From the NCBI GenBank assembly GCA_020852555.1, contig JADZAQ010000149.1, positions 1 to 42,182 of the forward strand: a DNA stretch of 42,182 bases, given 5' to 3'. Within the stretch, counting starts at the first letter, position 1, and each line of letters starts with the position of its first letter. Below the pieces are notes generated by a model, which was not told the DNA's origin, searched no databases, and was given only the letters and a program-made list of their open reading frames with translations. A program made the translations under genes and the position numbers. This document shows, one piece after another, positions 1-42,182 of this stretch. Source of the DNA: Burkholderiales bacterium. Lineage in GTDB: Bacteria > Pseudomonadota > Gammaproteobacteria > Burkholderiales > Casimicrobiaceae.

Positions 1-34
1 GCGTCCTCGTTTTCGCAAGGCTTCGTCTCCGCCC

Positions 35-388
35 ATGAACAGAACCGTATCGTTGGTCGCCCTCGCCCTCGCGGCAGCGCTGCCGCAACTGGCGGCGGCA
101 CAAGCCGCGGCTACCCCCGGCGACCCCAATCGCGGCGCGCAGAAGATCCAGATGTGCCAGGGGTGCCACGGCATCGTCGGCTGGCGGACCGCCTTTCCCG
201 AGGTGTATCGGGTGCCGAAGCTCTCGGGCCAGAATCCGGCGTACCTCGTCGCCGCGCTCAAGGAGTACAAGAGCGGCGATCGCAGCCATCCCTCGATGCG
301 CGCGATTGCCGGATCGCTCACCGACCAGGACATGGCGGACCTCGCGGCGTACTACGCGCAGACCCCTCTCACCACGGCGAACCGATGA
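35..388 (+). CDS. Class I c-type cytochrome, periplasmic
   Basis: Small soluble c-type cytochrome of 117 residues that should carry electrons in the periplasm. A signal peptide spans about residues 1-22 (hydrophobic stretch ending AAAQA). The heme site is CQGCH, with Cys41, Cys44 and His45; Met88 in HPSMRAI is the likely sixth ligand. The length fits a single-heme cytochrome c553/c4-half domain. The gene begins 34 bases into the window, so what lies upstream is unknown. Its stop overlaps the start of a second, similar cytochrome, so the two are probably co-translated and may work as a pair. The redox partner cannot be told from the sequence. Confidence 0.9.
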   Translation: MNRTVSLVALALAAALPQLAAAQAAATPGDPNRGAQKIQMCQGCHGIVGWRTAFPEVYRVPKLSGQNPAYLVAALKEYKSGDRSHPSMRAIAGSLTDQDMADLAAYYAQTPLTTANR

Positions 389-726
389 TGATCACTCGCA
401 CGCTCGTTTCGCTCGCCGTGCTGTCGCTCGGCGCCACCGTCTGCACCGGGGCCGCTGCCGCCGACCTCGAGGCTGGCAAGAAGAAAGTGCAAGAGATCTG
501 TGCGGCGTGTCACGGGGCCGACGGCGCGACTCCGACCGCGCCGGACTATCCGAAGCTCGCCGGGCAATATCCTGACTACCTCGCCAAGGCGCTGCGCGAC
601 TACAAGGCGGGCCGCCGCAAGAACCCCATCATGGGTGCGATGGCCACCCCGCTGACCGATCAGGACATCGAGAACGTCGCGCAGTACTTCTCCCGCCAGC
701 CCAGCAATCTCGCGACCCGGTACTGA
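385..726 (+). CDS. Class I c-type cytochrome, second of a tandem pair
   Basis: A 113-residue periplasmic monoheme cytochrome c. The start is the first of two adjacent ATG codons and forms an ATGA overlap with the stop of the preceding cytochrome; a longer in-frame extension to position 154 would lie inside the first gene and is rejected. The signal peptide ends near AAAA at residue 27. Heme attachment is CAACH (Cys39, Cys42, His43), and Met83 or Met86 in NPIMGAM is the likely axial ligand. It resembles its neighbour over the heme site, the PKL[AS]GQ[YN]P segment and the LTDQD segment, which suggests tandem duplication or a split two-domain cytochrome c4. Confidence 0.9.
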   Translation: MMITRTLVSLAVLSLGATVCTGAAAADLEAGKKKVQEICAACHGADGATPTAPDYPKLAGQYPDYLAKALRDYKAGRRKNPIMGAMATPLTDQDIENVAQYFSRQPSNLATRY

Positions 727-837
727 GCGGCATCGCCCGCGCGCGGCGGCCCGCGCCGACGCGAGGCGCTGACCGGGCGCGCCGGCCTGGTGGCGGTGGC
801 GTCGCGCGTCGCATCCGAAAGCAAACCCGACTGGCCG

Positions 838-1263
838 TCAGCGCTGCCGCTCGAGGCAGTCGAGATAGAGCTTGGCGTCGGGCGGCGTGCCGTGGCGCTG
901 GGCGGCCCAGATCACTTCGCCGAGACATTCGAGCACGGCGTGCAACGCCGCGTGCTCGTCGCCGCGTGCCGTGCATAGCCGCTCGAAGTGCGCCTTGATG
1001 CCGGGTGGCTGATCGATCGCGAGTTGCTCGGCCAGCGCGAGGTGCAGCGTCAGGTGCAGGAACGGATTGACCTCGCCGGTTTCCGGCCGGTAGTCGCGGT
1101 GCGCGTGCTTCTCCGGTGCTTCCAGGACGGGGTGGTACTCCGGGTGTAGCGCGACGATGCGCACGACGATGGCTTCGAGGTCGGACAGCGGCTGTCCGGC
1201 GCGGTGCCTGGCCCAGGCGTCGATCAGGAAGCGGCGTGCCTCGTCACGGGAGGGGCTGAACAT
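838..1263 (-). CDS. DUF1841 family protein
   Basis: A 141-residue cytoplasmic protein beginning MFSPSRDEAR, recognised as the DUF1841 family. Its function is unknown; the family is common in beta- and gammaproteobacteria and often sits next to nth. The conserved stretch around residues 56-75, with HRDYRPETGEVNPFLH, and the C-terminal LYLDCL motif are present. The frame stays open far upstream, but that extension lies over nth in another frame and is not coding. It lies about 50 bases downstream of nth and is probably part of the rsxB-nth transcript. Confidence 0.85.
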   Translation of the reverse strand: MFSPSRDEARRFLIDAWARHRAGQPLSDLEAIVVRIVALHPEYHPVLEAPEKHAHRDYRPETGEVNPFLHLTLHLALAEQLAIDQPPGIKAHFERLCTARGDEHAALHAVLECLGEVIWAAQRHGTPPDAKLYLDCLERQR

Positions 1264-1313
1264 GGGACGATGGCCTGCGTGCGCGGTGGTGGGTGCCGGG
1301 ACGAAGCCGGCCT

Positions 1314-1973
1314 TCAGGCGAGCGGCAGCGGCGGCGGCTCGCCCTTGGTCTTGTGCGGGTACTCGCACAGATCGCGAATGATGCAGATCGGACACTTGGG
1401 CATGCGCGCCACGCATACGTAGCGCCCATGCAGGACCAGCCAGTGGTGCGCGCCCCGCTTGAACTCCTCGGGCGTGAATTTCTCGAGCTTGCGCTCGACT
1501 TCCGCGACGTCCTTGCCGGGGGCGAGGCGGGTGCGATTGGCGACCCGAAAGATGTGCGTATCGACCGCGATGGTCGGTTGCCCGAAGGCGCAGTTGAGGA
1601 CCACGTTGGCGGTCTTGCGCCCGACGCCCGGCAGCGCTTCGAGCGCTTGCCGATCCGCGGGTACCTCGCCGGCGTGCTCGCGCACGAGGATTTCGCAGAG
1701 CGCCACGATATTCTTGGCCTTGGTGCGGAAGAGTCCGATCGAGGCGATGTAGGGGATGAGCCCCTCGACGCCGAGTTCGGCGATCGCCGCGGGGGTACGT
1801 GCTTTGGCGTAGAGCTTCGCCGTGGCCTTGTTCACGCTCCGGTCGGTCGCCTGCGCCGACAGCACCACGGCAACGAGCAGCTCGAAGGGCGTGCGGTAGG
1901 CGAGTTCGGTTTGCGGGTTGGGGTTCGCGGCGCGCAACCGCGCATAGATCGCGAAGCGCTTCGCCGCATTCAC
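1314..1973 (-). CDS. nth: Endonuclease III
   Basis: Base-excision repair enzyme: a DNA glycosylase/AP lyase for oxidised pyrimidines. The 219-residue length is normal. The helix-hairpin-helix LPGVGRKTA carries catalytic Lys120, and Asp138 lies in VDTH. The 4Fe-4S cluster ligands follow the family spacing Cys187-x6-Cys194-x2-Cys197-x5-Cys203. The start is GTG: it overlaps the rsxB stop as GTGA, and the next residues ([12 protein letters not shown]) match the family N terminus. The longer frame upstream runs over rsxB and is spurious. Pairing with rsxB is a common beta/gammaproteobacterial arrangement. Confidence 0.95.
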
Positions 1974-2611
1974 GGCAGCACGGCGGCCTGGCGGCGCGCC
2001 CGGGCGCGCGCCAGCGCGGCAGCGACGGCGGCCCCACGCGGGTCGGCATCGCGGGTGGGCGGCGCGGTTGGCGCGAGCGCGGCGGTGCGATTGGCGATCC
2101 GCTCTGCGCGGGCGACGCGCGCATTGCGTGCGCGATGGCGGTCGCGCGCCGCGCGCGCGGCGTCGGCTGACCAATCGCGCCCGGCCGGGTCGAGCGCGAT
2201 GCAGTCGACGGGGCAGGCGGCGACGCACAACTCGCAGCCGCTGCACAGCGACGCCAGCACGGTGTGCAGGCGCTTCGGCGCGCCGATGATCGCGTCGACG
2301 GGACAGGCGGCGATGCACAGCGTGCAGCCGATGCAGTTCGTCTCGTCGATCACCGCGACGACGAGCGGGCCGGGGTCGCCGCGGGTGCGGTCGACCGGCT
2401 TCACCGTGCGTCGCACGACCGCCGCGAGCGCGGCGGCACCGGTGTCACCACCGGGCGGGCAACGATCGATGTCGGCATCGCCTTGCGCGATGGCGCGCGC
2501 GTACGGCGCGCATCCCGCGTAGCCACAACGCGCGCACTGCGTCTGCGGAAGCAGCGCGTCGAGGCGCTCGGCAAGTGCGGCGACGGCGTCGGTACGGTCG
2601 GTGCGGGTCAC
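1970..2611 (-). CDS. rsxB: RsxB/RnfB-type electron transport ferredoxin
   Basis: Iron-sulfur subunit related to the Rnf/Rsx complex, 213 residues. An N-terminal Fe-S domain has Cys26, Cys29, Cys34 and Cys51 (CARCGYAGC...CPPGG). Two ferredoxin clusters follow: Cys93/96/99/103 ([12 protein letters not shown]) and Cys123/126/129/133 ([12 protein letters not shown]). The N-terminal membrane helix of full RnfB is missing and no other rnf genes are nearby, so this is the stand-alone betaproteobacterial form found beside nth. The C-terminal 60 residues are Ala/Arg-rich. The stop overlaps the GTG of nth. It may supply electrons to cluster proteins, but its partner is not shown here. Confidence 0.85.
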
Positions 2612-2650
2612 GGTCGCATTTTACGCGGCGGCGCCGGCGGGGCTGGCACA

Positions 2651-3766
2651 ATGGCGCCTGCCATCATGCCGCACGATCGAACGCACCAGACGTCCCCCTC
2701 CGGCGCGCGCGCGGGTATTCCGCACGGGCGCGGCGGCGGCCACGCTCGGGGCGATGGCCATGACCACGCGCCCGGGCATGATCACCCGGGTGGGCACGGC
2801 CACGGTCACCGGCACGGCCCGGGACATCGCCACGTGCCCTCGGTCGCCGGCTCCCGCACGCGACGGGCATTGACGCTCGCCCTGCTGCTCACTGCCGGCT
2901 TCGCGGTCGTCGAAGCGGTCGGCGGCTACCTCGCCGGTTCGCTCGCGCTCATCTCCGACGCGGGTCACATGGTCACCGACGCCGCCGCGCTGGCGCTCGC
3001 GCTGTTCGCCCACGCGATCGGGCGCCGCCCGGCGTCGAGCCGCGCATCGTACGGATACGCTCGTGCCGAGGTGCTCGCGGCCTTCGTCAACGCGATCGCG
3101 ATGCTCGCCATCGTGCTGTTCATCGCGGTGGAGGCGGTGCGTCGCCTGCTCGCCCCGGTCCCCGTGGCCGGCGGCATGGTCACCCTGATCGGCAGCATCG
3201 GGCTCGTGGTGAACATCGTCGCCGCGTGGCTGCTGTGGCGCGCATCCGCCGAATCGATGAACGCCCGAGGCGCGCTGCTGCACGTGATGGGCGATCTCCT
3301 CGGCTCGCTCGCGGCGATCGTCGCCGGCGTGGTCATCATGGTGACCGGCTGGACGCCGATCGATCCCGTTCTCTCCGTCGCGGTCGCGCTGCTCATCGTG
3401 CGCTCGACCTGGCAGCTCCTCAAGCAGTCGACGGGTGTCCTGATGGAAGGCGTGCCGCAGCACCTCGACTACGAGGCCATCGGCCGCTCGCTCGCGGCGC
3501 TGCCCGGGGTCGCGGACGTGCACGATCTGCACATCTGGAACATGGGCAGCAACGAGGTGGCGCTCTCCGCGCACCTGTCGATCGGGCGCGGCGAGGAATG
3601 GTTGCCGCTGCTCGCGCAGGCGCGGCGCATGCTGGGTGCGGAGTACTCGATCCGCCATGCGACCTTGCAACCGACGTGGCCGGTGACGCCGCTGGCCGGA
3701 ACCCCGGACCGCGTCATCCCGGTGGTGCCGGCGGCACCCTCCGGCGAGCGCGATCACCAGCACTGA
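2651..3766 (+). CDS. Cation diffusion facilitator, zinc-type exporter
   Basis: Inner-membrane antiporter of the CDF/ZnT family, 371 residues, expected to export Zn(II) or Cd(II). Residues 31-61 form a strongly histidine-rich tail (repeats such as HDHAPGHDH and HGHGHRHGPGH), a typical metal-binding region. Transmembrane helices follow; the second carries the site with Asp103, His106 and Asp110 (SDAGHMVTD), and the partner HVMGD motif lies near residue 215. A C-terminal cytoplasmic domain (VHDLHIWNMGS) is present. The start is ATG at 2651; ATG at 2666 is an alternative. It is divergent from rsxB, with about 40 bases between them. Metal specificity is inferred from the family. Confidence 0.9.
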   Translation: MAPAIMPHDRTHQTSPSGARAGIPHGRGGGHARGDGHDHAPGHDHPGGHGHGHRHGPGHRHVPSVAGSRTRRALTLALLLTAGFAVVEAVGGYLAGSLALISDAGHMVTDAAALALALFAHAIGRRPASSRASYGYARAEVLAAFVNAIAMLAIVLFIAVEAVRRLLAPVPVAGGMVTLIGSIGLVVNIVAAWLLWRASAESMNARGALLHVMGDLLGSLAAIVAGVVIMVTGWTPIDPVLSVAVALLIVRSTWQLLKQSTGVLMEGVPQHLDYEAIGRSLAALPGVADVHDLHIWNMGSNEVALSAHLSIGRGEEWLPLLAQARRMLGAEYSIRHATLQPTWPVTPLAGTPDRVIPVVPAAPSGERDHQH

Positions 3767-3799
3767 GTCGGTGCCGGCCGGCGCCGCCACCGCGTGCGC

Positions 3800-4780
3800 C
3801 TACAGCCACTTCAGCTTGCGGAAGTGGCGGTACAAGACCAGGTCGACGAGGATCATCGTGCCGATCGTCAGCGGATAGCCGAAGGCCCACTTGAGCTCGG
3901 GCATGTGCTCGAAGTTCATGCCGTAGATGCCCGCTACCATGGTCGGTACGCCGATGATCGCGGCCCAGGCGGCGAGCTTCTTGGTGACTTCGCTGTCGGA
4001 CAGCGAGATCATGCCGAGGTTGACCTGGATCGCCGTCTGCAGCATCTCGCGGATACCCTCGATTGCCGCGTGGATGCGATGCAGGTGGTCGTACACGTCC
4101 CGGAAGTACTCGCTCATCCCGGTGCAGATCTGCGGGACGCGGCCGCCGTAGAGTCGACCCGTCGCTTCCATCAGTGGGTCGACCGCGTGCTTTAGCGTCA
4201 TGAGATCCTGCTTGAGCGCGTACAACGCCTCGATGTTGCCGCGGGCCGCGTTGCGCTCGAAGATCTTCGCCTCGACGGCCTCGAGGTCGGTCTCCAGCGA
4301 GTCGAGGATCGGAAAGTAGCGATCCACCACGTTGTCGAGCACGGCATAGAACACGTAGCCGGCGCCGTTCTTCAGCAGGCCGGGCTCGCGCTCGGTGCGG
4401 GCGCGCATGGCGGCGAATCCGACGTGCGTGCGGTGACGCACGGTCAGGACGTAGTTCGGACCGACGAAGATGTCGACCTCGCCGGTGACGAGCTCTTCGA
4501 CGCCCTCGGGTGACTTCTCCCGCTCGATGGTGTGCACGGCAGCGAAGAGCGAGTCGCCGTACTCCTCGATCTTGGGACGCTGGTGCCCGTGGCGCGCATC
4601 CTCGACGGCGAGCTCGTGGAGGCCAAACTCGACCGCCATCTGCTCGAGTTCCTCCGGTGCCGGCTCGAACAGCGCCACCCAGACGAAGCAGTCGGCACGG
4701 CGCACGTAATCGCTGATGTGCTCGACCGGGATGTCGGCGAGCTTGCGTCCGTTCTGGTAGGCAACGCAACTGATGAGCAT
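3800..4780 (-). CDS. corA: CorA magnesium/cobalt transporter
   Basis: Pentameric inner-membrane Mg2+/Co2+ channel of 326 residues. The soluble N-terminal domain is followed by a long helix and two C-terminal membrane spans. The selectivity signature GMNF is present in [12 protein letters not shown] after the first span, and the protein ends in a basic tail (FRKLKWL). The chosen start is [11 protein letters not shown], which fits the family; an in-frame ATG 21 codons upstream adds an unrelated sequence. It converges with the CDF exporter gene, and both handle divalent metals. A TATCAT element on the minus strand about 35 bases upstream could be a -10 site. Confidence 0.93.
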
Positions 4781-4965
4781 CGGGATCGTCGGCTGGGTGC
4801 GCGCGGTGCCAGCATGATAAGCGCGCGGTGGGGACTCCCCCAAGCCGCGGACCCGGCACTCGCCCGATTTGCCGGCCTACCGTGGCGGCGATGCCCGGCC
4901 GCGTCGGCATCCGGCGGCCCGCGGTACCATCTGCGGTTTCGCCACGCCCTCGCCCTGCCGCCGCC

Positions 4966-6159
4966 GTGATCATCCCCTCCCTGCTCGACACCGACCTGTA
5001 CAAGTTCACCATGATGCAGGTGGTGCAGCACCACTTCGCCGAGGCGCAGGTCGAGTATCGCTTCAAGTGCCGCAATGCGGACGTCGACCTCAGCCCGTTC
5101 GTGGAGGAGATCCGCGACGAGATCCGCCACCTGTGCGAACTGCGCTTCACCCGGGACGAGCTCGAATACCTGCGCCGCTGGCGATTCTTCAAGAGCGATT
5201 TCGTCGATCTCCTCGGGCTCTTCCATCTCGACGAGAGGTTCGTTCGGATCTCCCGGCGCGAGGATTCGCCGCGCGAGATCGACATCGCGATCAAGGGCCC
5301 GTGGCTGCACACGATCATGTTCGAGGTGCCGATACTGGCGATCGTGTGCGAGGTGTACTACCGGCATCACGCGCCCGCTCCGGACTTCGCCGAAGGGCGG
5401 CGGCGGCTGGCGGCCAAGATCGCGCAGGCCAATGCCGTCGAGGGGACCGATTTCCGGATCGCCGATTACGGCACGCGCCGGCGCTTCTCGCGCGCCTGGC
5501 ACGGTGAGGTGCTGGCGACGCTGAAGCGCGGGATGCCGGCACACTTCGTCGGCACGAGCAACGTCCTCTTCGCGATGGAGCAGGGCCTGACCCCGCTCGG
5601 CACCATGGCGCACGAGTACCTGCAGGCGTGCCAGGCGGTCGGGCCACGTCTTCGCGATTCGCAGTCGTTCGCCTTCAACATGTGGGCGCGCGAGTACCGC
5701 GGCGATCTCGGGATCGCGCTCTCCGACGTCGTCGGCTTCGACGCCTTCCTGCGTGACTTCGACCTCTTCTTCTGCAAGCTCTTCGACGGGGTCCGCCACG
5801 ATTCGGGCGACCCCTTCGAGTGGGGCGACAAGCTCATCGAGCACTACCAGAGGATGCGGATCGATCCACGGACGAAGACGATGGTGTTCTCCGACAGCCT
5901 CAACATCCCGCTGGCGATCCGCCTGTACGAATATTTCAAGGGGCGTACCCAGACCTCGTTCGGGATTGGCACCAACCTCACCAACGACCTGGGCTACGCA
6001 TCGCTGCAATGCGTGATCAAGATGACGCGCTGCAACGGCCAGCCCGTTGCCAAGATCAGCGACGAGCCGTCGAAGACGATGGACTACGATCCGTCGTACG
6101 TCGCCTACCTGCGTGAGGTCTTCCAGGTGCCGGTGGCACCACCCGGGGCGACGCGCTGA
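4966..6159 (+). CDS. pncB: Nicotinate phosphoribosyltransferase
   Basis: NAD salvage enzyme that makes nicotinate mononucleotide from nicotinate and PRPP; 397 residues, the normal length. N-terminal [14 protein letters not shown] and internal [18 protein letters not shown] and [13 protein letters not shown] are family hallmarks. A GTG start is inferred because homology begins at [13 protein letters not shown]; the 46 in-frame residues upstream are low-complexity and do not match. TACCAT about 35 bases upstream is a possible -10. The last 55 bases overlap the end of the convergent MarR gene. Confidence 0.93.
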
Positions 6160-6617
6160 CGCGGGGACCTGGGGAGGGCGGCGCCCGCCGTCGCCCGGGT
6201 GACCTGGCCGACGAGGCGGCGCAGTTCCGGGCCGATGCGCCGTAACTCCTCCTGGTGGACGCCGGCGAGGCGCTCCAGCACGCGCTCTCCCTTCACCGTC
6301 AGGTGCAGGTGGACCTTGCGCCGATCCGCCACCGAGACTTCGCGCCGCACGAGGCCGCGTGCGTGCAGCCGATCGACGAGGCCGACGGCGCTGTGCGGTC
6401 GGATGAAGAGTTGCCGCGCGAGCTCCCCGATCGTGATCCGGCGATCGGCGGGGCAACCGCGAACCACGAGCATCGCCTGGTAGTGCTGCGTCGCCAGTCC
6501 GCTTTCCTCCGCGGCAGCCTCGCTGAAGTGCAGGAAGCCGCGCAGCGCATAGCGAAAGGCGGCGAGTACCTCGTACTGATGGTCATCGAGGCTGGCCGGC
6601 GAAGACTTGCGGGGCAT
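6105..6617 (-). CDS. MarR family transcriptional regulator
   Basis: A 170-residue winged-helix dimeric repressor/activator. The helix-turn-helix is in [20 protein letters not shown] followed by [10 protein letters not shown], and the wing has the typical DRR motif ([13 protein letters not shown]). The start MPRKSSPAS was chosen because the in-frame upstream residues are low-complexity and lack homology. The C-terminal 18 codons run antisense through the end of pncB, so the two genes overlap tail to tail. It is divergent from the GspE-like ATPase gene, about 180 bases apart, which may be its target; this is inference only. The ligand is unknown. Confidence 0.88.
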
Positions 6618-6796
6618 GACTGGACTCCGGTTCCGTGACGGGAGCGCACCCGCCACGGGAGGCGGGGCGTCGCGCGGCTGCTGATACCGCGCACCACGCT
6701 GACCGGCATCGTAGCGCGATACCGGGCGAGCCGCCGGACGTCGCGCGGTGGCGGGGGCGCTTCGTCGGGTCGCGCCGGCGGAGTAGCATTGCCGGC

Positions 6797-8644
6797 ATGG
6801 CTTCGCATCCGAAAAGTGAACCTTCCCCGCCGGGCCCGCGCCCAGCCGCCACCCCGGAGGGGCCACCGGCGGCTCCCGGTGGGCCGCGTCACGCGCGCGC
6901 GCCCGACCGCCGCCTTCGCCTCGACGACATCGTCAAGCTGCTCGCGGCCGATGCCCTCGTCACGCCGGCCGAGGCCGAGCATCTCGCGCGCTCGCGCACC
7001 CGACAGTACGACCATCCGCTCGAGCTCATCGCCGCGCAGAAGCTGAAGTCGGCCAAACCACCGCACAAGCTGCTCACCCTCGAGGCCATGGTCGAGTGGC
7101 TCGCCGGCCGGCTCAAGGTGCCCTACTACCACATCGATCCGCTGAAGATCGATCTCACCGCGGTCACGCAGACGATGTCGAACGCGTACGCCGAGCGTTA
7201 CCGCATCCTCCCCGTGGCGGTCGACCGCCTGACCGTCACGGTGGCCACGTCCGAGCCCTTCGTGCGCGCCTGGGCGGACGACCTCGAGGAGATGATCAAG
7301 CGCGAGGTGAAGTTCGTCTTCGCCAATCCGGTCGAGATCAAGCGCTACATCAGCGAGTTCTTCAACCTCGCGCGGTCGATGAAGCGCGCGCAGGAGAAGA
7401 GCAAGGGATCGCTCACCGTCAGCAACTTCGAGCAACTGGTCGAGCTCGGTGCGCACGGGCACCTCGACGCCAACGACCAGCACATCGTCCACATCGTCGA
7501 CTGGCTGTGGCAGTACGCCTTCGAGCAGCGCGCGTCCGACATCCACGTCGAGCCGCGGCGCGACGCCGGCGTCGTGCGCTTCCGTATCGACGGCATCCTG
7601 CACCAGGTGTACACGATTCCGCAGCCGGTCCTGGTGGCGATGACCTCGCGCATCAAGCTCCTCGCGCGCATGGAGATCGTCGAGCGCCGCCGTCCGCAGG
7701 ACGGCCGCATCAAGACGCTGGCGCCGGACGGGGAGGAGGTGGAACTGCGCATCGCCACGATGCCGACCGCCTTCGGCGAGAAGCTCGTGATGCGCATCTT
7801 CACGCCCGAAGTGCTGGTGCGCGAGTACGCGGATCTCGGCTTCACCGCCGACGATCGCGAGCGCTGGGAGCAGATGATCCGGCAGCCCAACGGCGTGATC
7901 CTCGTCACCGGGCCGACCGGATCGGGCAAGACGACGACGCTGTACTCGTCGTTGAAGACGCTCGCCACGCCCGAGGTCAACGTGTGCACGATCGAGGACC
8001 CGATCGAGATGATCGAGCCGCTCTTCAACCAGATGCAGGTGCAGCCTGCCATCGGCGTCGATTTCGCGTCGGGCGTGCGCACGCTGCTGCGGCAGGATCC
8101 CGACATCATCATGGTGGGCGAGATCCGCGACCTCGATACCGCCGACATGGCGGTGCAGGCGGCGCTCACCGGCCATCTCGTGCTGTCGACGCTGCACACC
8201 AACGACGCCCCGACGGCGGTCACGCGGCTCCTCGACCTCAAGGTGCCGCCGTACCTCCTGTCGTCGACGCTCCTGGGTGTGATGGCGCAGCGCCTGGTGC
8301 GCACCTTGTGTCCGCACTGCAAGGCGCCCGCCGAGCCGCCCGACGACGAGACGTGGAAGATGATGACGGCCCCCTGGCGCGCCGACAAGCCGGCGCAGGT
8401 CATGGCGCCGGTCGGTTGCCTCGAATGCCGCATGACGGGCTACCTGGGTCGCATCGGCCTGTACGAGATCATGGTGTTGACACCGGCGCTGCGCCGGCTC
8501 GTCACGCACGATGCCGACGATCGCGCGATCCGCGAGCAGGCGTACAAGGACGGCATGAAGCCGCTGCGCGTATCCGGCGCGATGAAGGTCGCCGCCGGCA
8601 TCACCACGGCGGACGAGGTGCTGAAGGTCGCGCCGCTCGCTTGA
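6797..8644 (+). CDS. GspE/PilB family secretion ATPase (orphan)
   Basis: A 615-residue hexameric ATPase of the type II secretion/type IV pilus class. After a Pro-rich tail, residues 40-190 form an MshEN-like domain. The ATPase core follows, with Walker A GPTGSGKTTT near residue 372, an Asp box with IEDPIE, Walker B near 435 (DPDIIMVGEIRD) and a His box (LSTLHTND). A zinc site is present with LCPHC near 503 and CLEC near 540. No gsp or pil partner genes are in the window, so the system it powers lies elsewhere or it has another role. The start is ATG at 6797; a TAGCAT element lies 7 bases before it, so the mRNA may be nearly leaderless. Confidence 0.9.
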   Translation: MASHPKSEPSPPGPRPAATPEGPPAAPGGPRHARAPDRRLRLDDIVKLLAADALVTPAEAEHLARSRTRQYDHPLELIAAQKLKSAKPPHKLLTLEAMVEWLAGRLKVPYYHIDPLKIDLTAVTQTMSNAYAERYRILPVAVDRLTVTVATSEPFVRAWADDLEEMIKREVKFVFANPVEIKRYISEFFNLARSMKRAQEKSKGSLTVSNFEQLVELGAHGHLDANDQHIVHIVDWLWQYAFEQRASDIHVEPRRDAGVVRFRIDGILHQVYTIPQPVLVAMTSRIKLLARMEIVERRRPQDGRIKTLAPDGEEVELRIATMPTAFGEKLVMRIFTPEVLVREYADLGFTADDRERWEQMIRQPNGVILVTGPTGSGKTTTLYSSLKTLATPEVNVCTIEDPIEMIEPLFNQMQVQPAIGVDFASGVRTLLRQDPDIIMVGEIRDLDTADMAVQAALTGHLVLSTLHTNDAPTAVTRLLDLKVPPYLLSSTLLGVMAQRLVRTLCPHCKAPAEPPDDETWKMMTAPWRADKPAQVMAPVGCLECRMTGYLGRIGLYEIMVLTPALRRLVTHDADDRAIREQAYKDGMKPLRVSGAMKVAAGITTADEVLKVAPLA

Positions 8645-8689
8645 GTCTCCGCCGGACGACGCGGTATTCGTGGGGTCGCCCGCCGCGCC

Positions 8690-9166
8690 CTATGCCGGGA
8701 TGAAGCGGAGCGCGATGCCGTTGTTGCAGTAGCGCTGGCCGGTAGGCTTGGGGCCATCGTCGAACACGTGGCCCTGATGCCCGCCGCAGCGGCGGCAGTG
8801 GTACTCGGTGCGCGGATAGACGAGCTTGTAGTCGACCTTGGTGGCGAGCGCGCCAGGGATCGGCGCCCAGAAGCTCGGCCAGCCCGTGCCACTGTCGAAC
8901 TTGGTGTCCGACGTGAAGAGCGGCGCCGCGCAACCCGCGCACACGAAGGTCCCCTTGCGCTTCTCGTGGTTGAGCGGGCTCGTGAACGGCGCTTCGGTGC
9001 CTTCCTCGCGGAGGATGTCGAACTGCTCGGCGGTGAGCGTGCCGCGCCACTCGTCGCGCGTCTTCACGATCTTGTCGCTCGTCGCCGCACGGGCGCGGAT
9101 CGCGGGAAGCGCAGCGGCCGTGGCGAGTACGGCGACACCGTGATGGAGGAAATGGCGACGGGTCAT
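8690..9166 (-). CDS. msrB: Peptide methionine-R-sulfoxide reductase, Tat-exported
   Basis: Repairs methionine-R-sulfoxide in proteins. The 158-residue protein begins MTRRHFLHHGVAV, a twin-arginine signal with an Ala-rich h-region ending near residue 28, so it should act in the periplasm. The MsrB fold is complete: zinc ligands in CAGC and CRRCGGH, the SGTGWPSFW motif, and catalytic Cys in RYCNNGIALRF (usually RYCINSASLRF). The start is fixed by the twin-arginine signal; the upstream frame is noise. It converges with the GspE-like gene. Export suggests a role in envelope oxidative damage. Confidence 0.93.
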   Translation of the reverse strand: MTRRHFLHHGVAVLATAAALPAIRARAATSDKIVKTRDEWRGTLTAEQFDILREEGTEAPFTSPLNHEKRKGTFVCAGCAAPLFTSDTKFDSGTGWPSFWAPIPGALATKVDYKLVYPRTEYHCRRCGGHQGHVFDDGPKPTGQRYCNNGIALRFIPA

Positions 9167-9305
9167 GATCGTGCGCGGTCGTGGAAGGTCGGGCGCATCA
9201 CGGGGGAAAGGCGCGGCGAATGCGGTGCAAGGATACCCGCATCGCCAGCGCCGCGCACGCACGGCTGCACGGCGAGCCGTCGTTTTGCGCCGGCGTCGCC
9301 AGCGG

Positions 9306-9506
9306 TCAGCGCGAACGCGCGCCGTATTTGCGTTGCAGGTGCGCCGCGATCTGCGCAGGGCTGTTGCCGACCGCCTTGAGGGCACGCTGCAGTTGCGCTT
9401 CCGTGCAGCGCAGTTGTGCGCACCAGCGCTCGACATCGCGCTCCCGGCCGAGCGTCACCCGTTGCACACCGGGGTCGGTGACCTCCATCCTCGTTCCATC
9501 CGGCAT
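9306..9506 (-). CDS. DUF3606 domain small protein
   Basis: A 66-residue cytoplasmic protein of the DUF3606 family, function unknown. The family core VERWCAQLRCTEAQLQRALK, followed by VGNSPAQIAAHL, is clear. ATG at 9506 was chosen because a strong ribosome binding site, GGAGGAGAGG, lies directly upstream; an in-frame GTG at 9521 would use part of that site. It is monocistronic, 139 bases upstream of msrB on the same strand. Confidence 0.82.
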   Translation of the reverse strand: MPDGTRMEVTDPGVQRVTLGRERDVERWCAQLRCTEAQLQRALKAVGNSPAQIAAHLQRKYGARSR

Positions 9507-9662
9507 GGTCCTCTCCTCCACTGCGCTGCTGCCGTCGGTCCCACGTTAGCGCGCGCGGTGCCCGTGAGCCACCCGCCATCGACGCGAAACGATGTCCGCC
9601 GCAGTCCTACGGCAGGCGCGAGCGTGCGATGATCCGTCGCCAAACACCAGCGACCCCGCCCC

Positions 9663-10691
9663 ATGCGCACCGATGCCCTCGCCACCCCCAGCCTCGACCG
9701 CTATCTGCGCGGCATCGTCCCCGTGGCCGATGCACCGCTCACCGTCGAGCCGCTCGCCGGTGGGCAATCCAATCCCACCTTCCGCCTGCGCTTCGGGAGC
9801 GCCTCGTACGTGCTGCGCAAGCAGCCCACTGGCGAACTCTTGCCGTCGGCGCACGCGGTCGATCGCGAATACCGCGTGCTGACGGCACTCGCGGGCAGCG
9901 GCGTACCGGTGCCCCGCACGTACGGCTACTGCGACGATCGCAGCATCGTCGGCACGCCGTTTTTCGTGATGGACTTCGCGGCAGGTCGCCAGTTCTTCGA
10001 TCCGGCGCTGCCCGAACTCGATCCGCGGCAACGGCGAGCCTTGTGGGACGATATCAATGCGACGCTGGCGAAGCTCCATCGCGTCGATTACGCGGCGATC
10101 GGCCTTGCCGACTACGGACGTCCGGGCAACTACTTCGAGCGGCAGGTCGCGCGGTGGACGAAGCAGTATCGCGCCGCGGAGACCGAGCGCATCGACGCGA
10201 TGGATCGGCTCATCGAGTGGCTGCCGCGGCACGTGCTGCAGAGTGACGACAGCGCGATCGTGCACGGCGACTTCCGGCTCGACAACCTCATCGTCCACCC
10301 CACCGAGCCGCGGGTGATCGCAATACTCGACTGGGAGCTCTCCACCCTCGGCCACCCGCTCGCCGACCTCTCGTATCACGCGATGGCGTGGCGTCTCACC
10401 TGGGCGCAGTTCCGCGGCATGGCGGGCCGCGACCTCGCGGCACTCGGCATCCCGGGTGAAGCGGATTACGTGGCGACGTATTGCCGGCGGGCGGGGCGCG
10501 ACGGCATCGATCCCGTCGCGTGGGAGTTCTGTGTCGCGTTCAGCATGTTCCGGCTCACCGCGATCCTGCAGGGCATCGCCAAGCGCGCGCTGCAGGGCAA
10601 CTCCGCCGATGCGAACGCCGCTGCCGTGGGCGCACGAGCGCGGACGATCGCGGAAGTCGCGTGGCGGCAGGTGGAGCAGATTGCCGGGTAG
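9663..10691 (+). CDS. APH-like phosphotransferase family protein
   Basis: A 342-residue protein of the aminoglycoside phosphotransferase/ACAD10-11 kinase-like fold. The nucleotide-binding start LAGGQSNPTF, a lysine in YVLRKQPTGELL, the catalytic loop IVHGDFRLDNLI near residues 199-210 and the metal-binding DWELSTLGHPLADLS near 222 are present. Family members often accompany acyl-CoA dehydrogenases and may phosphorylate hydroxyacyl-CoA; no such gene is adjacent here, so the substrate is unknown. It is not evidence of aminoglycoside resistance. The start ATG follows a C-rich stretch without a clear ribosome binding site. Confidence 0.88.
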   Translation: MRTDALATPSLDRYLRGIVPVADAPLTVEPLAGGQSNPTFRLRFGSASYVLRKQPTGELLPSAHAVDREYRVLTALAGSGVPVPRTYGYCDDRSIVGTPFFVMDFAAGRQFFDPALPELDPRQRRALWDDINATLAKLHRVDYAAIGLADYGRPGNYFERQVARWTKQYRAAETERIDAMDRLIEWLPRHVLQSDDSAIVHGDFRLDNLIVHPTEPRVIAILDWELSTLGHPLADLSYHAMAWRLTWAQFRGMAGRDLAALGIPGEADYVATYCRRAGRDGIDPVAWEFCVAFSMFRLTAILQGIAKRALQGNSADANAAAVGARARTIAEVAWRQVEQIAG

Positions 10692-10778
10692 TGGCCGTGG
10701 CCGGCGCGCCACGGCGCGAACCCGGAGTTCCGTTGCGGACGTAGATCCCCGGCTGCGCGTCGGCTTGCAAGTGAGGGG

Positions 10779-10868
10779 TGGCGGAAGGCGTGGGATTCGA
10801 ACCCACGGAGAGCTTGCACCCTCGCCGGTTTTCAAGACCGGTGCCTTAAACCGCTCGGCCAGCCTTCC
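10779..10868 (-). tRNA. tRNA-Ser(UGA)
   Basis: Cloverleaf on the minus strand with a 7-bp acceptor stem (GGAAGGC with GCCTTCC), discriminator G and an encoded CCA end. The anticodon arm is CCGGT-CTTGAAA-ACCGG, giving anticodon UGA. A long variable arm, diagnostic of serine tRNA, follows, then the T arm GTGGG-TTCGAAT-CCCAC. The total of 90 bases is normal for tRNA-Ser. Confidence 0.95.
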
Positions 10869-10954
10869 GTTCACCGCGACACCGCTTGAATGCGCCGGCG
10901 GAGGAGGCATATTAGCAGGGGCCCATGCCCCTGCAGACAGCAGGGTGGGTCCTA

Positions 10955-10982
10955 TTGAAACCCCCAGGTTTTCTGATAGTCT
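10955..10982 (+). promoter_or_regulatory. Sigma-70-like promoter for the BI-1 gene
   Basis: TTGAAA (-35) and TAGTCT (-10) are separated by 16 bases, about 40 bases upstream of the BI-1/YccA start. The surrounding sequence is less GC-rich than the genome, which supports a promoter. Match by eye only. Confidence 0.45.
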
Positions 10983-11023
10983 TAGGTACGTATCGGCCCG
11001 TGTCGGGTCGCCATGGAGGCTTT

Positions 11024-11779
11024 ATGGATCGCAAGTTCGAGCCGGTGATGCCGGGTCGCCAAACGCAGTTGCCGCCGTTGCCGGAGGGGGTCGAGCGCGC
11101 AGGTGGTGCGAGCCGCCCGATACCGCTGCCGATTTCGGAAAACACCGTCCTGCGCAACACGTACTGGTTGCTGGCACTCACCATGCTGCCGACGATCGTC
11201 GGCGCGTACGTGGGGATGCAGCTCAATTTGTTCGCGTTCTTCCAGTCCGCGCCGGTCATGGCGCCGCTGCTGCTCTTCGGCGTGATGATCGGATCGCTCT
11301 TCGTCGTCACTGCACTGCGTAACAGCGCGTGGGGCGTCGTCGCGCTCTTCGGCTTCACGTTCATTGCCGGGGTGGCGCTGACGCCGATCCTGACGGTGGC
11401 GCTCGGCCTGCGCAACGGCGGCCAACTGATCGGCCTCGCCGGCGGGATGACGGCGGCGATCTTCTTCGCGCTCGCCGGGGTCGCGACGGTGACCAAGAAG
11501 GATTTCTCCTTCATGGGCAAGTTCCTCTTCGTGGGCCTCATCCTGCTCATCGTCGCCTCGCTCGCCAACCTCTTCTTCCAGATGCCGGCGTTCTCGGTCG
11601 CGCTGTCGGCGATCGCGGTGCTCATCTTCTCGGCGTACATCCTGTACGACGTGTCGCGCATCGTGCACGGCGGGGAGACGAACTACATCATGGCCACGAT
11701 GGCGCTGTACCTCAACGTCTACAACCTCTTCATCAGCCTGCTCAATATCCTGATGGCCTTCTCGGGTCAGCGCGACTGA
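11024..11779 (+). CDS. Bax inhibitor-1 / YccA family membrane protein
   Basis: A 251-residue polytopic inner-membrane protein with seven predicted helices, of the BI-1 (TMBIM/YccA) family; YccA modulates FtsH proteolysis in E. coli and other members form calcium leak channels. The N-terminal 60 residues are soluble and Pro-rich; the C-terminal ILYDVSRIVHGGETNYIMATMALYLN contains the conserved acidic/His segment. The start is ATG at 11024, with GGAGG four bases upstream; a longer frame from 10925 would cross the promoter. It is followed by a strong hairpin terminator. Confidence 0.92.
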   Translation: MDRKFEPVMPGRQTQLPPLPEGVERAGGASRPIPLPISENTVLRNTYWLLALTMLPTIVGAYVGMQLNLFAFFQSAPVMAPLLLFGVMIGSLFVVTALRNSAWGVVALFGFTFIAGVALTPILTVALGLRNGGQLIGLAGGMTAAIFFALAGVATVTKKDFSFMGKFLFVGLILLIVASLANLFFQMPAFSVALSAIAVLIFSAYILYDVSRIVHGGETNYIMATMALYLNVYNLFISLLNILMAFSGQRD

Positions 11780-11802
11780 GCGACGGCACTCGGCTGGATG
11801 CC

Positions 11803-11830
11803 AGAACGGGGCGCTGCGGCGCCCCGTTCT
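11803..11830. terminator. Bidirectional hairpin terminator
   Basis: A perfect 12-bp stem (AGAACGGGGCGC with its complement) closing a 4-base TGCG loop lies between the convergent BI-1 and rlmD genes. The flanking U-tract is weak on the plus strand; the stem can serve both transcripts. Confidence 0.8.
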
Positions 11831-11922
11831 GCTGGACCCTGCGCCGGCGGCATCCATACCGCCGCGGACGCCCGACCCGCCGCCCACCCGCGCCGGCGAA
11901 GCACGGGTGGGCCTGATTCCGC

Positions 11923-13314
11923 CTACTCGAAGACCGCGATCGACTCGACGTGCGCGGTGTGCGGGAACATGTTGATCACCCCGGCGGCCGCGAGGCGGTA
12001 GCCGCGATCGTGGACGAGGACGGCGGCGTCGCGGGCGAGCGTCGCCGGTGCGCAGCTCACGTAGACCAGGCGGCGCAGGGCTGCCGGCGAGTCCCTGACG
12101 GGCAGCGCCTTGACGAGTTCGACGGCGCCCTCGCGCGGCGGATCGAGGAGTGCGGCGGTAAAGGGTCGGAGCGCGGCGAGCGACGGCGCGCCGGGCTCGA
12201 AGAGGTTCGCCACGGCGAAGGACGCACGTTCGGCGAGTCCATTGCGGGCGGCGTTGTCGGCGGCGCGCCGCACGAGCGCCGCGTTGCCCTCCACCCCGAC
12301 GACCTGCGCGCCGCGGCGGGCGATCGGCAGCGTGAAGTTGCCCAGACCACAGAAGAAATCGACGACACGCTCGCCCGGTTCGGGAGCGAGCAGCGCCAGC
12401 GCGCGACGGACGAGGACGCGATTGATGGCGTAGTTGACCTGCGTGAACTCGGTCGGCCCGAACGGCAGCGTGACGTCGAACTCGGGAAGTGCGTAGGCGA
12501 GCGGTGTCGCGTTGGGGAAGAGCGGGGCGACGGTGGCCGGTCCACCGGTTTGCGTCCAGAACTCGACGCCGTGCGCGGCCGCGAAAGCGGCGAGATGGTC
12601 CTCATCGGTGGCATTGAGCGGGGCGAGGATGCGCAGCACCAGGGCGTGGACGAGCGCACCGCCTTGCTCGCCGACGGCAACCTCGATCTGCGGCAGCCGG
12701 TCGCGCACCGACAGCGCACCGACGAGCTCGCGCAGGCGCGGCAGCAGCGCGGAGAGCTTCGGCGGGAGGACCGGGCACTGCGTCATGTCGGCGACGAAGC
12801 TCGACTTGCGCTCGTGGAAGCCGACGAGGACGCTGCCCTTCTTGACGACGTGACGCACCGACAGCCGGGCGCGATGGCGATAACCCCAGGCCGGACCGCT
12901 GATTGCCGGCAGGATCGTCGCCGCACGCACGCGTCCGATCCGCGCGAGCGCATCCTCGAGCGTGCGCTGCTTGGCGGCCAGTTGCAGCGTGGGATGCGCA
13001 TGCTGGAGCGTGCAGCCGCCGCACACGCCGAAGTGCGGACAGCGTGGCGTCACGCGCGACGCGCTCGCTTCGCGTACGCGCACCACGCGCGCCGTGGCGT
13101 AGGTCGGCTTGTCGCGCACGATCGCGGCGTCGACGCGCTCGCCGGGCAAGGCGCCCTCGACGAACGTCGCCTTGCCGTCGTGGTGCGCGACACCGCGCCC
13201 CTCCTGGTCGAGCGACTCGACGGCGAGCAGGTGCAGCGTGGCAGCGGGTGCGGCGGTGGGAGGCATCGTGCGGCGGGTCGCGGGCGGGGCAGTGCCGGCC
13301 GACGGAAGGGCCAT
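11923..13314 (-). CDS. rlmD: 23S rRNA (uracil-1939-C5)-methyltransferase RlmD
   Basis: SAM-dependent rRNA methyltransferase of 463 residues. A TRAM domain ([14 protein letters not shown]) is followed by the Fe-S ligands [10 protein letters not shown] (Cys-x5-Cys-x2-Cys) and a fourth Cys in MTQCPVL. The SAM motif is [13 protein letters not shown], and the catalytic Cys lies in [12 protein letters not shown]. The start ATG at 13314 is supported by GAGG eight bases upstream; ATG at 13266 lacks such a site. It is divergent from tsaB, with only about 53 bases between starts. Confidence 0.93.
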
Positions 13315-13354
13315 TGTACCGACCTCATCCGGCACTCCGGGCACGCTGCTCCGG

Positions 13355-13360
13355 TACACT
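13355..13360 (+). promoter_or_regulatory. -10-like TACACT just before tsaB
   Basis: TACACT ends seven bases before the GTG of tsaB, so initiation at the usual distance would begin at or next to the start codon. No convincing -35 hexamer is seen. Confidence 0.35.
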
Positions 13361-13367
13361 CGCGGAC

Positions 13368-14063
13368 GTGAAGATCCTGGCGTTCGACACTTCAACCGCG
13401 TGGCTCTCCGTCGCAGTCCGGGATGGTGCGCGGCTTCTCGAGCGCGACGAGCACGTCGGCCATGCGCATTCGTCGCGCCTGCTGCCGCTCGTCGACGAAT
13501 TGCTCGATGAAGCAGGGCTCGTGCTGGTCGATCTCGACGCCATCGCCTTCGGCGCGGGTCCCGGCGCATTCACCGGCGTGCGCGTCGCGTGCAGCGTCGC
13601 GCAAGGTCTCGCCCTGGGCGCCGGGCGTCCGCTCGTCCCCATCTCGACGCTCGCCGCACTGGCCCAGACCGCGTGGCGCGCGCACGGCTGGTCGCGCGTC
13701 GTGGCCTGCCTCGATGCGCGCATGCGCGAGGTCTACGTGGCGAGCATGGTGCGTGTCGACGGTACGTGGTGCGAAGCGATGCCCGTGGCGGTAACGCCGC
13801 CGGCCGCTGTCGTGGTTCCGCCGTCACCGCACGAGTGGTTCGGTGCCGGCGATGGCTTCGCGGCGTATCCCGATCTCGCGACGCAACTCGCCCTCGGCGG
13901 GCACGATGCGGCGCTGCACCCGCAGGCGGCGGCGATCGGCGAACTCGCGCAGGCGAGCGTCGCCGCCGGCACGAGTGTCGCCGCCGCCGAGGCGCTGCCG
14001 TTGTACGTGCGCCACCGCATCGCACTCACGACGGCCGAGCGCAATGCCGGTCAACGCCTGTAG
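13368..14063 (+). CDS. tsaB: tRNA threonylcarbamoyladenosine protein TsaB
   Basis: Non-catalytic ASKHA-fold partner of TsaD, needed for the t6A modification of ANN-decoding tRNAs; 231 residues. The N terminus [15 protein letters not shown], then [10 protein letters not shown] and [13 protein letters not shown], are typical. The start is GTG at 13368, because homology begins at that residue and the long upstream frame runs over rlmD. It is followed four bases later by rimI and then a family-4 UDG gene, a familiar betaproteobacterial order. Confidence 0.93.
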
Positions 14064-14067
14064 CGCC

Positions 14068-14550
14068 ATGGCTGCGCTGCCTCGCATCGCGGCATCGGGT
14101 CGCGTCGATTGGCGGCCGATGCGCAGCGAGGACGCCGGCTATGTCGCGGCGCTGGAGGCGCATATCCATGCGGCACCATGGACTGCCGGCAACTTCCGCG
14201 ACGCACTCGCCGCCGGATACGCGGCACAGGTGGCCGAGCGCGACGGGCGCATCGTCGCGTACGGCGTGATGATGGTGGCGCCCGGCGAGGCGCAGATCCT
14301 CAACGTTTCGGTGGTGCCCGACGCGCGGCACGAGGGCCTGGGGCGTGCGCTGGTGTCGCGCTTCATCGCGGCTGCCGCGCGGGTCGGCGCGGAGCAGGCG
14401 TTCCTCGAGGTCCGGGTGAGCAATGCCCCGGCGATTGCGCTGTACGAGAGCACCGGCTTTGCGCACATCGCGCGCCGTGCCGACTACTACCCGGCCGGTC
14501 CCGACGGCAAGCGCGAGGACGCGCTCGTGATGCGCAAGGAACTCCGATGA
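14068..14550 (+). CDS. rimI: Ribosomal-protein-alanine N-acetyltransferase RimI
   Basis: GNAT acetyltransferase of 160 residues that acetylates the N terminus of ribosomal protein bS18. The acetyl-CoA loop VVPDARHEGLGRALVSRFI, the LEVRVSNAPAIALYESTGF segment and the YY(P) motif are present. ATG at 14068 is preferred; an in-frame ATG at 14044 would overlap tsaB and adds eight unconserved residues. It is in an operon with tsaB. The stop is followed at once by the region leading into the UDG gene. Confidence 0.9.
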   Translation: MAALPRIAASGRVDWRPMRSEDAGYVAALEAHIHAAPWTAGNFRDALAAGYAAQVAERDGRIVAYGVMMVAPGEAQILNVSVVPDARHEGLGRALVSRFIAAAARVGAEQAFLEVRVSNAPAIALYESTGFAHIARRADYYPAGPDGKREDALVMRKELR

Positions 14551-14584
14551 GGGGCGCTGCCGCCCGGCGCTGCGGCGCGCGTGC

Positions 14585-15340
14585 ATGCGTCGCGACCGGG
14601 GGCACCCGGTGAGCGCAGTGCGCAACGACATCCTCGCCGAACTCGGTCTCGAGCCGCGCTGGGTCCGGCGTCCCGCGTCGCTGGCGGCCGTCGATCCGGC
14701 TTTCTCGGCCGCGCGCAGCGAGGGTGACTCCGTCGCGGCCGAAGCCGCGCGCCGCCAGCGCATCGCGACCCTCACCTGGGACGCGTTCGCGGCCGACGTC
14801 GCGGCGTGCACGGCGTGCAAGCTTTGCGCCACGCGCCAGAAAGTCGTACCCGGCGTCGGCGATCGGGCAGCCGATTGGCTCTTCGTCGGCGAGGCGCCTG
14901 GGGCCGAAGAAGATGCGCGCGGCGAGCCGTTCGTGGGGCAGGCGGGGCAACTCCTCGACAACATGCTGGCGGCGCTAGGGCTCTCGCGTGCCCGCGACGT
15001 CTACATCGCCAACGTGCTGAAGTGTCGCCCGCCCGGCAACCGTGCCCCGGAACCGGCCGAAGTCGACGCCTGCCGCCCGTACCTCGAACGACAGGTCGAG
15101 CTCATCCAACCCAAGCTCGTCGTCGCACTCGGCAAGGCGGCGGCGTCGCTGCTGCTCGGCACCGACGCCAGCATCGCGAGCCTGCGCGGACGCGTGCACC
15201 GCTATCGGGGCGTTCCGGTCATCGTGACCTATCATCCGGCGTACCTCTTGCGCACGCTGCCCGACAAGGCCAAGGCGTGGGAGGACCTGGTGTTCGCGCG
15301 GTCAACCATCGAGCGCCAAGCCGGGGCGATGCCGCCGTAA
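14585..15340 (+). CDS. Family 4 uracil-DNA glycosylase
   Basis: Fe-S uracil-DNA glycosylase removing uracil from DNA, 251 residues. Cluster ligands are in CTACKLC, in NVLKCRPPGNRAP and in ACRPYL. Motif GEAPGAEED and the C-terminal HPAYLLR complete the active site. Either ATG at 14585 or GTG at 14609 (VSAVRNDILAEL) may be the true start; a G-rich sequence precedes the latter. It follows tsaB-rimI in the same direction. Confidence 0.92.
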   Translation: MRRDRGHPVSAVRNDILAELGLEPRWVRRPASLAAVDPAFSAARSEGDSVAAEAARRQRIATLTWDAFAADVAACTACKLCATRQKVVPGVGDRAADWLFVGEAPGAEEDARGEPFVGQAGQLLDNMLAALGLSRARDVYIANVLKCRPPGNRAPEPAEVDACRPYLERQVELIQPKLVVALGKAAASLLLGTDASIASLRGRVHRYRGVPVIVTYHPAYLLRTLPDKAKAWEDLVFARSTIERQAGAMPP

Positions 15341-15346
15341 CGGCGG
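15332..15346 (+). terminator. Hairpin centred on the UDG stop codon
   Basis: CCGCCG-TAA-CGGCGG forms a 6-bp stem with the UDG stop codon as its loop, followed by TTCG. It may terminate the tsaB operon, but there is no real U-tract. Confidence 0.3.
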
Positions 15347-15452
15347 TTCGTCGCACGGGCGGCGTGCGCCGCTTGCGCGGGAGCGCGTCAGCACGCATAT
15401 TTCGCGTCGCGGGCCCGTCTCGTTCCGCGTCCTTCGTTCCAGGGAGAGATCC

Positions 15453-16124
15453 ATGACCAAGAAACTCGCTGCCCTGCTCGTCGCCGTCGTCGCGCTGTCG
15501 CTGGGCGGTTGCGGCTACAACGACCTGCAGCGGCAGGATGAAGGCATCAAGGCGGCATGGTCGGAAGTCGTGAACCAGTACCAGCGCCGTGCCGACCTGG
15601 TGCCGAATCTCGTCAACACGGTCAAGGGCTACGCTGCGCAGGAGAGCGACGTGCTGACCGCCGTGACCAATGCGCGTGCGAAAGTCGGCGCGATCCAGGT
15701 CACGCCCGAACTCGTCAACGATCCGGCCGCCTTCGCCAAGTTCCAGGCGGCGCAGGGCGAGCTCACCGGAGCGCTGTCGCGCCTGCTGGTGGTCGCGGAG
15801 AACTATCCGAACCTCAAGGCCGACGGCGCGTTCCGCGACCTGCAGTCGCAGCTCGAGGGTACCGAGAACCGCATCACCGTCGCCCGCAAGCGCTACATCG
15901 ACACGGTCCAACTGTACAACACGACGGTGCGCTCGTTCCCGACCAACCTGACGGCGATGCTCTTCAAGATGGACGTGAAGCCCAACTTCACCGTCGAGAA
16001 CGAGGCGGCGATCAGCCGGCCGCCAACCGTCGATTTCGGCAAGACGCCGGCGGCGCCGGCCGTGCCGCCTCCCCCGGCACCGGCCAAGACGTCGCAATGG
16101 CGCATGCTGCCCCACGCGGCCTGA
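15453..16124 (+). CDS. LemA family lipoprotein
   Basis: A 223-residue envelope protein with lipobox LGGC (Cys20), so it is probably lipid-anchored. The LemA fold follows: long helices with YNDLQRQDEGIKAAWSEV and NQYQRRADLVPNLVNTVKGYA. The C-terminal 35 residues are Pro/Ala-rich. The start is supported by GGGAGAG seven bases upstream. It forms a unit with two TPM-domain genes, a common pairing; the exact function is unknown, with envelope stress or maturation roles proposed for the family. Confidence 0.92.
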   Translation: MTKKLAALLVAVVALSLGGCGYNDLQRQDEGIKAAWSEVVNQYQRRADLVPNLVNTVKGYAAQESDVLTAVTNARAKVGAIQVTPELVNDPAAFAKFQAAQGELTGALSRLLVVAENYPNLKADGAFRDLQSQLEGTENRITVARKRYIDTVQLYNTTVRSFPTNLTAMLFKMDVKPNFTVENEAAISRPPTVDFGKTPAAPAVPPPPAPAKTSQWRMLPHAA

Positions 16125-16147
16125 GTCACCGGTAGCCCTTGGCCGTC

Positions 16148-17083
16148 ATGCGGCGCACGCGCTTCGCGTGGGGTTTTGCGCTCCTCGCGTTTGCGCTGAC
16201 CGCCACGCTGGCGCAGGCGTGGCAGGCGGGTCGCGACGGGCTGGTACCCATCCCATCGCTGCGCGAGCGGGTCACCGATCTCACGCAGACGCTCTCGCCG
16301 CAGCAGTCGCAGGCGCTCGTCGCCAAGCTCGCGGCGTGGGAGGCCAGGACCGGCAACCAGCTCGCCGTGTTGCTCGTTCCCACCACGCAGCCGGAGTCGA
16401 TCGAGGCGTACGGGATTCGCGTCGCGGAGGCCTGGAAGATCGGTCGCAAGGGGCACGACAACGGGGCGCTCCTCATCGTCGCCAAGAACGATCGCAAGCT
16501 GCGCATCGAGGTGGGCTACGGTCTCGAGGGAACGCTGACCGATGCGGCCTCCCGGCGGATCATCGGCGACGTGATCGCCCCGTACTTCCGGCAGAACCAG
16601 TTCGACAAGGGGGTGGAGGCGGGGGTCGACGCCATCATCGCCACGGTCGACAAGGATCCGGGCGCGATCGTCGCACCCTCCGCGTCGAGCGCACCAGCGG
16701 TGCGCGACCTGGGTGACGTGCCGGTGATCCTGCTCTTCTTCCTGTTCGTCGTCGTGCCGGCCGTGGGCGGTGTGCTGCGGCGCCTGTTCGGCAGGGTGTT
16801 CGGCACGATCCTGGGCTCGGGCGTCGCCGGGGTGGGGACGTGGCTGCTGATGGGTTCGATCGCCTTCGGCATCATCGCAGCGGTGTTGGCGCTCATCGTG
16901 CTGCTGTTCGCCGCCGGCACGGGCTCCGGCCTCGCATCGCGCGGCGGTGGGGTCTGGCTGCCACCCGGAAGTTCGCGGGGCGGCGGTGGCGGTGGTGGTT
17001 GGAGCAGCGGCGGTGGCGGTGGAGGTGGATTCTCGGGCGGTGGTGGCAGCTTCGGCGGCGGCGGCGCCTCGGGGAGCTGGTGA
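16148..17083 (+). CDS. TPM domain protein with Gly-rich C terminus (YgcG-like)
   Basis: A 311-residue membrane protein. A signal peptide covers about residues 1-26; the TPM domain follows (VTDLTQTLSPQQSQAL, VLLVPTTQPESIEAYGIRVAE, GYGLEGTLTDAASRRII). One or two membrane helices lie in residues 190-255, and the tail is a Gly/Ser repeat ending GASGSW, typical for the family. ATG at 16148 is chosen over TTG at 16139. It lies between lemA and a second TPM gene. TPM domains have been linked to photosystem repair and phosphatase activity; no function can be set here. Confidence 0.9.
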   Translation: MRRTRFAWGFALLAFALTATLAQAWQAGRDGLVPIPSLRERVTDLTQTLSPQQSQALVAKLAAWEARTGNQLAVLLVPTTQPESIEAYGIRVAEAWKIGRKGHDNGALLIVAKNDRKLRIEVGYGLEGTLTDAASRRIIGDVIAPYFRQNQFDKGVEAGVDAIIATVDKDPGAIVAPSASSAPAVRDLGDVPVILLFFLFVVVPAVGGVLRRLFGRVFGTILGSGVAGVGTWLLMGSIAFGIIAAVLALIVLLFAAGTGSGLASRGGGVWLPPGSSRGGGGGGGWSSGGGGGGGFSGGGGSFGGGGASGSW

Positions 17084-17084
17084 G

Positions 17085-17603
17085 GTGACGGCCCGCCCCC
17101 CTCCTTCGCTGCTGCGGCGCCTGTGGCGCCACTTCCGCACCGACCACGGGCACCTGCGGCGGCAATTTCCGGCAGCCGCACTCGCCCGGATCGAGGCGGC
17201 GATCGGCGAGTGCGAACGCCGACATTCGGGACAGATCTGCTTCGCGCTCGAGGCAGCGCTGCCACTCTCCCGCGTGTGGCGTGGGCAGACGCCGCGCGAA
17301 CGTGCGCTCGAGGTGTTCGGGGCGCTGCGCGTGTGGGATACGGAGCACAACGACGGCGTGCTCATCTACCTGTTGCTCGCCGATCGTGATGTCGAGATCG
17401 TGGCCGATCGCGGCATCCACGCCAAGGTGGGCGCCGACGGCTGGCAGGCGATTTGCAGCACGATGGAAGAGGGCTTTGCCGCCGGCCACGAGGTCGACGC
17501 CGCCGTGGCCGGCATCGGCGCCGTCGGAGCACACCTGGCGGCGCACTCGCCCCGTTCGACCGGCAGTGCGAACGAACTTCCGGATCGGCCGTTCGTGCTG
17601 TAG
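17085..17603 (+). CDS. Second TPM domain protein, cytoplasmic-type
   Basis: A 172-residue TPM-domain protein without a clear signal peptide. Conserved segments include ECERRHSGQICFALEAALP, RERALEVFGALRVWDTEHND and GVLIYLLLADRDVEIVADRG. The GTG start at 17085 lies one base after the stop of the previous TPM gene, within a GGAG-containing context, so translation is probably coupled. It completes a lemA-TPM-TPM cassette. Confidence 0.85.
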   Translation: MTARPPPSLLRRLWRHFRTDHGHLRRQFPAAALARIEAAIGECERRHSGQICFALEAALPLSRVWRGQTPRERALEVFGALRVWDTEHNDGVLIYLLLADRDVEIVADRGIHAKVGADGWQAICSTMEEGFAAGHEVDAAVAGIGAVGAHLAAHSPRSTGSANELPDRPFVL

Positions 17604-17643
17604 CGAGGAAGGCCCTGCCCACCGACGGCGGGCGCGCCGACCG

Positions 17644-18918
17644 TCAGTGCACCCGCCCGTCATCTTCCTCGGCGATGAGCCGCAGCGCATCGCTCTTCGA
17701 CTGGTTGTACATGAACCGCCACAGCACGAGCAGCATCGCCGCCGACATGAAGACGCCGAAGAGCACGATCGAGCGATTGACCGACGCACCGGTGTAGGTC
17801 AGGTAGGCGTAGAGTCCCAGCATCACCAGGATGCCGAGGTTCTCGTTGAAGTTCTGCACCGCGATCGAGTGTCCGGCGCCCATGAGCACGTGACCGCGAT
17901 GCTGCAGGAGCGCGTTCATCGGAACCACGAAGAAACCGGCACAGGCGCCGATCACGATCATGAGGACCGCGGCCACGACCGCGCTGTGTGCGAACACCAT
18001 GGTGATCACCACGAGCCCCATGGCGACCCCGATCGGCAGGACCTGCACCGACTGGCGCAGGGATACGAAGCGCGCGGCGAGGACCGCCCCGACGGCGATT
18101 CCGACGGCGACCACCCCCTGCATGATCGACGCCTGCGACAGGTCGAAGCCCAACGCCTTCTGCGCCCAGGCGAGGACGATGAACTGGAGCGTGGCGCCCG
18201 CGCCCCAGAAGAGCGTCGTGGTGGCGAGCGAGACCTGCCCCAGGCGATCTCGCCACAGCAGCATGACGCAGTGCGAGAACTCGCGGATGAGGAAGAGCGG
18301 GTTGCGGCTCGGCACGCGGTGGTCCACCCCGGTGTCCGGGATGTACCAGTTGAAGATCGCGGCGACGACATAGATGACGGCGATGACGGCGATTGCGGCG
18401 TCCGGCGGGGTGTTGATGCCGGTGTCGATCATCGGCACGTCGAAGCCGAGGAGAATCGTCGATACCTTCACGCTGATCAGCGCGCCGCCCAGGAGGACGC
18501 CAAGGACGATCGACGCCACCGTGGTGCCCTCGATCCAGCCGTTGGCAGCGACGAGTTGCCTGGCAGGAAGGAGCTCGGTGAGGATGCCGTACTTGGCCGG
18601 CGAGTAGGCGGCGGCACCCAGACCCACCACCGCGTAGGCGGCGAGCGGGTGCAGCGTGAACAGCATGAGCAGGCAGCCCACCACCTTGATCGCGTTGGTG
18701 ATGAGCATGACGCGCCCTTTGGGCATCGCGTCGGCGAAAGCGCCCACCAGCGGCGCCAGTACGACGTACGACACGACGAACGACTGCTTGAGCGCCGGGA
18801 TCATCCACCCCGGCGATTGCGAGTCCTGCAAGAGCGCGATGGCGGCGATGAGAAGCGCGTTGTCGGCGAGCGACGAGAAGAACTGCGCCGCCATGATGAT
18901 GTAAAAGCCGGGTTTCAT
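17644..18918 (-). CDS. lplT: Lysophospholipid transporter LplT
   Basis: MFS-type inner-membrane flippase of 424 residues that brings lysophospholipids in for re-acylation. About 12 hydrophobic helices are visible, beginning MKPGFYIIMAAQFFSSLADN, with APLVGAFADAMPKGRVM in the first cytoplasmic loop. GAGG lies just upstream of the ATG at 18918. The Aas acyltransferase partner is not in the window. It is divergent from alr. Confidence 0.9.
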   Translation of the reverse strand: MKPGFYIIMAAQFFSSLADNALLIAAIALLQDSQSPGWMIPALKQSFVVSYVVLAPLVGAFADAMPKGRVMLITNAIKVVGCLLMLFTLHPLAAYAVVGLGAAAYSPAKYGILTELLPARQLVAANGWIEGTTVASIVLGVLLGGALISVKVSTILLGFDVPMIDTGINTPPDAAIAVIAVIYVVAAIFNWYIPDTGVDHRVPSRNPLFLIREFSHCVMLLWRDRLGQVSLATTTLFWGAGATLQFIVLAWAQKALGFDLSQASIMQGVVAVGIAVGAVLAARFVSLRQSVQVLPIGVAMGLVVITMVFAHSAVVAAVLMIVIGACAGFFVVPMNALLQHRGHVLMGAGHSIAVQNFNENLGILVMLGLYAYLTYTGASVNRSIVLFGVFMSAAMLLVLWRFMYNQSKSDALRLIAEEDDGRVH

Positions 18919-18996
18919 GTCCTCGTTGCCCGCACGACGGGCGGCCTTCGCGTCCACTTGGGATTGCACCCCGCCGTAGCGTACAAGGGTGCCGGT

Positions 18997-19002
18997 TATA
19001 AT
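18997..19002 (+). promoter_or_regulatory. TATAAT box upstream of alr
   Basis: A perfect -10 hexamer about 100 bases before alr in the divergent lplT/alr gap. No good -35 at 16-18 bases is seen. Confidence 0.4.
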
Positions 19003-19104
19003 GCGTGACGTCGCGGCCCGCGCTTTATACCATGCCATGATCGGCGCCATAAGCCGCTCGTGCATGGGGCCTGCCTGCCGTTGAACGCGCCCCTCGACCC
19101 CCGT

Positions 19105-20199
19105 ATGGCGCGACCGCTCTACGCCCAAATAAACGTTGCCGCGCTGCGAGCGAACCTGGCACGCGTGCGCGAGCAGGCACCTGGGACGCAGGTGCTGGCC
19201 GTGGTGAAGGCGAATGCCTATGGCCACGGTCTGTTGCGCGTGCTGCCCGGACTCGACGGCGCCGATGGGCTGGCGGTGGTCGAGCCGGAAGCGGCGCACC
19301 TCCTGCGCGACCAGCGCTATTCGCGGCGCGTTCTTCTGCTCGAGGGCTTCTTCACTCCGGACGAGTTGCCCGAGTTCGCGCGGCGCCGGCTCGCCACCGT
19401 GGTTCACGACGAGGAGCAGGTGCGCACGCTCGAAGCGACCGTCCTCGAGCGGCCGCTCGAAGTCTTCGTCAAGGTCAATGCGGGGATGAATCGCCTGGGC
19501 TTTCGCCCCGGGAAGGTCGCCGACGTCTGCCGGCGCCTCACCTCTTCGCCGTCGGTCGCGGCGCTGCGCCTCATGATGCACTTCGCGCGTGCCGACGAGG
19601 ACGACGGCCTCGCCGAAGCGCTGGCCGAGTTCGAGCGCGCCTGCAAGGGCTTGCCGTACCCGCGCTCGCTCGCCAACTCCGCCGGTGTCATTCGCTACGG
19701 CGAAGTCGGTGGCGACGTCGTGCGCCCGGGGATCATGCTCTACGGCGCCACGCCATTGCCCTACGCGAGCGCGGAGACGCTCGGCCTGCGGCCGGTAATG
19801 ACGCTGCGCAGCGCGCTCATCGGCGTGCAGGACGTGCGACCGGGTGAGGCGGTGGGCTACGGCGGCGCTTACGTCGCGACGCGGTCGCACCGCGTCGGTG
19901 TCGTCGCCTGCGGTTACGGCGACGGCTATCCGCGACACGCCGTGAACGGCACGCCGGTGCTTGTCTGCGGCAAGAAGGCGGGGCTGGTCGGCCGACCGTC
20001 GATGGACATGCTCACGGTCGACTTGAGCGAAGTGCCGGAGGCGGCGGTCGGCAGTCCGGTGGTCTTGTGGGGAGAAGGTTTGCCGGTCGACGAGGTGGCG
20101 TCGGCAGCGGCGACGGTGGGGTACGAGCTGCTGTGCGCGGTTGCGCCGCGCGTACCGTTCGTGACGAGCGAGCTCGCTGGTGTGGATCTCGCCCTATAG
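19105..20199 (+). CDS. alr: Alanine racemase
   Basis: PLP-dependent enzyme that makes D-alanine for peptidoglycan; 364 residues. The PLP lysine is Lys35 in VVKANAYGHG; the second catalytic Tyr is in the GYGDGYPR motif. MNRLGF and the RPGIMLYG segment are also present. The start is placed at MARPLYAQINVAAL; upstream in-frame codons from 19060 have no homology. It is followed 12 bases later by hldD. Confidence 0.94.
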   Translation: MARPLYAQINVAALRANLARVREQAPGTQVLAVVKANAYGHGLLRVLPGLDGADGLAVVEPEAAHLLRDQRYSRRVLLLEGFFTPDELPEFARRRLATVVHDEEQVRTLEATVLERPLEVFVKVNAGMNRLGFRPGKVADVCRRLTSSPSVAALRLMMHFARADEDDGLAEALAEFERACKGLPYPRSLANSAGVIRYGEVGGDVVRPGIMLYGATPLPYASAETLGLRPVMTLRSALIGVQDVRPGEAVGYGGAYVATRSHRVGVVACGYGDGYPRHAVNGTPVLVCGKKAGLVGRPSMDMLTVDLSEVPEAAVGSPVVLWGEGLPVDEVASAAATVGYELLCAVAPRVPFVTSELAGVDLAL

Positions 20200-20211
20200 G
20201 AGCGCGGCAAA

Positions 20212-21225
20212 GTGTACATCGTGGTGACCGGCGCCGCCGGATTCGTGGGCTCGAACCTCGTACGCGGTCTCAACGATCGCGGCGAGACCGACATCATCGC
20301 CGTCGACAATCTCGCGCGCGCCGACAAATTCCGCAATCTCGTCGATTGCGACTTCGCCGAGTACCTCGACAAGGAGGAATTCCTGGTCCGCCTCGCCGCC
20401 GGCGATTTCGAGGACGATATCGCCGCCGTGCTGCATCAAGGCGCCTGCTCGGACACGATGGAGACCGACGGCCGCTACATGATGCGCAACAACTACCGCT
20501 ACTCGCTCGATCTTCTCGAGTACTGCCAGAACAACGATATCCCGTTCCTGTATGCGTCGAGCGCGTCGGTCTACGGCGGCGGGCGGACGTTCGTCGAACA
20601 GCGCGCGCACGAAGCGCCGCTCAACGTGTACGGCTACTCGAAATTCCTCTTCGACCAGCACGTGCGCCGCACGCTCGCCGAGCGCACGGCGCCGATCGTG
20701 GGCTTCCGTTACTTCAACGTGTATGGCCCGCGCGAGGCGCACAAGCAGCGCATGGCGTCGGTTGCGTTTCACTTCTTCCACCAGTATCGCGCCGAAGGTC
20801 GCGTGCGGCTCTTCGCGGGTTCGGGCGGCTACGCGGCCGGCGAACAGCGCCGCGACTTCATCGCGGTGCGCGACGTCGTCGCCGTGAACCTCGATTTCCT
20901 CGACGGTGGCGATCGCTCGGGGATCTACAACGTCGGCACTGGCCGCGCGCAGTCGTTCAATGAAGTGGCCGTCGCCGTGATCAATGCGTGCCGGAAGGCG
21001 GCGGGTGAAGCACCGCTCTCCCTCGTCGATCTGGTGCGCAGCGGCGTCATCGAGTACGTCGAGTTTCCCGCCGCGCTGGTCGGCAAGTACCAGAGCTTCA
21101 CGCAGGCCGACCTGAGCGCGCTGCGCGCGGCAGGATACGCGGCACGGATGCATTCGGTCGAAGAGGGCGTCGCGGCCTACGTCGAATGGCTGATGGCCCA
21201 GGAGGCGACGCCCGTCGTAGCGTGA
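20212..21225 (+). CDS. hldD: ADP-L-glycero-D-manno-heptose 6-epimerase
   Basis: Makes the ADP-L,D-heptose precursor of LPS core, 337 residues. It is a short-chain dehydrogenase fold with the NADP site [10 protein letters not shown] at residues 6-15, the catalytic YGYSK motif and the family segment [20 protein letters not shown]. The GTG start has AGGAG about 10 bases upstream. It ends in a strong hairpin. Its presence indicates a heptose-containing LPS, as in other Gram-negative bacteria. Confidence 0.94.
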
Positions 21226-21226
21226 C

Positions 21227-21251
21227 GGTACGCCGCGCTGCGCGGCGTACC
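21227..21251 (+). terminator. Hairpin terminator after hldD
   Basis: A perfect 11-bp stem (GGTACGCCGCG and its complement) with a CTG loop, starting one base after the hldD stop and followed by ACCTTTC. Intrinsic terminator with a short U-rich tail. Confidence 0.75.
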
Positions 21252-21277
21252 ACCTTTCAACACGCTCGGAGGTCGTC

Positions 21278-21700
21278 ATGAAGAAGCTCACGTGGGCGCT
21301 GGCATTCGTGACCTGGCTTGCAGGTTCCGCACTTGCCGCAGTCAACATCAACACGGCCAGCAAGGAGGAGCTCGATACGCTGCCCGGGATCGGCCCGGCC
21401 AAGGCGCAGGCGATCGTCGACCATCGCAAGCAGAACGGGCCGTTCAAGAACGTCGACGAACTGCAGAACGTCAAGGGCATCGGCGCCAAGCGGCTCGAGA
21501 AGATGCGCGCCGACATCACCGTTGGGGCCCCTGGCGCGCTGACGGCACCCGCCAAGGGAACTGCCGCGTCGGGAGCCGCCGGCGGCCACGCGGTTGGGAG
21601 CGCGCCCGCTGGTGCGGGGGCGGTCAAGGGCGACATCCGGGCCGGCGGCACACCGGCCAAGGGCGCGGGGCACGGCAAGGAAGGGCGGCCCGCCCGGTGA
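21278..21700 (+). CDS. ComEA-like helix-hairpin-helix protein
   Basis: A 140-residue exported DNA-binding protein. The signal peptide ends near residue 20 (SALAA). The ComEA helix-hairpin-helix core is at residues 21-82: [19 protein letters not shown], then [20 protein letters not shown]. The C-terminal 55 residues are a Gly/Ala/Lys-rich, probably disordered tail. GGAGG lies upstream of the ATG. In betaproteobacteria such proteins sit beside cysM; a role in DNA uptake is possible but unproven. Confidence 0.9.
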
Positions 21701-21730
21701 TTGCCCCAGTACGGGGGCCGCCGGTCAACG

Positions 21731-21819
21731 ATCTCCGATAGCGCGCGTTATGGGTGCCGTCGCCGACACGAAGCTCGGCGATCATGCCGGCACGCGCCCG
21801 CGTGCGCTATCGGGGAGAT
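21731..21819 (+). repeat. Nested inverted repeat between comEA and cysM
   Basis: Outer arms ATCTCCGATAGCGC (21731-21744) and GCGCTATCGGGGAGAT (21804-21819) are complementary except for a 2-base bulge. Inside, CGCCGA (21761-21766) pairs with TCGGCG (21775-21780). The layout suggests a folded RNA in the comEA 3' region or, less likely, a protein site. No known riboswitch is recognised. The rest of the 224-base gap holds only a -10-like element next to cysM. Confidence 0.5.
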
Positions 21820-21912
21820 TTCGACACGCAAGCGTCTATTCGCCGGCCTCGTGTTGCCGCTCGCTGCCCGGATCGCGCTGGCAGCCAAAGCGGCGGCACC
21901 GCGCGACACGGT

Positions 21913-21918
21913 TACAAT
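21913..21918 (+). promoter_or_regulatory. -10-like TACAAT just before cysM
   Basis: TACAAT ends six bases before the cysM ATG, so transcription would start at about the initiation codon. No ribosome binding site is visible, which fits a leaderless or near-leaderless transcript. Confidence 0.45.
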
Positions 21919-21924
21919 CCGCTG

Positions 21925-22809
21925 ATGTACGCGACCCTCGAAACGTCGATCGGCAACACGCCGCTGGTGCGGTTGCAGCGCCTGGGCCAGGGCCACGGCA
22001 ACGTCGTGCTCGCCAAGCTCGAAGGCAACAATCCCGCCGGCTCGGTGAAGGATCGGCCGGCGCTGTCGATGATCGTCGAGGCCGAGAAGCGCGGCGAGAT
22101 CGCGCCCGGCGCGACGCTCATCGAGGCCACGTCCGGCAACACGGGAATCGCGTTGGCGATGGTGGCCGCGAGCCGCGGCTACCGGATGATCCTCATCATG
22201 CCGGACAACCTCTCGCTCGAGCGGCGGCAGGCGATGACGGCGTACGGGGCGGAATTGATCCTCGTCACCAAGGCGCAGGGCATGGAGGCGGCGCGTGACC
22301 TTGCCCTCGCGATGCAGGCACAGGGTAAGGGCGTCGTCCTCGATCAGTTCGCCAATCCCGACAACCCGCTGGCGCACTACCAGGCGACCGGTCCCGAATT
22401 GTGGCGGGACACGCAAGGGCGCATCACCCACTTCGTTTCGGCGATGGGGACCACCGGCACGATCATGGGGGTTTCCCGATACCTCAAGGAGCGCAATCCG
22501 GCGGTGACGATCGTCGGCGCGCAGCCGGCCGAAGGGGCGTCGATCCCCGGCATTCGCAAGTGGCCCGACGCGTACCTGCCCAAGATCTACGACGCCAGCC
22601 GCATCGATCGCATCGAGGCGGTCGCGCAGCAGGACGCCGAAGAGACGATGCGCCGCCTCGCCCGCGACGAGGGCATCTTCGGCGGCGTGTCGTCGGGTGG
22701 CGCGTGCGCGGTCGCCTTGCGGATCGCGCAGGAAGTGCGCGACTCCACGATCGCCTTCATCGTCTGCGACCGCGGCGATCGGTACCTGTCGACGGGCGTG
22801 TTCGCCTGA
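21925..22809 (+). CDS. cysM: Cysteine synthase B
   Basis: PLP enzyme making cysteine from O-acetylserine and sulfide or thiosulfate; 294 residues, the CysM length. The PLP lysine is in NPAGSVKDRPA; TSGNTG binds the PLP phosphate/substrate, and GGVSSGG closes the site. CysM rather than CysK is favoured by GSVKDRPA and the short C terminus. ATG at 21925 was chosen because the upstream in-frame codons lack homology and MYATLETSIGNTPLVRL is the normal N terminus. Confidence 0.94.
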   Translation: MYATLETSIGNTPLVRLQRLGQGHGNVVLAKLEGNNPAGSVKDRPALSMIVEAEKRGEIAPGATLIEATSGNTGIALAMVAASRGYRMILIMPDNLSLERRQAMTAYGAELILVTKAQGMEAARDLALAMQAQGKGVVLDQFANPDNPLAHYQATGPELWRDTQGRITHFVSAMGTTGTIMGVSRYLKERNPAVTIVGAQPAEGASIPGIRKWPDAYLPKIYDASRIDRIEAVAQQDAEETMRRLARDEGIFGGVSSGGACAVALRIAQEVRDSTIAFIVCDRGDRYLSTGVFA

Positions 22810-22871
22810 CCCGTGGCGCGTGAGTTCGCGCAGTTTCGCCGTCGGCCCGTGACGCTGCCGGAGGGTTGCGC

Positions 22872-23669
22872 TTGACGCCGATCCTCGCTTTCGACATCGA
22901 GACGGTCCCCGACGTCGCCGGCATCCGTCGGACGAGCGACCTGCCGGCGGACCTCGAGGATGCTGGCGTGCTCGAGTGGTTCGCGCAGAAGCGCCGCGCC
23001 GCATCGGGCAGCGACTTCGCGCCGCATCATCTGCAGCGGGTGGTGGCGATCGCCTGCGCCCTGCGCACCGACCACGACCTTCGCGTGTGGTCGATCGGTG
23101 AGCTCGACGATCCCGAGGCGGAGTTGATCCGCCGCTTCTTCGACGGCATCGAGCGCTTCACGCCGCAACTCGTGTCGTGGAACGGCGGCGGGTTCGACCT
23201 ACCGGTGCTGCAGCAGCGCGGACTCATCGGCGGCATCACCGCGCAGCGCTACTGGGATTGGGGCGACGGGGATCGCGAGTTCAAGTTCAACAGCTACCTC
23301 GGGCGCTACCACACGCGCCACCTCGATCTCATGGACGTGCTCGCGATGTACCAGCCGCGCGCCAATGCGCCGCTCGATGCGATGGCGCGGCTGTGCGGCT
23401 TTCCGGGCAAGCTCGGGATGAGCGGCGCCGACGTGGCCGCCGCCGTCGCCCGCGGTGAACTGCACGACGTGCGCAGCTACTGCGAGACCGACGTCGTCAA
23501 TACGCTGCTGCTCTACCAGCGCTTCCGCCTGCTGCGTGGCGAACTCACCGCGGAGGAATACGCGCGCGAGATCGCCTTCGTACGCGAGAAGCTCGCGGCT
23601 TCCGATGCGGCGCACTGGAAGGCATTCGTGGCGGCGTGGGATGTCGCCGCAGCGGCTACACGGTCATGA
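22872..23669 (+). CDS. Predicted 3'-5' exonuclease, PolB-like
   Basis: A DEDD-type 3'-5' exonuclease of about 265 residues (PolB exo2-like family). Exo motifs: ILAFDIETVPD near the N terminus, LVSWNGGGFDLPVL in the middle and SYCETDVVNTLLLY near residue 205. The start is TTG at 22872: GGAGGG at 22860-22865 is correctly spaced for it, while a TTG at 22866 directly touches that site. The 3' end overlaps the convergent DUF1800/DUF1501 pseudogene by 14 bases. Its substrate is unknown. Confidence 0.85.
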   Translation: MTPILAFDIETVPDVAGIRRTSDLPADLEDAGVLEWFAQKRRAASGSDFAPHHLQRVVAIACALRTDHDLRVWSIGELDDPEAELIRRFFDGIERFTPQLVSWNGGGFDLPVLQQRGLIGGITAQRYWDWGDGDREFKFNSYLGRYHTRHLDLMDVLAMYQPRANAPLDAMARLCGFPGKLGMSGADVAAAVARGELHDVRSYCETDVVNTLLLYQRFRLLRGELTAEEYAREIAFVREKLAASDAAHWKAFVAAWDVAAAATRS

Positions 23670-24552
23670 ACGGCACCGGCGCGAAACGCCCGCCGAGGGC
23701 GTCGCGCGAATCGATGCCCCAGAACGTCTCGAGCGCCGTCGCATAGACGTTGCGGAACTCGAGGGCATACGCGGGACTGCCGTCGCCGCCGAGCGCGGCC
23801 AGGTCGGGGGCGGCGCCGTATAAGCCGCCGCGCACGCGGCCGCCGGCCAGCGGGCCCAGGTCGGACGAGCCGATGATCACCCCATCGGCGGCAAACGACG
23901 CGGGCACCGGATCGTCGGTGAAAGCGCGGGTGAGCCAGCCACCCTGCAAGACGACGTTGCTGCGGCTCGCCGTATCCCAGATCTCGATCGAGCGAAAGTG
24001 CGGCAGGTTGGGCGCGGGATACCCGACGCCCTGCAGGAGCGCGAGGCGTCGCTTCTCCCACAACGGCAGGAGGGGCGCCAGCGCCGGGTGGAGGCCCGAA
24101 CGATCCGACAGTTGCACCTTCTGCGCACTCGACACGAAGTGGTTGTGCCAGAAGAGCGTCATGCGCTCGGTCAGCGGTGACGGCGTGACGCGCATCTCCT
24201 CGACCCACCAGCCCCGCAGCTCGAGCATCTGCCGCAGCTGCGTCTGGCGGAAGGCGCGGCGCTCCTCGGCCGACGCGGTATTCGCATTGAGTTAGCGCAG
24301 TGGAGCATCGTCGAAGGCGAACGCAGGCGGCGGGGTCGACGCTTCGCTGCGTGTTTGCGCGAGGATGCGATCGACGCCCTCGACGCGCGTCAGCGCCGCG
24401 AACTCATGCACCTGCGCCGCGGTCGGCGCGAAGCCCGTACGCAGCAGGAGCTGGCGGGCATCGGCATCGCCCATCGCATCCGGTACGGGCACCGCGGCCT
24501 GCGCGGTGCAGGCGGCGACGAGGAGCATGCAGGCGGCAAGCGGGTGGCGCAT
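23656..24552 (-). pseudogene. DUF1800/DUF1501 fusion remnant with nonsense codon and two deletions
   Basis: Relic of the usual DUF1800-DUF1501 gene pair (secreted proteins of unknown function, often adjacent). Reading from ATG at 24552: a signal peptide (MRHPLAACMLLVAACTAQAA), then the DUF1800 start RQLLLRTGFAPTAAQVHEFA, then an in-frame TAA at 24292-24294. The same frame resumes (EERRAFRQTQLRQ, ELRGWWVEEMRVTPSPLTER, FWHNHFVSSAQKV), then jumps near 24110 straight into the middle of DUF1501 (GLHPALAPLLPLWEKRRLAL). Near 23840 a second jump links SSDLGPLAGG to RVRGGLYG, a C-terminal DUF1501 motif, ending GGRFAPVPFMTV. Most of both genes is therefore gone, yet no frameshift is present. It is not expected to function. 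Confidence 0.8.
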
Positions 24553-24652
24553 GGGAGACTCTCGTGAAGCAACCTCCACTCAACGCGTCACGCTACGCCC
24601 CTGTTGACGGCGCACGTCGAGCAGCGTGTAACCGGCTGTTGCACACCCCGGG

Positions 24653-26143
24653 TTAGTGCGGGCCCGCACGAGTCAATCGCGTGCTGCGGGTGGTCTCGAC
24701 CAGGAGCGAGAACCGCAGCAGCGTACGTTCTCTTGCCCGCGCGTGGTCGACGACAGGCAACGGATAGTCCACACCCAGGCGCAGGCCGCAGGCCGCGAGA
24801 TCGACCGGCTTCATCGCGGCTGGAAAGTGGATGTGCGCATCCGGCACCTGCGCCAACTCGGGCAGGTAACGGCGAATGAACTGGCCTTCGGGGTCGAAGC
24901 GCTGCGATTGCGCGACCGGGTTGAAGATGCGAAAGTAGGGCTGTGCGTCGCAGCCGGTGGACGCTGCCCACTGCCAGCCGCCGTTGTTGGCCGCCAGGTC
25001 GTAGTCGTTCAGGTGCTGGGCAAAAAAGCGCTCGCCTCGGCGCCAGTCGATGCCCAGATCCTTGGTCAGGAAGCTCGCTACCACCATGCGCAGGCGGTTG
25101 TGCATGTAGCCCGTCTGCAGTAGCTGGCGCATGGCGGCATCGACCAGCGGGTAGCCGGTGCGCGCCTCGCACCAGGCCTGCCAGAGCTCGGGCGCATCGT
25201 CCCACCGCACGCGGTCGTACTCGGGCCGGAAGGATTGCGTGACCACCTGCGGGTGGTGCCACAGGATCATGAAATAGAAGTCGCGCCAGGCGAGCTCCGA
25301 CAGCCAGGTCTGCGCTCCCGCGCTGCCCTCGGCGGCTTGCCGCACCGCCAGCGCCGCCAGTTGGCGGATCGACACGGTGCCAAAGCGCAGGTGCACCGAC
25401 AGGTACGACACGGCCTTGCGCCCGGGGTAGTCGCGCGCCTCGTGGTACGCGGCCATGCGCGGCACGAAGTCCTGCAGCAGCAGCTGCGCGCCGCACATAC
25501 CGGTGGGCAAGGGTAGCTCGTGCAGGTTGGTACGGCTAAAGCCCAGATCCGCCAGCGTGGGCAGGCGCTCGCCCGCAGGCGGCGGCGCCAGGTGCTGTGC
25601 ATACCTTGTCACCGGGTAGGGCCTGCACTGAAAGGTATCGAGCCGTTCCAGCCAGGCGCGCTTGTAGGGCGTGAACACGCTGTAGGGCCGGCCCTGCTGC
25701 GTCAGCACCTCGTCACGCTCGAGCAGCACCTGGTCCTTGTACTCGCTGAAGGCGATCCCTGCGACGGTCAGCGCCTCGGCCACGCGCTTGTCGCGGGCGA
25801 TGGCCTGGGGCTCGTAGTCCCGGTTGACCAGCACCTCCTGCACGCCAAGCTCCTGCGCCAACTGCACGATGCACGCCTGCGCCGGGCCATGGCGCACGAT
25901 CAGCCCGCCACCCGGCGCGCCGCTGTTAGCGGCCAACTGCTGCAGGTTGGCGTGCAGTTCCAGCACGCTGGCGTGGATGAATTCGACGCGCCGATCCGCG
26001 CGGCTGGGGAGCGCATCCAGGATGTCGGTATCGAACACGAAGGCGCAATACACCCGCGCGAAGCGGCGCAGTGCGTGATAGAGCGCCGCGTGGTCGTCGC
26101 AGCGCAGGTCACGGCGCAGCCATACCAGGGCGCTTCTGTCCAT
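24653..26143 (-). CDS. phrB: Deoxyribodipyrimidine photolyase
   Basis: Light-driven repair of cyclobutane pyrimidine dimers, 496 residues. N-terminal antenna domain (ALVWLRRDLRCDDHAALYHA) and C-terminal FAD domain (GRKAVSYLSVHLRFGTVSIR; WRDFYFMILWHHP; TGYPLVDAAMRQL; NDYDLAANNGGWQWAASTGC) are complete. ATG at 26143 is the start; the upstream frame is unrelated. It is the last gene of the minus-strand island array, 105 bases after the Cfa-like gene. Photolyase is a standard target of RpoE-ChrR type sigma systems, which fits its place here. Confidence 0.94.
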   Translation of the reverse strand: MDRSALVWLRRDLRCDDHAALYHALRRFARVYCAFVFDTDILDALPSRADRRVEFIHASVLELHANLQQLAANSGAPGGGLIVRHGPAQACIVQLAQELGVQEVLVNRDYEPQAIARDKRVAEALTVAGIAFSEYKDQVLLERDEVLTQQGRPYSVFTPYKRAWLERLDTFQCRPYPVTRYAQHLAPPPAGERLPTLADLGFSRTNLHELPLPTGMCGAQLLLQDFVPRMAAYHEARDYPGRKAVSYLSVHLRFGTVSIRQLAALAVRQAAEGSAGAQTWLSELAWRDFYFMILWHHPQVVTQSFRPEYDRVRWDDAPELWQAWCEARTGYPLVDAAMRQLLQTGYMHNRLRMVVASFLTKDLGIDWRRGERFFAQHLNDYDLAANNGGWQWAASTGCDAQPYFRIFNPVAQSQRFDPEGQFIRRYLPELAQVPDAHIHFPAAMKPVDLAACGLRLGVDYPLPVVDHARARERTLLRFSLLVETTRSTRLTRAGPH

Positions 26144-26248
26144 GGCCGTAACGCCCTTCGTGTCTGCATGGGGTTTTGCAGTGAGCATGGCGCCGCTCGG
26201 GAATGCGTCCATTCCGGCCGCTCTTTTTGCAGCGCGCACTGGTAGGCG

Positions 26249-27553
26249 TCAGCTTGCCTGCGCGAACGCTGGCAAGCCGACGTCGAGCGGTTGCTGCAGC
26301 ACGATTTGCGCATTGCCGAGCGCGCGCTCGGCGAAGCCGCCTTCGCAGTAGCTGAGGTAGAAGTGCCACAGCCGCAGCAAGGTCTCGGGATAGCCGCGTG
26401 CGCGCACGGCTTCGGCGCTGTCGAACAGCCCGCGGCGCCACGCCGCCAGCGTGGTGGCATAGTGCGGGCCGATGTCTTCGAGATCGACGATGCGCAAGCT
26501 CGACGCACGCGCTGCCGACTGCGCCAGCGCGCTGAGCGATGGAATGCAGCAGCCAGGAAAGACGTGGCGTTTGATGAAGTCGACCGAGTCGCGCGCCGCG
26601 GCGTACTGCCGCTCGTCGATCGTGATCGACTGCAGCACCATCGTGCCGCCCGGCGCGAGCAGTTCGCCGCAGCGGCGGAAGAAGGTGTCGAAGTACTGGT
26701 GGCCGACCGCCTCGATCATCTCCACCGACACCAGCTTGTCGTAGCAGCCATCGAGGTCGCGGTAGTCGTCCAGCCGCAGGTTGATCCGTCCGGCCAGTCC
26801 GGCGGCATCGATGCGCCGCCGTGCCAGCGCATGCTGCTCGCGCGAGATCGTCGTCGTCGTCACCCGGCAGCCATAGTGCAGCGCCGCGTGCAGCGCCAGC
26901 GCCCCCCAGCCGGTACCGATTTCCAGCAGATGGTCGCCCGGCTCGAGCTGCAGCTTGCGGCAGATGCGATCGAGCTTGGCGAGTTGCGCCTGCTCCAGCG
27001 TCATGTCGCCGCGCTCGTAGACGGCGCACGAGTACGTCATCGTCGGATCGAGGAAGAGCTCGAAGAAGTCGTTGCCGATGTCGTAGTGCGCGGCGATGTT
27101 GCGCCGGCTGCCGCCGCGCGTGTTGCGCGCCGCGGCATGCAGCAGCCGTCGCGCCGGGTCGGCGATGCGCGACCAGCCGCCGTCCAGCCCATCCAGCACG
27201 CGACGGTTGACGAGCACGATGCGCACCAGCGCCGTCAGATCGTCGACGCTCCAGTCGCCGGCCATGAACGATTCGCCGGCGCCGACCGAGCCGCCAAACG
27301 CCAATTCGGCGTAGAAGCGCCGCGCGTGCACCTGCACCGTGGCGTGCAGCGCGCAGCGCGTCGTGGCAGTGCCATAGGTGTCGCGCCGCGCGCCGTCGAC
27401 GATCGTCACCCGCCCATGCTCAAGCGCGGCGAATCGCGCGCGCAGCGCGCGTTCGCCCAGAGTGTGCAGGCCGCGGGCGACGGCGCCCGGCGCGGCAACA
27501 TCGCGCGGCGGCGCGTGCTCTCGATCGGCAAGGGTGCTGCCGGAAGCTTTCAT
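26249..27553 (-). CDS. Cyclopropane-fatty-acid synthase family methyltransferase (long form)
   Basis: A 434-residue SAM-dependent enzyme of the Cfa/CMAS family acting on unsaturated acyl chains of membrane lipids. The substrate region AHYDIGNDFFELFLDPTMTY starts at residue 155, the SAM motif EIGTGWG is at residues 211-217, and EMIEAVGHQYF carries the active-site Glu. It resembles the Cfa-type enzymes induced by singlet oxygen in Rhodobacter (CfaA/UfaM). Its ATG overlaps the DUF1365 stop as ATGA, so translation is coupled. Whether it makes a cyclopropane or a methyl-branched product cannot be told from the sequence. Confidence 0.9.
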   Translation of the reverse strand: MKASGSTLADREHAPPRDVAAPGAVARGLHTLGERALRARFAALEHGRVTIVDGARRDTYGTATTRCALHATVQVHARRFYAELAFGGSVGAGESFMAGDWSVDDLTALVRIVLVNRRVLDGLDGGWSRIADPARRLLHAAARNTRGGSRRNIAAHYDIGNDFFELFLDPTMTYSCAVYERGDMTLEQAQLAKLDRICRKLQLEPGDHLLEIGTGWGALALHAALHYGCRVTTTTISREQHALARRRIDAAGLAGRINLRLDDYRDLDGCYDKLVSVEMIEAVGHQYFDTFFRRCGELLAPGGTMVLQSITIDERQYAAARDSVDFIKRHVFPGCCIPSLSALAQSAARASSLRIVDLEDIGPHYATTLAAWRRGLFDSAEAVRARGYPETLLRLWHFYLSYCEGGFAERALGNAQIVLQQPLDVGLPAFAQAS

Positions 27554-28368
27554 CGGTGGGGCTCCGTCGGGTGTGAATCGGCGCCGGCCGCGTGAGCGGC
27601 TTTCGAGCGCGTCGGGTGGTCATGGACCGGCACCCGCTTGCGCCACAGGCGCAGCGCCTCCCAGTGAATCGCGGCGATCACCTTGGCCGTCATCCACGGA
27701 AAACGCAACAGCGTGCCGGCCAGCGCGGCGCCGCCGATCGGCACACGCCGCAGCGCGAGCGTGGCGCCGAACACCGGCGAGCCGGCGTCGGCGTCGAGAT
27801 CGCGCAACGCCATGTGTACCGCCAGCGTCTCGCCGGGCGTGTGCAGCTGCCAGTCGTAACGCAGCGCCATCGGCTGGAACGGCGAGACGTGCATGGCCTT
27901 GTCGCTTTGCGCGCACAGCCGCTGCGCCTGCGGCTCGCGCTGCGGCAGAACGTAGCAGTGGCGTTCGCCCCACGGCGTGTTGTTTACTTCCGCGACCACC
28001 GCCTGAAGCGTGCGGCCGGCGCTATCGAAGCAGTAGTAGAAGCTGACCGGGTTGAAGACGTAACCGAAATAGCGCAGCTGCGTCAGCAGCCGGATCGGCC
28101 CCGTGGGCCGTTGCCCGGTGCGCTCGGCGACCAGTGCACGCACCGCTTCGTCCAGCGGCCGCGCCGGGTCGCCGAGGTGGTCGCGGCGGTCGAAGCGCGC
28201 CAGCACCGGTCGACGTCCCGGTCGCGTCGACCACAGCCAGCGGCCGCGGAACACCTCGTCGAGTTCGGCCAGGTCCAGGTAGACCATGAACAGTCGGTAG
28301 CGAAACGCATGCCGGCGCGGCACGAGCCGCCGGTGGTCAAGCCACCCGTGGTACAGCGCGCTGTGCAT
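27550..28368 (-). CDS. DUF1365 domain protein
   Basis: A 272-residue protein beginning MHSALYHGWLDHRRL. The family signature LLTQLRYFGYVFNPVSFYYCF is present, as are VVAEVNNTPWGERHCYVL and FHVSPF-like KAMHVSPFQPM. The function is unknown; the family is almost always encoded between a flavin amine-oxidase-like protein and a Cfa-like methyltransferase, so a lipid-modifying role is likely. The start at 28368 places its first 32 bases inside the end of the flavoprotein gene; a longer frame is less likely. Confidence 0.9.
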   Translation of the reverse strand: MHSALYHGWLDHRRLVPRRHAFRYRLFMVYLDLAELDEVFRGRWLWSTRPGRRPVLARFDRRDHLGDPARPLDEAVRALVAERTGQRPTGPIRLLTQLRYFGYVFNPVSFYYCFDSAGRTLQAVVAEVNNTPWGERHCYVLPQREPQAQRLCAQSDKAMHVSPFQPMALRYDWQLHTPGETLAVHMALRDLDADAGSPVFGATLALRRVPIGGAALAGTLLRFPWMTAKVIAAIHWEALRLWRKRVPVHDHPTRSKAAHAAGADSHPTEPHR

Positions 28369-29665
28369 CGTCTTCCCTTCTGCCGGCGGACCGGCTCCGG
28401 GCGGCGTCGAATCGCTGCAGTGCCTGCCGTGCGCTGACGACGCCGTCCTCGTGAAAGCCGTAGCGCCAATAGGCACCGCAATAGTGGGTGCGTCCACCGT
28501 TCTGCGGCGCGCCGCTGATCTCGTGATGGCGCCGCTGCGCTGCCGCGCCGGCAGGCGTGAACAGTGGATGCGCGTACGACATACGGCGCAGCACGCGAGC
28601 CGGGTCGACGTGCGCCTCGGCGTTCAGCGTTACGCAAAAGGTGTGGCGCGAACGCAGCCCCTGCAGCACGTTCATGTCGTAGGTCAGCGCGACGCCGCCG
28701 CCGGCGCCGCTCAGTCGGTGAACATTCCAAGCCGCCCACGCGCGCCGCATGCGTGGCAGGATCGACGTGTCGGTGTGCAGCAGCGCCTCGTTGCGCTGGT
28801 ACGGCAACGCGCCGAGGATGTCGCGCTCTGCGGGTGAGGCATCGGCCAGCAGGCGCAGCGCCTGGTCGGCGTGGCAGGCGAGAAAGACGTGGTCGAAACG
28901 CTGCGGCGCCCAGCCGCGCGCGTGCACCGTTACGCCGTCGGCGTGCCGCCGCAGCTGCTCGACCGCGCAGTCCAGCCGGATGCAGTCGCGAAAGGGCGCC
29001 ACCAAAGGCTCGAGATAGCGCGCCGACCCGCCCCGAACGACGCGCCAGGTCGGCCGCTCGTCGACGCTGAGCATGCCGTGGTTGTGCAGGAAGCGCACGA
29101 AGAAGCGCGCCGGGAAGTCGAACATCCGCACCGGATCGGTCGACCAGATCGCCGCACCCATCGGCACCAGATAGTCGTCGACGAAGCGCCCGCCGAAGCC
29201 GTTCGCGTCGAGGTACGCGCCGAGCGTGGTCTCGCCACCGGAGGCGTTGAGCAGTTGCGGGGCCTCACGGTGGAAGCGCAGGATCTCGGAGAGCATGCCG
29301 ATGAAGCCCGGCTGCAGCAGGTTGCGGCGCTGTGCGAACAGCGCGTTCAGCGAGCTGCCGCTGTATTCGAAGCGGCGCGCCTCGTCGCGCACCGAGAAGC
29401 TCATCGAGCTGGGCTGCGAAGCGACGCCGAGTTCGTCGAGCAGCGCGCAGAACTCCGGATAGGTGCGCTCGTTGAATACGATGAAGCCGGTGTCGATGTG
29501 CTGCACCTCGCCGTCGATCTCGATTCGGTGCGTGTGGGTGTGGCCGCCGATGCGCGTGTCGGCTTCGTAAACCGTCAGCGCGTGGCCGTCGCGGTGCAGC
29601 CGGCGGGCGACGACATTGCCAGCGATGCCGGTGCCGATGATGGCGATCTTCAGAGGCGGCATCAT
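28337..29665 (-). CDS. FAD-dependent amine-oxidase-fold enzyme, UfaD-like
   Basis: A 442-residue flavoprotein. The Rossmann motif IIGTGIAGNVVARRL (GxGxxG at 11-16) and Glu34 (VYEAD) bind FAD; GGHTHT and YLVPMGAAIWSTDP are conserved in this group. The C terminus CGAYWRYGFHEDGVVSARQAL closes the FAD site. In Rhodobacter the related UfaD desaturates a methylated acyl chain on the way to furan fatty acids; by position and fold this protein is a candidate, but substrate is inference. The start ATG overlaps the desaturase stop as ATGA. Confidence 0.88.
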   Translation of the reverse strand: MMPPLKIAIIGTGIAGNVVARRLHRDGHALTVYEADTRIGGHTHTHRIEIDGEVQHIDTGFIVFNERTYPEFCALLDELGVASQPSSMSFSVRDEARRFEYSGSSLNALFAQRRNLLQPGFIGMLSEILRFHREAPQLLNASGGETTLGAYLDANGFGGRFVDDYLVPMGAAIWSTDPVRMFDFPARFFVRFLHNHGMLSVDERPTWRVVRGGSARYLEPLVAPFRDCIRLDCAVEQLRRHADGVTVHARGWAPQRFDHVFLACHADQALRLLADASPAERDILGALPYQRNEALLHTDTSILPRMRRAWAAWNVHRLSGAGGGVALTYDMNVLQGLRSRHTFCVTLNAEAHVDPARVLRRMSYAHPLFTPAGAAAQRRHHEISGAPQNGGRTHYCGAYWRYGFHEDGVVSARQALQRFDAARSRSAGRREDDAQRAVPRVA

Positions 29666-30612
29666 GCATCCCCGGTGCGGCCGGCGCGCGGCTCACGAAC
29701 TGCCGCCGGCACGGTCTTCAGACCGTCGATCAGGCCGAGTGCCGCCAGCAGCCGGAGGCCGTAATAGGTCAGGTCGACCTCCCACCAGAAGAAGCCTTGC
29801 CGTGCCGACGCCGGATAGTGGTGATGGTTGTTGTGCCAGCCTTCGCCGAACGTCGGCAGCGCCAGCCACGGGTTGTTGCGCGACGCGTCGCGCGTCGCGT
29901 AGCGGCGGCTGCCGAAGCGGTGGGCCAGCGAGTTGATGCTGAAGGTGGCGTGGTACAGCGCGACCGTGGATACGCAGAAGCCCCACACCAGAAGCTGCGC
30001 ACCGCTGGTGTGCAGATGCGGCATGCGGCGCTCGGCAAGTGCGCCGGCGGCCCACAACAGCCCCGCCAGCAGCGCGGGTACCAGCGCGTCCCAGCGGTCG
30101 AGGAAGCGCAGCTCCGGAAAGCGTGCGAGCGAGCGCACCAGATCGTCTCGCGGTGCGAAATTCACGCGCGCCATGAACCAGCCCATGTGACTCCAGAAGA
30201 AGCCGTGGCGCAGCGCCGAGTGGCTGTCCTGCGGCTCGTCGGCGTGCACGTGATGATGGCGATGATGCGAGGCCCACCACAGCGGTCCGCGCTGTGCCGC
30301 CGCGGCGCCGAGCAGCGCGAAAGCGAACTGCACTGCGCGCCCGGTGCGGAACGCCTGGTGCGAGAAGTAGCGGTGGTAGAAGCCGGTGATCGCGAACATG
30401 CGCAACGCATACAGCATCGCCGCGACAACCACCGCGACCGTACTCACGCCCACCCACGGCAGCGCCAGGCAGCCGGCGTGGATCGCGATGAACGGCAGCT
30501 GTCGCAGCCAGTCGATGCGCCGCGGCTCGCCGCCATCGACGCCGCCGGCGTGGCCATCGAACCAGGCGCGCACCATCGCCCTCGATCGCGCGGTACGGTC
30601 GGTGCCATTCAT
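29662..30612 (-). CDS. Membrane fatty-acid desaturase (acyl-CoA/acyl-lipid type)
   Basis: A 316-residue integral membrane di-iron desaturase. All three His boxes are present: HRYFSH (His80, His85), HHRHHH (His116-121) and HNNHHH (His260, His263, His264). Four hydrophobic segments surround them. It is of the delta-9 stearoyl-CoA-like class (FAITGFYHRYFSHQAFRTGR). Both ends are in ATGA overlaps with neighbours, so it is fully built into the operon. It could create the double bond used by the two Cfa-like enzymes, or act on the membrane independently. Confidence 0.9.
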   Translation of the reverse strand: MNGTDRTARSRAMVRAWFDGHAGGVDGGEPRRIDWLRQLPFIAIHAGCLALPWVGVSTVAVVVAAMLYALRMFAITGFYHRYFSHQAFRTGRAVQFAFALLGAAAAQRGPLWWASHHRHHHVHADEPQDSHSALRHGFFWSHMGWFMARVNFAPRDDLVRSLARFPELRFLDRWDALVPALLAGLLWAAGALAERRMPHLHTSGAQLLVWGFCVSTVALYHATFSINSLAHRFGSRRYATRDASRNNPWLALPTFGEGWHNNHHHYPASARQGFFWWEVDLTYYGLRLLAALGLIDGLKTVPAAVREPRAGRTGDA

Positions 30613-31394
30613 GGGCGCCACCGCCACGGCACGAACGCCGGCGTGCGCCGCGTGTACTCGGCGTAGCCCGGACGACGCCGGCCGAGATCCTTCTCGAGCA
30701 GCGGCACGCCCGAGACCTTCAGCAGCAGGAGCGTCATCAGCAGCGGCGAATACACGGTCCACCACGCGCCCGCTGCGGCCGCGACCAGCCACAGCCCCCA
30801 CCACAGGCAGCATTCCCCGAAGTAGTTCGGATGCCGCGACCAGCGCCACAGCCCGCGGTCCATCACTGCGCCACGGCTGTGCGGATCGGCCCGAAAGCGC
30901 GCCATCTGCGCGTCGGCCACCGCTTCGTAGAGGAGTCCGAAGACCGCCAGCACCAGCCCTGCGGCATCGAGCGCACGCCACGGCACTGGGCTCGCCACCG
31001 CGGCCATCAGCGGTGCGGCGACCATCCAGCCGAGCAGCGCCTGCAGGCCGAACACCAGGTAGGCGCTCTTCCACTGAAAATGCGGCCCGTTGCGTTGGCG
31101 GATCGCCTGGTAGCGCCGGTCCTCGGGCTGGCCGCGTCGGCGCCACGCGATGTAGACCGACAGGCGCAGCGCCCACGCGGTCGCCATCGCCAGCACGGCC
31201 ACGGCGCGCACACCGGTCTGCGGCAGCAGCGCGGCGACCACCAGCGCCGGCAGCAGCACCAGCAGGCCCCAGACGCTGTCGACGATGCTGACATCGCGCC
31301 GCGGCACACTTGTCGCCCAGACGATCAGCGCCAGCAGCACTGCGGCACCGAGGCCAAGTGCGGCGGCGTGAATCAAGGCTCCGTCGGGTCTCAT
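30609..31394 (-). CDS. DUF1295 / steroid 5-alpha-reductase-like membrane protein
   Basis: A 261-residue protein with about six or seven membrane helices. The DUF1295 C-terminal motif GLWRWSRHPNYFGECCLWWG and the final PLLEKDLGRRRPGYAEYTRR are clear. The family belongs to the superfamily of 3-oxo-5-alpha-steroid 4-dehydrogenases and isoprenylcysteine methyltransferases; the substrate is unknown, a lipid being likely. Start and stop take part in ATGA overlaps with the neighbouring genes. Confidence 0.9.
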   Translation of the reverse strand: MRPDGALIHAAALGLGAAVLLALIVWATSVPRRDVSIVDSVWGLLVLLPALVVAALLPQTGVRAVAVLAMATAWALRLSVYIAWRRRGQPEDRRYQAIRQRNGPHFQWKSAYLVFGLQALLGWMVAAPLMAAVASPVPWRALDAAGLVLAVFGLLYEAVADAQMARFRADPHSRGAVMDRGLWRWSRHPNYFGECCLWWGLWLVAAAAGAWWTVYSPLLMTLLLLKVSGVPLLEKDLGRRRPGYAEYTRRTPAFVPWRWRP

Positions 31395-31826
31395 GCGGAC
31401 TCGCTATGCGATTTGCGGTCGAGCCGTGCTGCGATCGCGATCAATGTCGGAAACATCAGTGCCCAGCCGCCGCCGATCGTCACCAGCGCAGCCGGCGGAT
31501 CGGCGAAGCGGCACGCGCCGAGGCGCCCAGCCGCTCAGCGGACGCGGCGACCTGTACTGCACGATGCCGGTGCGCGCCAGAAGGCTGTCCCAGGCGACGC
31601 CGAGCAGCAGCGCCACCGCGATCAGGCGCAGATCGGCGCGCCGATTCGTGCTCACGGCCAGCGCCAGCGCGACCATCAGCGCAACGGCCGCGATGCCTAT
31701 CCACGGCTCACCGCGCGCCGCGCCGATGACGCAGGCGAACCAGGCGAGCTGGAACAGCACGAAGCCCATGCCCAGTCGCAGCATCCGCCTTGCGTCGCTA
31801 CCCGCCTCGGTGTGCGGCGAACTCAT
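31391..31826 (-). pseudogene. DUF2878 membrane protein, internally deleted and frameshifted
   Basis: The start ATG (31826) overlaps the Cfa/CNMT-like stop as ATGA. The N half is normal DUF2878: FVLFQLAWFACVIGAARG, then LLGVAWDSLLARTGIVQY. After SGW near 31525 the frame leaves the family and stops at TAG (31404-31406), giving 140 residues with a nonsense Arg/Ser tail. A second minus-strand frame supplies the true C terminus (RLGACRFADPPAALVTIGGG, ALMFPTLIAIAARLD), ending in a TGA that overlaps the DUF1295 ATG. The central conserved helix region between these halves is missing, so this is a deletion plus frameshift rather than a single-base error. The product is probably non-functional. Confidence 0.75.
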
Positions 31827-32869
31827 CGGCCGCGCGGCTCGAACAGGTAGTGCGCGACCCACCATTCACGCCCCCGGTCGTGGCCGAAGAGCTCAGCGCA
31901 GGAGATGAAGAACAAGCGCCAGCGCATCCACCACAGCCCGGCCCGCTCCGCGCCATAGGCTTGCGCGAGGATCGGCCACAGCGTCTGGCGTCGCGCGTCC
32001 ATGTTCGCCAGCCACGCTTCGGCGGTGCGCGCATAGTGCGTGCCGTCCCAGCGCCAGCGCGCGACAAGCGCCAGCTCGTCCTGGCAGCGCAGCGCCAGGT
32101 CGTCGCTGGGCATCATGCCGCCGCCGAAGAAATACCGAGCCATCCAGTCGCTGTCGTCGCGCGTCTCGAACGCATACGGCGTGCTGCGGTGGACAAAGAC
32201 ATGCATGAAGAAACGCCCACCGGGTTGCAACCAGCCGGCGACGCGCCCGAACATGAGCGGCCAGTTGCGCAGATGCTCGAACATTTCCACCGACACCACG
32301 CGGTCGAAGCGCGCGTCGAGCTGCAGCATCGCCACGTCGGCCGTGACGACTTGCACGTTGCGCAGGCCACGGCTGTGTGCCTGTGCCGCGATGTAGGCGC
32401 GCTGCGACTGCGAGTTCGACACCGCGGTGATCCGGGCGGCGGGGAGGCGCGCCGCCATCCACAGCGTAAGCGAACCCCAGCCGCAGCCCAGTTCGAGAAT
32501 GTGCTGGCCGTCCTCCAGCTGCGCACGCTGCGCGGTGGCGGCGAGTGCAGCCTCCTCGGCCGCGTCAAGATCTACGACGCCGGGCGGCCACCACGCCGAG
32601 CTATACTTTCGCTGCCGCCCCAGCACCTGGCCGAAGAATTCGCTCGGCAGCTCGTAGTGCTGTTCGTTGGCCTTGTGCGGCAGCAACGCGATCGGTGCGC
32701 CGCGCATCGCCGCGATGAAGGCTTCGGCCTGCGCCGCGGTCGCTTCGGGGTCGCGTGCGGCAATCGTGTCGAGCCGCGCCTGCAGCAGCCGCCGGATACC
32801 GGCGCGCACCACCCGCTCAGGCACCATGCCACGCTCGGTCAATTCAACTGCCATCTGGGTCAGGGGCAT
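31823..32869 (-). CDS. Cfa/coclaurine N-methyltransferase-like SAM enzyme (short form)
   Basis: A 348-residue SAM-dependent methyltransferase of the CMAS superfamily. It keeps KANEQHYELPSEFFGQVLG at residues 66-84, the SAM motif LELGCGWG at 125-132 and EMFEHLRNW. The ending GREWWVAHYLFE is typical of the coclaurine N-methyltransferase-like branch rather than classic Cfa. It is the first gene of the minus-strand array, next to the divergent ECF sigma gene. ATG at 32869 is chosen; MAVELTERG five codons later is an alternative. It differs enough from the long-form enzyme that a second, separate substrate is likely. Confidence 0.88.
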   Translation of the reverse strand: MPLTQMAVELTERGMVPERVVRAGIRRLLQARLDTIAARDPEATAAQAEAFIAAMRGAPIALLPHKANEQHYELPSEFFGQVLGRQRKYSSAWWPPGVVDLDAAEEAALAATAQRAQLEDGQHILELGCGWGSLTLWMAARLPAARITAVSNSQSQRAYIAAQAHSRGLRNVQVVTADVAMLQLDARFDRVVSVEMFEHLRNWPLMFGRVAGWLQPGGRFFMHVFVHRSTPYAFETRDDSDWMARYFFGGGMMPSDDLALRCQDELALVARWRWDGTHYARTAEAWLANMDARRQTLWPILAQAYGAERAGLWWMRWRLFFISCAELFGHDRGREWWVAHYLFEPRGR

Positions 32870-32922
32870 CGGGCTTCGCGTGTTTCTCGGCCGACGCGGC
32901 GGTGTCCGCGGAGCCGTTTGCA

Positions 32923-32952
32923 CATATACGCAGCCGCGGCGCGTTCGGATCA
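32923..32952 (-). promoter_or_regulatory. Candidate ECF promoter of the lipid operon
   Basis: On the minus strand, TGATCC (32952-32947), 18 bases, then TATATG (32928-32923). TGATCC-like -35 elements are known for RpoE-ChrR (ECF11) sigma factors. The predicted start lies about 45 bases before the Cfa/CNMT-like ATG. Confidence 0.6.
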
Positions 32953-32965
32953 TCGATGCGCGCAT

Positions 32966-32995
32966 TGATCCAGCCGCCGCGCGGTGGCGTAGAAG
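32966..32995 (+). promoter_or_regulatory. Candidate autoregulated ECF promoter of the sigma gene
   Basis: TGATCC (32966-32971), 18 bases, then TAGAAG (32990-32995). It stands back to back with the minus-strand site, forming an inverted pair of TGATCC motifs 13 bases apart, as expected for divergent autoregulated units. Confidence 0.55.
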
Positions 32996-33060
32996 GCGCA
33001 TGGGATCAGTCCGACCGATGGCGAAATTTGCGGCCGTACGGCCTCTGCCGCTAGGCTATG

Positions 33061-33090
33061 GTCATATGGGCACCGTGGGGCCCGGGATCA
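33061..33090 (-). promoter_or_regulatory. Second candidate minus-strand ECF promoter
   Basis: TGATCC (33090-33085), 18 bases, then TATGAC (33066-33061) on the minus strand. It would give a longer leader for the same lipid operon. A further TGATCC on the minus strand (33008-33003) has no -10 partner. Confidence 0.35.
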
Positions 33091-33101
33091 CCGAGCGCCG
33101 G

Positions 33102-33668
33102 ATGCCGACCAACGAACAACTCAACGAATGGATGCAAGCCGTGGCGAGCTGCGCCGACCGGCCGGCCTTCGCCGCGCTGTTCAGGCACTTCGCGCCGCGG
33201 CTGAAGGGCTTTCTGGTGCGCTCCGGGAGCGACGACGCACTGGCCGAGGAGCTCGTGCAGGAGACGATGGTCGCGCTGTGGCGGCGCGCCGCCGGCTTCG
33301 ACCCGCAACGCGCGATGCTGTCGACTTGGATCTACACCATTGCACGCAATCTGCGCATCGACCACCATCGACGCCGCTCGGGCATCGATGCGGTGCTTGT
33401 CGACGACTGGGATGCCGAGCAGCAGCCGGCCGACTCGCACTTGCAGCCGGACGAACTGCTGCAGTTGCTGCAGCGCCAGCGCGACGTGCAGCGAGCGCTG
33501 GCCGAGTTGCCGGCGCAGCAGGCGCAGTTGCTGCGCCTGTCCTTCTTCGACGAGCAGCCGCACAGTCGGATCGCCCAAGAACTGGGCATCCCGCTGGGCA
33601 CGGTCAAATCGCGCATCCGGCTGGCGGTGCAACGGCTTCGTAAGCTTTTGGAGCAAGGCTCGACATGA
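33102..33668 (+). CDS. ECF sigma factor, RpoE-ChrR (ECF11-like) type
   Basis: A 188-residue extracytoplasmic-function sigma factor. Region 2 spans about residues 25-90 (ELVQETMVALWRRAAGFDP; STWIYTIARNLRIDHHRRR); region 4 spans about 125-180 (ALAELPAQQAQLLRLSFFDE; HSRIAQELGIPLGTVKSRIR). The downstream ChrR-type gene overlaps its stop as ATGA, which defines it as a sigma/anti-sigma pair. ATG at 33066 would add 12 residues and is an alternative start. By homology it should be released on singlet oxygen or light stress and drive the divergent lipid operon and itself. Confidence 0.92.
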   Translation: MPTNEQLNEWMQAVASCADRPAFAALFRHFAPRLKGFLVRSGSDDALAEELVQETMVALWRRAAGFDPQRAMLSTWIYTIARNLRIDHHRRRSGIDAVLVDDWDAEQQPADSHLQPDELLQLLQRQRDVQRALAELPAQQAQLLRLSFFDEQPHSRIAQELGIPLGTVKSRIRLAVQRLRKLLEQGST

Positions 33669-34318
33669 TCCAGCACCATCCCGGCGACGAATTGCTGCTG
33701 CCGCTGGCGGCCGGCCGTTTGGGCGGCGGACAGGCGCTCGTGGTGAGCGCCCACCTGGAGGGCTGCGCCGAATGTCGCGTGCGGCTGCACACGCTGCAGG
33801 CGCTGGGCGGCGTGCTGCTGGAGCAGTCCGAGCCGATGACGCTGCACGGCGATGCCTGGGAGCGCACACTGCAGTGCATTGCCGCGCCGGCTGCCGTGCC
33901 ATCGGCGCCGGCCGTGCCAACCCCCCGCCCCGTCCTGCCGGCGGGCGTGCCGTGGCCGTTCAGCCTGCGCGCTTGCGCCGTCTCCGGCTGGCACTGGATG
34001 GGGCCGGGAATGCGCTATGCGCGCATCGTTCTCCCCTACGATCCGGCGGCCCGGTTGTTCCTGCTGAGCATCGGCGCAGGTCGCAGCCTGCCGCGTCACA
34101 CGCACGGCGGTGTCGAATTGACGCAGGTGCTATGTGGCGCCTTCGATGACGGCCGCGCCGTCTTCGCGACCGGCGACTTCGATGCGGCCGACGAAACGGT
34201 GCACCACCAGCCAGTGGTGCGCGCCGGCGAGACCTGCGTGTGCCTCGCCTATGTCGGCGCACGCATGCGCTTCGACGGACGGATCGCGTCGGCGATCGCC
34301 GCGAGCATCGGCATGTAG
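33665..34318 (+). CDS. ChrR-type zinc anti-sigma factor
   Basis: A 217-residue cytoplasmic regulator. The N-terminal zinc anti-sigma domain has His5 (or His4), His30, Cys34 and Cys37 (HLEGCAEC), matching the ligand spacing of Rhodobacter ChrR. The C-terminal cupin (about 100-200) has HTHGGVELTQ with His145, His147 and Glu151, plus His180, the metal set needed for the singlet oxygen response in ChrR. All key residues are kept, so it should be a working sensor. Its ATG overlaps the sigma stop. Confidence 0.92.
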   Translation: MIQHHPGDELLLPLAAGRLGGGQALVVSAHLEGCAECRVRLHTLQALGGVLLEQSEPMTLHGDAWERTLQCIAAPAAVPSAPAVPTPRPVLPAGVPWPFSLRACAVSGWHWMGPGMRYARIVLPYDPAARLFLLSIGAGRSLPRHTHGGVELTQVLCGAFDDGRAVFATGDFDAADETVHHQPVVRAGETCVCLAYVGARMRFDGRIASAIAASIGM

Positions 34319-34325
34319 CGGCGGT

Positions 34326-34733
34326 TCAGTCGCACCGCGCACGGCCTGCGCGCTGCGCCGCCCAGGCGCTCGCACCGGTGGCGAACGCGCCCCAGGCGAG
34401 GTCGATGCCGGTCAAGTAACACGGCCAGCCCGCGACGACGGCCTGGCTGGTGAGGTCGTAGGTGGCGTAGCACACGAGCCCGAAGAACGTCCCACGAAGC
34501 AGCGCGGCGCGGCCGCTTTGCGCCGGCACCACGACGAAGACCATCACTCCTGCGAGGTACAACACGTAGAACACCACCGCGGCAAACACGTCGAAGTCTT
34601 CGCGCATGATGTGGCCGATGGCGGGCCGGTATAGTCGCGCGCCCATCGCCGACAGCCATGCCGCGTCGAGCAGCAGGAAGACCGCCGAGCCGACGACGAC
34701 GGCCAGTGCCAACTCCCGCGCCTTCATCGCCAT
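34326..34733 (-). CDS. DUF2177 membrane protein
   Basis: A 135-residue protein with four hydrophobic helices. Family motifs are present: LDAAWLSAMGARLYRPAIGH, FYVLYLAGV and FGLVCYATYDLTSQAV. The function is unknown; DUF2177 genes recur in LitR- and ChrR-linked light-stress clusters. It converges with chrR, eight bases apart. ATG at 34733 or 34727 may start it. Confidence 0.88.
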   Translation of the reverse strand: MAMKARELALAVVVGSAVFLLLDAAWLSAMGARLYRPAIGHIMREDFDVFAAVVFYVLYLAGVMVFVVVPAQSGRAALLRGTFFGLVCYATYDLTSQAVVAGWPCYLTGIDLAWGAFATGASAWAAQRAGRARCD

Positions 34734-34945
34734 GAAGGCGGCTCCGTCATGGCAAGCGGTAGCTCAGCCGGCGGTCGTCACGCGCCTGCCTGCTCACTTC
34801 GGTGACGTGGCCTTCGTCGTCGGCGCGCGCTGCAGGAGCCGCAGCGACGCAACCCAGCGCCAGCGGAGTCGGCGCGACCATGTGCCGCGGCGGCAAGCCA
34901 CTCGGCGGCGCGGCGGCGGTCCGGGAAGGAATCGACAGCATGTCT

Positions 34946-34975
34946 GTCGTACGCGCGTAAGTGCGCGGCGGATCA
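34946..34975 (-). promoter_or_regulatory. Possible ECF promoter toward DUF2177
   Basis: Minus strand TGATCC (34975-34970), 18 bases, then TACGAC (34951-34946), similar to the TATGAC of the site near 33061. The leader to DUF2177 would be about 205 bases, which weakens the assignment. Confidence 0.35.
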
Positions 34976-35116
34976 CCCCGTTCGTCGTCGGCGCGCTTCT
35001 CAGCCCTATCGCGCGGTCCTTCGCCCATCACCGATCTGCGTTCGCCGTTGCCAATGGAATCGAGAATTCACGACGAGTCATCGGCAGTGAAGAGCGCCGC
35101 TCGGGGAACGCATACG

Positions 35117-35160
35117 GACCAATGGCCGCTTGCGGGGGTCAGCGGCTTGCGGTATTGGTC
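35117..35160. repeat. Nested inverted repeat upstream of the lipocalin
   Basis: GACCAAT (35117-35123) and ATTGGTC (35154-35160) are complementary; inside them GCCGC pairs with GCGGC. It ends about 60 bases before the lipocalin ATG and may be an operator or a hairpin in the leader. Confidence 0.4.
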
Positions 35161-35222
35161 AGGTCTGCAGTCCCTTGGTGGCGCAGTAACGTCACGCTCA
35201 TTGACCTCACGAAGGATTTCCA

Positions 35223-35825
35223 ATGCCCGCGCTTGCACACCCGCATCGAAGCACACGCGCATCCCCTTCACGCCGCCAGTGTCTGGGGGTGCTGGCATTG
35301 CTGCTGGCGGGCGCTGGCCTGCTGGTGGCGGGCTGCGCCAGCACCCGCCCGCCACCCGGCGTGACGGCCGTCGAGCCCTTCGACGTGCAGCGCTACCAGG
35401 GCCGCTGGTACGAGCTGGCGCGGCTCGATCACGCCTTCGAGCGCGGCATGACCGATGTCTCGGCCACCTATACGGTGCAGGCCGACGGCAGCGTGCGTGT
35501 GGTCAACCGTGGCTACATGCCGGCCACCGGCCAATGGCGCGAGGCCGTAGGCAAGGCGCTGTTCACCGGCGCGCCCACTACCGGATCGCTCAAGGTGTCA
35601 TTCTTTGGGCCGTTTTACGGCGGCTACCACGTCGCCGCACTCGACCCGGACTACCGCTGGGCGTTGGTGCTGGGACCCGATACCGGCTACGCCTGGATTT
35701 TGGCGCGCAGCAAGCAATTGCCTGCGGTGCAGCGCGATGCCATCGTGGCGCGTGCGCAGGTGCTGGGTGTCGATACCTCGGCGCTGATCTGGGTAACGCA
35801 GGCGCTCCAGGACCCAGCTCACTGA
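35223..35825 (+). CDS. Blc-type outer-membrane lipocalin lipoprotein
   Basis: A 200-residue lipocalin. A long basic N-region is followed by a signal with lipobox LVAGC, lipidated Cys38. The lipocalin motif YQGRWYELARLDHAFERG, the internal FFGPFYGGYHVAALD and the closing TGYAWILAR are those of bacterial Blc, which binds fatty acids or lysophospholipids and is induced by envelope stress. AAGGA lies about seven bases before the ATG. It fits a lipid-protection role in the island. Confidence 0.92.
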   Translation: MPALAHPHRSTRASPSRRQCLGVLALLLAGAGLLVAGCASTRPPPGVTAVEPFDVQRYQGRWYELARLDHAFERGMTDVSATYTVQADGSVRVVNRGYMPATGQWREAVGKALFTGAPTTGSLKVSFFGPFYGGYHVAALDPDYRWALVLGPDTGYAWILARSKQLPAVQRDAIVARAQVLGVDTSALIWVTQALQDPAH

Positions 35826-35850
35826 GCGAACCTGCGCATTTCGGCGATCG

Positions 35851-35970
35851 TTACCGCGGCGTACGCGTGGTGCGGTCGGTACGCCGCGGCTGTCCTTCCA
35901 ACGGAAAGCGGTGAACGTGGCACAGCAAGCGGTGGAGGATCGCGTCGGCGATGCTGGCATTGCCGCTCCA
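35851..35970 (-). mobile_element. IS21-family istB C-terminal remnant
   Basis: A minus-strand frame of about 39 codons reads WSGNASIADAILHRLLCHVH followed by RFPLEGQP, matching the C-terminal end of IstB, the ATPase of IS21 elements (usually ...ADAILDRLVHNAHR...L.G.S). The rest of istB, istA and the insertion sequence ends are absent. The remnant lies between the lipocalin gene and the outer-membrane protein gene. Confidence 0.7.
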
Positions 35971-36022
35971 GCGATGCCGGTGTTGGCGTCGATCCACGCC
36001 GGACGCGCGCGATAGCCGCCCC

Positions 36023-36955
36023 TCAGAAGCTGACCGACCCGGTGATGCCAAAGAGTGGCGCGGTATCGTAGTCGGTCGATCGCAGCGTCCCACCGTTGGT
36101 GTCGAGCAACCGCAGCTTGCCGTTTGCGATGAGACCTGCGTACAGATCGATGCGCGCCGCGGGGCCGAACTTGCGCGTGAGGCGCGCAAACACCGGGATG
36201 CCGGAATTGCGACCGAGTCCTCCGGGCGCGGCGGCCTCGTCGTTGAGCCGAAAGCGATAGTCGCGGTAGGAAGCACCGCCGGCGAGCTCCCACTCGGGGG
36301 TCAATGCATAAGCGAGTTCGAGACCGGCACCGCCTGCCGGTCCGGCCGGCAGCGGGTTGCCGAGGCGCAGCTTGTCGGTGATCTGCCAATTCACGATCAC
36401 GAACGGAAAATATTTCGTGTCGTCGATCTGGCGAAAGACGCTCAGGCCGAGGCCGACGACGAGCGACGGCGAGAAGACCCTGCTCACGCCGAACACGGCA
36501 CCATAGTTCACGCCGTCCGAGGCGCTCGCCCCCGATTCGTACGCCCACTGCACCTGCGGCGCGACGAACCAGGCGGTGTCGGCCGATGCCGCGTAGCTGA
36601 CGTTGAAGCCGAGGCTGGGGCGGTTGACGCGTCCCCACGGCGTGCCGGGCCCGAAGACGGAGGGTGAGTCGAACTTCCAGTCTTCTGCCACGTAGGCGGC
36701 GCTGACGCCGGCCGACCAGGCGCGGGTGAACTGGTGCGAAACATTGACGTTCACGCCAAGGCTGTTCCAGCCTGCCTTGCCGCCGCCATCGAGGTTGGCC
36801 TTGAGCTGGCTGATGCCGGCCACGCCGACCGTGGCTTTCGTTTCGCCGGGCGGCTGCGTCTGTGCCCCGGCGGTCGCAGCGATGCAAAGGCCGGCGATCA
36901 GGTGCACAGTGGTGATTCGCGTCGACCATTGGCTACGCTTGTCTCGGTTCTTCAA
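36023..36955 (-). CDS. Outer-membrane beta-barrel protein (DUF6268-like)
   Basis: A 310-residue protein with a signal peptide to about residue 31 (TAGAQ), alternating amphipathic strands and a C-terminal Phe (ITGSVSF), as in outer-membrane barrels. GLELAYALTPEWELAGGASY and RDYRFRLNDE, then a strand-rich end, resemble the DUF6268 family, function unknown. It is on the same strand as mnmH, 48 bases downstream of it, and may be in the same transcript. Confidence 0.8.
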   Translation of the reverse strand: MKNRDKRSQWSTRITTVHLIAGLCIAATAGAQTQPPGETKATVGVAGISQLKANLDGGGKAGWNSLGVNVNVSHQFTRAWSAGVSAAYVAEDWKFDSPSVFGPGTPWGRVNRPSLGFNVSYAASADTAWFVAPQVQWAYESGASASDGVNYGAVFGVSRVFSPSLVVGLGLSVFRQIDDTKYFPFVIVNWQITDKLRLGNPLPAGPAGGAGLELAYALTPEWELAGGASYRDYRFRLNDEAAAPGGLGRNSGIPVFARLTRKFGPAARIDLYAGLIANGKLRLLDTNGGTLRSTDYDTAPLFGITGSVSF

Positions 36956-37003
36956 AATGCGATCCCTTTCTTGGGTGGGTGTTCAGGAAATCGTGTGGGT
37001 GAA

Positions 37004-38125
37004 TCAGTGCGGGTCGCCTCGCGCTGCCGTGGTCGGCGTCGCCGGGGTGCCCGCATTCGGCGCGAGCGCGGCGACGACCTCGCGCGCCAGCGTCTCCCAT
37101 GCGGCCGCATCGATGGCGCGTGGCGCGAACGTGGGGGCGTTTCCGGCGCCGGGGAAGTTGCCGACGAGCGAGCGCGCGTAGCTGGGATCGTAGTGCTGCG
37201 CCAGCAGCTCGTCGACGAGCGCTGCGAAATCTCCCGCGCGCGCCATGGTGATCCAGCGCTCGATCGTCTTGCGTCCGTGCAGCGGCAGCAGGCGCGTAAG
37301 GCGCGCGGCGAGGGCATCCGGATCGCGCAGGAAGTGCGCGTATTCGTCCATGAGGTGCGCGACGCGCAATGCCTGCGGTGTGGCGAGGCGGATGCACGCC
37401 GCGCGACGGATCGCGGCGAGCAGCGCATCGCCGAGCTGGATCGAGCCGATGCGCCGGCTCTCCGATTCGACGAAGACCGGTCGCGCCGGATCGCAGCGTT
37501 CGAGCACCTCCAGCACCGCACTGTCGAATGCCTTCTGGGTGGGTTGCGCGCCGTCGGGCTCGTCGCCCAGGAGTGAGCCGCGATGGTGCGCGATGCGCTC
37601 GAGGTCGAGCACCTGCGCACCCTGGTCGGCAAGGGCGGCGAGGAGCCGGCTCTTGCCGGACCCGGTGAAGCCGCAGACGACGATGAAGTGCAGCGCGGAC
37701 GGCAGCGTGGCGAGGCGCGCGGTCACGTGCCGGCGGTACGCCTGGTAGCCGCCTTCGAGCTGCACGGCGCGCCAGCCGATCTCGCGCAGGATGTGCACCA
37801 GTGCCGCGCTGCGCTTGCCGCCGCGCCAGCAGTAGACGAGCGGCGCCCAGTCGCGCGGCCGGTCGCGGCCGTGCTTCTCGAGCAGGGCGGCGATATTGCG
37901 CGCGACGAGTGCGGCGCCGACGCGCTTGGCCGCAAAGGCACCTTCCTGCGCGTGCAGCGTCCCGACGACGGCGCGCTGCGCGTCGTCGAGCACCGGCCAG
38001 TTGACAGCGTCGGGAACGTGATCGAGCGCGAATTCCGCCGGCGAGCGCACGTCGATGCGATCGGGGTACGCGGCGAGCGCGTCGATGCCGACCTGCGTGG
38101 ACGGCGCGAACACCGGTGCGCTCAT
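37004..38125 (-). CDS. mnmH: tRNA 2-selenouridine synthase
   Basis: Converts 2-thiouridine at the tRNA wobble base into geranylated and then 2-selenouridine; 373 residues, the SelU/MnmH length. The rhodanese domain has the catalytic Cys in LVYCWRGGKRSAAL. A P-loop GFTGSGKSRLL follows near residue 155. The selenophosphate supplier SelD is not in the window. Its ATG overlaps the tesA stop as ATGA, so the two are coupled. Confidence 0.93.
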   Translation of the reverse strand: MSAPVFAPSTQVGIDALAAYPDRIDVRSPAEFALDHVPDAVNWPVLDDAQRAVVGTLHAQEGAFAAKRVGAALVARNIAALLEKHGRDRPRDWAPLVYCWRGGKRSAALVHILREIGWRAVQLEGGYQAYRRHVTARLATLPSALHFIVVCGFTGSGKSRLLAALADQGAQVLDLERIAHHRGSLLGDEPDGAQPTQKAFDSAVLEVLERCDPARPVFVESESRRIGSIQLGDALLAAIRRAACIRLATPQALRVAHLMDEYAHFLRDPDALAARLTRLLPLHGRKTIERWITMARAGDFAALVDELLAQHYDPSYARSLVGNFPGAGNAPTFAPRAIDAAAWETLAREVVAALAPNAGTPATPTTAARGDPH

Positions 38126-38775
38126 CGCGAGCGCAGCAGCGGCGCCAGCGCGGGCCAGACGTTGGCGAGGAGGCGCGGTTGCGCGGCGGCCGTGGGGTGG
38201 ATGCGATCCGGCTGGAAGAGCGACAGGTCCTCGCCGAAGCCCGCGAAGAATGCGGGGACGAGCGGCACCTTGCGCGCCGCCGCGACGCTCGCGTACATCG
38301 CGCGGAATTCGCGCGTGTAGGCGGCGCCGTAGTTGGGCGGCACCTCCATGCCGACCAGCAGCACCTTGGCGCCGGCGCCTTGCGCGGCCGCGACCATCGC
38401 CGCGAGGTTGTCGCGCGAGGCGGCGAGCTTGCCGCCGCGCAGCGCATCGTTGCCGCCCAGCTCGATGATCACGATGGCGGGCTGGTGCTGGGTGAGCAGG
38501 GCGGGCAGCCGCGCGCGGCCGCCGGCGGTGGTATCGCCGGTGACCGAGGCATTGACGACGCGGTAGCGGAAGCCCTCATCGGCGAGTTTCCGGGCGAGGA
38601 GGTCGACCCAGACCTCGCCTTTGGCAAGGCCGTAGCCTGCCGAAATCGAATCGCCGACGACGAGGAGCACCGGTGCGGCGGGTGCTTGCGCCCGCGTCGC
38701 CACGCCGGCACCGAGGCACGATAGGGCGGCGAGGGCGCGCAGGAGGCGGCGGCGAGGGGCGACAAGGCTCGGCAT
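38122..38775 (-). CDS. tesA: TesA-like GDSL arylesterase/thioesterase
   Basis: A 217-residue SGNH hydrolase. The signal peptide ends near residue 30 (TRAQA). Block I is VVGDSISAGYGL with the catalytic Ser; block III is ELGGNDALRG; block V is DRIHPTAAAQ with the catalytic Asp and His. It acts in the periplasm on acyl-CoA or ester substrates. It is divergent from ybbA, the same arrangement as in E. coli. ATG at 38775 was chosen by the signal peptide. Confidence 0.93.
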   Translation of the reverse strand: MPSLVAPRRRLLRALAALSCLGAGVATRAQAPAAPVLLVVGDSISAGYGLAKGEVWVDLLARKLADEGFRYRVVNASVTGDTTAGGRARLPALLTQHQPAIVIIELGGNDALRGGKLAASRDNLAAMVAAAQGAGAKVLLVGMEVPPNYGAAYTREFRAMYASVAAARKVPLVPAFFAGFGEDLSLFQPDRIHPTAAAQPRLLANVWPALAPLLRSR

Positions 38776-38964
38776 GCTGCGGATTCTACGGGGTGGCCGC
38801 GGCGCGCCGGCTACAATGCGCCGCGCCGCACGCCCTTGCAATCGGCGAATCCGGCCGCACCTTGTTGCGGAAGCCCGCACCGCGTTCGACGTGGTTCCTG
38901 CCCTGGCGAGGGCGCCGCGGAATCCGCGGCGTATCGCGCGCACCGCTCTACCGTCGCCTTTCCG

Positions 38965-39654
38965 ATGACCGATCCGATCATTCGCGCCGAGGCGCTCACC
39001 AAGGTGGTGCGCAGCGGCGACGAGCCGCTGACCATTCTCGATGACGTTTCGTTCGCGGTCGCACCGGGAGCGACGGTCGCGATCGTCGGAACCTCGGGAT
39101 CAGGCAAGACGACGCTCCTGGGCCTGCTGGCGGGACTCGACCATCCGACCTCCGGCGAGGTCGTCATCGACGGCCATGCGCTGTCGGTGCTCGACGAGGA
39201 TGCGCGCGCCGCGCTGCGCCAGCGATTGTTGGGCTTCGTCTTCCAGTCGTTCCAGTTGCTCCCCGCGCTCACTGCGCTCGAGAACGTGATGCTGCCGCTC
39301 GAACTCGCCGGCAGCGCCGACGCCGAGGCGCGCGCACGTACGTGGCTCGAACGCGTCGGCCTCGCGCGTCGCGTGACGCACTATCCGCGGCAGCTCTCCG
39401 GCGGCGAGCAGCAGCGGGTGGCAATCGCCCGCGCCTTTGCTGGAGAGCCCAAGCTCCTCATGGCCGACGAGCCGACCGGCAACCTCGACGGCGCCACCGG
39501 CCGCGAAGTGGCCGACCTCATGTTCCGCCTCAATCGCGAGCATGGCACCACGCTCATCCTGGTGACCCACGATGGCGGTCTTGCCGCACGCTGCAGTCGG
39601 CGCCTGTCGCTTGCCGCCGGCCGGCTCGTCGGCGACGAAGTCGCGGTGGCCTGA
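38965..39654 (+). CDS. ybbA: ABC transporter ATPase YbbA
   Basis: A 229-residue ATPase of the LolD/MacB class. Walker A GTSGSGKTTLL, signature LSGGEQQRVAIARAF, Walker B KLLMADEPTGNLDG and the His switch LVTHDGG are intact. It pairs with the permease starting 10 bases later. ATG at 38965 is chosen; the upstream frame has no homology. A TACAAT element lies about 150 bases upstream. Confidence 0.94.
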   Translation: MTDPIIRAEALTKVVRSGDEPLTILDDVSFAVAPGATVAIVGTSGSGKTTLLGLLAGLDHPTSGEVVIDGHALSVLDEDARAALRQRLLGFVFQSFQLLPALTALENVMLPLELAGSADAEARARTWLERVGLARRVTHYPRQLSGGEQQRVAIARAFAGEPKLLMADEPTGNLDGATGREVADLMFRLNREHGTTLILVTHDGGLAARCSRRLSLAAGRLVGDEVAVA

Positions 39655-39664
39655 CCCCTCGCCG

Positions 39665-42181
39665 ATGCATACGCTGCGTCTTGCCCTGCGCCTCTTGCGC
39701 CGTGACTGGCGCGCCGGCGAATTGCGGGTACTCGCCGCGGCGCTGGCCCTCGCGGTGGCGAGCGTCGGAACCGTCGGGTTCTTCGCCGATCGCGTCAAGG
39801 GCGCGCTCGCGCAGCAGGCCAACGAGTTGCTGGGGGCGGACCTGCTGGTGTCGGGGGATCGACCGCTGCCGGCGGCATTTGCCACCGAGGCGGCGCGGCG
39901 CGGTCTCACCACGTCGCCGGTCATTCGCTTCCTGAGCATGGTGCCGCCACCGCCGACGGCGCCGCCCGATGTCGCCGCGATCCTCAGCGACGTGAAGGCG
40001 GTCGGGGCGGGGTATCCGTTGCGCGGCGAGGTCGTGCTCGCCGTCGCCGGCCGGCCCGAGGGGCGCGTCGCCACCGGCATTCCGCAGCGTGGCGAAGCGT
40101 GGCCGGATACGCGACTCGCCGATCGGCTGGGGGTGCGTATCGGTGATCCCTTGCACGTCGGCGATGCGACGCTCACCGTCTCGGCCATCGTCCAGCAGGA
40201 GCCCGAAGTCGCCGGGGTGGCCTTCGCACTCGGTCCGAGGCTCCTCGTCAACATCGACGACGTGCCGGCGACGAACCTCCTGCAACCCGGCAACCGGGCG
40301 ACGTACCGCCTGCTCGTCGCCGATGGTTCCGGCCGCAATGCACTGCCCGGTTATCGCACCTGGCTCGATGGCGCGGTGCAGGCTGGTCAGCGAGTCGAGA
40401 CGGTGCGCGACTTGCGCCCGGAGGTTCGGCAGGCCCTCGAGCGGGCGGAGAAGTTCGTCGGGCTCGCCGCCCTCGTCGCCGTGCTGCTCGCAGCGGTGGC
40501 GATCGCGCTGGCCGCCGCGCGCTACCTGCGCCGGCATCTCGATGCGGCGGCGATGCTGCGCTGTTTCGGCGCGCGCGGCGCGCAGACGCTCGCGCTCTTT
40601 CTCGTGCAGTTCGTGGTGCTCGGCATCGTCGCCTGCGCGGTGGGGGTGGTCGTCGCCCTCGCCGGGCAGGAAATGCTGGCGCGTCTCCTTGCGGCGGTGT
40701 TCACTTCCGCGTTGCCGCCGCCTACGGCGGCGCCGGCAGTTGCCGCATTTGCGACCGGCGTTCTGCTGCTCCTGGGCTTCGCCTTGCCGCCGCTCGTTAC
40801 CCTGGCTCAGGCATCGCCGTTGCGAGTGCTGCGCCGCGACCTGCCGCGGCCGCGCGTCGGCGGACTGGCCGCCTACGCGCTGGGCGCCGCGACGATCGCG
40901 CTGCTCATCGGCGTGCAGGCGCGCGAGGTCGAGGCCGGGGTCATCGTGGTCGGCGGGGTTGCCGGTTTGCTCGTGGTCTCGGCGCTCGCTGCCTTCGGGC
41001 TGCTCGCGCTGCTGCGCCGGCTGCCGTCGCGGGGGGTCACCTGGCGCTTCGGGCTCGCCAACCTGCACCGTCGCGCGTTCGCCTCCAGCCTGCAGATCGG
41101 CGCGCTCGCGCTCGGTCTCATGGCGCTTCTCCTCCTCACGGTCGTGCGCGGCGATCTCATGCACAACTGGCGTGCGAGCCTGCCGCTCGATGCGCCCAAC
41201 CAGTTCCTCGTCAACGTCCTGCCCGAGCAGGTCGCCGATGCTCGGGCGCAACTCGCGAGCGGCATCGGCCGGGACGTGCGCTTCCAGCCGATGGTGCGCG
41301 GCCGGCTGGTCGCGTTGAACGGAGCCACGCTCGACACCACGAAATTCACCGACCCGCGCGCCCGCCGGCTGGCCGAGCGCGAGTTCAACCTGTCGTGGGC
41401 GGAGACCCTGCCGGCCGCCAACCGCGTCACGCAGGGCACGTTCTGGACGGCCGCCACGCCGGTCGACGAAGCCGGCATGTCGCTCGAGGAGGGAATCGCC
41501 GAGACGCTCGGCGTGAAACTGGGTGACGTGCTGGGCTTCGACATCGCCGGCAATCGCATCGACGCCAAGGTGACGAGCCTGCGCAAGGTCGACTGGGACA
41601 GCTTCCGCGTCAATTTCTTCGCGCTGTTCCCGCCCGGACCGCTGGCCTCGATGCCGGCGACCTACATCGCGGCGTTCCGCGCACCCGACGGCAACCCGGG
41701 GTGGCTGCCGGCGCTGGTGCAGAAATATCCGAACATCCTCGCCATCGACGTAGCCGAGATCGTGCGGCAGGTGCAGGCGATCATGGAGCAGGTGTCGCGC
41801 GCGGTCGAGTTCGTGTTCCTCTTCACGCTGGCCGGCGGGCTCCTCGTGCTGCAAGCCGCCATTGCGGCGACGCAGGACGAGCGCAAGTTCGATGCCGCGA
41901 TCCTGCGCACGCTGGGTGCTTCGCGGCGGCAGCTCGCCGCGGCGCAGATCGCCGAGTTCCTGTTGTTGGGCGCGCTTGCCGGCTGCGTCGCCGCGGCCGG
42001 CGCGACGGCGATCGGTTGGGCGCTCGCCGACCTGGTCTTCCGGTTTCCCTTCGCGCCCAATCCGCTCGTCTGGCTCTACGGCACGGTGGGCGGTGCGCTG
42101 GCCGTGGCGTTTGCCGGCTGGCTGGCCACGCGCGGCGCGGCGCGTCATCCGCCGCTCGCCGTGATCCGGCAATTGGGCTAG
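39665..42181 (+). CDS. ybbP: ABC transporter permease YbbP
   Basis: An 838-residue MacB/FtsX-type permease with a long N-terminal periplasmic domain and multiple C-terminal membrane helices, in two FtsX modules (RYLRRHLDAAAMLRCFGARG; AAIAATQDERKFDAAILRTL). It ends complete at the window edge with TAG. With YbbA it forms a transporter that in E. coli sits beside tesA; the substrate is undefined, with lipid or lipoprotein release suggested by the family. Confidence 0.93.
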   Translation: MHTLRLALRLLRRDWRAGELRVLAAALALAVASVGTVGFFADRVKGALAQQANELLGADLLVSGDRPLPAAFATEAARRGLTTSPVIRFLSMVPPPPTAPPDVAAILSDVKAVGAGYPLRGEVVLAVAGRPEGRVATGIPQRGEAWPDTRLADRLGVRIGDPLHVGDATLTVSAIVQQEPEVAGVAFALGPRLLVNIDDVPATNLLQPGNRATYRLLVADGSGRNALPGYRTWLDGAVQAGQRVETVRDLRPEVRQALERAEKFVGLAALVAVLLAAVAIALAAARYLRRHLDAAAMLRCFGARGAQTLALFLVQFVVLGIVACAVGVVVALAGQEMLARLLAAVFTSALPPPTAAPAVAAFATGVLLLLGFALPPLVTLAQASPLRVLRRDLPRPRVGGLAAYALGAATIALLIGVQAREVEAGVIVVGGVAGLLVVSALAAFGLLALLRRLPSRGVTWRFGLANLHRRAFASSLQIGALALGLMALLLLTVVRGDLMHNWRASLPLDAPNQFLVNVLPEQVADARAQLASGIGRDVRFQPMVRGRLVALNGATLDTTKFTDPRARRLAEREFNLSWAETLPAANRVTQGTFWTAATPVDEAGMSLEEGIAETLGVKLGDVLGFDIAGNRIDAKVTSLRKVDWDSFRVNFFALFPPGPLASMPATYIAAFRAPDGNPGWLPALVQKYPNILAIDVAEIVRQVQAIMEQVSRAVEFVFLFTLAGGLLVLQAAIAATQDERKFDAAILRTLGASRRQLAAAQIAEFLLLGALAGCVAAAGATAIGWALADLVFRFPFAPNPLVWLYGTVGGALAVAFAGWLATRGAARHPPLAVIRQLG

Positions 42182-42182
42182 C

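What the first reader, a model, noticed from the sequence alone, without database searches (positions are those of the whole stretch)
24653..35825. ECF sigma/ChrR island that links lipid modification, photolyase and lipocalin
The gene set (sigma, ChrR with all metal ligands, two Cfa-like methyltransferases, UfaD-like flavoprotein, desaturase, DUF1365, DUF1295, DUF2177, photolyase, lipocalin) matches the light/singlet-oxygen regulons of RpoE-ChrR systems, which include furan fatty acid synthesis. Its betaproteobacterial setting and extra desaturase make it a candidate for a variant pathway of unusual membrane lipids. Seen: genes and motifs. Inferred: inducer and product.
Basis: partly seen in the sequence, partly recalled or inferred. 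Interest (0 to 1): 0.8.

Follow-up and report, generated by a model that had tools for sequence, protein, structure and literature searches.

The report
Furan-lipid stress island with ChrR switch
The region is a stress-controlled gene island, of a kind already known from related bacteria, that probably makes protective furan fatty acids in the cell membrane; what is new is mainly where it was found and how its two halves seem to have been put together.

Summary
Sigma and ChrR are an ECF11 RpoE-ChrR pair with both metal sites. The known ECF11 promoter motif (TGATCC-N18-TA) occurs four times (0.24 expected): before sigma-chrR, twice at the start of the eight-gene lipid operon, and before DUF2177; the lipocalin has none. 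The operon holds the whole published furan-fatty-acid route: UfaM (active-site His266 is Gln, as in all 35 UfaM-type rows compared), UfaD, UfaO (the DUF1365 gene) and a FufM-like methylase expected to give the dimethyl form. Unusual is a mosaic: sigma and ChrR group with same-order relatives, UfaD-O-M with a clade from other orders that holds the desaturase-bearing islands. Inducer, product and desaturase role are inferred; in S. maltophilia the system aided superoxide, not singlet-oxygen, tolerance. New member of a known kind, modest interest.

The parts
33102..33668 (+). ECF sigma factor, ECF11 / RpoE type
   Evidence: Sigma70_r2 and r4; best solved relative R. sphaeroides RpoE 2q1z, E 1.7e-38
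33665..34318 (+). ChrR anti-sigma factor, N-terminal zinc anti-sigma domain and C-terminal cupin, all eight ligands kept
   Evidence: TIGR02451 over cut-off; alignment to 2z2s
32966..32995 (+). ECF11 promoter-like site TGATCC-N18-TAGAAG before sigma-chrR
   Evidence: exact match to TGATCCn16CGTA, consensus from PMC5507510
33061..33090 (-). ECF11 promoter-like site TGATCC-N18-TATGAC before the lipid operon (one mismatch to the consensus with CGTA)
32923..32952 (-). second ECF11 promoter-like site TGATCC-N18-TATATG; lies inside the longest reading of the FufM-like gene and precedes it only if the gene starts at 32869 or later
34946..34975 (-). ECF11 promoter-like site TGATCC-N18-TACGAC, 243 nt before DUF2177
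31823..33001 (-). FufM-like SAM methylase ('Cfa2'); start 32869 fits the relatives' alignment better than 33001
   Evidence: family profile matches coclaurine N-methyltransferase at 2e-100, E. coli Cfa at 1.9e-40; 46-49% to its Rhodopseudomonas counterparts; alignment
31404..31865 (-).
   Evidence: PF11086, 69.6 bits
30609..31394 (-). DUF1295 membrane protein, steroid-5-alpha-reductase-like fold predicted
   Evidence: PF06966 230.9 bits; model and weak fold matches
29662..30597 (-). acyl-CoA (SCD-like) fatty acid desaturase
   Evidence: PF00487 72.3 bits; acyl-CoA desaturase 1, 4ymk, E 3.5e-24; His boxes
28337..29665 (-). UfaD-type FAD desaturase
   Evidence: Amino_oxidase 78.8 bits; conserved ufaD-ufaO-ufaM neighbourhood in relatives
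27550..28368 (-). UfaO-type oxygenase (DUF1365)
   Evidence: PF07103 282.1 bits over 5-253; UfaO is a DUF1365 protein (PMC7380195)
26249..27553 (-). UfaM-type fatty acyl methylase ('Cfa1'), not a typical cyclopropane synthase by its active site
   Evidence: E. coli H266 position is Gln; groups with UfaM-type rows
24653..26143 (-). class I CPD photolyase, last gene of the presumed operon
   Evidence: Pfam; E. coli photolyase 1dnp E 1.9e-93
34326..34733 (-). DUF2177 membrane protein
   Evidence: PF09945 124.6 bits
35223..35825 (+). lipocalin, probable lipoprotein (lipobox-like LLVAGC, judged by eye)
   Evidence: Lipocalin_2 136.9 bits; sequence

Best explanation
An ECF11 sigma/anti-sigma switch controls, through its own promoter type, a tightly packed operon that remodels membrane phospholipid acyl chains into methylated furan fatty acids. 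At rest ChrR holds the sigma factor; photo-oxidative or other membrane oxidative stress releases it; it then raises its own expression, the lipid operon with the photolyase, and DUF2177. UfaM methylates an unsaturated acyl chain, UfaD makes the methylated diene, UfaO adds oxygen from O2 to close the furan, FufM adds the second methyl. The furan scavenges oxidants and the photolyase repairs light damage. The desaturase probably supplies the cis-monoene precursor. Shown here: genes, motifs, active-site and kinship evidence, promoter-like sites. Inferred: stimulus, product, order of steps, role of the desaturase.
For: ChrR over its curated cut-off with all ligands. Promoter motif: 4 in the window against 0.24 expected; 15 in the whole genome against 1 for the pattern read backwards, so 4 of 15 fall in this island. 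TGATC[CT]-N18-TA stands before sigma in 14 of 21 relative loci and at the start of ufaD, the FufM-like gene or the desaturase in 12 of 21 (no shuffle control made there). UfaD, UfaO and UfaM together in 17 of 21 relative loci; ufaD and ufaO in 56 of 80 alphaproteobacterial-type loci that were fetched by FufM similarity. UfaM: Gln at E. coli H266 in 35 of 35 UfaM-type rows; His in E. coli Cfa, in two other CMAS proteins of this genome and in two further Rhodopseudomonas-group paralogues. FufM-like. Published: UfaM, UfaD, UfaO and FufM activities (PMC7380195); the S. maltophilia nine-gene counterpart rises 165- to 697-fold in a chrR mutant and falls back without the sigma gene, RNA-seq done once (PMC11832516).
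Against: No expression or lipid data for this organism. In S. maltophilia sigma activation aided superoxide tolerance and did not affect singlet-oxygen or peroxide tolerance. Neither R. palustris RPA0924 nor R. sphaeroides UfaM/UfaD/UfaO was compared directly; FufM kinship rests on Rhodopseudomonas-group relatives and elimination. The window's UfaM lies in a nine-row clade (97/99) apart from the 22-row clade holding the Rhodopseudomonas UfaM rows, so its substrate could differ. No motif was found at sigma or the operon in 5 relative loci (L082, L084, L085, L087, L088), L082 and L087 being the ones nearest to the S. maltophilia layout. With two mismatches allowed the motif is not above chance in the window (33 against 26.3). 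No site before the lipocalin.
Confidence: 0.8

Rival explanations
1. Same enzymes, different chemistry: the desaturase makes a delta-9 monoene (or adds a second double bond) that this UfaM clade prefers, so the island makes furan or methyl-branched chains that differ in position or length from 9M5- and 9D5-FuFA.
For: The desaturase overlaps ufaD by 4 nt and stands directly before ufaD in L043, L082, L087 and the Acinetobacter plasmid L280; in L091 it has its own motif 56 nt upstream. The desaturase-bearing islands lie in one UfaM clade apart from the Rhodopseudomonas one (97/99, L280 not in that tree), and in the UfaO+UfaM tree the six form a group of their own (93.7/78). No desaturase in the 80 loci, within the flanks held.
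Against: Members of the same clade without the desaturase exist (L080, L083, L084, L085). The three-gene tree, which lacks L087, does not keep the desaturase-bearing islands together. The genome has a second desaturase and FabA-family proteins, so a precursor role is not forced.
Confidence: 0.25
2. The sigma/ChrR pair serves mainly superoxide, hydroperoxide or membrane stress, not light and singlet oxygen.
For: In S. maltophilia sigma-Ec activation and its nine-gene cluster affect menadione tolerance, not singlet-oxygen tolerance (PMC11832516).
Against: All cupin-domain ligands kept; photolyase next to the operon; singlet-oxygen response of other ECF11 systems (PMC6852236).
Confidence: 0.35
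3. The two 'Cfa' genes are ordinary cyclopropane synthases and the island only makes cyclopropane lipids.
For: Both belong to Pfam CMAS. Cotton cyclopropane synthases also have Q at the H266 place in two of three (PMC3132707), and cyclic acids were seen with Halomonas UfaM in E. coli (PMC12089945).
Against: Gln at H266 in Cfa1 as in all UfaM-type rows; Cfa2's family is closer to coclaurine-type methyltransferases; the genome has two other CMAS proteins with the full Cfa ligand set; UfaD and UfaO neighbours.
Confidence: 0.05

Closest known systems
Stenotrophomonas maltophilia rpoEc-chrR-chrA with smlt2375-smlt2367 (PMC11832516)
   Same: ECF sigma and ChrR, divergent operon with acyl-CoA desaturase, FAD oxidoreductase, a cytosolic hypothetical (DUF1365 only by position, my inference), two Cfa, two membrane proteins, lipocalin; sigma-dependent by RNA-seq
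   Different: There a chrA gene follows chrR, a periplasmic protein starts the operon and the lipocalin ends it; here the FufM-like gene stands first, photolyase last, lipocalin and DUF2177 separate. The S. maltophilia sequences themselves were not compared. The phrase 'furan fatty acid' occurs 0 times in that paper
R. sphaeroides RpoE-ChrR regulon with ufaM and the ufaD-ufaO operon (PMC7380195, PMC6852236)
   Same: Switch, promoter type, UfaM, UfaD, UfaO, photolyase
   Different: There ufaM lies far from ufaD-ufaO (PMC12089945); dimethyl product only after adding fufM; no desaturase gene in the passages read
R. palustris RPA2569-2571 (ufaM, ufaO, ufaD) and RPA0924 (fufM) (PMC7380195)
   Same: All four furan steps including dimethyl product
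   Different: fufM is unlinked from the other three by locus number; here all are in one presumed operon
Acinetobacter schindleri plasmid p1AsACE, AsACE_RS15300-RS15270
   Same: lipocalin, acyl-CoA desaturase, FAD oxidoreductase, DUF1365, Cfa-like, DUF1295, SAM methyltransferase in a row
   Different: No sigma/ChrR in the stretch seen; a histidine kinase and response regulator follow; no DUF2878 or DUF2177 match
Burkholderia anthina and Caballeronia sp. NK8 plasmid islands
   Same: Betaproteobacterial sigma/anti-sigma island with DUF1295, FufM-like, lipocalin, UfaD, UfaO, UfaM
   Different: Anti-sigma gives no tblastn hit to the window ChrR above 45 bits, no desaturase hit

Membership tests
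ECF11 RpoE-ChrR system | ChrR of the TIGR02451 family with ZAS ligands H,H,C,C and cupin ligands H,H,E,H | tested here: met
   173.5 bits against 124.5; alignment to 2z2s
ECF11 RpoE-ChrR system | adjacent sigma gene of RpoE type | tested here: met
   4-nt overlap with chrR
ECF11 RpoE-ChrR system | TGATCC-n16-CGTA promoters at sigma-chrR and at target operons | tested here: met
   three exact, one with a mismatch; activity not tested
ECF11 RpoE-ChrR system | activation by singlet oxygen | not testable with these tools
   needs cells
Furan fatty acid pathway | UfaM, UfaD and UfaO (DUF1365) families together | tested here: met
   Gln at the H266 site. UfaD judged by domain and neighbourhood only; no direct comparison with the characterised R. 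sphaeroides proteins
Furan fatty acid pathway | furan product from phospholipid chains | not testable with these tools
   needs GC-MS
FufM dimethyl-furan methylase | orthology to RPA0924 | tested here: inconclusive
   RPA0924 not in hand. Counterparts in 4 of 4 genomes searched (named: Rhodopseudomonas sp. AAP120, R. palustris JSC-3b; two unnamed near kin), 25-30% to the other strong CMAS proteins there, beside DUF1295; the paper gives 26% to UfaM, another paper likens FufM to plant LIME1
Cyclopropane fatty acid synthase | bicarbonate ligands C139, E239, H266, I268, Y317 | tested here: not met
   Cfa1 C,E,Q,I,Y; Cfa2 S,E,H,F,Y
LitR/CarH light islands (MerR type) | MerR-family regulator beside the genes | tested here: not met
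   none among the 12 annotated genes of 24653-35825; seen instead in Azoarcus

The most novel reading that the evidence does not exclude
A desaturase-coupled subtype of the furan fatty acid pathway: a UfaM/UfaD/UfaO clade from other orders that carries its own O2-dependent acyl-CoA desaturase and so makes furan chains of other position or length on demand, here joined by recombination to a sigma/ChrR half of this order and a FufM-like gene, giving a one-locus dimethyl-furan factory.
Probability: 0.25. Interest if true: 0.55.

Novelty: new member of a known kind. Interest (0 to 1): 0.35.

Why it matters
It puts relatives of all four known bacterial furan-fatty-acid enzymes, their switch and a coupled desaturase into one testable locus outside the alphaproteobacteria. 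It also suggests that the published S. maltophilia stress cluster is a furan fatty acid operon, a reading not found in the passages read of that paper nor by phrase count, and it points to DUF1295 as a partner of FufM.

Tried and rejected
Rejected: cyclopropane synthesis as the main function (active-site test). Not robust: a single origin of the desaturase-bearing islands. The UfaO+UfaM tree supports it (93.7/78; 6 of 6 together among 36 rows) but the UfaD+UfaO+UfaM tree of 28 rows does not. Five of the 41 sets tried for one search were dropped (L077, L079, L085, L086, L090: gene absent or blast extension not open). In some searches and 83 rows without an open reading of the needed genes were dropped without a list (for example the AAP120 FufM row and L087 in the three-gene tree). 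Led nowhere: search for the empty insertion site through a neighbouring gene (6 of 22 same-genus genomes, own included, have it; the same-genus island G025 lies on another contig than its copy of that gene); GC content of the island is like that of the rest. UfaO model (pLDDT 87) gave only a weak nitrobindin-barrel resemblance (best E 0.013, TM 0.33 by query length). DUF1295 model: best by E the methyltransferase ICMT 5v7p (E 0.096, TM 0.33), best by fold steroid 5-alpha-reductase 7bw1 (E 0.13, prob 1.00, TM 0.53); none reaches E 0.001. In the CMAS tree the row OWN_C259 was read in an overlong frame and sits on a very long branch; it was corrected for but the tree was not rebuilt. On the second look I softened the promoter claim: the script takes the first start of each frame, and by that rule the sites at 32966 and 32952 also lie inside longest readings.
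Full report
Gene content. On the minus strand runs a tight presumed operon: FufM-like methylase, DUF2878, DUF1295, desaturase, UfaD, UfaO, UfaM, photolyase, with overlaps or gaps of -43, 9, 11, -4, -32, -4 and 105 nt, taking 32869 as the first start. Sigma and chrR are on the plus strand and overlap by 4 nt. DUF2177 (-) and lipocalin (+) lie beyond chrR.

Switch. The ChrR protein passes the curated cut-off of TIGR02451 and aligns along its length with R. sphaeroides ChrR 2z2s, keeping the eight zinc ligands that PMC6852236 lists (passages read; alignment). The sigma factor's best solved relative is R. sphaeroides RpoE. ChrR of this kind is rare nearby: 5 of 399 genomes of the order and 16 of 369 of the class, own genome counted in both, pass the cut-off. 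In the family sample of 60, own genome included, 4 have a match: the own genome and G025 strongly, two others at 22 and 20 bits.

Promoters. PMC5507510 (passages) gives the P. syringae consensus TGATCCn16CGTA; PMC4336711 (passages) gives a like motif with mapped starts in Shewanella. TGATCC-N18-TA occurs 4 times in the window, 0.24 expected, none of 100 shuffles reaching 4. In the whole genome there are 15, against 1 for the pattern read backwards. Of the 11 outside the island, by a crude longest-frame script, 8 lie inside reading frames, 2 have no ORF near, 1 precedes an ORF but looks like a repeat. By the same script the sites at 33090 and 34975 precede genes, while those at 32966 and 32952 also fall inside longest readings; they precede sigma (start 33102) and the FufM-like gene (start 32869) only with the starts preferred here. 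With two mismatches to TGATCCn16CGTA allowed the motif is not above chance (33 against 26.3; 12 of 100 shuffles reach 33), and none of those hits lies before the lipocalin. In relatives TGATC[CT]-N18-TA stands before sigma in 14 of 21 loci and at ufaD, the FufM-like gene or the desaturase in 12 of 21 (in L043 and L044 it touches the assumed start); none at these places in L082, L084, L085, L087 and L088.

Enzymes. PMC7380195 (abstract, passages and section 9 read) shows that UfaM, UfaD and UfaO make 9M5-FuFA, that UfaO is a DUF1365 protein and that FufM adds the second methyl. The window has all three families in the order ufaD-ufaO-ufaM. The three occur together in 17 of 21 relative loci (of the other four, L047 is cut by a contig end, L086 is partial, L079 and L090 have none). 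The E. coli Cfa bicarbonate ligands C139, E239, H266, I268 and Y317 (PMC3132707, passages) read C,E,Q,I,Y in the window UfaM; Q is found in 35 of 35 UfaM-type rows, H in E. coli Cfa, in both other strong CMAS proteins of this genome and in two further Rhodopseudomonas-group paralogues. Caution: cotton cyclopropane synthases also have Q there in two of three, by the same paper.

FufM. The second 'Cfa' is a distant one. Its family profile matches plant coclaurine N-methyltransferase at 2e-100 and E. coli Cfa at 1.9e-40. Four genomes of the Rhodopseudomonas group were searched (two named, AAP120 and JSC-3b, two unnamed near kin): each has one counterpart of it (46-49% identical), one UfaM next to ufaO, and two of the four a third CMAS protein above 100 bits; the counterpart is 25-30% identical to those. 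The paper gives 26% for RPA0924 against R. sphaeroides UfaM. PMC10940516 (passages) likens FufM to plant LIME1. DUF1295 stands beside the FufM-like gene, or one gene away with DUF2878 between, in 9 of 9 relative loci that have it, and lies in 61 of the 80 loci fetched by FufM similarity. By position it is probably RPA0923, which the paper deleted; the outcome is not in the passages read.

Desaturase and mosaic. The desaturase is SCD-like. It is in 4 of 21 relative loci (L043, L082, L087, L091), in the Acinetobacter plasmid, and in 0 of those 80 loci. In the sigma+ChrR tree the window groups with the same-genus L043 and the same-order L044-L047 (89.2/94; five of the six at 99.9/100); in the UfaD-O-M tree it groups with L043, L091, L080, L083, L084, L280 (99.4/96), and the same-order loci L044-L046 fall among alphaproteobacterial rows. 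Identities cross over in the same way: to L044 sigma 53, ChrR 48, FufM-like 62, but UfaD 44, UfaO 40, UfaM 42; to L082 sigma 46, ChrR 38, FufM-like 51, but UfaD 51, UfaO 54, UfaM 51, desaturase 63. This supports a mosaic of two halves. The FufM+DUF1295 tree speaks less clearly: there L080 and L083, from other orders, fall beside the window, L043 and L047 (100/100), and the same-order L044-L046 join only at 51.4/38.

Known or new. PMC11832516 (passages and section 3.6 read) reports for S. maltophilia a sigma/ChrR-controlled nine-gene cluster with desaturase, FAD oxidoreductase, two Cfa and lipocalin, 165 to 697-fold up in a chrR mutant, affecting superoxide tolerance and beta-lactam susceptibility; sigma activation did not affect singlet-oxygen tolerance. 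Paper searches made. In one search that paper has no occurrence of 'furan fatty acid'. The same lipid module stands under other regulators elsewhere: beside a MerR gene in Azoarcus, under class II LitR in Pseudomonas (PMC9758184, passages), beside a two-component pair in Acinetobacter.

Conclusion. The feature is real and well explained as an ECF11 furan-fatty-acid island. The inducer, the product and the desaturase's role remain inferred. It is a new member of a known kind with an unusual mosaic.

Noticed in passing
23656-24579 (-): Beside the island's end lies a degraded gene: a DUF1800 piece with an in-frame stop before it, continuing into a stretch that by eye resembles another (DUF1501-like) C-terminus.
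   Followed up: partly
30612-30706 (-): ARAGORN calls a 95-nt tRNA-Arg inside the DUF1295 coding sequence; probably a false call.
   Followed up: no
L280, L281, L282, L283: The UfaD-UfaO-UfaM module, with a FufM-like gene in L280-L282, appears beside different regulators (two-component pair, sigma with an anti-sigma unlike the window ChrR, MerR); the Acinetobacter and Azoarcus records are typed mobilizable, the Burkholderia one conjugative.
   Followed up: partly
27550-28368 (UfaO): The predicted UfaO fold is a beta barrel weakly like the haem protein nitrobindin, a possible hint to the unknown UfaO cofactor.
   Followed up: partly
L123, L127, L129, L130, L135, L138, L149 and L151-L230: ChrR, DUF1295 and the FufM-like gene, often with DUF2177, cluster in alphaproteobacteria (among the 80 loci L151-L230: ChrR in 33, DUF1295 in 61, DUF2177 in 51), so DUF1295 and DUF2177 may be under-recognised members of the ECF11 regulon.
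   Followed up: partly
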